64,000 bases of DNA from Aquiluna sp. (GCA_029241985.1 JAQWUU010000004.1:1-64000), one strand, 5' to 3'; numbered from the stretch's first letter, positions 1 through 64,000 are shown. The notes: generated by a model not told the origin, from the sequence alone. Translations and numbers: made by a program.

Positions 1-41
1 TGGACTAAACGCGAGCCTTGGTGGTAGGCTTTTGCGCTGAT

Positions 42-117
<76 letters not shown>

Positions 118-155
118 AGATATTCGACTGGTGGGTTGCCGCTAACCGATGGGGC

Positions 156-926
156 TTAGACGTTGAGAGTTCCGATTACTACTACCCATGCCAGTATCGA
201 TTTGGATACCAAGCTCAGAACTATGTAGCCCTTTTCTCCAAACTCGTAGAGCTTCCACTTGCCGACCTTCTTGTACTGCAGCCACATGTTTATGGCGAAG
301 GTGTTGAAGAATAAGAAGGTCAGCAAGAAGCCGAATTGCGCGTAGGCCGGAATCGAATCTGCGATGTTGTTAGTAGAGACCCAGAAATACATTCCTCCCA
401 TGATCCATGGAACAATTCCCGCGACAACTCCAAGGTTGAAGGGCATCCAGCTAGTTTTTTCTGTCAGCTGGTTGTAGCGCTCCATCACGAGACCGAACAT
501 GTTCATCAAGAAGTTGAGAGTGAAGATAAAGACCACCGCGGATATCTCAATCAGACCACCGAGCATCAAAAGCACAACCAGCATTAGAGAAGAAGTAATC
601 GAGTACTCCCACCAGCGCGGAGGGTTGATGCCCTTGGCAATGTTCTGCTCGTAACGACGAACGTAAAAAGGTGATGAGATGCATATGTGGGCGATTGCTG
701 AGAGCAACAGAAATATTGGGCCAATCAGCGCGATGGGAAACTCAAACAGAGTCTCACTAACGGGAAAGATTCCCTGGGGAGTATCAGTGAAGAACCTTGA
801 GATGACGGGGATTTTAGTCTCATCGTTCAAGATGAAAAACAGCGCAATGGCCTGGGCTAAATGAAATACACCCGCCAACCTATTGAAGATTTGCAACTGT
901 CTTCCAAGTTTTGTTTCAGGCTTCAT
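156..926 (-). CDS. Heliorhodopsin
   Basis: This is a 256-residue, seven-helix retinal protein of the heliorhodopsin family, which lies in the membrane with the N-terminus inside, opposite to type-1 rhodopsins. The family's function is unsettled and it does not pump ions. Diagnostic residues are all present: FNRLAGVFHL near the N-terminus with His22, His80 in helix 2, the Schiff-base counterion Glu107 in WWEYS, the AGIVPWI motif at about 169-175, and the retinal lysine Lys242 in LSLVSKS of helix 7. The length matches the prototype 48C12, and Glu107 and His80 even keep its numbering. A GGGAGA ribosome-binding site lies 7-8 bases before the ATG, and a TAAAGT -10-like box sits at 943-948. It is monocistronic. 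Its neighbours (tRNA-Lys, MFS carrier) give no functional hint, but a carotenoid operon lies 5 kb away. Confidence 0.97.
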   Translation of the reverse strand: MKPETKLGRQLQIFNRLAGVFHLAQAIALFFILNDETKIPVISRFFTDTPQGIFPVSETLFEFPIALIGPIFLLLSAIAHICISSPFYVRRYEQNIAKGINPPRWWEYSITSSLMLVVLLMLGGLIEISAVVFIFTLNFLMNMFGLVMERYNQLTEKTSWMPFNLGVVAGIVPWIMGGMYFWVSTNNIADSIPAYAQFGFLLTFLFFNTFAINMWLQYKKVGKWKLYEFGEKGYIVLSLVSKSILAWVVVIGTLNV

Positions 927-1216
927 TTGTTTTCTCCCGGTTACTTTAATGAGCCCAAATATTCAGCTCCACGCCATTAAGCCTAAGCGAAACGAAACCA
1001 TAATCAAATTACCAAGCCACCGTGCTTGAGCCTTGGTCGAAGGGGTCTCTGAATCGGCTCACTTATCTTTCATCGGTGGTTCGTGCGCTTGGCTATTTGG
1101 ACCCGAGATTGTTCACCTTTACAGGAATTTTGGTTCAAGTTTGAATTGGTTGTAATCTTTGAGGTACGTGCGACTGCTGTTGTCACAATCTCAACACCCA
1201 ACGAAAGGGATTCAGC
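927..1216. other. Intergenic region between divergent heliorhodopsin and MFS genes
   Basis: At 290 bases this is the longest gap in the window. The only signals seen are the heliorhodopsin ribosome-binding site with a possible -10 (TAAAGT, minus strand, 943-948), and an AAAGGGA ribosome-binding site at 1204-1210 for the MFS gene. Short open frames here overlap the MFS gene or lack codon structure. No RNA gene, repeat or convincing hairpin was found. The length, unusual for this genome, could allow regulation of the heliorhodopsin gene. Confidence 0.5.
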
Positions 1217-2401
1217 TTGAAGCCGTCCTCCCGACTGACAGTTCGGCTTGGCGTATCGCAGTTCATTGGATGGAGCTCTGGCTTTTACCTCCCCGCGATT
1301 CTTGCCGTTCCAATATCCCAATCGCTGGGCATTCGCACTGAAACCTTCTTTTGGGCATTTACTATCGCTTTGCTGTTCTCCGCTTTTTTAGGTCCCCGAA
1401 TTGGCAAAGCAATTGACATCTTGGGTGGTAGGCGTGTGCTTCCATTTGGGAACATCGTTTTCATTCTCGGCCTGGTGCTTTTGGCGGCAACTTCATCGGT
1501 AACCATGCTTTTTGCCGCCTGGGTTTTGATCGGCATTGGTGCAGCGATGGGAAACTATGACGCTGCTTTTGCGACAGTTGTGAACTTCTTTGGAGATAAG
1601 TCGAACAAGGTGATTGCCGGGATCACAGTGTTTGTTGGGCTGTCATCGACAATTTCCTGGCCGATCAATGCCTGGGTAAGTGAGAATTTTGGTTGGCAGC
1701 AAGCAGTTTTGGTCTGGGCTTTTGCACACCTTTTGATTGCGCTGCCGTTGAACATGACTATTCCCAAGTTTGATCGCCGAGAGCCAGAAGTTGTTAGCCA
1801 GGTCAGCGCTACTGCAGATAAGAGCCGCATTCGCTTTGATTTGCTAATTGTTTTATTTGCCATCATGTTTGCACTGGAGGCTTTCATGGTTGCTTCGGTA
1901 AACACCACACTTCCGTTTTTGCTTACCGAGCTTGGTGCCAGTGTCGGCTTGGCGCTTCTTGCCGCATCTATCCTCGGCCCCTCCCAAGTTTTGGCGCGAA
2001 TACTACTTGTGGTGCTTGAGCGCAGCATGTCTCCGATCAACATCGCGGGAGTGTCAATGATGGCTCACCCAATTGGTGTTGTGCTGATATTGGTCTTCGG
2101 AGTCAACGGACTGATTCCTTTTGTGATTCTCCATGGGATATCGGTGGGGCTCGATCCGTTTATTCGAGGCACACTGCCACTGTTGTTTTTCGGTCCGGAG
2201 CAGTTCGGAGAGCGCCAGGGCTACATAATGATGCTTTCGAAAATCGTCGGTGCATTTAGCCCGCTGCTTCTCACCCTGATTGTCGTGATAAATCCCACGG
2301 TCGGAATCATCACGACTATGTCAATGGGCCTAGGTGCTTCAGCACTCTTGTTTTGGTTGAGCGTGATTAGGAAAACACGGCTAGCAAACCTAGCTGGCTA
2401 A
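1217..2401 (+). CDS. MFS transporter
   Basis: This 394-residue membrane protein has about twelve hydrophobic helices and a major-facilitator layout. A variant of loop motif A (GKAIDILGGRR) lies between helices 2 and 3 at about residues 62-72, and a central cytoplasmic loop falls near residues 185-205. The substrate cannot be read from the sequence. The start is TTG, supported by AAAGGGA six bases upstream. It is transcribed away from the heliorhodopsin gene and is followed 34 bp later by a LysE-type exporter on the same strand. Confidence 0.85.
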   Translation: MKPSSRLTVRLGVSQFIGWSSGFYLPAILAVPISQSLGIRTETFFWAFTIALLFSAFLGPRIGKAIDILGGRRVLPFGNIVFILGLVLLAATSSVTMLFAAWVLIGIGAAMGNYDAAFATVVNFFGDKSNKVIAGITVFVGLSSTISWPINAWVSENFGWQQAVLVWAFAHLLIALPLNMTIPKFDRREPEVVSQVSATADKSRIRFDLLIVLFAIMFALEAFMVASVNTTLPFLLTELGASVGLALLAASILGPSQVLARILLVVLERSMSPINIAGVSMMAHPIGVVLILVFGVNGLIPFVILHGISVGLDPFIRGTLPLLFFGPEQFGERQGYIMMLSKIVGAFSPLLLTLIVVINPTVGIITTMSMGLGASALLFWLSVIRKTRLANLAG

Positions 2402-2435
2402 GGGTTTCTATCTGAGCTTCTGCCACTATTTCATT

Positions 2436-3047
2436 ATGACCTGGCAAACCTGGATTCTTTACGCTGTTGCGGCAGCGGGGTTGTCGTTGACTCCAGGCCC
2501 AAACGGGCTCTTGGCCCTCACCCACGGAGCCTTATATGGCGCCAAGAAAACTATCGCAACGATTATGGGTGGGTCACTCGGGTTTGCCCTGATTATCGGG
2601 TTGTCAATGTTTGGCATCGGTGCGCTTCTGGCGACAGCCGCCGGGTGGCTCGTGGTCTTGAAATGGGCAGGTGGCGCGTATCTGGTGTGGCTTGGCGTGC
2701 AGCTGATCCGAGCTGACCCGATAAGAATTCAAGCTGTTGAAAATCCCAAAAACATCACGGCAAGTTCGCTCTTTAGCCAGGGATTATTTTCCGCGCTCAG
2801 CAACCCCAAGGGCATTCTGTTCTTCGTGGCCTTCTTGCCGCAATTTGTTGGAACGGAGACTTCTCTTTTCACTCAGTTTCTGATCATGGCGCTGACTTTT
2901 GTTCTAATCGAATTTGGCTATGAAATTGCAGTTGCCTCGATGGCGGACAAGATCAAGCCGTGGCTTGCGAAGGCGGGAAAGAAGTTCAACCTATTTATTG
3001 GTTTGGTTTTTGTGATTATTGGCGTGCTGTTACCCCTTAGAGGTTAA
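2436..3047 (+). CDS. LysE/RhtB-family amino-acid exporter
   Basis: This 203-residue inner-membrane protein has six predicted helices. It carries the two family signatures: an N-terminal LTPGPNGLLAL segment at about residues 18-28 and a mid-protein SNPKGILFFVAFLPQF segment at about 122-137. RhtB-type members export homoserine, threonine or related amino acids, but the substrate here is not determinable. No strong ribosome-binding site precedes the ATG. The stop codon interlocks with that of the convergent peroxiredoxin gene (bases 3044-3047). Confidence 0.9.
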   Translation: MTWQTWILYAVAAAGLSLTPGPNGLLALTHGALYGAKKTIATIMGGSLGFALIIGLSMFGIGALLATAAGWLVVLKWAGGAYLVWLGVQLIRADPIRIQAVENPKNITASSLFSQGLFSALSNPKGILFFVAFLPQFVGTETSLFTQFLIMALTFVLIEFGYEIAVASMADKIKPWLAKAGKKFNLFIGLVFVIIGVLLPLRG

Positions 3048-3505
3048 AGTCCGAGGTGCTCTCGCAGAAACTCGATGTGACCCTTTGCCTTTACGTTATA
3101 GAAAACGTGGCTCACGAAACCTTCTTTGTCGACCACCAATGTTGACCTAATGGTTCCCTCATACTCCTTGCCATACATTTTCTTGAGGCCGAAGGCTCCG
3201 TAGGCTTTCTGGACGGCGCTATCTTCATCACTCAGCAGGTTGAAGTTGAGGCCCTCTTTTTCCTGGAACTTCTTAAGCTTTCCGGGCTTGTCGGGAGAGA
3301 TTCCTAAAACGGTGTAGCCGGCTGATTTCAGCGAATTGATGTTGTCTCTGAAGTCGCAGGCTTGGGTTGTGCAGCCCGGGGTTGCCGCAGCCGGGTAAAA
3401 GTAGACAATTACGTTCTCACCTTTGCAATCAGATAGTGAGACCGAGTCTCCGTCTTGGTTTAGCAGTGTGAAGTCAGGTGCCGCGGTTCCAATTTCTAGT
3501 GTCAT
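3044..3505 (-). CDS. bcp: Thioredoxin-dependent thiol peroxidase (Bcp/PrxQ)
   Basis: This 153-residue cytoplasmic peroxiredoxin reduces hydrogen and organic peroxides with thioredoxin as electron donor. The peroxidatic cysteine lies in FYPAAATPGCT (about residue 44) with the resolving cysteine five residues later (QACDFRD), the classic atypical two-cysteine PrxQ arrangement. The downstream segment ILGISPDKPGKLKKF is also family-typical. A minus-strand -10 box TATTGT sits seven bases before the ATG with no Shine-Dalgarno, so the transcript is probably leaderless. Confidence 0.96.
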   Translation of the reverse strand: MTLEIGTAAPDFTLLNQDGDSVSLSDCKGENVIVYFYPAAATPGCTTQACDFRDNINSLKSAGYTVLGISPDKPGKLKKFQEKEGLNFNLLSDEDSAVQKAYGAFGLKKMYGKEYEGTIRSTLVVDKEGFVSHVFYNVKAKGHIEFLREHLGL

Positions 3506-3512
3506 GAATAAA

Positions 3513-3518
3513 ACAATA
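3513..3518 (-). promoter_or_regulatory. Predicted -10 box of leaderless bcp transcript
   Basis: TATTGT on the minus strand ends seven bases before the bcp ATG, and no ribosome-binding site lies in between. This is the same TANNNT-N6/7-start layout seen upstream of many genes in the window. Confidence 0.45.
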
Positions 3519-3579
3519 AGCTTTGGGAGCGATTTATTTCCGAGCTAAGGCTCAGGTCGTAGACACTGAAAGCGGATGC

Positions 3580-4179
3580 GTGCTAGCAATAACTACCGGC
3601 TTAGCCAGCGGACTTGCGCTGATTATCGCAATAGGGGCGCAAAATGCCTTTGTGCTCCGCCAGGGTGTTTCCAGGCAGCACGTGCTGCCAATCGTGCTTT
3701 TTTGCGCTGTGGCAGACGCAGCTCTGATAGGTGCTGGAATCTTGGGCTTGGGTGCAGTAATCGAATCAGTGCCCGGGCTTTTGTTGATTTTGAGATATCT
3801 AGGTGCCGCCTATTTGATTTGGTTTGGAATTGGTTCGGTGAAGCGCGCACTCAACCCAGACATATTGGAGCAGGGGCAGGCATCTGCCATGACCCTTCTC
3901 AAGGCCATGGGTACCGTCGCTGCGCTGACATTTTTGAATCCGCATGTCTACATAGACACTGTGATCTTGCTTGGCTCGATTGGGAATCAGTTTGAATCAG
4001 ATCGCTGGTTTTTCTGGCTTGGTGCCAGCGTGGGAAGTTTCCTATGGTTTTTCAGCCTCGGCTACTTATCCAGGTTCCTAACTCGCTTCACCTCCTCGGT
4101 CAGGTTCTGGCGGGTCCTCGATTCGGCAATCGCTGTCGTTGTATTTAGTATTGCGGGCTACTTGATTTTGGGCGCTTAG
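3580..4179 (+). CDS. LysE/ArgO-type basic amino-acid exporter
   Basis: This is a six-helix membrane exporter of about 199 residues. The N-terminal IAIGAQNAFVLRQG and the central TFLNPHVYIDTVILLGSIG are the LysE/ArgO signatures, pointing to efflux of lysine or arginine. It differs from the RhtB-type paralogue just upstream, so the two probably handle different substrates. The GTG at 3580 places the first helix at the N-terminus as in homologues. An in-frame TTG at 3523 would add 19 hydrophilic residues and has no ribosome-binding site, so it is less likely. The gene diverges from bcp. Confidence 0.85.
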   Translation: MLAITTGLASGLALIIAIGAQNAFVLRQGVSRQHVLPIVLFCAVADAALIGAGILGLGAVIESVPGLLLILRYLGAAYLIWFGIGSVKRALNPDILEQGQASAMTLLKAMGTVAALTFLNPHVYIDTVILLGSIGNQFESDRWFFWLGASVGSFLWFFSLGYLSRFLTRFTSSVRFWRVLDSAIAVVVFSIAGYLILGA

Positions 4180-4212
4180 GTCCAATGAAAAGCAGCAATC
4201 TCCAAGCTAGGG

Positions 4213-4218
4213 CATAAT
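4213..4218 (+). promoter_or_regulatory. Predicted -10 box of leaderless C-S lyase transcript
   Basis: CATAAT ends six bases before the ATG at 4225, and no Shine-Dalgarno is present. The box deviates from TANNNT at its first base. No clear -35 hexamer was found. Confidence 0.45.
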
Positions 4219-4224
4219 CGAAGA

Positions 4225-5373
4225 ATGCGTCCTGAAGACAGTTTTACGAACTATGCAAACCGCTCTAGTACCAAGTGGCTGAGGTATGACGCGGACGTAC
4301 TGCCAATGCACGTCGCGGAGATGGATTTCGAGGTTGCCAAGCCAATCAGAGACAAGATCTCTGAGATGGCACTAAATTCGGACCTCGGTTACCTGGGGAT
4401 TTTCCCTGGCATCGGACCGGCTTTTGCCAGTTTCGCCAAAAGGCGATGGGGCTGGGAAGTGGACCCCACAGGCATCAAGCTAGCAACCGATGTAGGCGTT
4501 GCTGCGGTTGAAATACTAAAAACTGTCACGAGTCCAGGGGACCGGGTGCTGATTAACTCCCCTGTCTACGCGGCATTTTTTGCCTGGATAAAGGAGGCGG
4601 GCTGTGTGCCTCACGATGCACCTCTTGAACTTGATGGTGAAACCTGGAAGCTCGACCTTGCAGCGATCAGGGCTGCATTTGAGCAAGGCGTGAAGGTGTT
4701 CCTGCTTTGCTCGCCGCAAAACCCTATTGGCCGCATCCACACTGCCCAGGAACTCACTGAAATTGCGATGCTAGCCAAGGAGTTTGACGTCCTAGTGATT
4801 TCCGACGAGATTCATGCCCCGCTTAGTTGGGGTCCGTTCACCCCGTACTTATCTCTTGGTAGTCAGGCGACGGAAACCGGCGTGACAATAACCTCTAGCT
4901 CAAAAGCATGGAACACTGCCGGGTTGAAAGCAGGCTTTCTGGTGACTCAGTCTGATGCGGTTAGATCCAAGCTCGCGGGTCTTCCAGAGGCAATGCAGTG
5001 GCGTTCCTCAATTCTTGGTGCACATGCGATGGTGAGTGCCTACACCGAGAGTGTCGACTGGCTTGATGAGACGGTCGCCACCCTTCAAGAAAACCTCGAG
5101 CACTTGCGTCATGAGGTTTCAACGATGCTGCCTAAAGCCAAAATGTTCGAACTGGAGGCTACATATTTGGCCTGGATCGACCTGGAGGCGTATGGAATTC
5201 CAGATTTAGCAAACACAATTCTCAAGGAGGCAAAGGTTTCGGTGAACGCAGGCCCTGACCACAGCCCAGGGGATGATTTCCAAGGCTTTATTCGCTTCAA
5301 CTTCGCAACCTCCAAACCGAGAATCACAGAGGCCGTTAGGCGCATCAGCGAGCTTTGCGAAGGGCCTCAGTAA
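4225..5373 (+). CDS. PatB/MalY-type aminotransferase, cystathionine beta-lyase
   Basis: This is a 382-residue PLP-dependent fold-type I enzyme. The PLP lysine is Lys227 in SSSKAWNTAGLK, Asp194 in ISDEIHAPL pairs with the pyridine nitrogen, and Asn166 lies in SPQNPIGR. The SDEIHxxL and SSSKAWNxAGLK motifs are typical of the PatB/MalY C-S lyase subgroup, which splits cystathionine or cysteine conjugates to a thiol, pyruvate and ammonia, rather than of true transaminases. The substrate is inferred from the subgroup only. The gene is followed after 4 bases by the SprT-like gene, so translation may be coupled. Confidence 0.88.
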   Translation: MRPEDSFTNYANRSSTKWLRYDADVLPMHVAEMDFEVAKPIRDKISEMALNSDLGYLGIFPGIGPAFASFAKRRWGWEVDPTGIKLATDVGVAAVEILKTVTSPGDRVLINSPVYAAFFAWIKEAGCVPHDAPLELDGETWKLDLAAIRAAFEQGVKVFLLCSPQNPIGRIHTAQELTEIAMLAKEFDVLVISDEIHAPLSWGPFTPYLSLGSQATETGVTITSSSKAWNTAGLKAGFLVTQSDAVRSKLAGLPEAMQWRSSILGAHAMVSAYTESVDWLDETVATLQENLEHLRHEVSTMLPKAKMFELEATYLAWIDLEAYGIPDLANTILKEAKVSVNAGPDHSPGDDFQGFIRFNFATSKPRITEAVRRISELCEGPQ

Positions 5374-5377
5374 TCAG

Positions 5378-5836
5378 ATGACGGCTGTGGTTTCCAAGTC
5401 TCAGGTTGAACAGCTGGCAACTGAGTTGTTGCAGGCCAATGGCCTAATTCAGTATTCATTTGGCTTTGACAGGGCTGTGAGGCGGGCGGGACAATGTGAT
5501 TTTTCTAATCGGCGAATCACCCTAAGTAAGCACTTTATTGAAAATTCAACCTTGGACTCCATTCACCAGGTTTTGCTCCATGAAATAGCGCATGCTTTGG
5601 TGGGTCAAGATGTCGGCCATGGAAAAGCCTGGAAGCAAAGGGCGAGTTTGCTGGGATATCGTCACGAGAAGCTTGACGGCGCTGCCATTGCCAAAAACTC
5701 AGCTAAATATCTCGGCTTGTGTGCAGTAGGCCACAGGCACTACCGAATGAGAAGACCAACCAGGGCGTTGAGTTGCCAGTTGTGCAATCCGAGTTTTTCC
5801 AGAAAACACCTAATCGGTTGGACTTCAAATAATTAG
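5378..5836 (+). CDS. SprT-like zinc metalloprotease domain protein
   Basis: This 152-residue protein carries the gluzincin motif HEIAH (His68-Glu69-His72) and a third likely ligand in DVGHGKAWK (His81), the SprT/Spartan arrangement. The C-terminal part has a degenerate zinc-ribbon look, with a CxxC pair in LSCQLC near residues 134-137. Bacterial SprT-like proteins are poorly characterised, and eukaryotic Spartan removes DNA-protein crosslinks. The ATG at 5378 lies 4 bases after the upstream stop. A longer in-frame opening from 5273 overlaps the lyase gene and adds nothing conserved. The stop interlocks with that of crtEb. Confidence 0.88.
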   Translation: MTAVVSKSQVEQLATELLQANGLIQYSFGFDRAVRRAGQCDFSNRRITLSKHFIENSTLDSIHQVLLHEIAHALVGQDVGHGKAWKQRASLLGYRHEKLDGAAIAKNSAKYLGLCAVGHRHYRMRRPTRALSCQLCNPSFSRKHLIGWTSNN

Positions 5837-6690
5837 CTCGGGCCGATCAAAAGTGCGCTGATTAGTGCACCTGCAAAGAAATTTAGCCAAATGAATCTCT
5901 TCCAACCCCGGTTCGCCTGCTCGCAAGTTTCGTCAGTGATACTGAACTCTCTTGCAGTGACAATCAAGTAGGGGACTGCAGCAAGACATGCAAATACAAA
6001 TCGACCCGGCAGGTAAGTAAGAGCAAGGCCCGCGAATAGGTAGAAGCCAAAAGCCAAACGGACCGTGAGCCTTGCACCAAAGAAGGTCGCGATAGACGCT
6101 ATGCCGGCTTCGCGGTCAGCGCGAATATCCTGGACAGCACCGAAGGCATGCGAAGCCATTCCCCAGAGCAAAAAGGCAGAAATCGATACGACGAGCTCAA
6201 GACTTGCAACACTCACCCCAGCAAGCACCAGTCCATAAACCAGCGGCCCGAGAAAGTGGGTGGCCGAGGTAAACGAATCCAGAATTGGGATTTCCTTGAA
6301 CCTCAGATATTTAGCGGAGTAGGCCACCACAGCAAACAGAATAATTAGCAAAGTTATGTTTGCTGCGGTGCTCCCGATAAACATCAGGTAGATGACGAAG
6401 GGTAGGGCTATCAAGCTTGCGAGTAACAAAGTTGCCCTGTGGTACTTGGGCTCTAGAAGCGCGCCCTCAAGCCCGCCCTTTCTTGGGTTGGTGAGATCTG
6501 ACTCGTAGTCAAAAACATCGTTGACGCCGTACATCAAAAGGTTGTAAGGAATCAGGAAGAAGAACGCCCCTATCAAAAGTTCAGGCGAGACTGATCCGGT
6601 GCTTAGAAAGTAAGCCACTGCAAACGGGAAGGCCGTGTTGATCCACGAAATCGGCCGGGATGACACAAAGAGTCTTGAAACCAGCTTCAC
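5833..6690 (-). CDS. crtEb: Lycopene elongase, UbiA-family prenyltransferase (C50 carotenoid)
   Basis: This 285-residue integral membrane prenyltransferase has about eight or nine helices. The two Mg-diphosphate motifs of the UbiA family are present: NDVFDYESD at about residues 57-65 and QDIRADREAG at about 188-197. In actinobacteria, a UbiA enzyme at the end of a crtB-crtI-crtYe-crtYf operon adds dimethylallyl units to both ends of lycopene to make the C50 skeleton (flavuxanthin or nonaflavuxanthin type). The order here matches that of Corynebacterium. Its start overlaps the end of crtYf by 4 bases. A menaquinone-type prenyltransferase is the alternative, but the context argues against it. 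Confidence 0.9.
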   Translation of the reverse strand: MKLVSRLFVSSRPISWINTAFPFAVAYFLSTGSVSPELLIGAFFFLIPYNLLMYGVNDVFDYESDLTNPRKGGLEGALLEPKYHRATLLLASLIALPFVIYLMFIGSTAANITLLIILFAVVAYSAKYLRFKEIPILDSFTSATHFLGPLVYGLVLAGVSVASLELVVSISAFLLWGMASHAFGAVQDIRADREAGIASIATFFGARLTVRLAFGFYLFAGLALTYLPGRFVFACLAAVPYLIVTAREFSITDETCEQANRGWKRFIWLNFFAGALISALLIGPS

Positions 6691-6974
6691 AGTTTGGTCC
6701 TAAAGAAATTGAAAAGTGATGGAACTACAACGATAGCTAGCACGGTGTAGGCAAAGTCTTCAATTGGGGCAAGGCCGATGGTTATACCGGAGATTTTCCC
6801 CGGGTCATAAGCCACAATTCCGGTGCCAATAATCACATTATCGAAGATTGCAGTAAGGGTGAGCATCACTCCCGTTGTTGCCAGAAGCGGCTTGGCCACG
6901 AGCCACTTGCGCATTAGAAAGCCATAAACGGAAAGCACTGAAATGACAGTCAAGGTCAAAAGTAGATAGCACAT
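6687..6974 (-). CDS. crtYf: C50 carotenoid epsilon-cyclase subunit (CrtYf/CrtYd family)
   Basis: This is a 95-residue, three-helix membrane protein of the heterodimeric carotenoid cyclase family. The signature block runs FDNVIIGTG (about residues 44-52), then ISGITIGLAPIEDFAY (about 61-76). The PIEDF motif holds the acidic residues thought to protonate the substrate. It works with the upstream partner CrtYe to close the end rings of a C50 carotenoid such as decaprenoxanthin or sarcinaxanthin. A CrtYc/CrtYd lycopene cyclase making beta-carotene cannot be excluded from sequence alone. The gene overlaps crtYe by 19 bases, implying translational coupling of the two subunits. Confidence 0.88.
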   Translation of the reverse strand: MCYLLLTLTVISVLSVYGFLMRKWLVAKPLLATTGVMLTLTAIFDNVIIGTGIVAYDPGKISGITIGLAPIEDFAYTVLAIVVVPSLFNFFRTKL

Positions 6975-7297
6975 TTGCCAAACCTCCTTGCAAACCCAAG
7001 GTAGACAAGGAGTGTGTTGTAGCTAAGGAGTATTAGGAAGAAGAGTTCTTCTAGAGGAAGCTCCGGAGCAAGCAATAATCCGGAGAGGTGCGGTGCATCT
7101 CCGCGGAAGAAAATACCAAGGGCTATTCCGGCTAGATCCCAAACCAGGAAAAGTACAACGGCTATTGCGATTGAAAGCCCAGCTGCCCTAGCAGAGGTTG
7201 AGAATGCCAGTTTGTGCCGGATGTCTAGCAAAACAAGGCCGCAGATTGAAAAAAGTAGGGCCGCTAAGTAAAGGAAGGGAGTAATTGCTTCAATCAA
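6956..7297 (-). CDS. crtYe: C50 carotenoid epsilon-cyclase subunit (CrtYe/CrtYc family)
   Basis: This 113-residue membrane protein has three hydrophobic helices and the family motif PELPLEELFFLILLSY at about residues 78-93, with the conserved Pro-Glu-Glu-Phe pattern. It is the partner of the following crtYf product, and together they form the lycopene-cyclase-domain heterodimer. It starts 4 bases inside the end of crtI, so crtI, crtYe, crtYf and crtEb are all chained by overlaps and should come from one mRNA. Confidence 0.88.
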   Translation of the reverse strand: MIEAITPFLYLAALLFSICGLVLLDIRHKLAFSTSARAAGLSIAIAVVLFLVWDLAGIALGIFFRGDAPHLSGLLLAPELPLEELFFLILLSYNTLLVYLGFARRFGKCAIYF

Positions 7298-8871
7298 CTA
7301 ATTCCCTTCCACCTCTGGACCTTTGTTAGCTCCTTGGCGATCGGTCCGGAAGAGCGGTCGTTTACTAAGTGCTTATAAACCAGCTCAGCTCCGATCAAAC
7401 ACATCGGCAAACCAATTCCCGGGATGGTGTTGTGCCCGGTGTAGAAAAGGTTCTTGAGCTTCCTGGAGTAGTTCTTTGGTCTAAAAAATGCACTTTGGGT
7501 CAGAGTGTGGGCCATGCCAAGGGCAGTTCCGCTCCAGGCATTAAGTTCATTTTCGAAGTTAGCTGGGCCCATTGATCTACGAACAACGATCCTGTCCGCT
7601 AGATCTGGAATATCACACCACTTTGCAATCTGATCGATTACTTTGTCAGCCTCTAACTCAAAAGCTACATCACCGGCCCGATCAATACCACCTGCACCGA
7701 TCGATGGATCTGGTGCGATAGGAACCAGTACGAAGAGGTTTTCGTGTCCCTCTGGGGCTACTGAATCGTCAGTCTTCGATGGATTGCAAATGTACAGGGA
7801 GGCTGGAGTTGGGATTCGGCTCTTGCCGTCTGCCTTGCGGAAAACTTCGGCAAAGTTTGAGTCCCAGTCTTTGGTGTACAAAAGTGTGTGGTGATTGAGC
7901 TGGGGCAGTTCACCCTTGACGCCCAAATAAAGCAGCATTGCTGAGGGGCCCGGGGTTTTCTTGTCCCACCATTTCTGCGGGTAAGTCTGGTGCTCTTTAC
8001 TGAGCAGCTTTGTCTCGACGTGATGCAGGTCGGCGCTCGCAACTACAACATCCGCAAAAATCTCAGATTGGCCAATCTCTATACCGACAGCCTTGTTGCC
8101 ATGGGTCAGGATCTTTGAAACGGGTGAGCCGGTGTGGATCTCCACACCGTGATGCTTTGCAAGTCTGACGATTGCTTCGATAACGGTGTGAAGACCACCT
8201 TTTGGATAAAAAACACCCTGCTTCATATCAACGTGCGTCATCAGGTGATACATGCTCGGGGTGTCGTAGGGCGAAGCCCCCAGAAAAACAGCCGGAAAGT
8301 TCAGCATTTTCTTCAGGCGCTCATCCTTTACGTATTCGCCCGAAAATGAGTACAGCGGCTTAATCAAAAGCTTGAGAAAGCGCCCGAGTTTGGCGATAAC
8401 TTCCGGCTGCACAAAGCTTCTAGCGTCCATGAAGTTTGTGTAGAGGAAGTGTTTGATGGACAGTTCGTAGGCACTCTCTGCGCTTTTGAGGTAACGCTCT
8501 AAACCTTCAGAGGAGCCCTCTTCGATTGAATCGAAGAGGGCTTTGATCCCCTCAACGTTATCTGGCATCAGTAGAGAGTCGCCAAGACCTTCATTTCTGG
8601 TCTGGTAAGCCGGGTTCAGCCTCACTAGATCCAGTTCTTTGTCAGCCGTGGTGCCCATAAGTTTGAAGAATTGCTCAAACGCGTCCGGCATCAAATACCA
8701 GCTCGGCCCCATATCAAAGCGGAAGCCGTCTTTTTCCCAGACATCTGCTCTGCCACCAAGACTGTTGTTTGCTTCAAAGAGCTGAACCTTCATCCCAGCC
8801 TTGGCAAGCAGTGCTGCCGAGGCAAGACCTGCGATTCCTCCACCAACTACAACGGCGCTTTTAGTACTCAA
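7294..8871 (-). CDS. crtI: Phytoene desaturase
   Basis: This 525-residue FAD-dependent CrtI-type desaturase converts phytoene to lycopene at the membrane. The N-terminal dinucleotide fold reads VVVGGGIAGLASAALLAKAG (residues 8-27), followed by LGGRADVWEKDGFRFDMGP. The C-terminal FAD and substrate segment YTGHNTIPGIGLPMCLIGAE lies at about residues 473-492. The length is normal for the family. It begins in a 4-base overlap with the end of crtB and is the second gene of the carotenoid operon. Confidence 0.96.
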   Translation of the reverse strand: MSTKSAVVVGGGIAGLASAALLAKAGMKVQLFEANNSLGGRADVWEKDGFRFDMGPSWYLMPDAFEQFFKLMGTTADKELDLVRLNPAYQTRNEGLGDSLLMPDNVEGIKALFDSIEEGSSEGLERYLKSAESAYELSIKHFLYTNFMDARSFVQPEVIAKLGRFLKLLIKPLYSFSGEYVKDERLKKMLNFPAVFLGASPYDTPSMYHLMTHVDMKQGVFYPKGGLHTVIEAIVRLAKHHGVEIHTGSPVSKILTHGNKAVGIEIGQSEIFADVVVASADLHHVETKLLSKEHQTYPQKWWDKKTPGPSAMLLYLGVKGELPQLNHHTLLYTKDWDSNFAEVFRKADGKSRIPTPASLYICNPSKTDDSVAPEGHENLFVLVPIAPDPSIGAGGIDRAGDVAFELEADKVIDQIAKWCDIPDLADRIVVRRSMGPANFENELNAWSGTALGMAHTLTQSAFFRPKNYSRKLKNLFYTGHNTIPGIGLPMCLIGAELVYKHLVNDRSSGPIAKELTKVQRWKGIS

Positions 8872-9761
8872 GGCTTGGCTCCTAGCAAAGTTTTTGCAAG
8901 CAAAATTAGCTTGCGTAAGTTGTTAACCGAAATACGGGCCTGAATTAGTTCCTCGGCTTTGGTTTTTGCAATCTTTTTATTGAGCTCCTGAAAAAGCAAC
9001 TGTGCAGCCGTGACTGCTTTTCTAGGTGAGGCTGGCAATAGCGGAAGAGCTAGAGCGGAAACACGAAGGTCATTCTCAATGTCCGCAACCAGAGCATTTT
9101 TCACATCATCGTTAAAGGTCTTCACATCAACGCCAGGAAAGTAGCTCCGTCCCAGTTTTTCGAAGTCCGATGCCAAATCTCTTAGAAAGTTCACTTTTTG
9201 AAACGCTGCACCCAAAGCTCTTGCTCCAGTAACCATCGTGGTTTTTTCATGCTCTGAATATTTGTGCCCGTGCACGAAGGCCGCCAAGCACATCAGCCCC
9301 ACCACCTCGGCGCTGCCGTAGACGTAGCGCTGGAAAGATGCCTGATCGTGAATCGTCTCAGTCAGGTCCTGACGCATCGAGAAGAAAAATGGTTCGACTA
9401 TTTCTTTTTTGATTCCGACTTCTCTTGCGGTGAGCGCAAAGGAATGGATAATCAAGTTCGTAGAGAAACCCCGCTTCATGGCCAGGTAGGTTTCGTTCTC
9501 AAAATCAGTTAGCAGTTGACCCGGATCGAGGTCAGCCTCAATGATCGCTGCCTCGGCAGCCGACCCGTCAACGATTTCATCGGCAACGCGCACAAGAGCG
9601 TAAATGTTTTCGATGTGAGCGCGTAGTTGCTTGGTAATAATCCTGGTGGCAAGGCCAAAAGAAGTTGAATAGGAGTAGATGACTTCTTTGCTAGCGCGGT
9701 GCGCTGCGATGTTATAAAGCGCCAAACCGGTGGGCACCTTGGTCGTATCTTGTTTTTCCAC
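8868..9761 (-). CDS. crtB: Phytoene synthase
   Basis: This is a 297-residue squalene/phytoene-synthase-family enzyme joining two geranylgeranyl diphosphates to phytoene. The first Asp-rich site is VRVADEIVD and the second is NFLRDLASDFEKLGRSYFP. The SYSTSFGLATRI segment near the N-terminus is typical. I place the start at GTG 9761 because a TACCCT -10 box lies exactly six bases upstream on the minus strand and the resulting N-terminus matches homologues in length. An in-frame GTG at 9812 would run into the divergent ilvD gene. No GGPP synthase gene (crtE) is in the window, so the precursor enzyme must be encoded elsewhere. Confidence 0.94.
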   Translation of the reverse strand: MEKQDTTKVPTGLALYNIAAHRASKEVIYSYSTSFGLATRIITKQLRAHIENIYALVRVADEIVDGSAAEAAIIEADLDPGQLLTDFENETYLAMKRGFSTNLIIHSFALTAREVGIKKEIVEPFFFSMRQDLTETIHDQASFQRYVYGSAEVVGLMCLAAFVHGHKYSEHEKTTMVTGARALGAAFQKVNFLRDLASDFEKLGRSYFPGVDVKTFNDDVKNALVADIENDLRVSALALPLLPASPRKAVTAAQLLFQELNKKIAKTKAEELIQARISVNNLRKLILLAKTLLGAKP

Positions 9762-9767
9762 ACCTTC

Positions 9768-9773
9768 AGGGTA
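9768..9773 (-). promoter_or_regulatory. Predicted -10 box of the carotenoid operon
   Basis: TACCCT on the minus strand ends six bases before the GTG chosen for crtB. It lies within the 39-bp gap shared with the divergent ilvD promoter, and together with the matching spacing it decides the crtB start. Confidence 0.5.
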
Positions 9774-9788
9774 TCGCGATATAAAAAG

Positions 9789-9794
9789 TAAGAT
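9789..9794 (+). promoter_or_regulatory. Predicted -10 box of leaderless ilvD transcript
   Basis: TAAGAT ends six bases before the ilvD ATG at 9801, and no ribosome-binding site is visible. It is back to back with the crtB -10 box about 16 bp away. Confidence 0.5.
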
Positions 9795-9800
9795 TGAACT

Positions 9801-11492
9801 ATGACCAATCACATGAAGCCAAGAAGCTCTGTAGTAACCGACGGAATTGAGCGAGCGCCTGCCCGCGGAATGCTCAGAGCAGTTGGTATGGGAGATGACG
9901 ACTGGGTGAAGCCTCAGATCGGCGTTGCCTCCTCTTGGAATGAAGTGACTCCCTGCAATCTGTCGCTGGACCGCTTGGCAGACGCAGCCAAGGTTGGTGT
10001 GCGCAGAGCAAACGGTTGGCCGATGGAGTTTGGCACGATCTCGGTTTCAGATGGAATTTCAATGGGCCACGAGGGAATGCACTTTTCACTTGTTTCCAGA
10101 GAAGTTATCGCCGACTCCGTCGAGACCGTCATGGAGGCTGAGCGCCTCGACGGATCTGTGCTCCTGGCTGGTTGCGATAAGTCCCTACCAGGCATGTTGA
10201 TGGCTGCAGCAAGGCTTGATTTGGCTTCGGTCTTTTTGTATGCCGGAACCATTGCTCCTGGCTGGGTAAAGCTCACGGACGGCACCGAAAAGCAGGTCAC
10301 AATCATCGATGCCTTTGAAGCTGTTGGAGCTTGCAAGGCTGGCAAGATGAGTGAAGAAGATTTAGGTCGAATCGAGAGAGCAATTTGCCCAGGCGAAGGC
10401 GCCTGCGGCGGAATGTATACCGCTAACACAATGGCTTCCATTGGAGAAGCGCTGGGCATGAGCCTTCCCGGCTCCGCTGCACCACCATCAGCTGACAGAC
10501 GCCGTGATGACTGGGCTGAGCGTTCCGGTGAAGCGGTCGTGAACCTGATAGACAAGGGCATAACAGCGCGGCAGATCATGACCAAAAAGGCATTTGAAAA
10601 TGCAATCGCAGTTCTGATGGCTTTCGGTGGTTCGACAAATGCCGTGCTGCATCTATTGGCCATAGCTCGTGAGGCAGAAGTCGACCTACAGCTTGCGGAC
10701 TTTAATAGGATCTCCGACAAGGTGCCCCACTTGGGTGACCTAAAGCCTTTCGGCCAGTACGTAATGAACGATGTGGACAGAGTCGGAGGTGTGCCGGTGC
10801 TGATGAAGGCGCTTCTCGATGCAGGGCTGATGCACGGCGACGTGATGACCGTCACGGGTAAGACAATGGCCGAAAACTTGGCGGACATCACTCCACCAGA
10901 CCCAGACGGCAAGATTATTCGTGCAATGAATAACCCAATTCATAAAACCGGTGGAATCAATATCTTGCACGGGTCAATTGCCCCAGACGGAGCTGTAGTC
11001 AAAACTGCAGGCTTTGATCTTGCAAGTTTCGAAGGTCCAGCAAGGGTGTTCGAGCGCGAGGCTGCCGCAATGGAAGCACTGTCAGAGGGCAAGATTTCTG
11101 CCGGCGATGTCGTCGTTATTCGCTACGAAGGCCCCAAGGGTGGCCCGGGTATGAGGGAGATGTTGGCGATCACCGGTGCTATCAAGGGTGCGGGATTAGG
11201 AAAAGATGTTCTACTATTGACGGACGGCAGATTCTCAGGCGGCACAACCGGACTGTGTATCGGCCACATTGCGCCAGAGGCGACCGAAGGTGGTCCGATT
11301 TCTCTGGTTCGTGATGGAGACTTGATTCGAGTCGACATTGCTGCTCGTACGCTCGACTTACTGGTCAGCGAAGAAGAGCTGGCTGAGCGTCGTAAAGACT
11401 GGCAGCCATTGCCTCCGAGATACACCCGCGGAGTGCTAGCTAAATTCTCAAAGTTGGTACATTCTGCTTCCGAGGGCGCGTACTGCGGTTAA
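9801..11492 (+). CDS. ilvD: Dihydroxy-acid dehydratase
   Basis: This 563-residue cytoplasmic Fe-S dehydratase makes 2-oxo acids from 2,3-dihydroxy acids, the third common step of valine and isoleucine synthesis. Cysteine ligands are in [12 protein letters not shown] (about residues 115-126) and [16 protein letters not shown] (about 196-211). The C-terminal [12 protein letters not shown]-like segment ([14 protein letters not shown]) is diagnostic. It heads the ilvD-ilvB-ilvN-ilvC run, with 22 bases to ilvB. The ATG at 9801 fits a leaderless promoter; a second in-frame ATG at 9813 is possible. Confidence 0.97.
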
Positions 11493-11514
11493 ATGTTGAT
11501 TTGTAAAGGAAACC

Positions 11515-13269
11515 ATGGCTACTGAGACCCTAACCGGGGCACAAGCACTGATTCGTTCGCTCGAGCTGCTCGGCGTGGACACGGTGTTTGGTCTTCCAGG
11601 TGGAGCAATCTTGCCCACCTACGACCCACTTATGGACTCCAAAAAACTACGCCACATCTTGGTTCGCCACGAGCAGGGTGCTGGCCACGCAGCTGAAGGC
11701 TATGCAGCCGCAAGCGGAAAGCTCGGTGTTTGCATCGCGACCAGTGGCCCTGGTGCAACCAACCTGGTGACAGCAATTGCAGATGCTCACATGGACTCGG
11801 TTCCAATGCTTGCCATAACCGGTCAGGTGAATTCTTTTGCAATTGGAACTGACGCTTTCCAGGAAGCTGACATTGTCGGCATCACGATGCCGATCACAAA
11901 GCACAGCTTCCTGGTTACCAATGCTGCCGATATTCCAGGTGTGATGGCAGCAGCTTACGAAATCGCAACCACCGGCAGACCAGGACCGGTTTTGGTGGAT
12001 GTTGCCAAAGACGCCCAGAATGCGAAGTTTGAATTTTCTTGGCCGCCGAAAATCGATTTGCCAGGCTACAAGCCAATTACTGACCCACACGGCAAGCAAG
12101 TTCAGGCCGCAGCGGAACTAATTCTCAAATCACATAAGCCGATTCTTTATGTCGGCGGTGGTGTGATCAGGGCAGGAGCAAGCAAGGAACTTCTAAAGCT
12201 TGCAGAACTGCTACACGCCCCTGTCACTACAACCCTTATGGCCAGAGGTGCCTTCCCAGATTCACACCCGCAGCACTTGGGTATGCCGGGAATGCACGGA
12301 ACGGTTCCAGCCGTTACTGCACTGCAGAAATCGGATCTTTTGATCACCCTCGGCGCCAGGTTCGATGACCGCGTAACCGGAGATGTGAAGAGCTTCGCTA
12401 AGGGTGCAAAGGTTATCCACGTTGATGTTGACCCTGCGGAAATCGGCAAAATCCGTCACGCCGATGTTCCCATCGTGGGCGACGCCAAAGTCGTAATCTC
12501 AATGCTTATCGCTGAGCTTGAATCCCAAATGAAGACCACAAAGCCAGATTATGAAGACTGGTGGGTTTTTCTAAATGGGCTCAAGGAGCGCTACCCACTG
12601 GGCTATAACGACACTGATGATGGAAAACTTGCTCCCCAGTACGTGATCGAGCGCATCGGTGAACTTTCAGGACCAGAAGCCATCTTCGCTGCCGGCGTAG
12701 GTCAGCACCAGATGTGGTCAGCGCAGTTTATTAAGTACGAGCGTCCGAATTCTTGGTTGAACTCCGGTGGAGCTGGAACCATGGGTTACTCGGTCCCAGC
12801 GGCGATGGGTGCGAAGGTTGCGCAGCCAGAAAGATTGGTCTGGGCAATCGATGGCGACGGTTGTTTCCAAATGACCAATCAAGAGCTTGCCACCTGCACG
12901 ATTAACAACATCCCAATCAAGGTTGCGATTATCAACAACTCTTCTCTTGGAATGGTGAGGCAGTGGCAGACGCTGTTTTATAACTCGAGGTATTCAAACA
13001 CCGATTTGAACACGGGAACCGACACGATTATGGTTCCTGACTTTGTCAAGCTTGCAGAAAGCTACGGCTGCCTTGCAATTCGAGTTGAGAAAATCGAAGA
13101 GGTTGACGCCGCTATCAAGTTGGCCATGGAGACAAACGACAGACCTGTGGTTATCGATTTCATTGTTGGACGAGATGCAATGGTTTGGCCGATGGTGCCA
13201 GCAGGTGTCTCTAACGACGCGGTTCAATATGCAAGAGACGCAGCCCCGATTTGGGACGGTGAGGAGTAA
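11515..13269 (+). CDS. ilvB: Acetolactate synthase, catalytic subunit
   Basis: This 584-residue ThDP- and FAD-dependent enzyme condenses pyruvate with pyruvate or 2-oxobutyrate. The catalytic glutamate lies in [14 protein letters not shown] (about residues 45-58) and the ThDP-Mg motif in [14 protein letters not shown] (about 444-457) followed by [12 protein letters not shown]. The AGGGV-like central FAD segment ([11 protein letters not shown]) is at about 212-222. Typical AHAS large-subunit length. A GGAAACC stretch precedes the ATG. The small-subunit gene follows two bases after the stop, as expected for a tetrameric complex made stoichiometrically. Confidence 0.98.
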
Positions 13270-13271
13270 AA

Positions 13272-14838
<1,567 letters not shown>

Positions 14839-14848
14839 CCAAGTTCAT

Positions 14849-14884
14849 AAAAAAACCTCCGCAGTCTGACTGCGGAGGTTTTTT
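14849..14884. terminator. Strong bidirectional intrinsic terminator after ilvC
   Basis: A 12-bp perfect stem (arms 14853-14864 and 14870-14881, loop TCTGA) is flanked by an A-run on the left and a T-run on the right. It can therefore stop transcripts from both sides: ilvC on the plus strand, and the membrane-protein gene on the minus strand. Confidence 0.93.
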
Positions 14885-14889
14885 ATTTG

Positions 14890-14967
14890 TTAGGACTTGA
14901 TGGCAGGCAATCGGTTATAGGCAATCAGAATTGGCAGGGCCAGCACAAGGTGCAGAACCTGCAGTCA
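14890..14967 (-). pseudogene. Apparent cut-off C-terminus of the neighbouring membrane protein
   Basis: Beyond the TGA at 14965-14967 the same minus-strand frame stays open for 24 codons and ends at TAA (14890-14892), five bases before the terminator hairpin. It encodes a fourth hydrophobic helix (LQVLHLVLALPILIAY) ending in a short basic tail. It looks like the lost final helix of the protein, with the TGA as a nonsense mutation or a leaky stop. Confidence 0.6.
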
Positions 14968-15273
14968 GATGATTGTCGGATCGGAGGCGTTTGCAATGAG
15001 AGGGCTAACGGCCATAAGGCCTAGAACTAGAAAGCCAACGCCAAGGGCAAACTTTCTCGGGTTCTTAGTGCGAAGGGCAATAAGTGCAACAATCGAGGCC
15101 CCCACAACACTCATCGCTGGTATGAAGATGAAGGCGACAAGCGGAATTGGTCCAGAGATAGCAGGAGTCTCAACTGCAAATCCCTCACCTGTTCCCAGTG
15201 CGAGGAAGTAGGCAATCAGTGTCAGCCCTACGCCAACGCCACCCCCGATAATTACATTATTGATTTTTGCCAT
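14965..15273 (-). CDS. Small membrane protein, DUF6069-like, apparently truncated
   Basis: This 102-residue protein has three hydrophobic helices, at about residues 8-26, 43-66 and 74-93. I recognise the layout (helix, extracytoplasmic loop, helix pair, then an NASDPT-type turn) as resembling the DUF6069 family of actinobacterial four-helix proteins; no function is known. GGAG five to six bases before the ATG supports the start. The frame is stopped by TGA just after the NASDPTII turn, where a fourth helix is expected. That helix is still encoded downstream in the same frame. The gene may be a recent pseudogene, or the TGA followed by C may be read through. Confidence 0.7.
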   Translation of the reverse strand: MAKINNVIIGGGVGVGLTLIAYFLALGTGEGFAVETPAISGPIPLVAFIFIPAMSVVGASIVALIALRTKNPRKFALGVGFLVLGLMAVSPLIANASDPTII

Positions 15274-15341
15274 GTCGACTCCAATTCCATGACATTTGAA
15301 AAGCTAAACTAACCACAACACGCTAGCAAAGGATTCGTAAT

Positions 15342-15461
15342 ATGTGCGCAAGGGTAAGTTGTTCAAGCTGTAACAAGCCAACCTGGGAAGGTTGCGGTGA
15401 GCACATCGAGGAGGCGCTAGCTGGCGTTGCCGAGGCAGACCGCTGCCAGTGTGCTCGTTAG
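15342..15461 (+). CDS. Small cysteine-rich protein (39 residues)
   Basis: This is a tiny protein with the pattern CxxCxKxTWxGCGxHI near the N-terminus (Cys7, Cys10, Cys18) and CQC at residues 36-38 near the C-terminus. This Cys/His pattern is a recurring short family in actinobacteria and could bind a metal such as zinc. No function is known to me. AAAGGA eight bases before the ATG is a good ribosome-binding site. It lies alone between the divergent membrane protein and serA. Confidence 0.75.
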   Translation: MCARVSCSSCNKPTWEGCGEHIEEALAGVAEADRCQCAR

Positions 15462-15515
15462 CGACACTTTTTCTAGCTATTAGACTTGGGGCTATTCCAT
15501 TGTCGACTTCGTCGT

Positions 15516-15521
15516 TAGGTT
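15516..15521 (+). promoter_or_regulatory. Predicted -10 box of leaderless serA transcript
   Basis: TAGGTT ends six bases before the GTG of serA, and no ribosome-binding site lies between. Spacing is identical to the ilvD, thiL and adnA cases. Confidence 0.45.
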
Positions 15522-15527
15522 AACCCC

Positions 15528-17126
15528 GTGTCCAAACCAGTTGTGTTAATTGCAGAAGAGCTTTCCCCTGCGACAGTCGAGGCCCTGGGGCCTGATTTTG
15601 AAATCCGCCACGTTGATGGAGCCGACAGGTCGAAGCTGCTGCCCGCTCTCGCCGAGGCGAATGCTGTGCTAATCCGCTCTGCCACCAAAATGGACGCTGA
15701 AGCGCTGTCTGCAGCCCCAAAACTCAAGGTGATTGCTCGTGCAGGCGTAGGGCTTGACAACGTTGACATCAAGGCGGCCACCGAGCACGGTGTGATGGTT
15801 GTGAACGCTCCGACTTCAAATGTTATCTCTGCAGCTGAATTGGCAATTGGCCACATCATGTCGCTGTCTCGCAACATTCCTGATGCCCACTCCTCAATGA
15901 AGGATGGCAAGTGGCAACGAAGTGCTTTCTCGGGCATTGAGCTTTATGAAAAAACCATTGGAATCATAGGCTTAGGTCGAATTGGAACTCTAGTTGCCCA
16001 GCGATTGGCCGGTTTTGGCGCCACGCTGATTGGTTATGACCCATACGTCACTCAAGCTAGAGCCGAGCAGATCGGTGTTGAGCTGGTGGACATGGAAGCC
16101 ATGATGCGCAGGAGTGATTTCATCACTATTCACATTCCAAAGCTCCCAGAAACAACCGGCATGATCTCGACCGATCAGTTCGCGATGGCAAAACCAAATC
16201 TTCGCATCGTCAACTGTTCACGCGGCGGGATTATCGACGAAGACGCCCTCTACGCAGCGTTGAAAACTAAGCGAATTGCTGGGGCCGGCCTGGACGTTTT
16301 TGTTAATGAGCCGCCGCTCGATTCACCACTTTTGACTCTGGATAACATTCAGCTCACTCCTCACTTGGGTGCTTCAACCGAAGAGGCACAGGAAAAAGCC
16401 GGAGTGTCTGTTGCTAGGTCCGTGAGGCTTGCACTTGCTGGAGACCTAGTCCCTGATGCAGTGAATGTGGCAGGCGGTGTGATTGATTCCTCGGTAAAGC
16501 CTGGAATTCCTCTGGCTGAAAAGCTTGGACAACTAGTTGCTGGCCTTGCCGGACAAACTTCGATAACTGCAATTGAATTTGAGGCACGTGGAGAGATTGC
16601 AGCTCACGATGTCACGGTGCTCAAGCTTGCCGCGCTAAAGGGTGTGTTCCAAACGATGGTGACCGAACAGGTTTCCTACGTGAATGCACCGCTCCTTGCA
16701 GAGCAGCGGGGTGTTGAGGTGAGGCTTGTTCAGGACACTGCCAGCGAAGAGTATCGAAACATCACGACGCTGAAGGCGACCTTGTCCGACGGGACAACTG
16801 TGTCCGCCGGTGGAACGGTCATTGGCCCCAAGCATCACCAAAAAGTAGTCTCCATAAATGGCTACGAAGTTGAGCTGGCAATGGCTGAAAACCTAGTCGT
16901 CATGGTTTACCAGGACCGACCTGGAATAGTTGCCATTTACGGCAAGGCGTTTGCTGAGGCGGGCGTGAACATCGCAGCAATGACTATCGCTCGCCAGCAA
17001 AAAGGCGGCAAGGCTCTCAGCGTGATTACTGTGGATTCACCAGTATCAAGTCAGATTTTGGATCAATTGCGATTGGAAATTGAAGCTGATTCCCTGTGCC
17101 AGGTCTCCCTGCACGAGCAATACTAA
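15528..17126 (+). CDS. serA: D-3-phosphoglycerate dehydrogenase (long, type 1)
   Basis: This 532-residue NAD-dependent enzyme starts serine synthesis from 3-phosphoglycerate. The nucleotide-binding motif is GLGRIGTLVAQRLAGFG (about residues 147-163), and catalytic segments include NCSRGGIIDEDAL and TPHLGASTEEAQ with the general-acid His. The extra C-terminal part holds the allosteric substrate-binding domain (about 318-450) and an ACT domain (about 460-532, starting VMVYQDRPGIVAIYGKAF), as in the mycobacterial long form that is inhibited by serine. The start is GTG. It converges on the CoA-disulfide reductase gene with only six bases between them. Confidence 0.97.
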   Translation: MSKPVVLIAEELSPATVEALGPDFEIRHVDGADRSKLLPALAEANAVLIRSATKMDAEALSAAPKLKVIARAGVGLDNVDIKAATEHGVMVVNAPTSNVISAAELAIGHIMSLSRNIPDAHSSMKDGKWQRSAFSGIELYEKTIGIIGLGRIGTLVAQRLAGFGATLIGYDPYVTQARAEQIGVELVDMEAMMRRSDFITIHIPKLPETTGMISTDQFAMAKPNLRIVNCSRGGIIDEDALYAALKTKRIAGAGLDVFVNEPPLDSPLLTLDNIQLTPHLGASTEEAQEKAGVSVARSVRLALAGDLVPDAVNVAGGVIDSSVKPGIPLAEKLGQLVAGLAGQTSITAIEFEARGEIAAHDVTVLKLAALKGVFQTMVTEQVSYVNAPLLAEQRGVEVRLVQDTASEEYRNITTLKATLSDGTTVSAGGTVIGPKHHQKVVSINGYEVELAMAENLVVMVYQDRPGIVAIYGKAFAEAGVNIAAMTIARQQKGGKALSVITVDSPVSSQILDQLRLEIEADSLCQVSLHEQY

Positions 17127-17132
17127 AAGCGA

Positions 17133-18779
17133 CTATTTCTGAGCAGCTCGTTTTCTAGCGAGCGTTCCCTGACTCCAAGTGGTGTAGCCACCATCGAGGT
17201 TTTTGGCGCTTATTCCATGCCCCTTCAAGAGCTGAACTGCGGTATGACCTCGTTGACCAACAGCACAGTGAACAATCACGTTCCTGCCTTCCAGTTGCGC
17301 CAGGTGTTGCCTGAGAGAATCAACAGGAATCAAGACTGATCCCGGGATTGCGCCGGTTTCATTTTCTGAAGCCGATCTAACATCCACAAGAACATGAGAA
17401 TCAGCCTGAAGTGCTTCAAGCTCGTGCCACTGGACCGTTTCAGTTTTGCCGGACAGTACGTTGTCGCCAACATAGCCGGTTTGGTTGATTGCATCTTTTG
17501 CAGATCCGAAGGCAGGTGCGTAAGCAAGTTCAAGATTCATGAGGTCCTGAATTTCAAGGCCGGCATAGATTGCAGTTGCGATGACATCTATGCGCTTGTC
17601 CACGCCATCAAACCCAATTGCTTGAGCCCCCAGAATCTTTTTTGTTTCAGGGCTGAAAAGAACCTTGATTGAAATCGGGTGGGCACCGGGGTAGTAGCCA
17701 GCGTGGCTAGATGGGTGAAGGTGGATGATGCTGTGGGCAATGCCCATTCTTATGGCTAGTCCTTCAGTCAAACCAGTTAGCGAAGCGGCCAACCCATAGG
17801 CGCCGATGATGCCGGTCCCAATTGAGGGTCGTGCACTGACTTTTTCACCGGCTATTACATCGGCTACCAGGCGACCGTGACGATTGGCGAGGTTTGCCAA
17901 CCAGATCATCTGAGGCTCCCCGGTTAGTGCACTTGTTTTCTCGGCTGCATCTCCGACGGCGTAGATGTTTGGGTCACTGGTGCGCATTTGGTCATCCACC
18001 TTTATGCCACCGGCAGATCCGATTTCTAGTCCAGCATCAACTGCAAGTTTGTGATCTGCAACCACACCTATTGCTGCTACCACCAGGTCCGCTGGAATAA
18101 CGCGGCCATCCTTTAGGACCAGCGTGTCAGGCAACACCTCTGATGTCTCGGCACTGAGCGCAAGCTTGATTCCGTGATCGACAAGCACTTTTTGCATGGG
18201 TTCGATCACTTCTGGGTCGAACTGGGGGAGTATCGTGTCGCGGAATTCAACGATTGTGGTCTCAATGCCACGGTGCTGAAGGTTTTCAGCAAGTTCGACA
18301 CCGATAAAGCCAGCACCAATGATTGCCGCTGACTTTATTTTCTTTTCGTCAACCAGCTTCTTGATTGCAACGGCATCTCCAACGTCTTTGAGGACGTGGG
18401 CTCGCTCAAGACCTGGAATGGGCACCATTCTCGGCTTAGCTCCAGTTGACAGCACGAGCTGGTCGTAACTCTCTTCGTATTCAGTGCCGCCTTGTAGGTC
18501 ACCAACATTGATTGTCTTGGCTGATGGGTCAATGCTCAGCACTCTGCTGTTTACTCGAACATCCAGGTTGAATCGCGCGTTTAGCGATTCGGGAGTTTGC
18601 AAGAGAAGGTCTTGCTCCTCTTGGATTACTTCGCCAATGTGATACGGCAGCCCGCAGTTTGCGTATGAAACATTCGGACCCTGCTCGAAGACGATGATTT
18701 CAGCATCTTCCTTTAGTCTGCGTAATCTTGTCGCTGCAGACATCCCGCCTGCAACGCCACCAATAATGAGAACCTTCAT
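17133..18779 (-). CDS. CoA-disulfide reductase with C-terminal rhodanese domain
   Basis: This is a 548-residue fusion. Residues 1-440 are a flavin disulfide reductase with FAD motif IIGGVAGGMSAATRLRR and the single active cysteine Cys42 in SYANCGLPYHIG, the hallmark of CoA-disulfide/CoA-persulfide reductases. The NAD(P)H site is IIGAGFIGVELAENLQ. Residues about 455-540 form a rhodanese domain with active Cys505 in HCAVGQRG. Enzymes of this architecture reduce CoA-persulfide or polysulfide, moving sulfane sulfur through the rhodanese. It is the last gene of the minus-strand operon and begins directly after the stop of the preceding rhodanese. Confidence 0.92.
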   Translation of the reverse strand: MKVLIIGGVAGGMSAATRLRRLKEDAEIIVFEQGPNVSYANCGLPYHIGEVIQEEQDLLLQTPESLNARFNLDVRVNSRVLSIDPSAKTINVGDLQGGTEYEESYDQLVLSTGAKPRMVPIPGLERAHVLKDVGDAVAIKKLVDEKKIKSAAIIGAGFIGVELAENLQHRGIETTIVEFRDTILPQFDPEVIEPMQKVLVDHGIKLALSAETSEVLPDTLVLKDGRVIPADLVVAAIGVVADHKLAVDAGLEIGSAGGIKVDDQMRTSDPNIYAVGDAAEKTSALTGEPQMIWLANLANRHGRLVADVIAGEKVSARPSIGTGIIGAYGLAASLTGLTEGLAIRMGIAHSIIHLHPSSHAGYYPGAHPISIKVLFSPETKKILGAQAIGFDGVDKRIDVIATAIYAGLEIQDLMNLELAYAPAFGSAKDAINQTGYVGDNVLSGKTETVQWHELEALQADSHVLVDVRSASENETGAIPGSVLIPVDSLRQHLAQLEGRNVIVHCAVGQRGHTAVQLLKGHGISAKNLDGGYTTWSQGTLARKRAAQK

Positions 18780-19112
18780 TTATTTCACAACTCTTAGGCC
18801 AGCTCGTCTCCAACCGGCCATGCCGCCGGCAACGTTCTTGACGTTGTAGCCGTTTTTGGCAAGCAAGGTTGCCGCTTGACTTGAGCGCATGCCCGATTGA
18901 CAGATGACAAGCACTTCGCGCCCCATTGGTATCAATCCCAGCTTGCTACCGATAACAGACACTGAAATGTTCTTGGTCCCAGGTGCATGTCCAGTCTTGA
19001 ACTCACTTGGCTCGCGCACGTCGATAAATACAGCTCCCGCGCTTGCCAATTCACTTGCAACCTCAGGGCTCACGGTTTCAAACTTCTTTTTGAACATGTC
19101 AAACAGGCCCAT
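18780..19112 (-). CDS. Rhodanese-like sulfurtransferase
   Basis: This 110-residue single rhodanese domain carries the persulfide-forming Cys71 in the loop CQSGMRS and the CH2A-type DVREPSEF segment. A short basic N-terminus (MGLFDMFKKKF) precedes it. The ATG at 19112 overlaps the upstream stop as TAATG; an upstream in-frame ATG would overlap the previous gene by 45 bases and is less likely. It is the third gene of the CstR operon and presumably passes sulfane sulfur between low-molecular thiols and the downstream reductase. Confidence 0.9.
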   Translation of the reverse strand: MGLFDMFKKKFETVSPEVASELASAGAVFIDVREPSEFKTGHAPGTKNISVSVIGSKLGLIPMGREVLVICQSGMRSSQAATLLAKNGYNVKNVAGGMAGWRRAGLRVVK

Positions 19113-19429
19113 TATTTGCTCGCCTCCAGTGAAACCTCGTTGCCAGCGGTTATCCATGCACCAGTTCCACCAGCAACGGAGACCGCTTGGTAACCCTCAG
19201 TGCCAAGGTAATTTGCAGCAGTCATGGATCGACCACCAGATTGGCAGATGACCCAGATTGTCTTATCTTTTGGAAGACTGGCTAGCTTGTCTGGCACAGA
19301 GCTAAGCGGCATGCTCAGCGCGGATGGGACATGACCAGATTCATACTCCCAGCCCTCCCTGACATCGACGATGATTTCCTGATTTTCAAGAGCAACCGCC
19401 AGGTCGCCAATTGTTACTTCTTGAGTCAT
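19112..19429 (-). CDS. Rhodanese-like sulfurtransferase
   Basis: This is a 105-residue single-domain rhodanese. It has VDVREGWEYESGHVPSA and the active loop CQSGGRS with Cys62. It is clearly a paralogue of the next gene but lacks its basic N-terminal extension. AAGGA, about seven bases before the ATG, is the ribosome-binding site. It directly follows the repressor gene in the operon, 25 bases away. Confidence 0.92.
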   Translation of the reverse strand: MTQEVTIGDLAVALENQEIIVDVREGWEYESGHVPSALSMPLSSVPDKLASLPKDKTIWVICQSGGRSMTAANYLGTEGYQAVSVAGGTGAWITAGNEVSLEASK

Positions 19430-19454
19430 TACTTTTCCTTCGTCTTTGTTTTAT

Positions 19455-19712
19455 CTAGCTCAGCGCTAAGAATGCTTTTTCAAGTTTTTGTCGGTCGGCG
19501 TTACCGGATTCTCCAGCTGCGCAGTGAGACATTCCACTGGCGATGAGGCTAAAAGCAGCGCGGTTAATTGCCGCTTGAGCAGCAGCCATTTGGGTCAGAA
19601 CATCGGTGCATTCGCGGCCTTCTTCTAACATGCGGATTATGCCGCCTAGCTGTCCTTGAGCTCTAGCAAGTCTTTTTCTGATTGCTTCGGTCTCTAGTTC
19701 TGGAATTTCCAT
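19455..19712 (-). CDS. cstR: CsoR-family transcriptional repressor, CstR-like persulfide sensor
   Basis: This 85-residue all-helical DUF156 repressor has RLARAQGQLGGIIRMLEEGREC at residues 14-35, as in the family. The two sensing cysteines are Cys35 and Cys64. The copper-binding histidine of CsoR, four residues before the second cysteine, is replaced by Gly60, so this is not a Cu(I) sensor. The pattern fits CstR, which forms inter-subunit sulfur bridges when exposed to persulfides. Genes behind it are all sulfurtransferases, in line with that reading. A TAGGAG ribosome-binding site lies upstream, and a perfect operator lies 45 bases before the ATG. Confidence 0.9.
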   Translation of the reverse strand: MEIPELETEAIRKRLARAQGQLGGIIRMLEEGRECTDVLTQMAAAQAAINRAAFSLIASGMSHCAAGESGNADRQKLEKAFLALS

Positions 19713-19743
19713 TGCCGACTCCTATAGTTTTTGCTACTTTTGG

Positions 19744-19749
19744 TATAGT
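19744..19749 (+). promoter_or_regulatory. Possible -10 box of the rhodanese lipoprotein gene
   Basis: TATAGT lies eight bases before the operator, so a repressor bound at 19757-19772 would cover the transcription start. No convincing -35 box was found at normal spacing. Confidence 0.4.
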
Positions 19750-19756
19750 ATAGCAA

Positions 19757-19772
19757 ATACCCCTAGGGGTAT
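19757..19772. promoter_or_regulatory. CsoR/CstR-type operator
   Basis: ATACCCCTAGGGGTAT is a perfect 16-bp palindrome of the C-tract/G-tract type bound by CsoR and CstR repressors. It sits in the 76-bp gap between the divergent repressor gene and the rhodanese lipoprotein gene, placed to control both directions. Confidence 0.9.
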
Positions 19773-19788
19773 CAAAACAAGGACGGTT

Positions 19789-20160
19789 ATGAAGATCTTA
19801 AAGTTTCTGATTGCGGCAGTGGTCACAGTTTTCGCGGTCACATCTTTGACCGCTTGCACTCCGGCAGAATCACGAACCAGTGATGAATTCGCCGCGGTGA
19901 TTGACGTTCGCACTCTTGACGAGTGGAACTCTGGCTACTTAGAGGGCGCGATTCGCATCGGCATCGCGGACGCCGATTTTGTTCCTATGATCCAAGAGCT
20001 CGACCCTTCGTTGGATTACTACATTTATTGCCGCTCGGGAAATCGCGCTGGACAGGCGATCGACAAGATGCGGGATATGGGGTTCACCGGTGAGCTGGTG
20101 AACGGCGGGTCAGTAGCAAATGCAAGTACTCAACTCGGACTTGAAGTTCTAAAACCCTAG
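19789..20160 (+). CDS. Rhodanese-domain lipoprotein (exported)
   Basis: This is a 123-residue protein. A signal peptide ends in the lipobox LTAC with Cys23 as lipid-anchored residue, so the mature domain is on the outer face of the membrane. The rhodanese fold follows, with VIDVRTLDEW at about residues 38-47 and the active Cys81 in CRSGNRAG. AAGGA six or seven bases upstream is the ribosome-binding site. It is divergent from the CstR operon across the shared operator, so it is likely co-regulated and handles sulfane sulfur or thiosulfate outside the membrane. The external role is inferred. Confidence 0.92.
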   Translation: MKILKFLIAAVVTVFAVTSLTACTPAESRTSDEFAAVIDVRTLDEWNSGYLEGAIRIGIADADFVPMIQELDPSLDYYIYCRSGNRAGQAIDKMRDMGFTGELVNGGSVANASTQLGLEVLKP

Positions 20161-20233
20161 ATAAGCAATCGGTTTCAAGTGCTTAGAGCGTCAAAGCCAA
20201 TAAGCTTGAGAGAAACAACTCGATAGGCAGCTC

Positions 20234-21262
20234 TTGAAAGCGATTAACCTTGCCGTTATACCCGGCGATGGCATTGGGCCAGAAGTAACGAGCGTTGCGC
20301 TTGCCGCACTGCGCAAAGCCCTTGGCGACGTTGCGGTTTCAGAAACAACATATGATCTTGGGTCCAACCGCTACCTTGAAACCGGTGATGCGCTCACTGA
20401 GGCTGATTTGGACTCACTCAAGTCGCATGACGCAATTTTGCTAGGTGCTATCGGGGACCCGCGGGTTCCCTCTGGGGTTTTGGAACGTGGCTTGCTTCTG
20501 AAGCTCCGATTCGCTTTTGATCACCACATCAATCTTCGCCCTTCAACGCTTTACCCAGGTGTTTCTTCGCCACTTGCAAATGCTGAGAACATTGATTTTG
20601 TTGTCGTGAGAGAAGGAACCGAAGGTCCCTATGTTGGCAACGGCGGATCTGTCAGAGTCGGCACCGACCAAGAGATTGCCAATGAAGTTTCTGTGAACAC
20701 GGCTTTTGGTATCAAGAGGGCCGTTGAATTTGCCTTCGAAACCGCGTCAAAAAGGGATCGAAAGCACGTGAGTCTGATTCATAAGACGAATGTCTTGGTG
20801 CATGCAGGGGGAATTTGGACCAGAGTTGTGCAGGAAGTTGCCGGTCACTATCCGGCAGTCACACACGATTACATGCACATCGATGCAGCGATGATTTACA
20901 TGGTCACAAATCCGGGGCGCTTCGACGTGATTGTGACCGACAACTTGTTTGGTGACATTATTACCGACCTCGCTGCTGCTATTTGTGGTGGCATTGGAAT
21001 GGCGGCATCGGCTAACCTAAATCCCACTGGTCAGTTTCCATCTATGTTCGAACCCGTTCATGGATCGGCTCCTGATATCGCTGGAAAAAATCTGGCAGAT
21101 CCAACCGCAGCAATCCTCTCTGCGGCATTACTGGCAAAGACTCTTGGTTACAACCAGGCTGCCGAAAAAATTGAAACTGCCGTAAAGGCTGATTTGTTGG
21201 AGCGCGGAAGTGCTGCAAGAACCACCGATCAGGTTTCTAACGCCATCCTGTCAAGAATTTAA
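20234..21262 (+). CDS. leuB: 3-isopropylmalate dehydrogenase
   Basis: This 342-residue NAD-dependent decarboxylating dehydrogenase of leucine synthesis has the N-terminal [11 protein letters not shown]. It also has the substrate arginines in [13 protein letters not shown], the catalytic region [10 protein letters not shown], and the metal-binding aspartates in [15 protein letters not shown]. The short form with HKTNVL is typical of actinobacteria. The start is TTG with a weak GATAGGCAG upstream. It heads leuB-ilvE-FAH-gltX on the plus strand. leuCD lie 7 kb away and leuA is not in the window. Confidence 0.96.
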
Positions 21263-21273
21263 GGTGTTACCAA

Positions 21274-22359
21274 ATGGACTTTAAAGTAACAAAGAACCAG
21301 CACCCCACTCCGAAACTTGAGCGCGACCAAATTCTGGAAAACCCAACGTTCGGAACTCATTTCTCCGATCACCAGGTGGTCATCGTTTGGGAAAAAGATC
21401 GCGGCTGGCACTCTCCCGAGGTCATTCCATACGGCCCGATCATGATGGACCCATCTTCGGCTGTGCTGCACTATGGGCAGGAAATTTTCGAGGGTATCAA
21501 GGCCTATCGCCACGCTGACGGATCAATTTGGACTTTCAGGCCCACCATGAATGCCGCTAGGTTGCAAAGGTCAGCGAACAGGATGGCGCTGCCTCAATTA
21601 CCGACTGACTTATTTGTTGAATCAATCAGGCAGTTAATTGCAGTCGATGGTGATTGGGTGCCGGAGCCGGTTGGCGAAAAAACCCTTTACCTCCGGCCTT
21701 TTGAGATTGCAGCCGAGAACTACCTTGGTGTGCGGGCGGCTAATCGCGCTGAGTACCGCCTGATTGCCAGTCCAGTCGGACCCTATTTCACAGAGGGCGT
21801 TAAGCCTGTATCAATTTGGATTGCCCTGGATAGTGCCAGAGCGGGCAAGCACGGCACCGGTGAAGCAAAAACTGGCGGCAATTACGCAGCATCCCTAATG
21901 GCTCAGCAAGATGGATATGAGCAAGGTTGTTCTCAGGTTATGTATTTGGATGCTGAGACTTCGACCTACATAGAAGAGTTAGGTGGCATGAACCTTTTCT
22001 TTGTGTATTCCGATGGAAAGGTTGTCACTCCATCGCTTGACGGCACAATCCTTCATGGAATAACCAGGGACTCTGTCATCACGCTGCTTAAAGATGCCGG
22101 GCACGAAGTATCCGAGCGTAAAGTCACATTGGACGAGGTTCGAAAAGATATCGCCTCCGGCACTATCGCTGAAGTCTTTGCCTGCGGCACAGCGGCGGTA
22201 ATCACTCCAGTTGGGCTGCTCAAGTCACGCGAAGAAGAAATCGTTATCGGAAATAATGAGCCTGGAGCAATAACTGTCGCACTCAGGACCAAGCTCACAG
22301 GTATTCAATACGGTTTAGTGGAAGACGGCCACAACTGGATGCACAAGCTGGCAGACTAG
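21274..22359 (+). CDS. ilvE: Branched-chain amino acid aminotransferase
   Basis: This 361-residue fold-type IV PLP enzyme performs the last transamination in valine, leucine and isoleucine synthesis. The PLP lysine lies in GEAKTGGNYAAS at about residue 208. LHYGQEIFEGIKAYR near the N-terminus and EELGGMNLFFVY are class-typical, as is the C-terminal FACGTAAVITPVG. It is the larger class II (eukaryote-like) BCAT usual in actinobacteria. It follows leuB after 11 bases and is followed by an FAH-family gene after 4. Confidence 0.97.
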   Translation: MDFKVTKNQHPTPKLERDQILENPTFGTHFSDHQVVIVWEKDRGWHSPEVIPYGPIMMDPSSAVLHYGQEIFEGIKAYRHADGSIWTFRPTMNAARLQRSANRMALPQLPTDLFVESIRQLIAVDGDWVPEPVGEKTLYLRPFEIAAENYLGVRAANRAEYRLIASPVGPYFTEGVKPVSIWIALDSARAGKHGTGEAKTGGNYAASLMAQQDGYEQGCSQVMYLDAETSTYIEELGGMNLFFVYSDGKVVTPSLDGTILHGITRDSVITLLKDAGHEVSERKVTLDEVRKDIASGTIAEVFACGTAAVITPVGLLKSREEEIVIGNNEPGAITVALRTKLTGIQYGLVEDGHNWMHKLAD

Positions 22360-22363
22360 TACG

Positions 22364-23116
22364 GTGCAAATAGTAAGAGTTGCCCTAGACGGAGAAGTTC
22401 ACCACGGTGTCATCTCCGAGGGAAAAGTAGATTTCTATGATGGTGACCCGATATTGGGCGCCAAGCTAACAGGCAAGAGCGCTCCGCTCTCTGCTGTAAA
22501 GCTAATGGCGCCTGTTGCCCCGGGGAAGCTTATCTGTATTGGAATGAACTACGCGGCCCACGCAGCCGAGATTGCGCAGGATGTCCCAGACGAACCGCTG
22601 GTTTTCTTCAAACCAATTAGTTCGATTATTGGCCCGGAAGATACCATCCAGTTGCCACACCAATCGGATCAGGTTGAGCTTGAGATTGAGCTAGCGATAG
22701 TGATTGGCAAGAAGGCCAAGAATGTTTCGGTTGATCAGGCGCTCGATTATGTCTTTGGCTACACCATCGGCAATGACGTGACTGCCAGAGATCTGCAGTT
22801 CAGTGATCTGCAGTGGGCTAGGAGCAAAGCCTTTGACACTTTCTGCCCGCTAGGTCCTTGGATTGAGACCGAATTGGACACAAGCGCAATAAGGCTTGAA
22901 TCCAGAGTTAATGGCCAGGTGCGTCAAAAATCAAAAAGCTCGGACATGATCACTGATGTTCCAAACATTATTGCGTTCGTCAGTCAGAACTTCACCTTAG
23001 AACCCGGAGATGTAATCCTGACCGGATCCCCGGCCGGCATCTCAAAGGTTGAAGCTGGCGATCAGATCGAATGCGAGATTTCAGGTATTGGAATCTTGCA
23101 CAACCCCGTTAGCTAA
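22364..23116 (+). CDS. Fumarylacetoacetate hydrolase family protein
   Basis: This 250-residue protein has the FAH fold in its last 200 residues: [15 protein letters not shown] at about residues 51-65, then the metal-binding glutamates in [22 protein letters not shown], and the C-terminal [20 protein letters not shown]. The members nearest in layout are oxaloacetate decarboxylases / acylpyruvate hydrolases, but the substrate is not set by the sequence. A gene of this family between ilvE and gltX is a common actinobacterial arrangement. The start is GTG. Confidence 0.9.
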
Positions 23117-23135
23117 AAACACTCAAGAAATAGTC

Positions 23136-24641
23136 ATGACCCAAATTACCGCTCCAACAACTGCCGCCTCAGGAACTGATGTACGTGTTCGGTTCTGCCC
23201 AAGTCCAACTGGCACACCGCACGTAGGGCTGATTAGAACCGCCCTTTTTAACTGGGCATACGCCAGAAGAACCGGCGGGAAGTTTATTTTTCGCATCGAA
23301 GACACTGATGCAAACAGGGACTCCGAGGAAAGCTATGACCAGTTAGTTGAGGCCCTCCGGTGGCTTGGGATTGATTGGGACGAGGGCGTCGATACTGGCG
23401 GTCCCCACGAGCCATATCGCCAATCTTTGCGTGGAGAGATCTACCAAGAAGTAATTCAAAAGCTCCTTGCTTCTGGTCACCTTTACGAAAGTTTCTTGAC
23501 CGGTGAAGAGATTGAAGCGAGAAATATCGCTAACTCCAGAGCGGTGCAGCTGGGATATGACAACTCAGAGCGTGACCTATCCGAAGACGATAAGGCCGCA
23601 TACCTCGCTGAGGGACGGCAGCCAGCGCTGCGACTGCGAGTCCCGGACCAGGACATCACTTTTGAAGACCTTGTTCGCGGGGAAATAACGTTCCCTGCCG
23701 GATCGTTTCCTGACTTTGTGGTCGTTCGACCCGGTGGTGCTCCACTTTATACTCTGGTAAACCCAGTTGATGACGCACTTATGGGCGTTACTCATGTTCT
23801 TCGTGGAGAGGATTTACTTTCTTCCACTCCTCGACAAATCGCTCTCTATAACGCGCTTTTTGAGTCTGGGGTAGCCGAATTCATTCCTCGATTTGGTCAC
23901 CTGCCATTTGTTATGGGCGAGGGCAATAAGAAGCTCTCCAAGAGAAATCCTGAGAGCAATCTTTTTCTGCACCGGGACCGCGGTTTCATTCCAGAGGGTC
24001 TTCTAAATTATCTTTCCCTTTTGGGGTGGTCCATTTCTGCGGACCGGGACATCTTTTCTTTACAGGAGCTCTGCGAGAACTTCGACATTGGCCAGGTAAA
24101 CCCAAACCCCGCGAGGTTTGACCTGAAGAAGGCGGAGTCGATTAACGCTTCCCACATCAGGCTCCTCAGCGATGAGGACTTTATCGAGAGAACACTTGCT
24201 TATCTTCAGTCCGCTGGAGTGGTGTCAGGTCAACCGACGGAGCGTGAAGTTCAGATTCTGGCCGCTGTTGCTCCTCTAACCAAAGAGCGAGTAATTGTCC
24301 TCGGTGATGTGCCAGCAATGGTTGCGTTCCTATTCGTAGAGGATGACGCCCTAATAATTGAAGAAGATGCACTAAAACAGCTTCCAGAAAACTCCAACGA
24401 GATTGTCAGAAACGCTATGACTGCGCTTCTGGACCTGCAGGAATGGACGACGGAGAACATCCAGAGCGCTCTGAGCCAAGCGCTTGTTGAAACCATGGGA
24501 GAGAAGCCCCGGAATGCATTTGGACCCGTTAGAACTGCAATCAGCGGCAGACGGGTAACGCCTCCACTGTTTGAATGCATGGAGATTTTGGGCAAGGACA
24601 GTTCATTGGCTCGACTAGAGTCCTTCGTCCAATCCCGCTAG
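23136..24641 (+). CDS. gltX: Glutamyl-tRNA synthetase
   Basis: This is a 501-residue class I synthetase. The HIGH-type signature is in [20 protein letters not shown] and the KMSKS-type signature is KLSKRN, followed by a helical anticodon-binding C-terminus. The ATG at 23136 begins MTQITAPTT and leaves a normal short lead before the catalytic core. An upstream in-frame ATG at 23049 lies inside the previous gene and is rejected. tRNA-Gln follows 29 bases later. In such bacteria Gln-tRNA is usually made by charging tRNA-Gln with Glu and amidation, if the enzyme is non-discriminating. Confidence 0.97.
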
Positions 24642-24670
24642 GATAGGCACTCGGACTTAGGTTCGGCCCT

Positions 24671-24745
24671 TGGGGTATGGTGTAATTGGCAACACGGATG
24701 ATTCTGGTTCATTTGTTCTTGGTTCGAGTCCAGGTACCCCAGCCA
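24671..24745 (+). tRNA. tRNA-Gln (anticodon CTG)
   Basis: The acceptor stem TGGGGTA/TACCCCA, the D-arm, an anticodon stem GATGA/TCATT with loop TTCTGGT and a T-arm with TTCGAGT give a complete cloverleaf. The anticodon CTG reads CAG. The discriminator is G and CCA is encoded at 24743-24745. It lies directly after gltX and just before a terminator hairpin. Confidence 0.96.
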
Positions 24746-24751
24746 TTGAAT

Positions 24752-24794
24752 ACCGGAGGTAGTAAATGCTCGATGCATTTGCCTCCGGTTTTTT
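24752..24794 (+). terminator. tRNA-Gln terminator overlapping the next gene's start
   Basis: An outer 8-bp stem (24752-24759 with 24782-24789, ACCGGAGG/CCTCCGGT) and an inner 6-bp stem (AAATGC/GCATTT) with a 5-base loop are followed by six T. The left arm contains the GGAGG ribosome-binding site, and the inner stem contains the ATG of the downstream membrane protein. Termination and translation start therefore use the same bases. Confidence 0.85.
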
Positions 24795-25149
24795 GGTTTT
24801 TGCATATCTTGCAACCGCAGCCTTTCAATTAGCCCTTGTTTTTGGTGCTCCGCTTGGTGAATACGCTTTTGGCGGCAACCATGTTGGAGTGCTTCCAAGC
24901 TTCTATCGCGGGCTGAGCGCAGTTTCTTCGCTGGCACTGGTGGCAATTTCAGGTCACTACGCGGCCCAGCTCGGATGGTTTGATCCGATTCTCGGTACTT
25001 TTGGAAACTCTGTCGTGAACTGGGTGTTGTTTGGTTTCGCAGCGGTGCAGGCCCTGGCTAACAACTTCACAAAAAGTCAAAAAGAAAAGAGGCTCTGGTC
25101 TGGGCCAACAGTTGCGATGGCACTGGCTGCTTTTTTGGTTGCCTTCTAG
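24766..25149 (+). CDS. Four-helix membrane protein of unknown function
   Basis: This 127-residue protein has four hydrophobic helices, at about residues 8-28, 50-68, 80-96 and 112-127. It carries a conserved-looking segment GAPLGEYAFGGNHVGVLPSFYRGLS between helices 1 and 2, seen in small uncharacterised bacterial membrane proteins. I cannot assign a role. GGAGG six bases before the ATG is an ideal ribosome-binding site, but both lie inside the terminator hairpin of tRNA-Gln, so expression is probably low or conditional. A TTG at 24793 just beyond the hairpin is a weaker alternative start. The stop interlocks with that of the MBL gene. Confidence 0.8.
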   Translation: MLDAFASGFLVFAYLATAAFQLALVFGAPLGEYAFGGNHVGVLPSFYRGLSAVSSLALVAISGHYAAQLGWFDPILGTFGNSVVNWVLFGFAAVQALANNFTKSQKEKRLWSGPTVAMALAAFLVAF

Positions 25150-25781
25150 GCCTCTAGAGACCGACCAACCTTCAGGTAGTGAAATTCCCCAGCGTTTTTT
25201 TCGGTAACTTGCTTGATTCTTGAGTTAAACAGCTCATGCCCTACGTCGCTCAAAAGGGCGTTGTGGGTTGGAAAAACTATCTTTGCCCTGATGGCATCCA
25301 GGAAGTCCATGACGTCGGAGATTCTGAGCCACGGAGCACTGGCCGGGCAAGCTAAAACTTCAACTGGGCTGTCCGGAACTGTGTAGCTATCGCCCGGGTA
25401 GTAAAGCTTGCGGTTAACCATCACTCCGATGTTTTGGACAATTGGAATGCTCGAGTGAATCTCCTGGTGGAGGTAGCCAAAAAAGTCGAGTTCAATATCC
25501 TGAAGCCGATAGTGGTCTCCGTGGTAAACAACCTGCACAGGCAAACCTTCCAATTTAGTGGCAACTTCGGGCGGGCCGAATAGTTGGGCCTTGGGGTTAA
25601 GTTCTAGAAGTTTCTGGACGTGATTTTGATAGCTGTGGTCCTCATGAACGTGCGTGAGGCAGATGGCAACGACGTTACTAAGTGGTGGCAAATTGGCGCT
25701 GTAGTTGCCCGGGTCAATTACTAGAGATTGACCGTTTACTTCAACCTCTAAAAAGGCGTGCTCATGTTTGGTTATCTTCAT
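25146..25781 (-). CDS. Metallo-beta-lactamase-fold hydrolase (UlaG-like)
   Basis: This is a 211-residue MBL-superfamily protein. The zinc-site motif is LTHVHEDHSYQNH (about residues 42-54), with further ligands in YPGDSYTV (Asp) and FPTHNALL (His). The short N-terminal beta-strands EHAFLEVEVNGQSLVIDPG resemble the UlaG/RomA-like subgroup. The substrate is unknown. GGAAGTGA four bases before the ATG is the ribosome-binding site. Confidence 0.88.
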   Translation of the reverse strand: MKITKHEHAFLEVEVNGQSLVIDPGNYSANLPPLSNVVAICLTHVHEDHSYQNHVQKLLELNPKAQLFGPPEVATKLEGLPVQVVYHGDHYRLQDIELDFFGYLHQEIHSSIPIVQNIGVMVNRKLYYPGDSYTVPDSPVEVLACPASAPWLRISDVMDFLDAIRAKIVFPTHNALLSDVGHELFNSRIKQVTEKNAGEFHYLKVGRSLEA

Positions 25782-25838
25782 TGGTCACTTCCGACTGCTT
25801 CAGTCTATGTTTATCTCATTGAAGGTTAGGAAGTGCCG

Positions 25839-26732
25839 ATGAAGCCACTTGGAATTATTATCAACCCGGCAGCAAACAGGGGCAGGGCGAAAGTTGTTGG
25901 CGAAAAAGTGTTTGAGCACTTCGCCAAAGCCGGTGTCGCGGTTATTAATCTGTCAGCAAGCTCAAGTGCTGAGGCAGAAACTAAGGCAAACCAGCTAATT
26001 CAATCCCAAGAAATTTCAGCAGTTATTGCCGTTGGGGGAGACGGTACCAGCCAGCTCGGTGCAGGAATCGCCATACCAAATCAAATCCCGCTGGGTCTGA
26101 TTCCTGCAGGCTCAGGGAACGACCAGTTCAGACAGCTGAACATTGACCTCAAGGACATTGAGACTGCCTGTGACAACATCATTTCGTCGCTGGGAAACCC
26201 AAGGCGGGTTGATGCCATGAAGGTCTCGCTGGATAATCGCGAGCTTTGGTCACTTGGGTCAATTTCCGCGGGGTTCGATGCGCTGTGCGCAACGCGGGCG
26301 AATGATTTGAAATGGCCGAAGGGCCCAAACAGCTACATTGCCGCAATGTTGCTGGAGTTGCCAAGGTTCGAATCAATCGAATATCACCTGGACATAGACG
26401 GAGAAAAAAGGGTAGTCGATGCAATGTTATGCGGGGTTGCGAACGTGAAAAACTTCGGTGGCGGCATGATGATCTCCCCGGATTCGGACATCACAGACGG
26501 TGAGTTAGAGGTGTTTATCCTTCACAAAGTCACCAGGGCAAAACTACTTAGGATCTTTCCAACCGTTTATAAGGGAAACCACGTGAAGTTTTCGGAAATA
26601 GAAATCTTCAAAGCTCGGTCGATCAGGATTTCCAATGATCAGTTCCCAGTTACCTGTGATGGCGAGTTAGTTGGCAACGCTCCGTTTGCTGTAGAAGTGC
26701 ACCCGGGAGCGTGCCAGTTACTCAGCCAATAG
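25839..26732 (+). CDS. Diacylglycerol kinase-family lipid kinase (DagK/YegS)
   Basis: This is a protein of about 297 residues with the lipid-kinase catalytic signature VGGDGTSQLGAG at about residues 66-77 and AGSGNDQFRQL at about 90-100. The C-terminal beta domain follows. It probably phosphorylates diacylglycerol to recycle it into phospholipid synthesis, though sphingosine- or phosphatidylinositol-type substrates exist in the family. AGGAA six bases before ATG 25839 favours this start over the in-frame GTG at 25833. Confidence 0.92.
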   Translation: MKPLGIIINPAANRGRAKVVGEKVFEHFAKAGVAVINLSASSSAEAETKANQLIQSQEISAVIAVGGDGTSQLGAGIAIPNQIPLGLIPAGSGNDQFRQLNIDLKDIETACDNIISSLGNPRRVDAMKVSLDNRELWSLGSISAGFDALCATRANDLKWPKGPNSYIAAMLLELPRFESIEYHLDIDGEKRVVDAMLCGVANVKNFGGGMMISPDSDITDGELEVFILHKVTRAKLLRIFPTVYKGNHVKFSEIEIFKARSIRISNDQFPVTCDGELVGNAPFAVEVHPGACQLLSQ

Positions 26733-26777
26733 ATTGCTAAGCCATCTGATTTATGGCAGACTTCTCGAGTTGCAAGC

Positions 26778-26850
26778 GGCTCCATCGTTTAGCGGCCTAG
26801 GACGCTGCCCTCTCACGGCAGTAGCGCGGGTTCAAATCCCGCTGGAGTCA
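26778..26850 (+). tRNA. tRNA-Glu (anticodon CTC)
   Basis: The acceptor stem GGCTCCA/TGGAGTC, the anticodon stem CTGCC/GGCAG with loop CTCTCAC and the T-arm with TTCAAAT fold normally. The anticodon CTC reads GAG. The discriminator is A and, unlike the tRNA-Lys and tRNA-Gln genes here, no CCA is encoded (CAA follows), so CCA must be added enzymatically. Confidence 0.95.
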
Positions 26851-26856
26851 CAAAAC

Positions 26857-26894
26857 CTCGCTCTCATAAATCTACTTTGAGAGCGAGTTTTTTT
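26857..26894 (+). terminator. Intrinsic terminator after tRNA-Glu
   Basis: A 10-bp stem CTCGCTCTCA/TGAGAGCGAG (26857-26866 with 26878-26887) with an 11-base loop is followed by seven T. It lies between tRNA-Glu and the convergent MFS gene, whose stop overlaps the T-run. Confidence 0.9.
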
Positions 26895-28131
26895 ATCCCC
26901 GCCAGCGTGCTGAGTAGCTCGTGGCCAAGGTGATAAATACCACCGGAATCAGCGCTGCGGCATTTAGACCACCGAAAGTGAAAAGCGTCAGTATGGAGCC
27001 AGCGACTGCACCTCCGAAAGCACCCGAAAGGTTCATGAGTGAGTCGCTGAAACCCTGCACTTTGCTTCTTTCGCCTGTGCCCAAAGTTTCGCTGAGCAGC
27101 GCAGACGCTGCCACCGTTGATGCAGACCATCCAAGACCGAGCAGGAACAGACCGACCAGCACCGCGTAAAAGTTGAACTGCATAAATCCCGAGACTGCCA
27201 GGGAAATCAAATAGATCAGCTGACCGGCGACAATGATTTTGACGGCGCCAAATTTGTCTGTGAGCAATCCAAAGACAGGTGCCAACGCATACATTCCAGC
27301 AATGTGTAACGAGATCGTGAAACCAACCTCTGCTAACGAGTGTCCCTCGGCGCTCAGGTGTGCTGGCGTCATGGACATCACTGACACCATGACCATGTGG
27401 CTAAGTGCAATTGTCAGCACAGCGTAACCGGCCAGAGGAAAAGCTTTCACCACGCCAATGGCATCTTTCATGCTCGCGTTTTTTCTATTTGGGTTCAAAC
27501 CAGCAATGTCTCGAGCCACAATCAGCGGATCTGGCTTCAGCCCAAACCAAAAAACCAGCGTTGAGCTGAGTTGCGCAGCAATTGTAAAGAGGAAGGGCCC
27601 TGACAGGTGTGGCATCCCTAGCCACAGCCCCAGACTTTCGCCTGGAGCAATGAGGTTTGGCCCAATCACTGCACCGAGCGTGGTAGCCCAAACAACCAAA
27701 GACAAGTCCTTGCCCTTTGGTTTGCCTGTTGGAATGTCCGCTGCCGCAAATCTTGCCTGTAGGGAAACCGCAGAGCCTGCCCCAAGCAACAACAGAGCAA
27801 TGATTTCAATTGGAAACGACTGAGCGTAGGTGGCCAGAATCATGCCAAGCGCGCCGAGAATGGCTAGAAATGCTCCAAAACCAAGGGCAACCCTGCGACC
27901 ACGCCTAAATGCCAAATTTGCAAGTGGGATAGCTGCTGCGGCAGATCCGAGTGTGCTCAGCGTGGCTGCGGCGCCTGACCAAGCTGTGGTTCCAGAAAGC
28001 TCAACTGCGAGCAGTGCACCAACCGAAAGTGTTGCTCCCAAACCAAAGCCACCCAGGGCTTGACCGAGAGAGAGAACCTTTACGATGCGCTTTTGGAGGG
28101 CTTCTAACTGCTGCTGCGTAAACTCACTCAC
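26893..28131 (-). CDS. MFS transporter
   Basis: This 412-residue, twelve-helix carrier has the DHA1-like layout: a gene half of about 195 residues, a loop around residues 200-220 (DPLIVARDIAGLNPNRKN), and a second half with FGLLTDKFGAVK as the second motif-A copy. The ligand is unknown. The start is GTG at 28131 with TAGTCT exactly six bases upstream and no ribosome-binding site, so it is probably leaderless. It diverges from leuC. Confidence 0.85.
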   Translation of the reverse strand: MSEFTQQQLEALQKRIVKVLSLGQALGGFGLGATLSVGALLAVELSGTTAWSGAAATLSTLGSAAAAIPLANLAFRRGRRVALGFGAFLAILGALGMILATYAQSFPIEIIALLLLGAGSAVSLQARFAAADIPTGKPKGKDLSLVVWATTLGAVIGPNLIAPGESLGLWLGMPHLSGPFLFTIAAQLSSTLVFWFGLKPDPLIVARDIAGLNPNRKNASMKDAIGVVKAFPLAGYAVLTIALSHMVMVSVMSMTPAHLSAEGHSLAEVGFTISLHIAGMYALAPVFGLLTDKFGAVKIIVAGQLIYLISLAVSGFMQFNFYAVLVGLFLLGLGWSASTVAASALLSETLGTGERSKVQGFSDSLMNLSGAFGGAVAGSILTLFTFGGLNAAALIPVVFITLATSYSARWRG

Positions 28132-28137
28132 TCAGCA

Positions 28138-28143
28138 AGACTA
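28138..28143 (-). promoter_or_regulatory. Predicted -10 box of leaderless MFS transcript
   Basis: TAGTCT on the minus strand ends six bases before the GTG of the MFS gene. It shares the 59-bp gap with the leuC promoter region. Confidence 0.45.
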
Positions 28144-28190
28144 ATGGTTTGGGATAAAGTAGGGGCTTACGCAAACGCGAGGTGAAATAG

Positions 28191-29606
28191 ATGTCCAATA
28201 AGCCTTTGACACTGGCAGAGAAGCTCTGGCGGGACCACCTGGTCCTCAAGGGCGAGAACGGCGCACCTGACCTTCTCTACATCGACCTCCACTTAATCCA
28301 TGAGGTAACCAGCCCACAGGCCTTTGACGGCCTTCGCTTGGCTGGCAGGGGAGTCAGGCGTAAAGACCTGACGATCGCAACTGAAGACCACAACACTCCG
28401 ACTGAGAACATTCACCTGCCCATTGCAGACCCAACTTCAAGGGCTCAGGTTCAAGCACTTAGGGACAACACTGCGGAGTATGGAGTTCGTATTCACTCTC
28501 TGGGGGATGACAACCAGGGCATCGTTCACGTGGTTGGTCCTCAACTGGGCCTGACAATGCCAGGCCTCACTGTCGTTTGCGGTGACTCTCATACCTCCAC
28601 CCATGGAGCTTTTGGAGCTTTGGCAATGGGAATTGGAACCAGTGAGGTGGAGCACGTACTTGCAACGCAGACACTGCCACTGCAGCCATTCAAAACTATG
28701 GCCATAAACGTGGAGGGCACTCTTCGAAAAGGTGTTAGTGCAAAGGACATCATCCTGGCGGTAATTGCAAAAATCTCAACGGGCGGCGGCCAGGGTTACG
28801 TCCTGGAGTACCGCGGCAGTGCCATCAGGGCTCTTTCGATGGAAGGCCGAATGACTATTTGCAACATGTCGATCGAAGCTGGCGCGAGGGCGGGAATTGT
28901 TGCTCCTGATCAGATCACGTTTGACTATCTGAAGGGTCGCCCGCATGCCCCAGAGGGGGATGACTGGGATCAAGCCCTCAAAGACTGGGCAGAACTGAAA
29001 ACCGATGAGGATGCGGTTTTTGACGCCGAGGTCTTCATCGACGCTGACACACTGGATCCATTCGTGACTTGGGGAACCAACCCCGGTCAAGGTGTGTCCC
29101 TGATGGACAGCATCCCCGACCCTGAAAGCTTCACGGATCCTTCCCAGAAGGCCGCCGCGTTGCGCGCGCTTGAATACATGGACCTCAAGGCCGGCACCAA
29201 AATGAAAGACATCGCGGTCGACACTGTTTTCTTGGGCTCCTGCACAAATGCCAGGATCGAAGATCTTCGAGTTGCAGCTGAAATTCTCAAGGGTCAGAAG
29301 ATGGCTCCAGGGATACGCATGCTGGTTGTTCCAGGCTCTCACAAAGTTCGCCTGCAGGCTGAGGAGGAGGGCCTCGATCAAGTCTTTAAGGATTTCGGAG
29401 CCGATTGGCGCTTTGCGGGTTGCTCGATGTGCTTGGGAATGAACCCGGACCAGTTGGCACCGGGGGAGCGAGCAGCTTCAACTTCCAACCGAAACTTTGA
29501 AGGGCGCCAAGGAAAGGGTGCTAGAACGCATCTTGTTTCCCCAATGGTTGCAGCTGCAACCGCGATTAGGGGCACGCTTTCGGCTCCTGCAGATCTGGAG
29601 CTCTAA
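28191..29606 (+). CDS. leuC: 3-isopropylmalate dehydratase, large subunit
   Basis: This 471-residue aconitase-superfamily subunit is for leucine synthesis. The [4Fe-4S] ligands are in [13 protein letters not shown] (about residues 346-358) and [14 protein letters not shown] (about 407-420). [14 protein letters not shown] near the N-terminus and [32 protein letters not shown] are family signatures. GAGGTGA about six bases before the ATG is the ribosome-binding site. The stop overlaps the leuD start as TAATG, fitting the LeuCD heterodimer. Confidence 0.98.
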
Positions 29607-30208
29607 TGGAAAAGATCAGTCAATTCAAGGGGCTGGCAGTCCCGTTGAAGATTAGCAATGTTGATACAGATCAAATTATCCCCGCAGTTTTCTTGAAGAG
29701 AATCACTAAGACTGGATTTGAGGATGGGCTGTTTGCAAACTGGCGTCAAAATCCAGATTTTGTTCTGAATGAGCCGAGGTATCAAGGTGGTCAAGTTCTT
29801 ATTGCCGGCTCCGACTTTGGGACAGGATCTTCCCGAGAGCATGCTGTTTGGGCCCTGAGGGATTATGGCTTCAAGGCAGTGTTTAGCTCTAAGTTTGCAG
29901 ATATCTTCTTGGGAAACGCTGGAAAGCAGGGACTTGTCGCCGGTGTAATTAGTGAGGTCGACACGGAGCGAATCTGGGCTTTCATTGATGAGAACCTAGG
30001 CGCTGAGGTTGAGGTTGATTTACCAAGCCAGGAAATCAGAGTCGGTGACATGGTAATCCCATTTTCCGTCGACGAATACACTAAGTGGCGGCTAACAGAA
30101 GGCCTGGATGACATTGGCATCACTCTTCAAAATGAGGCCGCTATCTCGGACTACGAGGCCAAACGAGAGTCTTGGAAACCCAAGACTTTACCAGCCAGAG
30201 GAGTTTGA
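29606..30208 (+). CDS. leuD: 3-isopropylmalate dehydratase, small subunit
   Basis: This 200-residue swivel-domain partner of LeuC has the signature [22 protein letters not shown] at about residues 74-95 and an N-terminal [15 protein letters not shown]. Its length is normal for the family. It begins on the last base of leuC and ends directly before the TTG start of murA, so leuC, leuD and murA are probably on one transcript. Confidence 0.97.
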
Positions 30209-31525
30209 TTGAGCCTGATAAAGATTGAAGGCGGCAAGCCCCTAAGAGGGCGAGTTGAACTTAAGGGTGCAAAAAACCTAGTGACCAAGGCCATGGTCGC
30301 GTCGCTATTGGGCGAGACTCCTTCTACGTTGCTTGATGTGCCTCACATCTCGGACGTCGATGTAGTGCAGCGACTACTAAACCTTCACGGTGTCAACATC
30401 ACTCACGATGAAAAAACCGGTGACATGGTCCTCGACCCATCCAAGGTTGAGCAAGCGCACATGGTCGACATCGATGCCCATGCTGGATCTTCAAGAATTC
30501 CAATTCTCTTCTGTGGCCCACTGCTGCATAGGCTTGGCGAAGCTTTTATCCCTGGTCTTGGTGGCTGCGAAATTGGAGACCGCCCGGTTGATTTTCACTT
30601 TGATGTTCTTCGTCAATTTGGTGCTGTAATTGAGAAATTACCGACTGGGACAAGGTTGAGCGCTCCTGACGGACTGGTGGCGGCAAAGATAAACCTCCCT
30701 TACCCATCGGTTGGAGCGACCGAGCAGGTCCTCCTTTCGGCGACCACAGCCAAGGGGCTCACTGAACTTCGCGGCGCGGCTATCGAGCCGGAAATAATCG
30801 ACCTAATCGCAATCCTGCAAAAAATGGGAGCGATTATTTCTGTCGACACCGATCGAGTGATTCGCATCGAGGGAGTGAAGCAACTAAAGGGCTTCACTCA
30901 CAAGGCCCTTTTTGATAGAAATGAAGCGGCATCATGGGCAGCTGCGGCGCTTGCAACCAAAGGGGACATCTTCGTCGGAGGAGCCAAACAGGTTGAGATG
31001 ATGACCTTTTTGAACACTTTCAGAAAAGTGGGTGGCGAGTTCGATATCGAACCAGCCGGCATTCGCTTTTTTCACCCAGGGTCTGAGTTGCAGCCGGTAG
31101 TGATTGAGACAGACGTTCACCCCGGCTTCATGACTGATTGGCAGCAGCCACTGGTTGTAGCTCTCACGCAGGCCAAGGGTATTTCCATCGTCCATGAAAC
31201 CGTTTATGAGAACCGATTTGGCTTCACTGAAGCACTCAACAAGATGGGTGCCAACATCCAGATCTACCGGGAATGCCTAGGAGGCAACCCTTGTCGATTT
31301 GGTCAGCGAAACTTCAACCACTCAGCTGTGATTTCCGGCCCAACTCCATTGCGTGGAGCAGATATCAGAGTGCCGGATCTCAGGGGTGGCTTCTCGCACA
31401 TTGTTGCCGCGTTGGCCGCTGAGGGCACGTCCAATGTTTCAAATGTGCAGCTGATCTCCCGTGGTTACGAGAGGTTTATAGACAAGCTGCAGGTTCTTGG
31501 GGCCGACTTCAGCGTTGAAGGGTAG
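30209..31525 (+). CDS. murA: UDP-N-acetylglucosamine 1-carboxyvinyltransferase
   Basis: This 438-residue EPSP-synthase-fold enzyme commits UDP-GlcNAc to peptidoglycan with phosphoenolpyruvate. Lys22-Asn23 in GAKNLVTKA bind substrate. The catalytic loop cysteine is present (Cys120 in GLGGCEIGDRPVDFH), so the enzyme has the fosfomycin-target residue rather than the Asp found in mycobacteria. The start is TTG immediately after the leuD stop. Confidence 0.96.
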   Translation: MSLIKIEGGKPLRGRVELKGAKNLVTKAMVASLLGETPSTLLDVPHISDVDVVQRLLNLHGVNITHDEKTGDMVLDPSKVEQAHMVDIDAHAGSSRIPILFCGPLLHRLGEAFIPGLGGCEIGDRPVDFHFDVLRQFGAVIEKLPTGTRLSAPDGLVAAKINLPYPSVGATEQVLLSATTAKGLTELRGAAIEPEIIDLIAILQKMGAIISVDTDRVIRIEGVKQLKGFTHKALFDRNEAASWAAAALATKGDIFVGGAKQVEMMTFLNTFRKVGGEFDIEPAGIRFFHPGSELQPVVIETDVHPGFMTDWQQPLVVALTQAKGISIVHETVYENRFGFTEALNKMGANIQIYRECLGGNPCRFGQRNFNHSAVISGPTPLRGADIRVPDLRGGFSHIVAALAAEGTSNVSNVQLISRGYERFIDKLQVLGADFSVEG

Positions 31526-31527
31526 GC

Positions 31528-32292
31528 ATGACAAAAGGTAACGAGGCATTACCGAAAAAAGAGTCCAACTGGGCTTTTCGCATAATAGCAGGCGTTCTGG
31601 CTCCAATCATTCGGCTGCTTTATAACGTCAAGACAACTGGCCTCGAGAACTTGCCCAAAGGTGGTTACATCATCGTCGGCAACCATGTCAGCTATCTTGA
31701 CCCTTTTGCTTTTGCTTACTCCGTGTACATTCACATGAAGCGGGTGCCACACTACTTGGCAAAAGAGTCACTCTTCAGGATTCCCATAATCGGAAAGATC
31801 CTCCCCAAGGTCGGTCAGATTCCGGTTTACCGAGCTGGAAAATCAAACCAGGAACCGCTGCGGGAGGCAAAAAAGTATCTTGCCGCAGGTCAAGTCATGG
31901 TTATTTTCCCTGAGGGAACTCTTACCAGAGACCCAAACCTGTGGCCAATGCGTGGCAAAGGTGGTGCAATTAGGCTCGCCATCGAGCTCGGCCTCCCTGT
32001 TGTTCCAGCAGCTCATTGGGGTGTCGAGAAAGTACTTGGTAATTATTCAAAAAAGTTCAGACCGAACCCCTTTCACACCGTCAACGTGAAAATAGGTAAA
32101 CCGATGAATTTCGATCACTTGAATAAAGACGGCCTTACCAGCCAGGAGTTATTTGATGCGACTGACAGCATCATGAAAGAAGTTGCCAAACTTGTAGGTG
32201 AAATGCGTGGGCTGAAGCCGCCGACCACGCTTTGGGACCCAACCAATAATGGCCAAACCGAAACCGGTAATTTTAGAAAAGACGAAAAGTGA
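31528..32292 (+). CDS. plsC: 1-acyl-sn-glycerol-3-phosphate acyltransferase
   Basis: This is a 254-residue membrane-associated acyltransferase. Motif I NHVSYLDPF holds the His-Asp pair (about residues 52-60) and motif III FPEGT lies at about 130-134. A hydrophobic N-terminal helix (IIAGVLAPIIRLLY) anchors it. It probably makes phosphatidic acid. The C-terminal tail is Asn/Thr-rich and its stop overlaps the GTG of gpsA, linking it to glycerol-3-phosphate supply. Confidence 0.92.
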   Translation: MTKGNEALPKKESNWAFRIIAGVLAPIIRLLYNVKTTGLENLPKGGYIIVGNHVSYLDPFAFAYSVYIHMKRVPHYLAKESLFRIPIIGKILPKVGQIPVYRAGKSNQEPLREAKKYLAAGQVMVIFPEGTLTRDPNLWPMRGKGGAIRLAIELGLPVVPAAHWGVEKVLGNYSKKFRPNPFHTVNVKIGKPMNFDHLNKDGLTSQELFDATDSIMKEVAKLVGEMRGLKPPTTLWDPTNNGQTETGNFRKDEK

Positions 32293-33287
32293 AAATTGCA
32301 GTCATGGGAGCCGGAAGCTGGGGCACAACTGTTGCCAAGGTAATAGCTGATGGTGGTAACGAGGTCTTGTTATGGTCAAGGCGTGACGAGCTTGCGACCG
32401 AAATCAACGAATCATCAAGGAACGGCGATTACCTTCCCGGGATTGATTTGCCGAGGAGCCTAAAAGCGACCTCATCACTTGAGCACGCTCTGGAAGGGGC
32501 AGCCCAGGTATACATTGCAATTCCCTCGCAGACTCTAAGAGAGACGCTAGTTGGCTGGAAGAGCCACATCCCGAAGGACGCAACTGTTATTAGCCTGATG
32601 AAGGGTCTGGAGCAGGAATCGGGTGCTCGAATGAGTGAAGTGATTCATCAGGCCACTGGGCTACCAATGAATCAAATAGCAGTCCTGTCGGGTCCAAACC
32701 TTGCTCTTGAAATAGCGAGACAGGACCCCGCTGCAGCCGTTTGCGCCTCAGAGGACACTGATCGTGCTGCCGAGGTCGCCAGAACATGTTCAAATGACTA
32801 CTTCACAGTTTTCGCAAGCCAGGACATCATTGGAACGGAACTCGGTGGTGTCCTTAAGAATCTAATCGCGGTCGCAATAGGGATCGTGAGCGGCCTCGGG
32901 TATGGCCAGAACACCAAAGCCTCGATCATGACCCGTGGGCTAACAGAGATTACGAACTTTGCAATAAAACACGGAGCGAGACGTCGAACCATGTTTGGTC
33001 TTGCCGGGCTCGGTGACTTGATTGCGACCAGCGAATCGAACCTCTCGAGAAACTTTCGTGCGGGAGAAATGCTTGGCAAGGGCTATAGCAAGCCAGAGGT
33101 ACTTCGTCGAATGCACCAAACTGCTGAGGGCCTGAGCTCTGTGCGACCGGTGTTGGAAATTGCGGGTCGGTTAGATATTGACATGCCGATTGTCACGCAA
33201 GTCAGTGACGTCTTGGAGGGGCGAATGTCTCCCAAGGACTTTGGCAAGCAGTTGAATTTGGCAGATGCCATTGAGATGGAGTACTAA
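32289..33287 (+). CDS. gpsA: Glycerol-3-phosphate dehydrogenase [NAD(P)+]
   Basis: This 332-residue enzyme reduces dihydroxyacetone phosphate to sn-glycerol-3-phosphate for phospholipids. The N-terminal Rossmann motif is VMGAGSWGTTVAKVIADGG. The catalytic lysine lies in GGVLKNLIAVAIGI, and GLAGLGDLIATSESNLSRNFRAG is diagnostic. The start is GTG overlapping the plsC stop. It ends with TAATG overlapping ddl. Confidence 0.97.
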   Translation: MKIAVMGAGSWGTTVAKVIADGGNEVLLWSRRDELATEINESSRNGDYLPGIDLPRSLKATSSLEHALEGAAQVYIAIPSQTLRETLVGWKSHIPKDATVISLMKGLEQESGARMSEVIHQATGLPMNQIAVLSGPNLALEIARQDPAAAVCASEDTDRAAEVARTCSNDYFTVFASQDIIGTELGGVLKNLIAVAIGIVSGLGYGQNTKASIMTRGLTEITNFAIKHGARRRTMFGLAGLGDLIATSESNLSRNFRAGEMLGKGYSKPEVLRRMHQTAEGLSSVRPVLEIAGRLDIDMPIVTQVSDVLEGRMSPKDFGKQLNLADAIEMEY

Positions 33288-34351
33288 TGCAGCGCATAGC
33301 TCTCATCTACGGTGGAGAATCAAGCGAACACTCGGTTTCCTGTGTGACTGCGGTTGGGGTGACTGCGGCAATTGATACCACCAAGTATCAAGTCATACAC
33401 GTTGGTATCACCAAGGGTGGCCGATTTGTGCTCGAGCCAGTGAATCCCGAATGGAAGTTGGCTGACCACCCCGCAGTGAGTGAGGATTCACCAGAGTTAC
33501 TGCTTCCTTTAGGTGGTGGCGAGCTCCGAATGGCTTCTGGTATCTCGCTTGGGAAAATAGACCTTGCCTTCCCTGTGCTCCACGGTCCAAATGGTGAAGA
33601 TGGTTCAATTCAGGGACTCCTACAGCTCTGCAAGATTCCATATGTCGGAAACGGAGTGATGGCTTCTGCGGTAGCGATGGACAAGGTTTTTGCTAAGGCC
33701 CTCTTTCGAGAAGCGGGCCTTGCTGTCGCAGACCAGGTAGTTGTATCGGCAGTCCAATGGCAAAACGACAGATCCCAAGCATTGAAAGCGGCACAGAAAA
33801 TCTGCAAACCAGATGCGTTCGTAAAGCCGTCAAGGTCTGGTTCATCGGTTGGCGTGAGCCTTGTGAAGACGGCCATGGAACTTGAGGCAGCTATCGAGCT
33901 GGCTCTTCAGCACGATTCAACGGCCCTAATTGAAGAGCGCATCAAGGGTCGCGAGATAGAGTGCAGCGTGCTCGAGCAAGAAAACGGTGAGCTAGAAGTT
34001 TCAGTTCCGGGGGAAATCGTGGTCACGGGTAGCGATTTTTACGACTACGAAGCAAAGTACTTGGGCTCTGGCGCAGAGCTAATCATTCCTGCAGCCATAA
34101 CGGACAGGGAAAAAGCGAGCCTTAGCAACGCGGCGATTGTGGCTTTTCGGGCACTTGGGTGCACTGGACTTGCCAGGACGGATTTCTTTTTGACTAAAAA
34201 AGGTTGGGTCATCACAGAGGTGAACACGATGCCAGGCTTCACGCCGATATCGATGTATCCCGCGCTATTCGAGGTCTCCGGAGTGAGCTACCAACTGCTA
34301 GTTGAACGACTAATTCAAAATGGGTTTCAACAGGGCATGAGGCAGAGCTAG
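33287..34351 (+). CDS. ddl: D-alanine--D-alanine ligase
   Basis: This is a 354-residue ATP-grasp ligase. N-terminal YGGESSEHSVSC (residues 7-18) is the substrate-binding signature. VKPSRSGSSVGVSLVK is the ATP-binding loop, and ARTDFFLTKKGWVITEVNTMPGFTPISMYP near residues 290-320 carries the metal-binding Asp, Glu and Asn. It makes the D-Ala-D-Ala terminus of the cell-wall stem peptide, fitting murA in the same gene run. Its stop interlocks with that of the DUF3515 gene. Confidence 0.97.
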   Translation: MQRIALIYGGESSEHSVSCVTAVGVTAAIDTTKYQVIHVGITKGGRFVLEPVNPEWKLADHPAVSEDSPELLLPLGGGELRMASGISLGKIDLAFPVLHGPNGEDGSIQGLLQLCKIPYVGNGVMASAVAMDKVFAKALFREAGLAVADQVVVSAVQWQNDRSQALKAAQKICKPDAFVKPSRSGSSVGVSLVKTAMELEAAIELALQHDSTALIEERIKGREIECSVLEQENGELEVSVPGEIVVTGSDFYDYEAKYLGSGAELIIPAAITDREKASLSNAAIVAFRALGCTGLARTDFFLTKKGWVITEVNTMPGFTPISMYPALFEVSGVSYQLLVERLIQNGFQQGMRQS

Positions 34352-34794
34352 TTGACTGAAGTTGTGCAGACCTTGGATTTGGGCAGAGGGCTCAACGCCT
34401 GAGCAAGTCCTTCCAGCGTGGTCACCCCGCTGGCATTTTCCGAATTGATTACAACCTCAACTGCCGGCGTGGTCGCATAGGAAATGAATCTGAAATTCGG
34501 AGCCGCGGATTCATCCACGAGCCAGTCTGTGCTGCCCGCAGTCACGCATGGCAAAGCAGAAACTTCAACTGGCTCGAGTCCACAGCGCAACAAAATTACC
34601 GCTGGATTACCCCAGGCCGCAGTCGCCTGGGCATTTGTATAGCGAATCTCGTGTTCCCCAAGAGTGGCGGGAAGCCGGACCATTACCTCAGCGCAAACTG
34701 GATTGTTCGCATCTTCCGCGGCTTCCAAGCTCACTGCCTGAACGCAACCAGAAAGTGAGAGGGCGGCAATCAGGGGGATTATCAAATTTCGCAT
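34348..34794 (-). CDS. DUF3515-family lipoprotein
   Basis: This is a 148-residue exported protein. A short signal peptide ends in the lipobox SLSGC with Cys17 as lipid-anchored residue. The mature part matches DUF3515 features (AAWGNPAVILLRCGLEPV, a conserved Trp-Gly-x-Pro stretch, and an internal cysteine pair). The family is actinobacterial, of unknown function, and habitually sits between ddl and thiL as here. No ribosome-binding site is seen; TAGCCT lies seven bases before the ATG, indicating a leaderless transcript. Confidence 0.88.
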   Translation of the reverse strand: MRNLIIPLIAALSLSGCVQAVSLEAAEDANNPVCAEVMVRLPATLGEHEIRYTNAQATAAWGNPAVILLRCGLEPVEVSALPCVTAGSTDWLVDESAAPNFRFISYATTPAVEVVINSENASGVTTLEGLAQALSPLPKSKVCTTSVN

Positions 34795-34801
34795 TGAAAT
34801 A

Positions 34802-34811
34802 AGGCTAGCGT
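34802..34811. promoter_or_regulatory. Overlapping divergent -10 boxes for the DUF3515 gene and thiL
   Basis: On the minus strand TAGCCT (34802-34807) lies seven bases before the DUF3515 ATG. On the plus strand TAGCGT (34806-34811) lies six bases before the thiL GTG. The two boxes share bases 34806-34807 within the sequence CTAG, in a gap of only 23 bp, so polymerase could not open both at once. Confidence 0.5.
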
Positions 34812-34817
34812 TGGTCT

Positions 34818-35816
34818 GTGGAATATTTAGGCGAAAGCATCATTCAAATAGGTGAATCTGAGGCGCTTGCGCGCGCCCTGAGCGTCCTAAAGAGTGTGGA
34901 TAGCACTCTGGTTGGCTCGGGCGACGATGCGGCCGTGGTAGCGCTGACAGACCCGCGGGTGGTTATTACCACTGACACAATGATTGAAAACCATGATTTT
35001 CTTACCTCGTGGTCCTCCGGGTTTGATTTAGGCTTCAAAGCCGTAATGACAAATGTCGCAGATCTAGTGGCGATGGGTGCCAGCCCGCGTGCCCTCACTG
35101 TCGCACTGATTGTGACCAGGCAGACCAAACAAACTTGGCTCGAGGACTTCGCCAGAGGTCTTCAAGCGGCCTGCGATCTCATGGTGCCACCGGTTGAAGT
35201 CGTGGGCGGAGATCTTGCCTCGGGCAGTGAAATTGTCATCGCGGTAACCGCTCACGGTGATTTGGATGGTGCCTCACCAGTTCTCAGATCCACCGCGAAG
35301 CCGGGAGATCTTGTGGTTGTTGCCGGAACACTTGGTAAAGCCGCAGCAGGACTTGCGCTTCTAGATTTTCATGACCCGTCAGCAGCGGCAAGTTACCCCG
35401 AGTTGGTGAATGTCCAACTGCGCCCAACGCCAGACATTGCCCTTGGTCTTGAGATAGCAAAGTCGGCCACGGCAATGATGGATATTTCAGATGGTCTGTC
35501 GCTGGATGCCTCACGGCTTGCAAAACAATCCGGTGTTTCTATTAACCTGGAAAAGCGACTCCTCGAGGGTTATGCGGCAGTGTTAGAGCAGGCAGCGCAG
35601 TCGATTAATTCAAGATCGGGAACCCAGTTAGTGAGTGAATGGGACTGGGTTCTACACGGCGGAGAAGATCATTCATTCTTGGTCACCTTGCCGGAAGGCA
35701 CGAGTGTCCCAAGGGGCGCAAAAGTAATCGGCAAAGTCGCTTCCCTGAAGAGCCACTCTGTTTACTTGGACGCCGAGCCACTCTCAGCTAAAGGCTGGGA
35801 TTCGGTAGCAGGTTAG
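34818..35816 (+). CDS. thiL: Thiamine-monophosphate kinase
   Basis: This 332-residue kinase converts thiamine monophosphate to the active diphosphate. It has the PurM-like fold with metal-binding [12 protein letters not shown] (about residues 33-44), [20 protein letters not shown] (about 136-143) and [15 protein letters not shown] (about 222-236). The C-terminal [11 protein letters not shown] corresponds to the GGEDYELL motif. The start is GTG behind a leaderless promoter. The stop interlocks with dapD. Confidence 0.96.
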
Positions 35817-36763
35817 GCGTGCAGGTCGGAGTTCAGGCTCACTCCGACTCCTTCTCGAGATATTGCCTCTACAGCTCCGGTTTGAGAGTTTCTCCTGAAA
35901 AGTAACCCTGGGAGACCGCTTAGCTCTGCAGCCTTCACGCTCTCTGACCTGCCTTCGACTATCAAGGTCACCTTCGTTCCGGCAGTCACATAAAGTCCCG
36001 CTTCGACAACCGAGTCATCACCGATAGAAATTCCAATTCCGGAATTTGCCCCCAGCAACGCTCGCTCGCCAATTGAGACCCGGTGGTTTCCACCTCCTGA
36101 GAGTGTTCCCATGATTGATGCTCCACCACCGATGTCCGATCCATCCCCGACAACAACACCCTGTGAGATACGACCTTCAACCATTGATGACCCCAGGGTG
36201 CCAGCATTAAAGTTCACGAATCCTTCGTGCATCACGGTTGTTCCCGGAGCCAAGTAGGCGCCGAGTCGGACTCGATTTGCATCGGCAATTCTCACTTTTT
36301 TTGGAACCACATAGTCAACCAAGCGTGGGAATTTATCGATGGAGTGCGCAACCACTCCATGATCTCTGAGTTCTAAGGTTCTAGATTCAAAATCCAAAAG
36401 CTCCATCACTCCAAAGTTAGTAAATGCCACAATCGGAAGATGCGGAATCAAGCCGTCGAGGTTTAGGGAATTTGGCTGAACCAGGAGGTGCGATAGCAGG
36501 TGAAGTCTGAGGTAGGCATCCTCGGTTGACTGAACCGGGCAGGACAAATCTATTTCACACCGGATAACTTCGAGGGTGAGGTTTCGGAGCTCATCCTTAC
36601 CAGCCTTTAGGTCCAGCTCCTTTGGGGGAAACCATTGCAAATCTGAGGCTGGAGCGTTTCCAAGCATCGGCTTTGGATACCAAACGTCCAGGATCACGCC
36701 GGCTTCAGTTTTACTGGCTAGTCCATGGCCCCAGGCTGTTTTGTTGGTCTGCTCTTCGCTCAT
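35813..36763 (-). CDS. dapD: 2,3,4,5-tetrahydropyridine-2,6-dicarboxylate N-succinyltransferase (actinobacterial type)
   Basis: This is a 316-residue trimeric left-handed beta-helix acyltransferase. The central region from about residue 150 to 260 shows hexapeptide repeats ([24 protein letters not shown], then [22 protein letters not shown]). The longer N-terminal domain matches the actinobacterial DapD class. It succinylates the diaminopimelate precursor in the lysine and cell-wall pathway; the desuccinylase dapE lies divergently next door. A -10 box TATTCT is seven bases before the ATG. Confidence 0.95.
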
Positions 36764-36770
36764 CAGACCA

Positions 36771-36776
36771 AGAATA
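36771..36776 (-). promoter_or_regulatory. Predicted -10 box of leaderless dapD transcript
   Basis: TATTCT on the minus strand ends seven bases before the dapD ATG, inside a 30-bp divergent gap that also holds the dapE -10. Confidence 0.5.
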
Positions 36777-36780
36777 CAGG

Positions 36781-36786
36781 TAGCCT
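36781..36786 (+). promoter_or_regulatory. Predicted -10 box of leaderless dapE transcript
   Basis: TAGCCT on the plus strand ends seven bases before the ATG at 36794, with no ribosome-binding site. It decides this start against a longer in-frame opening from 36725 that would overlap dapD. Confidence 0.5.
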
Positions 36787-36793
36787 AAATCTC

Positions 36794-37867
36794 ATGCCTA
36801 CGCTTGATATCACAAAGACCCTTGTTGAACTAACAATTGACATCTGCAACATCGAATCCGTCTCGTCAAATGAGAAGGCTCTTGCTGATGAAGTAGAGCG
36901 GGTCCTTGCGGGCGCTTCACACCTAAACGTGGTTCGCGATGGAAATGCACTGGTCGCAAGCACAAGCCTCGGACGGGATTCTAGGGTGCTAATTGCGGGA
37001 CATCTCGACACCGTCCCGGTCGCGGGAAACTTGCCAGCCGAGCTGCATCATTTTGAACGCGAGCAGGTAATTGTTGGCCGCGGGACTGTCGACATGAAAG
37101 GCGGCATAGCTGTCATGTTGAAGCTGGCCGTAGAAATAGTCGAACCAAAATTTGATGTCACTTGGATCTTCTATGACAACGAGGAAGTGGCAAGTGAACT
37201 AAACGGCCTTGGACGCCTCGCAAAAAACTACCCCAATTTAATCCAAGGAGAGTTTGCAGTTTTATGCGAACCGACAAGCGCACTGGTTGAGGGTGGATGC
37301 AATGGGACCTTGCGAGTTGAAGTTTCGACCAAAGGCGTAAAGGCCCACTCAGCAAGACCCTGGATGGGGCAAAATGCAATTCATGAGCTGCTGAAGCCGC
37401 TGGAAATCTTAAACAACTTCCAACCTGAGACCGTAAACGTTGACGGACTCGACTACCGAGAGAGCTTGAACGCGGTCTGGGTCACAGGAGGGATTGCGAC
37501 CAATGTAATCCCCGATAATGCTGTTCTCACAGTGAACTACCGATTCGCGCCGGATAAGACCGCGGCCGAAGCGATCGTCAAAATTGAAACGCTTTTTCAA
37601 GACTTCAATGTGAAGGTAACTGATCAGGCCGAGGGTGCTAGGCCGGGGCTTGATCGGGATGCCGCTATTCAGTTCCTTGCTGCCACAGGTGCAAAAGTTG
37701 GACCGAAGTACGGCTGGACCGATGTTGCAAGATTCTCGGCAATGGGTGTTCCGGCGGTAAATTATGGCCCCGGAGACCCTTCTCTTGCTCATGCTGACAA
37801 CGAAAATGTTCCGGTTGGCCACCTCTTTGATGTCGAGGCTGGGCTTCGTGGCTGGCTGACCCTGTAG
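36794..37867 (+). CDS. dapE: Succinyl-diaminopimelate desuccinylase
   Basis: This 357-residue M20-family metalloamidase has metal-binding IAGHLDTVPVAG (about residues 71-82) and GRGTVDMKGGIAVML, the catalytic Glu-Glu in FYDNEEV, and a dimerisation domain containing STKGVKAHSARPWMG. The C-terminal His of the second zinc site is in SLAHADNENV. Together with the divergent dapD it gives the succinylase branch of meso-diaminopimelate synthesis. Confidence 0.95.
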   Translation: MPTLDITKTLVELTIDICNIESVSSNEKALADEVERVLAGASHLNVVRDGNALVASTSLGRDSRVLIAGHLDTVPVAGNLPAELHHFEREQVIVGRGTVDMKGGIAVMLKLAVEIVEPKFDVTWIFYDNEEVASELNGLGRLAKNYPNLIQGEFAVLCEPTSALVEGGCNGTLRVEVSTKGVKAHSARPWMGQNAIHELLKPLEILNNFQPETVNVDGLDYRESLNAVWVTGGIATNVIPDNAVLTVNYRFAPDKTAAEAIVKIETLFQDFNVKVTDQAEGARPGLDRDAAIQFLAATGAKVGPKYGWTDVARFSAMGVPAVNYGPGDPSLAHADNENVPVGHLFDVEAGLRGWLTL

Positions 37868-37873
37868 ATAAGT

Positions 37874-37903
37874 TTGCCTTTAGAGCGTCATTTCTGGGAT
37901 AAT
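37874..37903 (+). promoter_or_regulatory. Predicted sigma-70-type promoter of the DUF3117 gene
   Basis: TTGCCT (37874-37879) and GATAAT (37898-37903) are separated by 18 bases. The expected start of transcription leaves a leader of about 30 bases carrying AAGGAG nine bases before the ATG, in contrast to the leaderless genes around it. Confidence 0.55.
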
Positions 37904-37939
37904 TGAGCCTTCTCATACAAATCCAAGGAGTCTAATCTC

Positions 37940-38113
37940 ATGGCAGCAATGAAGCCTCGCACCGGTGACGGACCTATGGAAGCAGAACGTGAGCCAAGAG
38001 GTCTAATAGTCTTGCGAGTTCCCTTGGAAGGCGGCGGCAGGCTTGTCGTGTCGGTAAATGATGCCGAAGCAAAAGAACTCCATGCGGTCCTAGAGGGCGT
38101 CGTTAAGAAGTAG
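37940..38113 (+). CDS. DUF3117-family small protein
   Basis: This 57-residue protein begins MAAMKPRTGDGP and contains RVPLEGGGRLVV, the near-invariant core of the actinobacterial DUF3117 family. Function is unknown. A strong promoter and the ribosome-binding site AAGGAG suggest high expression. It overlaps the convergent O-methyltransferase gene by 11 bases. Confidence 0.93.
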   Translation: MAAMKPRTGDGPMEAEREPRGLIVLRVPLEGGGRLVVSVNDAEAKELHAVLEGVVKK

Positions 38114-38744
38114 CTGCTGGCCTTCGTACCGCAATAAGTAACCCATCTCCAAGCATCGAGATGCTCGATGCAAACTCTTCAGAATCTTCAAATCCACTCA
38201 CTGCGTCTCGCATTGCTGAGGTCTCATCGTCTCTGAGAGCTGGATTCGGGACCCTGTCTCTAAAGAGTGCGTGAGCAATGACAATCGCTCCCGATGGCTT
38301 TACCAGAGAAGCTGCATGGGGAATGAGCGCTTCCAGGCTTAGGGGATCAACGTCTAGGAATACCATGTCGTAGGCGGCCTCGGTCATATTTGCCATTACC
38401 GCAGCCGCTTTTCCGGCAATAACCCTTGCCCTGCTTGCAGGAATCTGCGAATCCGTAAAATTCTTTCGAGCCTGATTCTGGTATTCCGGCTCGTCATCAA
38501 TTGTGGTTAGTGTGCTCGTTTCAGAAGCACTCAGCAGCCAAAGTGCCGAGACGCCAGCTCCTGTGCCGGCTTCAACTATGTTTTTTGCCGACAGCAGACC
38601 CGCGATGGCAGCTAAACCTGCTCCGGTTGCAGCTGTCACTGACTCTACGCCCAGTTCCTCGGCGCTTTTACGGGCATTTGCTATGTGTGCCGGTTCAGTG
38701 TTGAAGCTCTCGGCATATTTCCAGCTTGAAATTTTATCTATCAT
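38103..38744 (-). CDS. O-methyltransferase family protein
   Basis: This is a 213-residue SAM-dependent methyltransferase of the methyltransferase-3 (catechol-O-methyltransferase-like) type. The SAM motif is NIVEAGTGAGVSALWLLSA at about residues 55-73, with the acidic TTIDDEPEYQ strand and the metal-site-like MVFLDVDPLSLEALIPHAASLVKPSGAIVI. The substrate is unknown. The ATG at 38744 with ACAGG upstream gives the normal length; an upstream in-frame opening to 39014 is antisense to tatB and lacks family features. Confidence 0.88.
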   Translation of the reverse strand: MIDKISSWKYAESFNTEPAHIANARKSAEELGVESVTAATGAGLAAIAGLLSAKNIVEAGTGAGVSALWLLSASETSTLTTIDDEPEYQNQARKNFTDSQIPASRARVIAGKAAAVMANMTEAAYDMVFLDVDPLSLEALIPHAASLVKPSGAIVIAHALFRDRVPNPALRDDETSAMRDAVSGFEDSEEFASSISMLGDGLLIAVRRPAATS

Positions 38745-38809
38745 CCTGTGAGCAAGCTTAGGTCGCGATGTGTAAAAACCAAGGATTGGTTGGTTGTAAT
38801 ATCGAGAAC

Positions 38810-39163
38810 ATGTTTGGTTTAAGCGCCGAGAAGTTATTGCTCTTGGCTTTGCTGGCGGTCCTAATACTTGGGCCGGAACGCTTGCCATACTATGCAAAGC
38901 AACTGGGTGAATGGGCTCGCAAGGGCAAGCGCATGGTTGATAACGCCCAGGTTCAGATGAAGTCAGAGCTCGGCGATGGATTTGAAGACCTTGACTGGAA
39001 GAAGTTAGACCCAAGGCAATACGACCCTAGGCGAATCGTGCGGGATGCCCTCAAGGACGAAGCTAAGCGCCCGAACGCGGCTGAAACTCTGAACCGCGCA
39101 AAGCCGCCTCAGAAGCCTCTCGAATTTGGAGAGTCTGCGCCGGTCGACCTAGAAGCTACCTAA
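38810..39163 (+). CDS. tatB: Sec-independent protein translocase TatB
   Basis: This 117-residue protein has one N-terminal transmembrane helix (LSAEKLLLLALLAVLILGPERLP) with the Gly-Pro hinge, then an amphipathic helix YAKQLGEWARKGKRMV and a polar tail, the TatA/B layout. The long tail and the position next to mrp favour TatB. The ATG at 38810 puts the Phe-Gly start of the helix where it belongs; a longer frame from 38768 is rejected. The stop interlocks with the aldehyde dehydrogenase gene. Confidence 0.9.
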   Translation: MFGLSAEKLLLLALLAVLILGPERLPYYAKQLGEWARKGKRMVDNAQVQMKSELGDGFEDLDWKKLDPRQYDPRRIVRDALKDEAKRPNAAETLNRAKPPQKPLEFGESAPVDLEAT

Positions 39164-40635
39164 ACTCTTCCAATCAACTTGACCATCGTGGTCATAATTG
39201 GAGCCAGCTTCAAATACTGTTTTGCTCTGGTTGGCAGTTTGATCGGGAAGTTGTTGCTCACACCGATAGTTCGGGTTTCAGTGAACCTCAAGAGCCCTCC
39301 GGGTCCAGACCTTCGATCCATTCCAGATTGCTTCATTCCGCCCATTGGTGCAGCTACCGAGGCCATGCTGGCCCGATAGCCCTCGTTTATGTTCACTGAG
39401 CCAGACATCAGCCTTGATGCAAGCTTGAGGGCCTGTGATCGGTCACCTACAACTGAAGAGTTCAGGCCATATTCGGTGGCGTTAGCCAGTTCGACCGCTT
39501 GGTCAAGACCCTGGTAACCAACCAATGCAATCACGGGGCCAAAGACCTCTTTTTGTAAAATCTCGGCTCCGTGAGGCATGTCCGTGATTACTGTTGGCGC
39601 ATAGAAATTTGGTCCGATGTCCTTGAGGCGCTTTCCACCAACTAGGACCCTGGCTCCTTCGGCGACCGCTCTGTCGACAAACCCTGAAACCCTTTCCATT
39701 TGAGCCGAAGAGGTCAGTGCTCCTAGGTCGAAGTTGAATTCATTGGAAGTGCCTACCGTTAGCGACTCCACGCGGCGCTTCAACACGACTTGGAATCTAT
39801 CTAGGTCGTGCTGTGGAACATATAGTCGCTCGATGGCAACGCAAAGCTGCCCTGAGTTGCCAAAGGCTGCGCCAATTGCAGTTTCAGCCGCCTTTTCCAG
39901 GTCTGCACCGGGAAGTACAATCATCGGATTTTTCCCGCCTAACTCAAGTGAGTAGCCAATTAGTCTTGACGCGGCTCTTGTTGCGACGAGTCTTCCTGTG
40001 GCTGTGGAGCCAGTGAAAGCGACGTAATCGGCGTTGTCTGTAACCGCGTTCCCCACTTCAGCCGCATCGCCATGAACCACCTGCCAAATGTCTTCGGGGA
40101 TTCCAACAGCCACACAGAGATCTCTGGCCAGCTGAACGGTTTTGGCAGTTTGATTGTCTGCCTTCTGCACAACTGCGTTTCCTGCCATCAAAGCTGGAAT
40201 CACATCCATCATTGTCAGTGCAAGGGGGTAGTTCCAGGGAGTAATAATGCCCACCACCCCGACTGAAGCCTGTTCAGTGAATGCAGTCAGCATGAATGGA
40301 ACTCCAGCCCGGACACGCTTTCTCTTCATGAGCCCGTTAGTGGTTTTGGCGTAATAGGTGATTGCACCAAGTGCGCCGGTGACCTCTTCAAAAGCATGGG
40401 CTCTGGATTTTCCAGTTTCGCTTTGGAGCAGATCCATTAGCTCGTCCTGATTTGAAATCAGTGTGGTTGCAATTTTTGCAGCAATCCTCGCCCGCTGCTT
40501 GGCCGGCATGGCTTCCCACTGAGGCTGAGCCTGCCTTCCTCTCAGGAAGGTCAGGCCAACATCGGTTGCGCTATGGGACTGAATATCGTGAAGCTTCTCG
40601 CCGCTGAGTGGGTCGATTACGCTGATGGTTTTCAT
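39160..40635 (-). CDS. Succinate-semialdehyde dehydrogenase-type aldehyde dehydrogenase
   Basis: This 491-residue NAD(P)-dependent aldehyde dehydrogenase has the catalytic Glu in SLELGGKNPMIV (about residues 231-242) and the catalytic Cys in GNSGQLCVAIERLYV (about 264-278). TPWNYPLALTMMDVIPALMAGN is the cofactor-binding region. The nearest named class is succinic semialdehyde dehydrogenase (GabD2-like), but substrate choice is an inference. AGGA before the ATG is the ribosome-binding site. Eight bases separate it from mrp upstream. Confidence 0.88.
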   Translation of the reverse strand: MKTISVIDPLSGEKLHDIQSHSATDVGLTFLRGRQAQPQWEAMPAKQRARIAAKIATTLISNQDELMDLLQSETGKSRAHAFEEVTGALGAITYYAKTTNGLMKRKRVRAGVPFMLTAFTEQASVGVVGIITPWNYPLALTMMDVIPALMAGNAVVQKADNQTAKTVQLARDLCVAVGIPEDIWQVVHGDAAEVGNAVTDNADYVAFTGSTATGRLVATRAASRLIGYSLELGGKNPMIVLPGADLEKAAETAIGAAFGNSGQLCVAIERLYVPQHDLDRFQVVLKRRVESLTVGTSNEFNFDLGALTSSAQMERVSGFVDRAVAEGARVLVGGKRLKDIGPNFYAPTVITDMPHGAEILQKEVFGPVIALVGYQGLDQAVELANATEYGLNSSVVGDRSQALKLASRLMSGSVNINEGYRASMASVAAPMGGMKQSGMDRRSGPGGLLRFTETRTIGVSNNFPIKLPTRAKQYLKLAPIMTTMVKLIGRV

Positions 40636-40643
40636 GCTTGTTC

Positions 40644-41747
40644 CTAACTCGGAGTTATCTTTAAAGATTTCCCAGCAAGACCTCTGGGGGTAGCAATCAG
40701 TTTCCTTGCGATGCTAATGATTTCAACTGCGGCGGAATCTTCAGGGTTGCCAACAACTATCGGAAGAGCCCTGTCAGCTGATTCCCTGAGTTCTTGGCTG
40801 AGGGGAATCTTTCCTAAAACAAAAACCTCTGCACCACTTAATTCGCTTAAGCGCTTGGCAACTGCTTCGCCCCCACCTGAACCAAAGATTTCAATTGGTC
40901 CGTCCTTACTGGGAAGGTAGCTCATATTTTCAATCACGCCGAGCACGCTCTGGCCAGTTTGCAGACCAATTGCACCGGAGCGTTCGGCGACAATTGCGGC
41001 GGTGTGCTGAGGTGTGGTGACAACAAGAGTCTGGGCCTTTGGTAAAAGCTGCCCAAGACTGATTGCGACGTCTCCGGTCCCAGGGGGCAAGTCGACCAAC
41101 AGAAAGTCAAGGTCTCCCCAGAAGACATCAGTTAGAAACTGCTCAACGGCCCTGTGGAGCATGGGCCCTCGCCAAGCAACCGGTTGGTTGTCAGCCACAA
41201 AAAAGCCGATGGAAATTACCTTCACCTCATGTGAAATCGGCGGCAGCATCAGGTGGTCAACTTTCGTTGGCGTCTGATTAACACCCATGAGTTGCGGCAC
41301 TGAGTAACCAAAGATATCCGCATCGAGCAGACCTACTTTTTGCCCCTGAGCAGCCAGTGCCACGGCGAGGTTAACCGTCAGAGTTGATTTTCCGACACCG
41401 CCCTTGCCACTGGAAACGAATATGACCTTGGTGAGGTTGTCTTTTTCCACAAATGGGTTGAACTTGGGCGGCCTATCGCCGCGAAGCTTTTTAGTGAGCT
41501 CAGATCTTTCTTCTTGACTCATGGTTGTCATAACAACATTGACAGTTTTAAACTCTGCCGCCAGAGCTTGATTGACATCGCGTTCGATTGATTGTGCCGC
41601 CGGGCAACCGACAATCGTCAGTTTTATGACTACATTGACCGAGTCAGAGTCCTCTTGAACTTCGCCGACCATCCCCAGTTCAGTGATTGGCAGCCTGAGC
41701 TCCGGGTCTATAACGCTTGCAAGCGCAACTAGCGCACGAGAGGTCAT
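40644..41747 (-). CDS. mrp: Mrp/ApbC-type Fe-S cluster carrier ATPase
   Basis: This is a 367-residue protein. An N-terminal DUF59/MIP18 domain (residues 1-85) precedes a deviant Walker A P-loop GKGGVGKSTLTVNLAVALA (about 115-133), with DADIFGYSVPQLMGV and DLPPGTGDVAISL following. It should carry Fe-S clusters to target proteins. The CxxC pair that binds the bridging cluster in ApbC, expected just after ENMSY, is absent; the site reads YLPSKDGPIEIFGSGGG. The gene overlaps the DUF1003 gene by 4 bases. Confidence 0.93.
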   Translation of the reverse strand: MTSRALVALASVIDPELRLPITELGMVGEVQEDSDSVNVVIKLTIVGCPAAQSIERDVNQALAAEFKTVNVVMTTMSQEERSELTKKLRGDRPPKFNPFVEKDNLTKVIFVSSGKGGVGKSTLTVNLAVALAAQGQKVGLLDADIFGYSVPQLMGVNQTPTKVDHLMLPPISHEVKVISIGFFVADNQPVAWRGPMLHRAVEQFLTDVFWGDLDFLLVDLPPGTGDVAISLGQLLPKAQTLVVTTPQHTAAIVAERSGAIGLQTGQSVLGVIENMSYLPSKDGPIEIFGSGGGEAVAKRLSELSGAEVFVLGKIPLSQELRESADRALPIVVGNPEDSAAVEIISIARKLIATPRGLAGKSLKITPS

Positions 41748-42259
41748 TTGCTGGTTTTGCCCGGCTTCTGGTCATTGCGCAGCTCTTCCAGAAGATCCTT
41801 CATTGCACTCCTGATTTCGTCTCTAACGAAATCTCTTGTAGCCACCTCGTCCATTGAAAGAGCAAGTGCCGCCACTTCTCGTGCAAGGTACTCAGTGTCT
41901 GCCAGATTTCTCTCGGCGCGTTGACGATCCTGCTCAATTTTGACGCGATCACGGTCATCCTGGCGGTTCTGAGCTAGCAGAATCAAAGGCGCCGCATAAG
42001 AAGCCTGCAGCGACAAAATCAAAGTCAGCAGCGTGAAGTTGAGAGCTCTCGGGTCAAACTGAGACCCTGCCGAGGCAAGTGTGTTCCAGCTAAGCCAAAT
42101 GGCCACAAATACCGTCATCATGATTAGGAATGCGCCGGTTCCCATAGCCCTTGCGAACCGCTCTGAAACGCGTCCAACGGTCTCCTGCGAGATATTGGGC
42201 ATGCGGAATAATGGGCGCCTTGTCATTGGCTTTTCAAGTTCAGATTGATTTCTGGCCAT
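41744..42259 (-). CDS. DUF1003-family membrane protein
   Basis: This 171-residue protein has two hydrophobic helices, about residues 39-58 and 72-95, in the DUF1003 layout (SERFARAMGTGAFLIMMTVFVAIWLSWN, then FTLLTLILSLQASYAAPLILLAQNRQ). A charged, probably helical cytoplasmic tail RDRVKIEQDRQRAERNLAD follows. Function is unknown. It is bracketed by mrp and the MgtE-like gene, a conserved actinobacterial neighbourhood, and overlaps the latter's stop by one base. Confidence 0.9.
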   Translation of the reverse strand: MARNQSELEKPMTRRPLFRMPNISQETVGRVSERFARAMGTGAFLIMMTVFVAIWLSWNTLASAGSQFDPRALNFTLLTLILSLQASYAAPLILLAQNRQDDRDRVKIEQDRQRAERNLADTEYLAREVAALALSMDEVATRDFVRDEIRSAMKDLLEELRNDQKPGKTSK

Positions 42260-43500
42260 CAGTTGTCCTCCTCACTTCTCCAGTCGTCCGGCAACAGGTG
42301 GTCAAGCACGTCGTCAACGGTCACAACGCCAACCAAATGCTGCTGATCATCCGTAACCGGAAGTGCTACCAAGTCATAGGTGGCCAAGTCTCGGTGAATC
42401 TGAGCAATTGGAGTATCAAGTGCGATTGGCTGCTGCTCGGTGTCGAGAATAGAACCGAGTCTTTCGTGAGGTGGGTACCGCAGGAGTTTTTGGAAGTGAA
42501 CCACTCCGAGGTAGCGGCCCGTAGGGGCCTCATAAGGAGGAAGTGTCACAAACACCTGAGCCGCAAGAACCGGCTCCACCTCTTTGCGCCTAACCAGGGC
42601 CATAGCCTCTGCCACCGTTGTGTCCGCGGCGCAGATTATTGGCTCCGGGGTCATCATGCCGCCGGCGGTGTATGGCTCGTATTGCAGCAGTTGCCTGATG
42701 TCATTGGCCTCTCCTGCATCCATCAAATCGAGCAACGTCTCAGTTCTTTCAGCAGAAAGGTTGGCCATTAGGTCAGCGGCATCATCCGGGCCCATAAGGT
42801 CCAAAACTTCCGCCGCTCTTTCATCATCAAGGTCGTTAATGATCTCCAGTTGCTCCTCTTCGGGGAGCTCTTCAAGAAGATCCGCAAGCCTCTCGTCATC
42901 CAGTTCATCGGCAAGCGCAAGCATCCGCTTCTCTGGAAGGTCGAGCACGGCCGTAGCAAGGTCAGCCGGCCTCAGACCTGCCACCGCAGACAGCAACTGC
43001 TGTGCGTCTTGATCAGCAGGGTTCTCTTGGTTTTCAGCAACTTCATGCCACTGCACAAACATCGTCGGCCCCTTCGCAAAGGGAATGCCGGCAGTCTTTT
43101 TCTGCTTTCGAACAAACAGCTCAGATAGAACCCAGTCACCTCTGGTGCCCAGCTCGATTGCAAAATCTTCAACGCTTGCAAGTTGCTTTTCTTCTAGAAG
43201 CGTGACCTTGCGCCCAAGCATTTCAGCAATGGCCCTTACCTCCTGGCCTCGCATAGTGAAGCGACGTAAATCAATTAGACCATTGGTAATCAGTTGCCCT
43301 GGAGCAATTGCGGTGACACGGGCAATTGGAAGGAACACTCTTCTTCGGCCAGAGATTTCGATTATGAAGCCAGTTGCTCTTGGTGGGAGTGTCTTGCGGT
43401 AAGCCATCAGCACGTCAATAACCTTGCCAACCCGGTCGCCATGTGGGTCAAAGACACCGCAGCCTGCCAATCTGGCTACGAAGACTCTGGTTGCGCTCAT
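42259..43500 (-). CDS. Soluble MgtE-N/CBS domain protein with PRC-barrel
   Basis: This is a 413-residue protein with no transmembrane helix. A PRC-barrel-like N-terminus (residues 1-80, with two similar beta-rich halves) leads to an MgtE_N superhelix (about 185-280, with repeated ADELDDERLADLLEELPEEEQ-type acidic heptads) and then two CBS domains (about 285-405). It resembles the cytosolic Mg2+-sensing part of MgtE channels but lacks the pore, so it may be a magnesium or nucleotide sensor. The ATG at 43500 begins MSATRVFVARL; an upstream frame to 43602 is not conserved-looking. Confidence 0.88.
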   Translation of the reverse strand: MSATRVFVARLAGCGVFDPHGDRVGKVIDVLMAYRKTLPPRATGFIIEISGRRRVFLPIARVTAIAPGQLITNGLIDLRRFTMRGQEVRAIAEMLGRKVTLLEEKQLASVEDFAIELGTRGDWVLSELFVRKQKKTAGIPFAKGPTMFVQWHEVAENQENPADQDAQQLLSAVAGLRPADLATAVLDLPEKRMLALADELDDERLADLLEELPEEEQLEIINDLDDERAAEVLDLMGPDDAADLMANLSAERTETLLDLMDAGEANDIRQLLQYEPYTAGGMMTPEPIICAADTTVAEAMALVRRKEVEPVLAAQVFVTLPPYEAPTGRYLGVVHFQKLLRYPPHERLGSILDTEQQPIALDTPIAQIHRDLATYDLVALPVTDDQQHLVGVVTVDDVLDHLLPDDWRSEEDN

Positions 43501-43546
43501 AGAGATAACCTTATTGCGCCTCAACACATACTGAAAGGCTTGCCCG

Positions 43547-44062
43547 ATGTCTGATCCAAAAAATGCTAAACGCAGCAGAGGCCACACAACATCAATCCCC
43601 AAGGGGCACAGCCTTGGAGAGTTTAGAACTCACGGTGAGGCGACCGAGTTTGTTAATCGATTGGTTGCGGGGGAGTTCAAGGCAAACAAGATTTCAATCA
43701 TCGGTCATGACCTTGTTTTGGTTGAATCCGTCCGCACAAGACTCGGCTACGGCAGAGTCGCTCTTTCAGGTGCCATAACTGGCTTTTGGCTCGGATTGAT
43801 TTTTGCACTTTTGGTTGGCGCAGGAATTGAAACCAGCGCTGATGGAAGCATCAGCTACGCCCCCCAAGAATTCATAGCAGTTTTAGTTATGGCAGCAGGC
43901 GGTGGCATGCTGCTAAACATCCTGAGGTTCGTGGCAACCAAAAATAAGCGGGGGTTCATCAGCTCCCAGATGCCTGTTGCTGCCCGTTATGAAGTGATTG
44001 TGCCGGAGCAGGATGTAGTGGAAGCCAGAAAAGCGCTGAAACTAACCGGCACCGCCGAGTAA
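43547..44062 (+). CDS. General-stress-protein-like (GSP17M domain) membrane protein
   Basis: This 171-residue protein has an N-terminal soluble domain (SLGEFRTHGEATEFVNRLVAGEF, about residues 23-45, then KISIIGHDLVLVESV) like the general stress protein 17M domain. Two hydrophobic helices (about 72-92 and 105-126) and a short C-terminal domain ending in basic and acidic residues follow. In actinobacteria such genes lie beside the MgtE-like gene, as here, divergent across 46 bp. AAAGG eight bases before the ATG is the ribosome-binding site. Role unknown. It overlaps the aminopeptidase gene by 21 bases. Confidence 0.85.
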   Translation: MSDPKNAKRSRGHTTSIPKGHSLGEFRTHGEATEFVNRLVAGEFKANKISIIGHDLVLVESVRTRLGYGRVALSGAITGFWLGLIFALLVGAGIETSADGSISYAPQEFIAVLVMAAGGGMLLNILRFVATKNKRGFISSQMPVAARYEVIVPEQDVVEARKALKLTGTAE

Positions 44063-45439
44063 TTCTGATTCGTACCAAGCTTCGATTTCATTAGGTTCTC
44101 TTGGGATCATCGCGCTCAGGTTTTCTGAGCCTGTTTTTGTAACCAGCACGTTGTCTTCAATCCGGACTCCAATTCCTCGGTACGCCTCGGGAACAGTCAG
44201 GTCGTTCTGGTGGAAGTAGAGTCCCGGTTCGATGGTGAAGACCATTCCGGCCTCCAAAGTGCCGTCCTGGTACATTTCGCGCCTTGCCTGAGCACAGTCA
44301 TGAACATCCAGCCCGAGGTGATGACTGGTTCCGTGAACCATGTATCTGCGGTGGTGCTGGTTTTCACTTTCAAGGGCTTCTTTGGCTGTGACCGGCAGAA
44401 TCCCGAGTTCCTCAACCTTTTTGGCGATGACCGCAATCGCAGCGTTATGAATGTCGCGGAACTTGATCCCGGGCTTCACGACGGCAAATGCTGCATCTGA
44501 AGCCTCAAGGACTGCGTTATAAACCCAAAGCTGTTCCTTAGAAAATTTGCCGCTAACTGGAATCGTTCTGGTGATATCAGCTGTGTAAAGAGAGTCAACT
44601 TCTGCGCCGGCATCAACAAGAATTGCATCTCCGGGTTTGACCTCGCCATCGTTTTTCGTCCAGTGCAGAATGCAGGCGTGCGCTCCACTTGCCGCGATTG
44701 TCTCGTAGCCAAGCTCATAACCCAATTGTCTGGCAGTGCTGTAAAAGGCAGTTTCAACAACTCTTTCGCCGCGATGTTGTCTCGAGGCTTCAGGTAGGGA
44801 CTTGACGACCTGGGAAAAACCGTTGGCTGTTATTTCAATCGCCTTTTTCATTTCGCTAATTTCGTAATCGTCCTTCACAAACCGAAGTGAAGACAGTGCG
44901 ATCATGAGCTCTTCGTCTTGGATGTCCAGAACTGCACTCCAGGTTTTCTTGTCGGCCTTGAATTCTTTGATGTCCTTGGTTTTTATTCCAAGTTGCGTCT
45001 CAACGTCTTCTAGCGTTGGCCGCGGGCCAACCCAGAATTCGCCGATGGCAGGATTGGCAAAAAACTCGTCCGTGTTCTTGCCAGCCGTTGGAAGCAAGTA
45101 GACGGTTGAATGAGCCTGGCCCGAAGAAGAGTCAATTACCAGGATTGACCCGGGAACGGTCGATGATCCCCAGCCAGTCATGTGAGTAAATGCAGTGTCT
45201 GGGCGGTAACGATAGTCACTGTCATTCGATCGGACTTTCGGTGCACCTGACTCCAACACAATCTGTTTTTCAGGGAAAGCATCCGCAATGGCTTGCCTGC
45301 GCTTGGCTGCAAAGTCTGCCACTTGCCAACGCGTGATAGCCGGGCCCTCAATCTCTGCCCACTCCGAGGAGATGAATTCCAAGAACTTTTTAGAGTGTGG
45401 GGTGCGAGAACGGTTCGTGGGCTGAGATTTCTTTGACAT
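44042..45439 (-). CDS. pepP: Xaa-Pro aminopeptidase (M24B, aminopeptidase P)
   Basis: This is a 465-residue metalloaminopeptidase. The aminopeptidase-P N-terminal domain covers residues about 35-180. The pita-bread domain has two metal-binding Asp in VDAGAEVDSLYTADITRT, His in GTSHHLGLDVHD, and Glu in FTIEPGLYF and IRIED-type GVRIEDNVLV. It removes N-terminal residues before proline in the cytoplasm. The ATG at 45439 gives the standard start (MSKKSQPTNRS). The gap to the divergent PHP gene is only 17 bases. Confidence 0.94.
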   Translation of the reverse strand: MSKKSQPTNRSRTPHSKKFLEFISSEWAEIEGPAITRWQVADFAAKRRQAIADAFPEKQIVLESGAPKVRSNDSDYRYRPDTAFTHMTGWGSSTVPGSILVIDSSSGQAHSTVYLLPTAGKNTDEFFANPAIGEFWVGPRPTLEDVETQLGIKTKDIKEFKADKKTWSAVLDIQDEELMIALSSLRFVKDDYEISEMKKAIEITANGFSQVVKSLPEASRQHRGERVVETAFYSTARQLGYELGYETIAASGAHACILHWTKNDGEVKPGDAILVDAGAEVDSLYTADITRTIPVSGKFSKEQLWVYNAVLEASDAAFAVVKPGIKFRDIHNAAIAVIAKKVEELGILPVTAKEALESENQHHRRYMVHGTSHHLGLDVHDCAQARREMYQDGTLEAGMVFTIEPGLYFHQNDLTVPEAYRGIGVRIEDNVLVTKTGSENLSAMIPREPNEIEAWYESELLGGAG

Positions 45440-45444
45440 GCGAC

Positions 45445-45450
45445 TATTCT
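45445..45450 (+). promoter_or_regulatory. Predicted -10 box of leaderless PHP-gene transcript
   Basis: TATTCT ends six bases before the GTG at 45457, within the 17-bp gap to the divergent pepP gene. It fixes the start of the PHP protein just before its metal-binding DLHAHS motif. Confidence 0.5.
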
Positions 45451-45456
45451 GCTCCT

Positions 45457-46326
45457 GTGATAGACCTACACGCTCATAGTAATAACTCGGACGGCAAAGA
45501 CTCACCAACGGAGTTGGTTGAAAATGCAGCTAAGGCCAATGTGAGTGTGCTGGCAATTACCGACCACGACACCACCGCAGGCTGGGAAGAAGCAATTACG
45601 GCTGGCTCGCGCTTTGGAGTCAGAATCATCCCGGGAATCGAAGTTTCTACGCGTCAGTTTGTTGGAAATCATCGCTCGATAAGTGTTCACATTTTGGCCT
45701 ATTTACCGGACCCTGCGAATTCTGCCTTGGTGGCAGAGCTAGAAAAAACTCGTAATTCCAGAATCAACCGGGCCAAGAAAATGGCTGAGCTTCTGGCCGT
45801 GGATTATCCGATTACCTGGGAATTGGTTCTTGCTGAACTCCCTGAAGGCTCCACGATAGGTAGGCCAGCAATTGCAGACGCTCTGGTAACGGCTGGAATT
45901 GTTCCGAACCGCTCGGATGCCTTCACTTCAATTCTTCATTCGCAGTCAAAGTATTACGTGTCGGATCACTCGGTGTCGACGGTGGAGGCTATCGGCTTGG
46001 TTAGATCCGCTGGCGGAGTTTCAGTTATCGCACATCCATTGATTGACTTCCCACCGGGACAAGCCCTACAGGACCTCCCGGCCGAGTTTTTTTCCGAGCT
46101 GATTTCTGCGGGACTCAATGGAATCGAGATTGACCACCGTGCCGTGCCAGCCCGAGCAAAACCTTGGCTTCGGCAGTTGGCGCTGAAACACGATTTGGTA
46201 ATTACCGGTTCGAGCGATTACCACGGTGTTGACGGCAAAGAAAACAGACTCGGAGAGAACAGCACCTCAGAGCAGATGCTTCAGCGAATTTTAGATCAGG
46301 CTACTGGCTTCGAGCCGCCCTTATAG
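45457..46326 (+). CDS. PHP-domain phosphoesterase (RNase AM/TrpH-like)
   Basis: This is a 289-residue protein with the complete polymerase-and-histidinol-phosphatase metal site: DLHAHSNNSDGKDSP at residues 3-17, AITDHDTTAGW at about 38-48, the central RPAIADAL, VIAHP near 191, and GSSDYHG near 252-258. Family members such as E. coli RNase AM degrade short or 5'-end RNA oligonucleotides. GTG start. The 3' end overlaps the DEAD helicase gene by 31 bases in convergent orientation. Confidence 0.92.
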   Translation: MIDLHAHSNNSDGKDSPTELVENAAKANVSVLAITDHDTTAGWEEAITAGSRFGVRIIPGIEVSTRQFVGNHRSISVHILAYLPDPANSALVAELEKTRNSRINRAKKMAELLAVDYPITWELVLAELPEGSTIGRPAIADALVTAGIVPNRSDAFTSILHSQSKYYVSDHSVSTVEAIGLVRSAGGVSVIAHPLIDFPPGQALQDLPAEFFSELISAGLNGIEIDHRAVPARAKPWLRQLALKHDLVITGSSDYHGVDGKENRLGENSTSEQMLQRILDQATGFEPPL

Positions 46327-47669
46327 TTCCTGCTTCGACTGCGGTCACGATTTCTCGGTGGAGTTGACTCACGAGCTGAATCAGACTTTGCGGACGGCTT
46401 TGATCCTTGCCTGTTGCCGCTTCTCGAAGAGTCTTTCGGCGGGTGGCTGGAAGATTTCTCCCTGGCTGCCGGTGCTCGTCCGATTCGACCCTTTGTCCCA
46501 GGAGTAATTCCCAGCTGCTCGAAGAGGTGCTCGGAGTTTGAATACGTTTCGGTCGGCTCTGGTACTCCAAGGTCTAGTTCTCGGTTGATGTGGACCCAGC
46601 GAGCCAAGTCGTTCCAGTCGACAAAGGTGATTGCTACGCCGAGTTTGCCGGCACGACCGGTTCTTCCAATTCGGTGGAGGTAAGCCTTCTCGTCTTCTGG
46701 CACCGAATAGTTGATCACGTGAGTCACATCGTCAACATCGATTCCTCGTGCCGCCACTTCAGTCGCAACGAGAATCTCTTTTCTTCCATCTCTAAAGGCA
46801 GCCATGGATTTCTCCCTGGCCTCCTGTGACATATCTCCGTGAAGTGGAGCGGCATTGAAACCGCGGTCGATTAGTTCTTCCGCAAGCTTGCCTGAGGTTC
46901 GCTTTGTCCTTACAAAGATCACTGTCTTGCCGCGACCCTCAGCCTGAAGAATTCTTCCGACCACCTCATCCTTATCAAGTGCGTGAGCTCGGTAAACGAA
47001 CTGCTTGATGTCGGCTTTGGTTTTACCCTCGTCAGGATCGCTAACACGAATGTGAATAGGTCTGTTCTGGTATCGGCGAGCAAGGCTCAAGATTTGAGAG
47101 GGCATTGTTGCCGAGAAGAGCATGGTTTGACGCTGCGGGGGAGTTAGTGAAAACAACTTTTCCACGTCTGGAAGAAAACCGAGGTCCAACATCTCATCGG
47201 CCTCATCCAGCACCATAAAGGTCACCTTGGATAGGTCCATAAGCTTCTGTTTGGCCAAATCAAGCAATCTTCCCGGTGTTCCAACTACGATCTGGGCCCC
47301 ACCTTCGAGGGCAGCCACCTGACCCTCATAGGCCTTTCCGCCGTAGATCGCCACAACCGTGGTGGGGCGATTAGAGGTAGCCATCATCAGGTCTTCAGAT
47401 ACTTGAAGTGCCAGCTCCCTTGTCGGCACAACGACAAGTGCCTGGACTCCCTTTGAGGGGTTTTCTCCAAGTGCTTGAATCAAAGGAAGTCCGAAACCCA
47501 AAGTTTTTCCGGTACCAGTTTTCGCTTGCCCTATGACGTCCGTGCCGGCAAGAGCTACTGGAATAGCTTGCTCTTGAATTGGGAATGGGCTTGTGATGCC
47601 CTTGGTGTCCAGGGCTTCACAGATGTCCGCATCAATACCCAGTGATTTGAAAGTCAAAAAAATCTCCAT
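46296..47669 (-). CDS. DEAD-box RNA helicase (RhlE/CshA type)
   Basis: This is a 457-residue SF2 helicase with all motifs: Q-motif region FPIQEQAIPVAL, Walker A AKTGTGKT (about residues 48-55), PTRELALQV, Walker B VLDEADEML, SATMP, and HRIGRTGRAGK. Residues about 375-457 form a low-complexity basic Ser/Arg/Gly tail (RNRDRSRSRNYKGG) suited to RNA binding. It may help ribosome assembly or mRNA decay in the cold. AGGG lies before the ATG. The divergent MiaE-like gene is the usual actinobacterial neighbour. Confidence 0.94.
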   Translation of the reverse strand: MEIFLTFKSLGIDADICEALDTKGITSPFPIQEQAIPVALAGTDVIGQAKTGTGKTLGFGLPLIQALGENPSKGVQALVVVPTRELALQVSEDLMMATSNRPTTVVAIYGGKAYEGQVAALEGGAQIVVGTPGRLLDLAKQKLMDLSKVTFMVLDEADEMLDLGFLPDVEKLFSLTPPQRQTMLFSATMPSQILSLARRYQNRPIHIRVSDPDEGKTKADIKQFVYRAHALDKDEVVGRILQAEGRGKTVIFVRTKRTSGKLAEELIDRGFNAAPLHGDMSQEAREKSMAAFRDGRKEILVATEVAARGIDVDDVTHVINYSVPEDEKAYLHRIGRTGRAGKLGVAITFVDWNDLARWVHINRELDLGVPEPTETYSNSEHLFEQLGITPGTKGRIGRAPAAREKSSSHPPKDSSRSGNRQGSKPSAKSDSARESTPPRNRDRSRSRNYKGGSKPVA

Positions 47670-47705
47670 TTGTTTTTGCCCTAGGTGTTCTACACCGCAG
47701 GCAGA

Positions 47706-47711
47706 TAAGCT
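47706..47711 (+). promoter_or_regulatory. Predicted -10 box of leaderless MiaE-like gene
   Basis: TAAGCT ends exactly six bases before the GTG at 47718, with no ribosome-binding site between. Confidence 0.45.
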
Positions 47712-47717
47712 TGCAAG

Positions 47718-48476
47718 GTGCTGGATTGGTTACGCAGAATACGCAAGGTGTCGCAGAAGCTTACGCTTCCTTCTCGAGATGCCACTGCTGGTCGCAGTCA
47801 AATCCAACTCAATCCTGCCAAGCTTACTCCTTCATCGGAAATACAGCTGGCTTATCTTGTTGAGCTGGGCGGGGTCATTTCAGACCTATGCGACCAGGAT
47901 TCCCAGAAAGCACCACTGCCTGAGCAGGCAAAAAAGCAGGCGAGTATCGCAGCAGATTATCGAGACCGCTCCAAGCAACTGGACGCTTTGCTAATCCGGT
48001 CAGGTGAGCACCAAATGGAATTACAGTCGGACATGAGAGAGCGCCTGGATCAATTGGTGATTCGGACCGAGGGAGCCGATTGGCACGAAGACCTCATGCG
48101 AATCTATGTCGTTTTTGGAATACTTCAAGATTCGGCTCAAAGAGTATCGAAGGGAATGCCTCCGGCAAAAAAGCTCAGGGCTGAGCAGCTTTTGGATTCC
48201 AGGAAATTGCAGGAGTTTTGCTCTAATGAATTAGCCGCAGGAATCGCAGCCGATTCTGACTTGGCTCCACGGCTGGCGATGTTTGGTCGAATGGTCGTCG
48301 GGGACGCCCTGCTGGAAATAAGAGACTCGGTTAGTTTTGAGAAAATTCTTCCTTCGCCAACATCAACCGACCGGATTTCTCTTGCACGAGAACAATTCAA
48401 GCTTCTCGAACCTTTTACTTCGGAGCTGATTGCTCAGCACACGGTTCGAATGGACCTATTGGGTCTTACCGCGTAG
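47718..48476 (+). CDS. Ferritin-like fold protein (MiaE_2 type)
   Basis: This 252-residue, largely helical protein resembles the actinobacterial ferritin-like family annotated MiaE-like, which sits beside the DEAD helicase gene. Helices run from about residue 42 onward (IQLAYLVELGGVISDLCDQD, then EHQMELQSDMRERLDQLV and DWHEDLMRIYVVFGILQD), with Glu and His residues that could bind a di-iron site. tRNA hydroxylation is only a family-name suggestion. The start is GTG. The 3' end overlaps the convergent membrane-protein gene by 21 bases. Confidence 0.8.
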   Translation: MLDWLRRIRKVSQKLTLPSRDATAGRSQIQLNPAKLTPSSEIQLAYLVELGGVISDLCDQDSQKAPLPEQAKKQASIAADYRDRSKQLDALLIRSGEHQMELQSDMRERLDQLVIRTEGADWHEDLMRIYVVFGILQDSAQRVSKGMPPAKKLRAEQLLDSRKLQEFCSNELAAGIAADSDLAPRLAMFGRMVVGDALLEIRDSVSFEKILPSPTSTDRISLAREQFKLLEPFTSELIAQHTVRMDLLGLTA

Positions 48477-48758
48477 TCGAATGGCGGCGAGTTCGGCGGC
48501 TTCTGCTTGTTCTCGCTTGGCAACCAAGATTTTTGTTCCAAAAAGACCAGCTGCTGGCATGGCCAGCATCACGATGAACCAAATCCAAACACTCGAGTAG
48601 CTAAAACCAAGCCAGGTGAGCACTAGCCAGAGCGCGCTTCCGATAACAATAGAAATACTCACTGGCACAAATTTGCCGTAGTGGTCCGACTTGTCTAGGA
48701 CAAACGTGCCGACCAAGCCCAAGATTGCCGCGTAGGCGAGGATGATAAGAAGTTCCAT
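48456..48758 (-). CDS. Small three-helix membrane protein, unknown function
   Basis: This 100-residue protein has three hydrophobic helices, about residues 3-21, 30-52 and 55-79, and a charged C-terminal tail with Lys/Arg/Glu (AKREQAEAAELAAIRLRGK). I do not recognise a family. It starts on the last base of the DUF3107 gene, so the two are probably co-transcribed and translationally coupled. Confidence 0.8.
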   Translation of the reverse strand: MELLIILAYAAILGLVGTFVLDKSDHYGKFVPVSISIVIGSALWLVLTWLGFSYSSVWIWFIVMLAMPAAGLFGTKILVAKREQAEAAELAAIRLRGKTQ

Positions 48759-48982
48759 TAGGCCAAGAACCCTACTCGTCGAGCTTCTTCCGCTCCAATT
48801 TCAACATAGGCGATTGAGGAGGTGGGCACCAAAATGGTGGTTCCTTTATCGTCTGTGAGCTCAAGAACCGCTTCTTTAGCCTCGATTGCCCTGGTGACCT
48901 TCGCGCTCAAGTCCTTGGCGCTGAGGCCCGACTGAAAGCTAATGTCGCGTGCATTTTCTCTGATACCAATTCTGACGTCCAT
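48758..48982 (-). CDS. DUF3107-family small protein
   Basis: This 74-residue actinobacterial family protein begins MDVRIGIRENARDISF and contains IAYVEIGAEEARRVGF at the C-terminus, both family landmarks. Function is unknown. AAGGAG five bases before ATG 48982 decides the start against a GTG at 48988 that lies inside the ribosome-binding site. It is divergent from the adnA gene. Confidence 0.92.
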   Translation of the reverse strand: MDVRIGIRENARDISFQSGLSAKDLSAKVTRAIEAKEAVLELTDDKGTTILVPTSSIAYVEIGAEEARRVGFLA

Positions 48983-49035
48983 AAACACTCCTTAGTAAAT
49001 AAGGTTACGGCAAGAAAAATGTCTTGAGGTCCAAA

Positions 49036-49041
49036 TAGATT
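49036..49041 (+). promoter_or_regulatory. Predicted -10 box of leaderless adnA transcript
   Basis: TAGATT ends six bases before the GTG at 49048. No Shine-Dalgarno lies between. Confidence 0.45.
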
Positions 49042-49047
49042 GTCAGG

Positions 49048-51921
49048 GTGGGAAAACCTGACCAAGAGAAAACTGTTGCCGCGATTGTTGAACAACAAGA
49101 TGCGTTGATTCTTGGTGCTCCCGGCAGTGGCAAATCTTCAGTCCTCAGGGCGGTTGTTAATCGCCTTGAGAGTCAGGGCCGGAGTCCCGAGGATATTATT
49201 GTGGCGGTTCCAACGAGACTCGCCGCCACAACTCTGCGCGATGAGCTGGCCGTTCAATCAACTCTCGTCGCACTGTCGCCGCGGGCAAGGTCAATCACGT
49301 CTTTGGCGTTTGAGGTTCTGAAAACATGCCGCCCTGAAATTCAATTGATTTCCGGTGCTGGGCAGCAAGCGTTGATTTCCGAATTGGTGGCTCAGGCGCA
49401 AAGTGAAAAGGCAACCTCCGCCTGGGGTTTCGATTCAATGACAGTCAGTCTCGCTGGTTTCCATAATGAGCTGCGAGACCTGTTCGCAGTCCTGACCGAG
49501 AATGATTTGGACATTGATGCGCTGTCTGACCTGCAAACACGATGGCCGACAGGCAAGTGGCAGGTCGCCCTAGATCTTTTGCCGAAATACCTTGAGAGGC
49601 TCTCCTCGGCTAACCAACTTGACCCATCTCAGCTAATCATTCAAGCCGCCCAAGCACTCAAAAACTACCCAGCACCAGCAATCGTGATTGTGGACGATGC
49701 GCAAGATCTATCTGCTGGAGGTATCCGGTTCCTCTTAAAGCTTGCGGAACACTCGAAACTGGTTGTTTTTGGCGACCCAGATTCGGCGTCTCTTGGCTTC
49801 AGGGCCTCAGGTGGGTTTGTTGCCAGCCTGAGAGCTGCTCGGGCTGGAGTGCAAGAGCATTGGCTTCGGCCCGGGGAAAGTCAGCCTGAGGAAGTCAGGG
49901 CGCTAATGGCCAGAATCGTTGAGCGAATTCCAACCTCTGAGGCCTTCGCTCATCGGCCCAAGTCCGATCCTCCAAGTGCACTGGAATATGCAGTTTTTGA
50001 TAACCAGATTGCGGAGACGGACTACTTGGCTAGCTCCCTGCGGCAAATAAGAGTCAAGGATTCTGTTCCCTGGGGTCAAATGGCTGTAGTTGCAAGAACC
50101 AGAGTGCAGTTGGAGCAGCTCGCCACATCACTTTCGTCTAGGTCAGTACCGGTGCGAATCTTAGGAGCTCAAGCCGCGTTGAGAGATCAGCCAGCCGCGA
50201 GGTCCGTGCTTGATTTTGCAAGCTTGGTTTACGGTGCTCCTTCGATCGCGCAGATTCTTGAGCTCTTGAGCTCAAGGCTCATCGGCCTAAATGTCATTCA
50301 GCAGCGCCGGCTTTTTAGACAGCTTGCGATGCTAGAGGATTTTCAAGATTTGACCAGAACTCAGATGCTTGAAGGTCTCTTTGTTTCAACTATTGACTTT
50401 GATTCTCGTGAGGTCAGGACACTCAACAGGGCGATCGACTTAGTTCATAAACTAAGGTCCTCTGCTGAAATGGGCGCCTACGAGTTCGTTAGTGAAGTTT
50501 GGTCACTAGCCAATCAAAAAGAGCTACTTGTCTTATCGAAAGGTGTCACCGAGGTTGCCCTTGCTGCCAATCGCGACCTCGATGCTCTTCTGGAGCTGTC
50601 TGCTGCTGCAAGCCGTTTTGACCAGAAGCATGGCCTTGGGGCAAAAGAATTCATTTCAGACCAATTGCGCGCTGCTGTACCCGAGGATTCACTGGCTCAA
50701 ATCGGGCTGCGCGATCGAGTCGTGCTGGCGACTGCAGCCCAGCTAAGTGGGAAGTCTTATCAGGTCGTCGCAATACCAAGGCTGCAAGAGGGCATTTGGC
50801 CAAACCTCCGTCCGAGAAACTCTCTTCTTTCAGCCGCCAGCCTCCAGAGCTATTTACAGGGAAGATCTGAGAACCCGACAGAGGCAACGCGTTCCGAACT
50901 GGCCGATGAGCTGCGACTTTTTTATAAGAGCATCGGTGTCACGCGAGCTAAGTTGCTATTGTCCGCCATTGAAACCAGCGAAGAACAGCCGTCGCAGTTC
51001 CTTCAAATTGCCAAAGTAATGCCGGCGGTCAAGACGGTTGATATTGACTTCGACCCGAGGCGCTTAGTTGGGACGCTTAGAAAAAAACTTTTGGAGGGTG
51101 ATGCCAACGCGGCGCCAATGCTTGCGGCGCTCGCCCTGGCAGGGACTCCAGGTGCCCATCCGCGGAATTGGCAGGGTGTTTTGCCGATTTCAACAGCGGA
51201 GCCGGTGGTGGCTGAAAATGAGCAATTGAGGCTGAGTGCATCGCGACTTGAGGCATTTGAAAAATGCCCATTGCACTGGTTCATCAATAACTTTGGTGGC
51301 GATGGAAGCAGTTTCGAAGCGTCCGTTGGCACACTGCTCCATTCAGCAATGGAACTGGCGGCTGGCCCCGAATCTTTGGCTAGCTATGTCGAGTCAAATT
51401 GGCACACTCTGAAGTTTGAGACCGACTGGCTTTCCCTAGCCGCAAAGCGTAAGGCCATGAAAATGGTTAGCTTCATGGCCGAGTACCTGTCCAACTCCGG
51501 CCCACTTGTTGAGAGCGAACAGGGCTTTGAGGTCAAGCTCGGCAAATTGGTAGTAGCAGGCAAAATCGACAGGGTGGAGCGAACCTCAGCCGGACTCATC
51601 GCGGCGGACTTGAAAACAGGCAAGTCCCCAAGTTTGAAAGAAGCAGCAGAGCACAGGCAATTGGCTCTTTACCAGCTGGGTCTTCGCGGGGAATATGAGG
51701 AAAATGTCGTGGGTGGTCGAATAATTTCGGTCGGATCGGGTTCGTTGAAAGTGCTAGAGCAACCTGAACTTAAAGGTGAGTTCGAAACAGAAATTCTCGA
51801 CCTTCTAGCCCGCGCCGAGAATGAAATTGGCCAGGGTCAGTTCGTCGCCAGCATTTCAGATCACTGCAATGCAGATGCAAATTGCCAGATGCTTCTTGCC
51901 AGGCAGGTGACCAATGACTAA
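49048..51921 (+). CDS. adnA: AdnA-like helicase-nuclease subunit
   Basis: This is a 957-residue protein with a UvrD-like N-terminal part and a C-terminal PD-(D/E)XK nuclease. The P-loop GAPGSGKSS is intact (residues 23-31), but motif II reads VDDAQD instead of DExQ-type DEYQD, and motif III reads GDPDSASLGF without the usual Gln, so this motor may be weak or dead. The nuclease residues are intact (GKIDRVE, AADLKTGK, HRQLALYQLG at about 840-885). One cysteine lies at ECF-type FEKCPLHW and two near the C-terminus, a partial Fe-S pattern. It overlaps adnB by 8 bases; the pair resects double-strand breaks as in mycobacterial AdnAB. Confidence 0.9.
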   Translation: MGKPDQEKTVAAIVEQQDALILGAPGSGKSSVLRAVVNRLESQGRSPEDIIVAVPTRLAATTLRDELAVQSTLVALSPRARSITSLAFEVLKTCRPEIQLISGAGQQALISELVAQAQSEKATSAWGFDSMTVSLAGFHNELRDLFAVLTENDLDIDALSDLQTRWPTGKWQVALDLLPKYLERLSSANQLDPSQLIIQAAQALKNYPAPAIVIVDDAQDLSAGGIRFLLKLAEHSKLVVFGDPDSASLGFRASGGFVASLRAARAGVQEHWLRPGESQPEEVRALMARIVERIPTSEAFAHRPKSDPPSALEYAVFDNQIAETDYLASSLRQIRVKDSVPWGQMAVVARTRVQLEQLATSLSSRSVPVRILGAQAALRDQPAARSVLDFASLVYGAPSIAQILELLSSRLIGLNVIQQRRLFRQLAMLEDFQDLTRTQMLEGLFVSTIDFDSREVRTLNRAIDLVHKLRSSAEMGAYEFVSEVWSLANQKELLVLSKGVTEVALAANRDLDALLELSAAASRFDQKHGLGAKEFISDQLRAAVPEDSLAQIGLRDRVVLATAAQLSGKSYQVVAIPRLQEGIWPNLRPRNSLLSAASLQSYLQGRSENPTEATRSELADELRLFYKSIGVTRAKLLLSAIETSEEQPSQFLQIAKVMPAVKTVDIDFDPRRLVGTLRKKLLEGDANAAPMLAALALAGTPGAHPRNWQGVLPISTAEPVVAENEQLRLSASRLEAFEKCPLHWFINNFGGDGSSFEASVGTLLHSAMELAAGPESLASYVESNWHTLKFETDWLSLAAKRKAMKMVSFMAEYLSNSGPLVESEQGFEVKLGKLVVAGKIDRVERTSAGLIAADLKTGKSPSLKEAAEHRQLALYQLGLRGEYEENVVGGRIISVGSGSLKVLEQPELKGEFETEILDLLARAENEIGQGQFVASISDHCNADANCQMLLARQVTND

Positions 51922-54900
51922 GTACACAGCCCAGCAGATCTTTTCGGTGGTGAGTAAAAACAAGCTAACGGATGAGCAGTCGGCTGCAATATCGGAGGCG
52001 AATACTGACGGACCAAGCTTGGTGATTGCTGGGGCAGGAAGTGGCAAAACTGAGTTGATGTCCGTGCGAACACTTTTCCTCGTTGCTAACGGGTTGGCCA
52101 AGCCAAGTGAGATTCTTGGACTCACTTTTACGAGAAAAGCAGCCAGTGAGCTTTCAAATCGAGTTAATAGAGGCCTGGTGGAACTTCGTGAGTCCTCTTT
52201 CTGGCCGGAGGGCTTAGCTGGAGATTTTGATCCCCCCAAAATCACCACTTACAACTCGTTTGGAAATGAAATATTCCGAACGCTTTCACTTCAGGTTGGC
52301 TTCGAGTCGGACGCTACTCTTCTGACAGAGGCGGGCGCAATTTCCCTCGCAAAAGACATCGTGACAAGCGCGACTGCGGAAACTTTCTCTGAGCTTTTGA
52401 ATTGGGACAGAACCGTCGATTACTTGACCGAGAAAGTGCTTTCGGCTAGCGCCGCGCTTACCGACAATCGCCAAGATCCCGAGTCTGCAATTAGCTACCT
52501 GAATGACTTCCAAGAGCGCATCGCAAAATTGCCAAAAACTGAAAAAGGTGGAGACGGTGTGTTTGCTTACCACCAAGCCATCATTGATACTGCCCAGGCT
52601 TCAAATTTGATTTTTGAACTTGCGAATAAGTACCAAAGGGAAAAACGGATTCGGGGTTTGGTTGACTTCTCAGATCAAGTGGCGCTGGCGTTCATGGCAC
52701 TTGAGAAGCAAGACTTGGTGCTTCCTCACCGGTTCGTTCTGCTGGATGAATATCAAGACACATCGTCTATTCAAACCATGTTGCTGGCCAAGTTATTCAA
52801 GGGGCGAGCGGTCATGGCCGTTGGGGATCCAAATCAAGCAATTTATGGATGGCGCGGAGCGAGCAGTGCAAACCTGAGCGGCTATTCAAAAGACTTTGGA
52901 CCTGCTGGACAGTTTGCACTCAGTGCAAGCTGGAGGTCAGGCCAGGCGATAGTAGATGCTGCCAATTTGGTAAGTGAGCCTCTCACTTCAGACCTAGGAC
53001 TATCACCGGTCAAGTTGACCGCTGGCCTGCAAATCGACTCAATCGTACAGGCGCAAGTCTGTCAGGACGAAGTGGCTGAATCCCAAGCTGCTGCCTCCTG
53101 GCTCGGTGAACGCATGAATGATGAAACATCGGCCGCGATTCTGTTTAGGTCCAAGCAGGCAATGAGCGTATTCACAGAAGCACTAGCGGCGCAGGGCTTG
53201 GACTTCGAAGTTTCAGGGCTCTCAGGCCTACTCGAGCAACCAGAGGTGGTTGATCTGATTGCTGCGTTAAAGGTTATTAGTGATCCCGAATCAGGTGCCG
53301 AGCTGATGCGAATTCTTGCCGGACCAAAGTTTCGAATTGCTCCAAGGGACATTGCCAAACTGCAATCTCTCGCAAAAAAGTTATCCAAGATACGTAAAGA
53401 AGTGAACGGCCAATTGCCGATGACTCTGGTTGAGACTTTGGACGAACTAAGGAATCCAAAATCACACGGGCTGACGGAGCTTTCCGAGCTTGGCTTGGAG
53501 CGAATGGTCTTTGCAGCGGAGCTTTTCCACCGGATGCGCACTCAGCTTTCACTTGGCGTAAGTGAGTTCGCCTGGGCTGTCGCGAAAGAACTTGAGCTCG
53601 ACATCGAGCTTTTTGCCCACTCCCGGGCCAAGTTTCCGCTAGCAAACCTCGAAGGTTTCATCTCCAGAATCGCCGATTACGAGTCGAGTGCCATCAGGCC
53701 AAGTCTCAACGGTCTAATTTCCTGGTTGAACTATGCGGTTGCCAGTGAACGATTCGAACTGCCAAAAACAGGAACCAAGGCTGGCGTCATTCAACTGATG
53801 AGCGTCCACGCTGCCAAGGGTCTCGAATGGGACTTGGTCGTGGTGGCCGGCTTAGTCAACGGGTCGTTTCCTGTCGAATCTAGGGAAACAAAGGGTTGGT
53901 TGTCCCTTGGGAAATTGCCGCACCCACTTCGGCAAGATTCAGACTGGATTCCCGAGTTTTTATGGAAATCCGCGACATCGCAAAAGCAACTAAAAATTGC
54001 TCTTGACCAGTTTGCGGATGAGAATCGGGCCAAACACGAAATAGAAGAGAGGCGGCTGGCTTACGTTGCTATAACGCGGGCGAGCAAACAGCTATTTTTG
54101 ACAGCCAGCTACTACAAGGCTGGGAATCTCAAACCTAGGCTGCCCGCTGCCTACCTGAACGAGCTACTGGAAGCGGACATGGCGAAACTCGTGGCACCGA
54201 TGCCAACACCTGATCTCGTTAATCCGCTTTCCCAGGTGGCTATTACGACAGTTTGGCCGGCTGACCCGCTGGGTGACTCGCGGGCTGACTATTTGACTGC
54301 TGCAGAAGCAGTTAGAAGCGCGAAGGCATCCAGCGTGGCGGAAAGCTTGCAACTTGCGGCAATCATCCAGCAGGCTGAGGTGCTTGGAAAAAGCTCGCCC
54401 CCCGAGCTTCCTCTGAGATTGTCCGCATCAAGAGTGGTGGCTTTGCTGGCTGACCCGGAAGCATTCTTGGCTGAGCTCGCAAGACCGGTGCCAGTCCCTT
54501 ACTCGGAAGCTGCAGCCAGGGGAACCATTTTTCACGAAGCCCTGGAACAGGCCTTTGGGCTGGATGCAGAAGTTGCTGTCGAGCGCTTCGCCGATGAGGA
54601 TCGAGGCTTGGCAGAACAGTTTTTGAAATCTCGTTTTGCTAGCCTCAAGCCGCTTTTTATCGAGAAGTCCCTGGAATACGAGCTTGGTGGCACCGTAGTG
54701 GTCTGCAAACTCGACGCTGTTTTCCAGACTGACCAGGGTTACGAAATCGTTGATTGGAAATCCGGTGCTTCACCAAAGTCACAAGCTGAAATTGAAGCCA
54801 GGGCCGTTCAGTTGTCTCTTTATCGCATCGGTCTGGCGAGACTCCTCAAGATTGGAGTAGAGCGCGTGAGTGCGTCATTTTTCTTTGCTAAGGATGGAAA

Positions 54901-54982
54901 AGAGATAACCCCATCGGTGCCATCAGAAGCTGAACTCTTTGAAAAATTACATTCGCTTAGAAAAGCTCATCTTCACTCTTAG
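51914..54982 (+). CDS. adnB: AdnB-like helicase-nuclease subunit
   Basis: This 1022-residue SF1A helicase has a complete motor: Q-motif LTDEQSAAI, Walker A AGAGSGKTELM (about residues 40-50), FTRKAASEL, motif II LLDEYQDTSS (about 276-285), motif III GDPNQAIYGWRGA, motif V SVHAAKGLEWDLVVVAG, and motif VI ERRLAYVAITRA. The C-terminal PD-(D/E)XK nuclease shows CKLDAVF, IVDWKSG and QLSLYRIGLA at about 935-985. It is the active motor of the AdnAB break-resection machine. The gene starts inside the end of adnA. Its 3' end overlaps the convergent kinase-like gene by 26 bases. Confidence 0.94.
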   Translation: MTKYTAQQIFSVVSKNKLTDEQSAAISEANTDGPSLVIAGAGSGKTELMSVRTLFLVANGLAKPSEILGLTFTRKAASELSNRVNRGLVELRESSFWPEGLAGDFDPPKITTYNSFGNEIFRTLSLQVGFESDATLLTEAGAISLAKDIVTSATAETFSELLNWDRTVDYLTEKVLSASAALTDNRQDPESAISYLNDFQERIAKLPKTEKGGDGVFAYHQAIIDTAQASNLIFELANKYQREKRIRGLVDFSDQVALAFMALEKQDLVLPHRFVLLDEYQDTSSIQTMLLAKLFKGRAVMAVGDPNQAIYGWRGASSANLSGYSKDFGPAGQFALSASWRSGQAIVDAANLVSEPLTSDLGLSPVKLTAGLQIDSIVQAQVCQDEVAESQAAASWLGERMNDETSAAILFRSKQAMSVFTEALAAQGLDFEVSGLSGLLEQPEVVDLIAALKVISDPESGAELMRILAGPKFRIAPRDIAKLQSLAKKLSKIRKEVNGQLPMTLVETLDELRNPKSHGLTELSELGLERMVFAAELFHRMRTQLSLGVSEFAWAVAKELELDIELFAHSRAKFPLANLEGFISRIADYESSAIRPSLNGLISWLNYAVASERFELPKTGTKAGVIQLMSVHAAKGLEWDLVVVAGLVNGSFPVESRETKGWLSLGKLPHPLRQDSDWIPEFLWKSATSQKQLKIALDQFADENRAKHEIEERRLAYVAITRASKQLFLTASYYKAGNLKPRLPAAYLNELLEADMAKLVAPMPTPDLVNPLSQVAITTVWPADPLGDSRADYLTAAEAVRSAKASSVAESLQLAAIIQQAEVLGKSSPPELPLRLSASRVVALLADPEAFLAELARPVPVPYSEAAARGTIFHEALEQAFGLDAEVAVERFADEDRGLAEQFLKSRFASLKPLFIEKSLEYELGGTVVVCKLDAVFQTDQGYEIVDWKSGASPKSQAEIEARAVQLSLYRIGLARLLKIGVERVSASFFFAKDGKEITPSVPSEAELFEKLHSLRKAHLHS

Positions 54983-56057
54983 GCTCTTCACCTAGCGGTT
55001 CTTCGATTGCTAGCACCTCACTCGGTTCTGCCTGAGCCTTATCGGCGACCTCGCTATTGACAATTTTGTCCGCTGAGGCTGCAACCACTGGAGCTTGCGT
55101 GTCAGATGCTTGGTAGGCAATACCTGCGAAGCTAGCGGCCCTGAGGCTACGAAGGTTTCCACTATCCAGTTGTTCTCTTAGCTCTGAAATCATGTTTTCA
55201 GCAATCGCAATTTCTTTCGCGTCTTCGGATTCAAGGCAGTGCAAGAGCCAGCTACCCAATTCAAGTTCCGAGTAAAGCTGAGCCCGCTGCCCAATGTTTT
55301 CGTCAGCTTGAGATCTGTTGGCTCGATAGTTCAAGGTGGTGTCTTGGAGTGTTGTTCTAAGTGCTCCACCTGTAAGCCAGCGCAGGTCATCGGCCGGGTC
55401 ACCAATTCTCAGTGAACTCCAGCCAGCCAGCCCTGTGACGCTTTGACCGCTCACGCGCAAAGTTTCTTGCGTTAGATTGCCGTGAACAACTGCTCCGTGA
55501 AAACGGAAAAGTCCAACTTCTTCGGTGGCGGCTTCCCATCTAGAAAGCAGTGCCGCTGGTACTCGACCGGTTTGGGCTATCGCATCAATCTCCGCTACTT
55601 TTTGCCGAAGTATCGTCTCAGCATCAAGTTCCACCAGCCCTGAATCTCTTAGTATCGACGGATTCATGTTGTGAAGCCTGGCAATCGCCTCACCTAAAGA
55701 CTTCGAGAACTCACCCGGGGCAAATTTTGCAAGGTCCGGCTTTTCTCCGCCGATTAAAGTAAGCAGAACGGCTCGCGCGCCATCTGAGTCTCTGGTTTGT
55801 CCCACCAGTTTTGGCACATCCAGGGATAGTTGGTCTTGGTGGGGAGCAATCACTTCAAGCGCCTGAAGCTCAGTTGCTAATTCAGACTCACCCGCGGACG
55901 TAGAGGCCATAAGCAGTTGATACGAGTCCCCATCTTCGTCCCAGAGCTGCAGTTGATCGATATCCGGATTGGACTCGTTTCTGAGATAGTTGCGGAAGGT
56001 AATGCCAGGGGCAGCGTCGGCTGCAAGCGAGGCTAATATCAAACTTGGTCGTAACAC
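54957..56057 (-). CDS. Aminoglycoside-phosphotransferase-fold protein, likely pseudokinase
   Basis: This is a 366-residue protein with an APH/choline-kinase-like fold from about residue 1 to 290 and an acidic, Ala/Glu-rich C-terminal tail (about 310-366). The lobe-linking region and C-lobe are recognisable, but key catalytic residues are changed. The Brenner motif HGDLHxxN reads HGNLTQET (residues 192-199), so the catalytic Asp is Asn, and the metal-binding IDW reads AGW (211-213). GDPADDL (219-225) is retained. It is probably not a kinase. Start GTG at 56057 has TAACCT six bases upstream. It lies convergent to adnB and divergent from uvrD2. Confidence 0.82.
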   Translation of the reverse strand: MLRPSLILASLAADAAPGITFRNYLRNESNPDIDQLQLWDEDGDSYQLLMASTSAGESELATELQALEVIAPHQDQLSLDVPKLVGQTRDSDGARAVLLTLIGGEKPDLAKFAPGEFSKSLGEAIARLHNMNPSILRDSGLVELDAETILRQKVAEIDAIAQTGRVPAALLSRWEAATEEVGLFRFHGAVVHGNLTQETLRVSGQSVTGLAGWSSLRIGDPADDLRWLTGGALRTTLQDTTLNYRANRSQADENIGQRAQLYSELELGSWLLHCLESEDAKEIAIAENMISELREQLDSGNLRSLRAASFAGIAYQASDTQAPVVAASADKIVNSEVADKAQAEPSEVLAIEEPLGEEPKSEDELF

Positions 56058-56063
56058 CTCATC

Positions 56064-56069
56064 AGGTTA
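56064..56069 (-). promoter_or_regulatory. Predicted -10 box of leaderless kinase-like gene
   Basis: TAACCT on the minus strand ends six bases before the GTG at 56057, in the 64-bp gap shared with uvrD2. Confidence 0.45.
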
Positions 56070-56121
56070 GATTGCCCAAGAGGTCGCAGGCCTGAACGCC
56101 ACGCGTAGCGTAAGGAAATCA

Positions 56122-57753
56122 ATGTCATCAGAGAATGCCTCCAGCAGGCTTTTCGCTGACCTAGATCCTGACCAGGTCGCCGCCGCCACCGCCCTCCACG
56201 GACCGGTTGCAATCATCGCCGCAGCCGGCAGTGGGAAGACAAGAACAGTGAGTCATAGAATCGCTCACGGAATCGAGACCGGGGCTTACGCGGCGAACAG
56301 GGTTTTTGCCCTCAGCTATACCAATAGAGCGGCTGCCGAACTGCGGTCCAGGCTGCGTGGGCTAGGTGCCAGAGATGTAGCTGTCAGGACCTTTCACTCT
56401 GCTGCACTTGCTCAGCTCCAATTTTTCTGGCCGCAACTAACAGACTCATTTGCACCGAAACTGATTACAAATAAGGCTCCGCTGATCCACGAAGTTCTCG
56501 AACAAATGTCAATTCAGCCAACTGCTTTGTTGAAATCTAGCCTGCAGGCTCAGGTCGAGTTAATTCGATACTCAATGCAGTCAGTGGAAGATCACCTTGC
56601 AAAATCTCACAGCGATCTCGCGCTAAGTCCGGAGCGGTTTATCGAGTTTTTTCAAGGTTTCGAAGCTCTTAAGCAGCAGCGGAAAATTATCGACTGGGAG
56701 GACGCGCTCCTTCTTTGCGTTGGGCTTTTGAGAGATCAGCCGCGAATGCTGGCGCACGTTCAACAGCAGTATCGCTTCTTCACTGTGGACGAGTACCAGG
56801 ACATATCCGTTTTGCAACAATCACTGCTTGAAACCTGGTTGGGTGACCGCCAGGAACTTTGCGTTGTTGGTGACCCTAGGCAAACTATTTACACGTTTGC
56901 CGGAGCGAGAAGCGATTTTTTGACTGACTTCTCCAGTAGGTATGAATCAGCTCAGGTGTTTGAGCTCACTCGAAACTATAGATCCAGCCAAGAAATAGTT
57001 GCCCTTGCGAATCGGGTTAGCCCAGACGCGCCAATCGAGGCTGTAAGAAAAGTTTCTTCGAAGCCAACGTTCCAAGCCTTCAATAATGCAGCGGTAGAAG
57101 CCATTGAGGTGGTTTCCAGCATTGAAGCCCTCCTAGGTGACGGCAACCAAAAAGGACAAATTGCCGTGCTTTCAAGGACAAACTCTCAGTTGACACCGGT
57201 GGAAAATGCCCTAAAACAGGCGGGAATTGATTATCAAGTTCGCGGGGCTGGAAGGTTTTTTAAGCGGCCAGAAGTAGTTCAGGGAATGGGTGCCATGAGG
57301 GCGCTGCAAACCTCGACCGCCACGGAACCACTTTTCATTGAGGTCTCGAAAATAATCACATCTTTAGGCTGGACTTCGGTTGGAGTGAAGAATGAAAAAT
57401 GGTCTGCCCTGAACTGGTTTATTGAGGTGCTAGAGGAGATTGAGACTGAGAATCTCGATGAATACCTTCGCGAACTAGATGAGCGCGAGCGCTCAGGCCA
57501 TGAGCCGCTCCGCGATGCAGTCATGCTCGCAACCGTCCATGGCACCAAGGGTTTGGAATTTGACAACGTTTTTCTAATCGGCATGAATCAAGGTTTCTTC
57601 CCAATTGGCTATGCCAAGACACCGCAGGAGCAGGCCGAAGAGCGCAGATTGTTTTATGTTGCGATTACCCGTGCAAAGAACTCCTTAGCCATCAGTCACA
57701 GACTCGATAAACCAGCCTCGGAATTCATTACTCTGTTCGGCACCCACAGTTAG
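56122..57753 (+). CDS. UvrD/UvrD2-like DNA helicase, compact
   Basis: This is a 543-residue SF1A helicase. Walker A AAAGSGKT (residues 34-41), SYTNRAAAEL, motif II VDEYQDIS, motif III GDPRQTIYTFAGA, motif IV region RTNSQLTPVENAL, motif V TVHGTKGLEFDNVFLIGM and motif VI EERRLFYVAITRAK are complete. The protein ends soon after motif VI, so the C-terminal HRDC domain and cysteine cluster of mycobacterial UvrD2 are missing. TAAGGA before the ATG is the ribosome-binding site. The 3' end overlaps the convergent E1-like gene by 26 bases. Confidence 0.92.
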   Translation: MSSENASSRLFADLDPDQVAAATALHGPVAIIAAAGSGKTRTVSHRIAHGIETGAYAANRVFALSYTNRAAAELRSRLRGLGARDVAVRTFHSAALAQLQFFWPQLTDSFAPKLITNKAPLIHEVLEQMSIQPTALLKSSLQAQVELIRYSMQSVEDHLAKSHSDLALSPERFIEFFQGFEALKQQRKIIDWEDALLLCVGLLRDQPRMLAHVQQQYRFFTVDEYQDISVLQQSLLETWLGDRQELCVVGDPRQTIYTFAGARSDFLTDFSSRYESAQVFELTRNYRSSQEIVALANRVSPDAPIEAVRKVSSKPTFQAFNNAAVEAIEVVSSIEALLGDGNQKGQIAVLSRTNSQLTPVENALKQAGIDYQVRGAGRFFKRPEVVQGMGAMRALQTSTATEPLFIEVSKIITSLGWTSVGVKNEKWSALNWFIEVLEEIETENLDEYLRELDERERSGHEPLRDAVMLATVHGTKGLEFDNVFLIGMNQGFFPIGYAKTPQEQAEERRLFYVAITRAKNSLAISHRLDKPASEFITLFGTHS

Positions 57754-58729
57754 TCGAGTCCAGTGTGAGGGTTTCAAGAATGCCAGTCCGCGACATTCTG
57801 GTGGTTTCCGAAACCGTGCTGGAGAGGTATTTGTCCAAGTAGTTCAGGGACTTATTCATTGCGATTCCGCTGGCAAATAGCATCATTGCCGTGTCGGCCA
57901 AATCCCGCTCTAAATTGGATAACTGTGTGGCTATGCTGACCCAATTTGCATTCACGGACATTCGATGAAGTTCGACACAAGCCAAACAGGCAGTGGCACC
58001 GGGGATCACAATCGGAGAGATCTCTACTCCCAATTCGGTGAAGCAGATTGAAATGTGCGGAACGTCCCTGGCCATCCACATTTGATAGCTGGCCGGTTGA
58101 ACCACGTCGGTAGATATGAGTACGGCTAGGTCACAGAGGTCGAATGTTGTGCTTGCCCGGCTGTGAAGCCGAACCTTGAGGCTCGGCTCGTCTGCCCTGA
58201 TTGCTGCAATTCGCTGCTGCCCAAGGCGATGAAGGGAATACCCCATTTCAAGTGTGTCCGATTCTTGAACCCTGGAATGGTCTGACGTGAAAATTCCCTG
58301 AATGGCCGATGCACTCATCGCCTTCGCTATTGTCAGGCCCGTTCGATTGAGGCAAGAGATGTAAATCTTCAAATTTGATCGGGCTTTTAGGAGCTCTGCT
58401 GGGTCCTCAACTCCGAGCAGGTAAAGGCGCATTATCTCCGAGAACCTGCGCTCAACTTCAGTCTCCGAGAACTGAGGCAGGAAGGAGCTTGTTTTGGATA
58501 AAGTCCCATTCAATCTTTGAAGCAGGTCGCTCGTGGTTTTTGGGTCGGCGCTCGCCATTTTCGGGAGGTGGGGAATCTGGTTGTTTGAAATCCCAGCTTC
58601 TAGGTACTCCAAAAGCCTGAGTTCAGCAGGGGTCAGGTTATTTAGAATCTTGCCTTGCGCACCGAATTGCCTGGCAGATTCTGAGATCCAGAGTCTGGCA
58701 AGACCCGGATTGATTTGTCTGACCACCAA
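57728..58729 (-). CDS. Orphan cyclodehydratase/E1-like (ThiF/TOMM-type) protein
   Basis: This 333-residue protein resembles the actinobacterial ThiF-like family labelled TOMM leader-peptide-binding or cyclodehydratase partner. Landmarks are the core strand FDLCDLAVLISTDVVQP, VPHISICFTELGVEISPIVIPGATACLACVELHR (about residues 226-259) and the C-terminal CGC. The CLAC and CGC cysteines could form a structural zinc site. The nucleotide-binding GxGxxG is degenerate (CLNRTGLT), so adenylation is doubtful. No YcaO enzyme or precursor peptide lies nearby. The role is unknown. Confidence 0.72.
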   Translation of the reverse strand: MVVRQINPGLARLWISESARQFGAQGKILNNLTPAELRLLEYLEAGISNNQIPHLPKMASADPKTTSDLLQRLNGTLSKTSSFLPQFSETEVERRFSEIMRLYLLGVEDPAELLKARSNLKIYISCLNRTGLTIAKAMSASAIQGIFTSDHSRVQESDTLEMGYSLHRLGQQRIAAIRADEPSLKVRLHSRASTTFDLCDLAVLISTDVVQPASYQMWMARDVPHISICFTELGVEISPIVIPGATACLACVELHRMSVNANWVSIATQLSNLERDLADTAMMLFASGIAMNKSLNYLDKYLSSTVSETTRMSRTGILETLTLDSTNCGCRTE

Positions 58730-58777
58730 CGGAATTCTGCCCAGAATTTACGCCATTCGAATTGGGTTTTCCACAGC

Positions 58778-60055
58778 CTATTCAGATAAAAACTTTTTGA
58801 GCTGGTCCTCGAAATCATCTCCATTGTTCTGCAATCGAGCAATCAGAGCCGCTGGATTTTGGATCTCCGCTGCGGAGGGGAGTTGATCGGGGTGCGACCA
58901 GAGGGCATCAGTGGACTTGTTGCCAAGCACAGCGGTGACTTCCTGCCACATTAGAGTCGCTTCTCTCCTGAGCCTCGGGCTCAAATCCAGTCCAAGCAGC
59001 GCTTCAAAAGTTTTTGCAGAGGCTCGGCTAGTTGCGCGTTGTCGGTTGTAAAGCTCGAAGACCAGCAGGATGCTGGGCAGACGTTTGGTTGCCTCTAACG
59101 CGATCGCGTCAGCCCAGCCTTCGATTAGGGCAAGCGAAACTTCAATCCGCTCAAGGGCCTGCTCTTGCTCGGCACTTCTTGGCGAGACCATCGCACTGGC
59201 CTCAATTATTTGCTCCATCATTCCTGGATTTGCAGGATCAATCTGTTGAACAATGTCCTCGATCCCACTCAGATCCACAGTCAATCCAGCTGCGAACTCT
59301 CTCACCTGAGTAATGATCTGATCTCTTAGCCAACCTGATTGACTGAAAAGCGAGGAAATCGCCAGTTCGCGCGTCGCAAGGAAAATCAAAACCTCACTCT
59401 TGGGCGCGTCAAGGTCTTTTATGTACGCTTCGAGGTTCTGGGTAATTATTCCAGGCCTGTCAGTCAGGGGAATTCCTATTTCAGCGGATAGTAGGACCTC
59501 GCTCGACAATTTTCCAATAGCTTGGCCAAGCTGCATCGCAAAAATTGAAGCCCCGGCATTGCCAATGAAGTTTTTGGCTGGTCCCATCATTTCGCTCAAC
59601 TCAGATGGCATGGTGTCACCCAGACTTTGACTCAGAGCTCGGGCCATGCTGTTGGCAACTGGTTCCGAAAGTTCTCTAAAAAGCGGCATCGCCTCTTGGG
59701 CCCAAACAGATCTGCTGAGTTTTTTTGGTGGATTGACATTTGCAAAGTCTGTGACCTCGCCGAGCCACAGGCGGCCCATGTCAAAAGCACTGTCAACTTC
59801 GGCCTCGACACTTGCTGCCGCGTCTTTCTGGTCCCGCTTGGAAAGTGCCAGTGCCTGGTTCATTGCCAACTTCCAGTCAACAGGTTCAGCTGGCTCACCA
59901 GTCATATTGGAAACTTGTCCGAACAGATTGCTCAGCATTGCAGGGTCAGCACTGAACCCAGCGACTTTTGCAAGGTCCTCTGGATCCAATTGCCCGGATT
60001 CCATCATTTTCTTGATTAGGCGCTCGAGCTCTTCTCGGCTTGGCTGGTCATCCAT
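58778..60055 (-). CDS. DUF2342-family (zinc-dependent metalloprotease-like) protein
   Basis: This is a 425-residue protein of the actinobacterial DUF2342 family. Recognisable blocks are LSNLFGQVSNMTGEPVDW-like near residues 41-58, the long central helices, LALIEGWADAIALEATKRLPS at about 307-327, and LWSHPDQLPSAAEIQNPAAL near the C-terminus. The family is often labelled metalloprotease, yet the region aligned with its Glu-x-x-His site reads RELAISSLF, with no His, so catalysis is unlikely here. AGAGGTGA just before the ATG is the ribosome-binding site. Confidence 0.85.
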   Translation of the reverse strand: MDDQPSREELERLIKKMMESGQLDPEDLAKVAGFSADPAMLSNLFGQVSNMTGEPAEPVDWKLAMNQALALSKRDQKDAAASVEAEVDSAFDMGRLWLGEVTDFANVNPPKKLSRSVWAQEAMPLFRELSEPVANSMARALSQSLGDTMPSELSEMMGPAKNFIGNAGASIFAMQLGQAIGKLSSEVLLSAEIGIPLTDRPGIITQNLEAYIKDLDAPKSEVLIFLATRELAISSLFSQSGWLRDQIITQVREFAAGLTVDLSGIEDIVQQIDPANPGMMEQIIEASAMVSPRSAEQEQALERIEVSLALIEGWADAIALEATKRLPSILLVFELYNRQRATSRASAKTFEALLGLDLSPRLRREATLMWQEVTAVLGNKSTDALWSHPDQLPSAAEIQNPAALIARLQNNGDDFEDQLKKFLSE

Positions 60056-60179
60056 TGCTCACCTCTTTAGGGTCAAACGCTACCTTGCTCCGCTGAAGAT
60101 GCCCTGCAAGTTGCTTTGAAACGTTGCCATGTTCGCCTAGGGCGTGAGGGTCAATGCGTGAATTTGTCCAGTCGGTATT

Positions 60180-60185
60180 TAGCAT
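60180..60185 (+). promoter_or_regulatory. Predicted -10 box of leaderless PDZ-Lon gene
   Basis: TAGCAT ends seven bases before ATG 60193, supporting the shorter start of the PDZ-Lon protease. Confidence 0.4.
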
Positions 60186-60192
60186 TGGGGGG

Positions 60193-61260
60193 ATGACTTT
60201 TTTTGAAAATCCAAAACCAAGCAAGACCATCCGTAAATCGGGATGGATTGGCTTTGGTGTGTTGGCTCTGATCTTAACGGGGGTCCTGCTAATCCCTACC
60301 GGTTTTGTGATTGAAAGACCTGGCCAAGTGTTTAATGTCATGGGGGAAATCGACGGCGAGCAAGTTATAAGTTCGTCTGAAGTCGAGATTTTTGCCTCCG
60401 AAACTAGATTCGATGTGACTACGGTTTCACTTTTGGGCAATCGAGAATCAACACCGAGTTGGGTGCAGGTCTTTCGCGCCTGGGCGGATCCGAATCAGAT
60501 TGTTATCCCACTCGATGAAGTCTTCCCGCCAAATTTCAGTACCGAGCAGTTTCGCGCAGAGTCGTCGCTTCAAATGGAAGTTTCACAGCAGGATGCAATC
60601 GCTGTTGCCCTCAAAAATCTTGGGTACGAGGTGCCAAGGGTGCTTTATGTAAACACAGTGCTGGAGGATGCTCCGGCCTCTGGAATTTTGATTGCCGGTG
60701 ACCTTGTAGTGAATGCCGACGGCAAACCGGTAGCGGATTTCGACAACTTCAAAGCCATTATTCAATCGACGCAAGGTGACGCGCTAGAAATCCAAGTCAT
60801 TCGCGAGGGCAATTTGAAGACACTTTCTGTTTCGCCAAAATTGACCGGAGAAGCCTGGGCAATTGGAGCGATGATTGGGTACACATATGACTTTCCTTTT
60901 GACCTCACGCTTCAGCTCGGGGACGTCGGTGGACCCAGCGGGGGCTTGATGTTCAGCCTTGGCGTACTTGACTCTCTGACGCCTGGTTCCCTTGGGGGAA
61001 ATTCACATATTGCAGGGACTGGCACGATTAATTCCGAGGGGGCAGTGGGCCCCATCGGAGGCATAGGTCTGAAAATGCTTGGGGCCAAACAGGCCGGAGC
61101 AACCCTCTTTTTAGCTCCGGAGGCGAACTGCGCTGAAGCCCTAGCTCAAATTCCCAGTAATTTGACAGTTGTTTCAGTGAGAGACTTAGCTGAGGCCATT
61201 GAGAAAATAGACTTGTTCACCTCGGGGCAACAAATGCCCGAACTGCAATGCACAAACTAG
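60193..61260 (+). CDS. PDZ domain-containing Lon-like membrane protease (YlbL family)
   Basis: This is a protein of about 355 residues with one N-terminal transmembrane helix (SGWIGFGVLALILTGVLLIP), so the rest is extracytoplasmic. A PDZ domain spans about residues 135-225 (VLEDAPASGILIAGDLVVNADGKP) and a Lon/S16 domain follows. The Ser-Lys dyad is in GGPSGGLMFSLG and GGIGLKMLGA. Homologues cut membrane-associated division or secretion proteins. ATG 60193 has a -10 box upstream and matches usual N-termini; ATG 60154 in the same frame would add 13 residues. Confidence 0.9.
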   Translation: MTFFENPKPSKTIRKSGWIGFGVLALILTGVLLIPTGFVIERPGQVFNVMGEIDGEQVISSSEVEIFASETRFDVTTVSLLGNRESTPSWVQVFRAWADPNQIVIPLDEVFPPNFSTEQFRAESSLQMEVSQQDAIAVALKNLGYEVPRVLYVNTVLEDAPASGILIAGDLVVNADGKPVADFDNFKAIIQSTQGDALEIQVIREGNLKTLSVSPKLTGEAWAIGAMIGYTYDFPFDLTLQLGDVGGPSGGLMFSLGVLDSLTPGSLGGNSHIAGTGTINSEGAVGPIGGIGLKMLGAKQAGATLFLAPEANCAEALAQIPSNLTVVSVRDLAEAIEKIDLFTSGQQMPELQCTN

Positions 61261-61270
61261 GAGATAGATA

Positions 61271-64000
61271 TTGTCTGAAGCACAAGCAACGCCCCAGCGA
61301 AGAGTTTCGCCGCTGTCGATAGCTTTTGGAATCTTGGGTGTGATCGTTTTTGCACTACTAAGCGCCGCTGGAATCTACACAGACTGGCTATGGTTCAGGC
61401 AGCTCGACTTTGAGGTTGTTTTCTTCACACAAATTATTGGTCAAGTAATTGCTTTTCTAATTGGATTCACGATCATGACAGTCTTGGTCGCAATTGGGCT
61501 CACGTTAGCTTGGCGAACTAGACCTGTTTATCTGAAGATGCCAGAAGAGTCCCCTTTTCAGGCCTACCAGCAACTCCTCGAGGGTCTCCGCAAGGTCATC
61601 ATGCTGGGAGTACCCGCGCTTCTAGGTATCTTCGGGGGTCTAATTGCGGCAAGAGAGTGGCAAACCGCAGCACTCTGGCTCAACGGAGGGGACTTCGGTA
61701 TAACCGACCCTCAATTCGGTATGGATGTCGGGTTCTTCGTTTTCCAGCTCCCTTTCTATTCGTTCATCGTCGGCTTTATTTCCGGCGGCATGTTCCTGGC
61801 CGCCCTGATTAACGCCGGTGTGCACCTGATCTACGGCGGTATTCGTTTTACTGGTAGAGCTGTTCAGGTATCGAAACCAGCCAGAGTTCAGCTAGCTATT
61901 TTGATTGCTTTCTACATGGTGCTGCAGGGCCTCAGCCTGTGGCTGGACCAGTACGCAACTGCAACAAGCACCGGAGGCCTTTTCACTGGAGTCACTTACA
62001 CTGACGCCAACGCGGTCATTCCAGGACTTCAGATTCTTGCTTTGATTTCAGCCGCAGTTGCGGTTGCATTTATTGTCACCGCAGTAATTGGTAGGTGGCG
62101 AGTTTCGATTATCGCAACCGCTCTAATGGTCGCCAGCTCATTGGTTCTGGGAGGGTTATTCCCCTGGGTCGTTCAGACCTTCCAGGTTGTTCCTAACGAG
62201 CGAACTTTAGAAGGTCCGTTTCTGCAGAAGAACATCGATGCAACTCGTATTGCCTACGGCTTGGACAAGGTCAACGTTGTGGACTACAACGCAAGCGTCG
62301 TGGCTGAGCCGGGAGCACTGAGAAACGACGCAAAGACCACAGCTTCTATTCGAATTATTGACCCTGCGCTAGTTTCAGACGCTTTTAGGCAGCTTGAGCA
62401 GTATCGCCAGTACTACAGCTTCCCAAACCGCTTGCATGTCGGTCGGTACGAGGTTGATGGCCAGACTCAAGACACTGTGATCGCAGTACGTGAGTTGAAT
62501 CAGGCAGGGCTGGGTGATTCGCAGTCTTGGTACAACTCGACGATTGTTTATACACACGGTTTTGGACTTGTAGCCGCCTATGGAAACAAGAGAGACAGCG
62601 ACGGTAAGCCGCAGTTCTTCCAGTCTGGAATTCCTTCGGTTGGTCAGCTGGGTGATTTTGAGCCAAGAATTTACTTTGGTGCAAACTCTCCTGATTATTC
62701 GATCGTTGGAGCCCCATCTGGGTCAGACCCCTTGGAATTTGACTTCCCGGCTGGCGATGATGGCGAGCGAGAAACCTACACGACTTTCGATGGCAGCGGC
62801 GGCCCCCTGGTCGGCAATATCTTCACTCGAATTGCATACGCTTTGAGATTCCAGAGCGAACAGATTTTGCTTTCCGACGCCATCAATGCGGACTCGCAAA
62901 TTCTCTACAACAGATCACCGGCGGAGCGTATCGCAGAGGTTGCCCCGTATCTGACAGTGGACTCTGAAATTTATCCAGCTGTCGTGGACGGAAGAATCAA
63001 GTGGATTGTTGACGGCTACACAACAACAACGCAGTATCCATACTCAAATGTTGAAGCATTTAACATTGCCATCTTGGATACCTCGTCCGAGACCTTCAAC
63101 CGGGACACTACTGACGTGAACTACATCCGTAACTCGGTAAAGGCAACTGTTGACGCGTATGACGGGTCAGTTGACCTTTACCAGTGGGATGATCAGGACC
63201 CAATTTTGCAGGCCTGGATGCAGCTCTACCCAGACACTGTTCAGCCTCGCTCTGCGATGTCTGGCGAGCTAATGTCTCACATTAGGTACCCATCCGATTT
63301 GTTCAAGATTCAGCGTTCAGTACTTGGTAACTACCACGTGACTGAAGCCGGAGCCTTCTACTCTCAGCAGGATGCTTGGATGACACCGAATGACCCTGTT
63401 GAAGGAACCGGGCTGGGAGCGCTTCAGCCTCCTTACTATTTGACGATGCAGGCACCGGGTGATGCTGACAGCGCGTTCTCGATTTACTCGACTTTCATCC
63501 CGCAATCCACAGGAGAGAGCAGTAGAAACGTTCTTACCGGTTACTTGATTGCCAACGCTGATGCTGGTCGCGAAGCCGGAGCCGTCAGCGAGGACTACGG
63601 CAAGCTCACTCTGCTGAACCTGCCGCGAGAAACAGTGGTTCCAGGCCCAGGACAGGTCCAGAATAATTTCAATGCTGACAGCAACGTTTCTTCGTTGCTG
63701 AACATTTTGCGACAGGGGTCGACACGAGTTCTAAACGGAAACTTGTTGACACTTCCAGTTGCCGGTGGCCTGCTCTATGTCCAGCCCGTCTACATCGAAT
63801 CAACCGGTGAAACCAGCTACCCACTGTTGCAAAAAGTGCTGGTTGCGTTCGGTGACCAGATCGCTTTCGAAGACACCTTGGATCTCGCCCTAGACGCACT
63901 CTTTGGTGGAGATTCAGGAGTTCCGTCCCAGGAGGAGACTGAAGCCGGGGGAGATGCTGTAGTTGAAGCTCCTGCAACTGATTCAGGTAACGCTGCTCTG
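61271..64000 (+). CDS. UPF0182-family integral membrane protein (partial, runs off window)
   Basis: This frame is open from TTG 61271 to the window end (910 codons, no stop). AGGAGA about six bases before the TTG supports the start. The first 330 residues hold about seven hydrophobic helices (AFGILGVIVFALLSAAGIYTDWLWFRQ first). The rest is a large extracytoplasmic domain with UPF0182/COG1615 landmarks such as TDPQFGMDVGFFVFQLPFY, YRQYYSFPNRLHVGRYEVDG, MPNDPVEG-type TPNDPVEG and PYYLTMQAPG. An acidic Glu/Ala/Gly stretch begins near the window edge. Function is unknown. It follows the PDZ-Lon gene closely. Confidence 0.93.
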   Translation, partial: MSEAQATPQRRVSPLSIAFGILGVIVFALLSAAGIYTDWLWFRQLDFEVVFFTQIIGQVIAFLIGFTIMTVLVAIGLTLAWRTRPVYLKMPEESPFQAYQQLLEGLRKVIMLGVPALLGIFGGLIAAREWQTAALWLNGGDFGITDPQFGMDVGFFVFQLPFYSFIVGFISGGMFLAALINAGVHLIYGGIRFTGRAVQVSKPARVQLAILIAFYMVLQGLSLWLDQYATATSTGGLFTGVTYTDANAVIPGLQILALISAAVAVAFIVTAVIGRWRVSIIATALMVASSLVLGGLFPWVVQTFQVVPNERTLEGPFLQKNIDATRIAYGLDKVNVVDYNASVVAEPGALRNDAKTTASIRIIDPALVSDAFRQLEQYRQYYSFPNRLHVGRYEVDGQTQDTVIAVRELNQAGLGDSQSWYNSTIVYTHGFGLVAAYGNKRDSDGKPQFFQSGIPSVGQLGDFEPRIYFGANSPDYSIVGAPSGSDPLEFDFPAGDDGERETYTTFDGSGGPLVGNIFTRIAYALRFQSEQILLSDAINADSQILYNRSPAERIAEVAPYLTVDSEIYPAVVDGRIKWIVDGYTTTTQYPYSNVEAFNIAILDTSSETFNRDTTDVNYIRNSVKATVDAYDGSVDLYQWDDQDPILQAWMQLYPDTVQPRSAMSGELMSHIRYPSDLFKIQRSVLGNYHVTEAGAFYSQQDAWMTPNDPVEGTGLGALQPPYYLTMQAPGDADSAFSIYSTFIPQSTGESSRNVLTGYLIANADAGREAGAVSEDYGKLTLLNLPRETVVPGPGQVQNNFNADSNVSSLLNILRQGSTRVLNGNLLTLPVAGGLLYVQPVYIESTGETSYPLLQKVLVAFGDQIAFEDTLDLALDALFGGDSGVPSQEETEAGGDAVVEAPATDSGNAAL

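Follow-up and report, generated by a model that had tools for sequence, protein, structure and literature searches.

A probable sulfane-sulfur response module of Candidatus Aquiluna under a CstR-like repressor: known core, actinobacterial regulon, and two components apparently not described before

Introduction

The cst-like operon of Enterococcus faecalis encodes the repressor CstR, the sulfurtransferases RhdA and RhdB, each with a single domain, and CoAPR, which converts CoASSH into CoA and H2S and shows a strong rise after Na2S (PMC9405070). The cst operon of Staphylococcus aureus, comprising cstR, tauE, cstA, cstB, and sqr (PMC5480029), also places a CsoR-family persulfide repressor together with rhodanese-type enzymes, but there sulfide is oxidised by way of SQR and the CstB dioxygenase. 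The circuit of Streptomyces coelicolor consists of ScCsoR, which leaves DNA on sulfane sulfur, a persulfide dioxygenase (PDO), a rhodanese, and a sulfite transporter (PMC7533328), and the yrkD cluster of Bacillus licheniformis contains 11 genes, including those for SQR, PDO, TusA, TauE, and a two-component system (PMC9918477).

We describe here a module from Candidatus Aquiluna (Microbacteriaceae), a small aquatic actinobacterium with a genome of 1.31 Mb. With the E. faecalis operon it shares the four kinds of genes, a two-Cys repressor, a fusion enzyme with Cys42 and a rhodanese Cys, and the absence of a dioxygenase and SQR from the operon, whereas it differs in carrying a divergent rhodanese lipoprotein on the same operator and in having a repressor of an actinobacterial clade. 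Neither of the oxidising enzymes of S. aureus was found in the 90.5%-complete assembly that holds the module. The S. coelicolor circuit has in common with it an actinobacterial CsoR-like putative sulfane-sulfur sensor and the operator consensus ATACCn6GGTAT (PMC7533328), but relies on PDO-based oxidation where Aquiluna has the CoADR-rhodanese fusion. The yrkD cluster likewise has a CstR-like repressor over rhodanese-type sulfur carriers, and is set apart by its SQR, PDO, TusA, TauE, and two-component system.

Results

Organization of the module

The window, that is, the whole 64,000-nucleotide stretch of DNA analysed, belongs to an assembly of 55 contigs that is 90.5% complete. The five genes and four rhodanese domains named in a preliminary description of this DNA were all recovered by ORF calls and Pfam matches, and the module is flanked by ilvC-serA on one side and leuB-ilvE-gltX on the other. 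The features are as follows.

15342..15458, plus strand: nearby gene for a 39-residue Cys-rich protein, MC....C..C.K.TW.GCG.H...AL..V....C.C, without a box here
17133..18779, minus strand: coaPR-like gene for a putative FAD/NADH CoA-disulfide (persulfide) reductase with a C-terminal rhodanese domain; Cys42 and Cys505 (TIGR03385, 1.3e-134)
18780..19112, minus strand: rhdB-like single-domain rhodanese (rhodanese B), loop CQSGMR (PF00581, 2e-16)
19112..19429, minus strand: rhdA-like single-domain rhodanese (rhodanese A), active-site loop CQSGGR (PF00581, 1.2e-15)
19455..19712, minus strand: cstR-like repressor of the CsoR/RcnR family; Cys35, Gly60, and Cys64 (PF02583, 1.8e-22; alignment; tree)
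19747..19775, minus strand: candidate promoter TTGATA-17-TATACT with an extended -10 and the operator inside the spacer (consensus match only)
19757..19772, no strand: operator, a 16-bp palindrome without mismatch, ATACCCCTAGGGGTAT, in the region separating the divergent genes (pattern search)
19789..20160, plus strand: divergent rhodanese with a signal peptide, lipobox LTAC, and loop CRSGNR (PF00581, 2.3e-9)

On the minus strand, the genes run in the order repressor, rhodanese A, rhodanese B, and CoADR-rhodanese fusion. The likely ATG of rhodanese B, at 19112, is TAATG-coupled to the stop of rhodanese A (a longer called start, at 19157, runs into rhodanese A), and the ATG of the fusion abuts the stop codon of rhodanese B. 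The earlier view of a single compact, operator-controlled unit is supported.

The gene set is that of a cst-like operon of the E. faecalis type without PDO or SQR. The preliminary description, in which the comparison was limited to the S. aureus-type operon (PMC5480029), had taken the arrangement for a new variant layout; this does not hold, as the same core is present in the E. faecalis operon (PMC9405070) and a set of CsoR, single rhodanese, and CoADR-rhodanese genes occurs in more than 30 Lactobacillales loci. The core is therefore of a known kind.

Repressor

The repressor is a member of the CsoR/RcnR family (PF02583 over residues 8–80, 1.8e-22), whose proteins are small, with about 85–120 residues, and it is the sole CsoR-family protein found in the window's genome. 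Copper-sensing CsoR proteins bind Cu(I) through a Cys-His-Cys ligand set, in which the His lies four residues before the second Cys. In an alignment of 13 Aquiluna repressors, Cys35, Gly60, and Cys64 were invariant; all 13 thus lack this ligand set, having Gly at position 60, which confirms that the copper His is missing, as had been noted before. Two conserved Cys residues without a ligand His form the pattern of the CstR subfamily, which was also seen in most linked homologues of the repressor. A CsoR-family gene lay in the flanks of 52 among the best 80 relatives of the fusion enzyme, and none of these 52 CsoR-family proteins had His at position 60, the residue being Gly, Asn, Lys, Gln, Thr, Ala, or Arg; in three other enterococci examined it is Asn, as against Gly in Aquiluna. 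Twelve CsoR-family proteins of actinobacterial plasmid sulfur clusters similarly had Gly or Ala, and none His, at this position. Moreover, the best-matching solved structures included the CsoR-family entries 7mq1 and 7mq2, the latter of which is described as CstR (PMC9774590).

In a midpoint-rooted tree of 90 columns, the actinobacterial repressors were separate from the Bacillota proteins, Lactobacillales CstRs included, and did not share a clade with the Bacillota CstR-type repressors. Since the actinobacterial clade is distinct, we use "CstR-like" with reference to features and regulon, and orthology is not implied. The designation of the repressor as a CstR-type, probably non-copper regulator is supported.

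Operator and regulon

The perfect 16-bp operator previously placed at 19757–19772 is indeed present there and, with up to three mismatches allowed, is the single match in the window (0.02 expected); the 1.31-Mb genome holds two exact copies, against approximately 0.0003 expected from base composition. On the minus strand, the operator has on its two sides TTGATA, which resembles a -35 element, and TATACT, which resembles an extended -10 element, but promoter-like matches numbered 3 against 1.9 expected in shuffled sequence, and the promoter is therefore suggestive only.

In 14 Aquiluna genomes, the promoter of cstR retains the box. Among 23 Aquiluna genomes, we found 25 boxes of the form ATACCC-N4-GGGTAT and none of the reversed control pattern. 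Fourteen of the 25 are located at the divergent promoter of the repressor and lipoprotein genes, eight are 40–59 bp upstream of a gene for a Cys-rich protein of 38–40 residues between ilvC and serA, and three precede a gene for a YgaP-like membrane protein (PF11127; two passed the cut-off and the third narrowly missed it). The window's own genome has a SLAC1-like ORF of 67 residues between the box and the YgaP-type gene. Two near-complete genomes in which the repressor is absent (G010 and G011) have no box, and their serA-leuB interval retains just one rhodanese gene. The 25 boxes suggest that, as in the CstR subfamily, sulfane-sulfur genes are controlled through a G/C-rich palindrome. A copper regulon was considered and rejected: the Cu-ATPase gene of the window's genome (C28) comes after CopZ, has an ArsR-type gene in its vicinity, and carries no box. 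A perfect palindrome by itself cannot tell CsoR from CstR, but regulon content can, and here it argues strongly for sulfur rather than copper as the probable inducer.

The full gene set was present in the window and in seven other Aquiluna loci. Two loci (L056 and L080) retain only the repressor, fusion, and lipoprotein, the single rhodaneses being absent at the site, and four have only the box, repressor, rhodanese A, and lipoprotein, without the CoADR fusion and RhdB at the site. Because they are kept in all module variants, the repressor, operator, and lipoprotein form the constant part, and the CoA step is not obligatory, given the four loci with neither fusion nor RhdB at this position and the two without single rhodaneses.

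Fusion enzyme and search for an oxidative arm

The fusion enzyme matched the CoA-disulfide reductase model TIGR03385 at 1.3e-134 with 449 bits, which does not reach the equivalog cut-off of 578.8, and its C-terminal rhodanese domain was recognised by Pfam at 1.6e-13. The closest solved structures, aligned over the full length, were 3icr (CoADR) and 8a56 (CoA-persulfide reductase), and the alignment with 8a56 (1.2e-141) ran end to end with both catalytic Cys residues matched. Cys42 and Cys505 are invariant within the genus. The protein thus has the CoAPR architecture, a CoADR core with Cys42 followed by a C-terminal rhodanese with its catalytic Cys. CoADR-type enzymes may alternatively work as CoA-disulfide reductase or NADH oxidase. 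By analogy with characterised homologues, from which its chemistry and substrate are taken, the fusion is a putative CoA-persulfide reductase.

Lactamase_B matches in the window's genome were confined to RNase J and ComEC, and no bifunctional ST/SDO was found there. No SQR was recognised among the Pyr_redox_2 proteins of this 90%-complete assembly, which comprise Lpd, NAD(P)H-quinone dehydrogenase, TrxB, an NDH-2-like protein, GltD, and others. The genome search proposed in the preliminary description, which had seen no PDO or SQR here, accordingly found neither in the 90.5%-complete assembly. No PDO-type MBL protein was recognised in 23 Aquiluna genomes, 14 of good quality; the MBL matches had the size of RNase J and ComEC, apart from three beta-CASP-like proteins and one small MBL protein. 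Three PDO-sized ORFs (463–480 residues) in other Aquiluna genomes were read by eye as beta-CASP-like, and MBL proteins of 212–224 residues near gltX as another, small MBL family. The earlier suggestion that sulfane sulfur is reduced through CoA instead of being oxidised is likely. All MshC-model matches in the genus were below the cut-off and, judged from score and ORF length, of the CysS type; the lack of an MshC over the cut-off suggests that mycothiol is absent, which would fit CoA as an important low-mass thiol.

Rhodanese lipoprotein and Cys-rich protein

The divergent rhodanese has the signal peptide and lipobox ([LVI][ASTVI][GAS]C, here LTAC) of a bacterial lipoprotein. Aquiluna and its relatives in the Microbacteriaceae/Micrococcales supplied 21 homologues, of which the lipobox was at the expected N-terminal place in 19 (the start of the other two being unreadable from the stop-to-stop frame), and the catalytic CRSGNR loop was present in 20. 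This operator-sharing lipoprotein is apparently an undescribed component and the distinctive part of the module. Its distinctiveness, the wider regulon, and the Cys-rich gene at 15342–15458 were overlooked in the preliminary description.

In five other loci from Microbacteriaceae (L104–L107 and L110), the Cys-rich gene comes immediately after the fusion gene, and in two more (L108 and L111) it lies behind a box. Homologues were found in 67 plasmid records, mostly unannotated. In 15 fetched plasmid loci, hand-picked from the match list so that the fractions are no unbiased estimate, a CsoR-family gene lay within 4 kb of the Cys-rich gene in 12, at least one box occurred in 11, a box was within approximately 120 bp upstream of the Cys-rich gene in 7, and a CoADR-rhodanese homologue stood beside it in 3. 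Neighbours in the plasmid clusters include genes for MBL-rhodanese fusions, TauE, rhodanese, DsrE, and DUF2892 proteins. No Pfam or NCBIfam model matches the Cys-rich protein, and its resemblance to an HMA domain is faint and non-significant (E 0.095). Its AlphaFold model (pLDDT 83.8, pTM 0.47) gave no significant match in a fold search against the PDB. We found no account of the Aquiluna module or of the Cys-rich protein in the literature, which is weak evidence given the thin coverage of subscription journals; the protein of approximately 40 residues is apparently undescribed.

Discussion

Collectively, this is a real, well-conserved sulfane-sulfur response module. Its anatomy, conserved operator, and regulon content, the missing His ligand, and the absence of PDO in the genus and of SQR in this assembly are best explained by a cst-like operon of the E. 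faecalis type in an actinobacterial form, switched by persulfide and reducing CoA-persulfide, a reading that we consider probable and in which the presumed inducer, persulfide chemistry, and CoA-persulfide substrate are those of characterised homologues. In resting cells, the repressor on the 16-bp operator would block the divergent lipoprotein gene as well as the promoter of the minus-strand operon. A build-up of persulfide or polysulfide may lead to persulfidation or cross-linking of Cys35, together with Cys64, and the modified repressor would leave the operator, allowing transcription in both directions. The rhodanese lipoprotein, whose role we can only infer, would be anchored outside the membrane and handle external sulfane sulfur, while, inside the cell, RhdA and RhdB would hand sulfane sulfur on to CoA or to another thiol, and the CoADR-rhodanese fusion would convert CoA-persulfide and NADH into CoA and H2S.

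The CsoR-family fold, the similar appearance of copper CsoR sites, and the non-significant HMA-domain resemblance of the Cys-rich protein would accord with an ordinary copper-sensing CsoR governing a copper-stress response; this is hardly credible, however, with Gly in place of the His ligand in 13 of 13 Aquiluna repressors, a Cu-ATPase gene that follows CopZ, near an ArsR-type gene, without a box, and a regulon of rhodanese, CoADR, and YgaP-like genes. It is also unlikely, if less so, that a repressor sensing sulfane sulfur controls enzymes serving mainly in biosynthetic sulfur trafficking, CoA-disulfide reduction, or NADH-dependent peroxide or oxidative defence. The location of the module in a neighbourhood of amino-acid biosynthesis genes, with serA on one side and leuB on the other, the several activities within the CoADR family, the four loci without CoADR and RhdB at the site, and the score of the fusion under the CoADR equivalog cut-off are in favour of such functions, but the fusion resembles the CoA-persulfide reductase 8a56 over its full length with both catalytic Cys residues conserved, and the linkage of CsoR, rhodanese, and CoADR-rhodanese genes recurs in two phyla.

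A classical oxidation route might instead be completed by an SQR or dioxygenase whose gene lies in the 10% that the assembly lacks. Although this assembly of 55 contigs has a completeness of 90.5% and related actinobacterial plasmid clusters carry a PDO-type MBL-rhodanese fusion and TauE, we regard this as very improbable, since no PDO-type MBL protein occurs in the 23 Aquiluna genomes, 14 of good quality, and there is no further box in the genus to control such a gene.

With the CoA-persulfide-reducing operon preferred, the reductive CoA-persulfide branch studied in Enterococcus would also operate in streamlined aquatic actinobacteria that apparently lack mycothiol and a dioxygenase. The module yields a regulon of three targets and two conserved components, the rhodanese lipoprotein and the tiny Cys-rich protein. 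We regard as evenly balanced the further proposal that the latter, with approximately 40 residues, five or six Cys, and a GCGxH motif, is a core member of the actinobacterial CstR-type regulon, acts as a sulfane-sulfur or metal buffer, and defines a branch together with the lipoprotein. If this is true, actinobacteria would have a persulfide-response branch of their own, containing components that the Firmicutes model systems lack.

The palindromic operator of the module recurs as a second exact copy in the same genome, on contig C43 (locus L048), where it lies 9 bp upstream of a SLAC1-like ORF that may represent a truncated transporter:
L048 6413-7009, operator copy, SLAC1-like ORF (67 residues) and, after it, the gene of a YgaP-like membrane protein

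A further locus is a copper locus, whose DUF4395 assignment is a by-eye reading; DUF4395 genes are also contained in plasmid sulfur clusters:
L090 2910-6047, copper ATPase and CopZ, with a regulator of ArsR type and a DUF4395-like gene upstream

Within the window, a small Cys-rich protein is also encoded:
15342-15458, + strand, Cys-rich protein of ~40 residues (motifs C..C, GCG.H and C.C)

This protein, mostly unannotated among its homologues and matched by no family model in Pfam or NCBIfam, was also found at loci L056, L079-L081, L096-L099, L104-L107 and L174-L189, and is linked across Actinobacteria with CstR-type boxes and sulfur clusters.

In 12 Streptococcus loci (L117, L119, L122, L127, L132-L134, L145, L148, L159, L169 and L170), the second cysteine of the CstR-like repressor is replaced by Val, Ile or Ala, so that sensing, if any, would need to rely on a single conserved cysteine; the CoADR-rhodanese gene adjoins the repressor gene in all 12.

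Aquiluna genomes without the repressor (loci L091, L092 and L093) retain between serA and leuB a single rhodanese, 54-58% identical to rhodanese A, and contain no operator box. These features suggest either loss of the module or its stepwise assembly.
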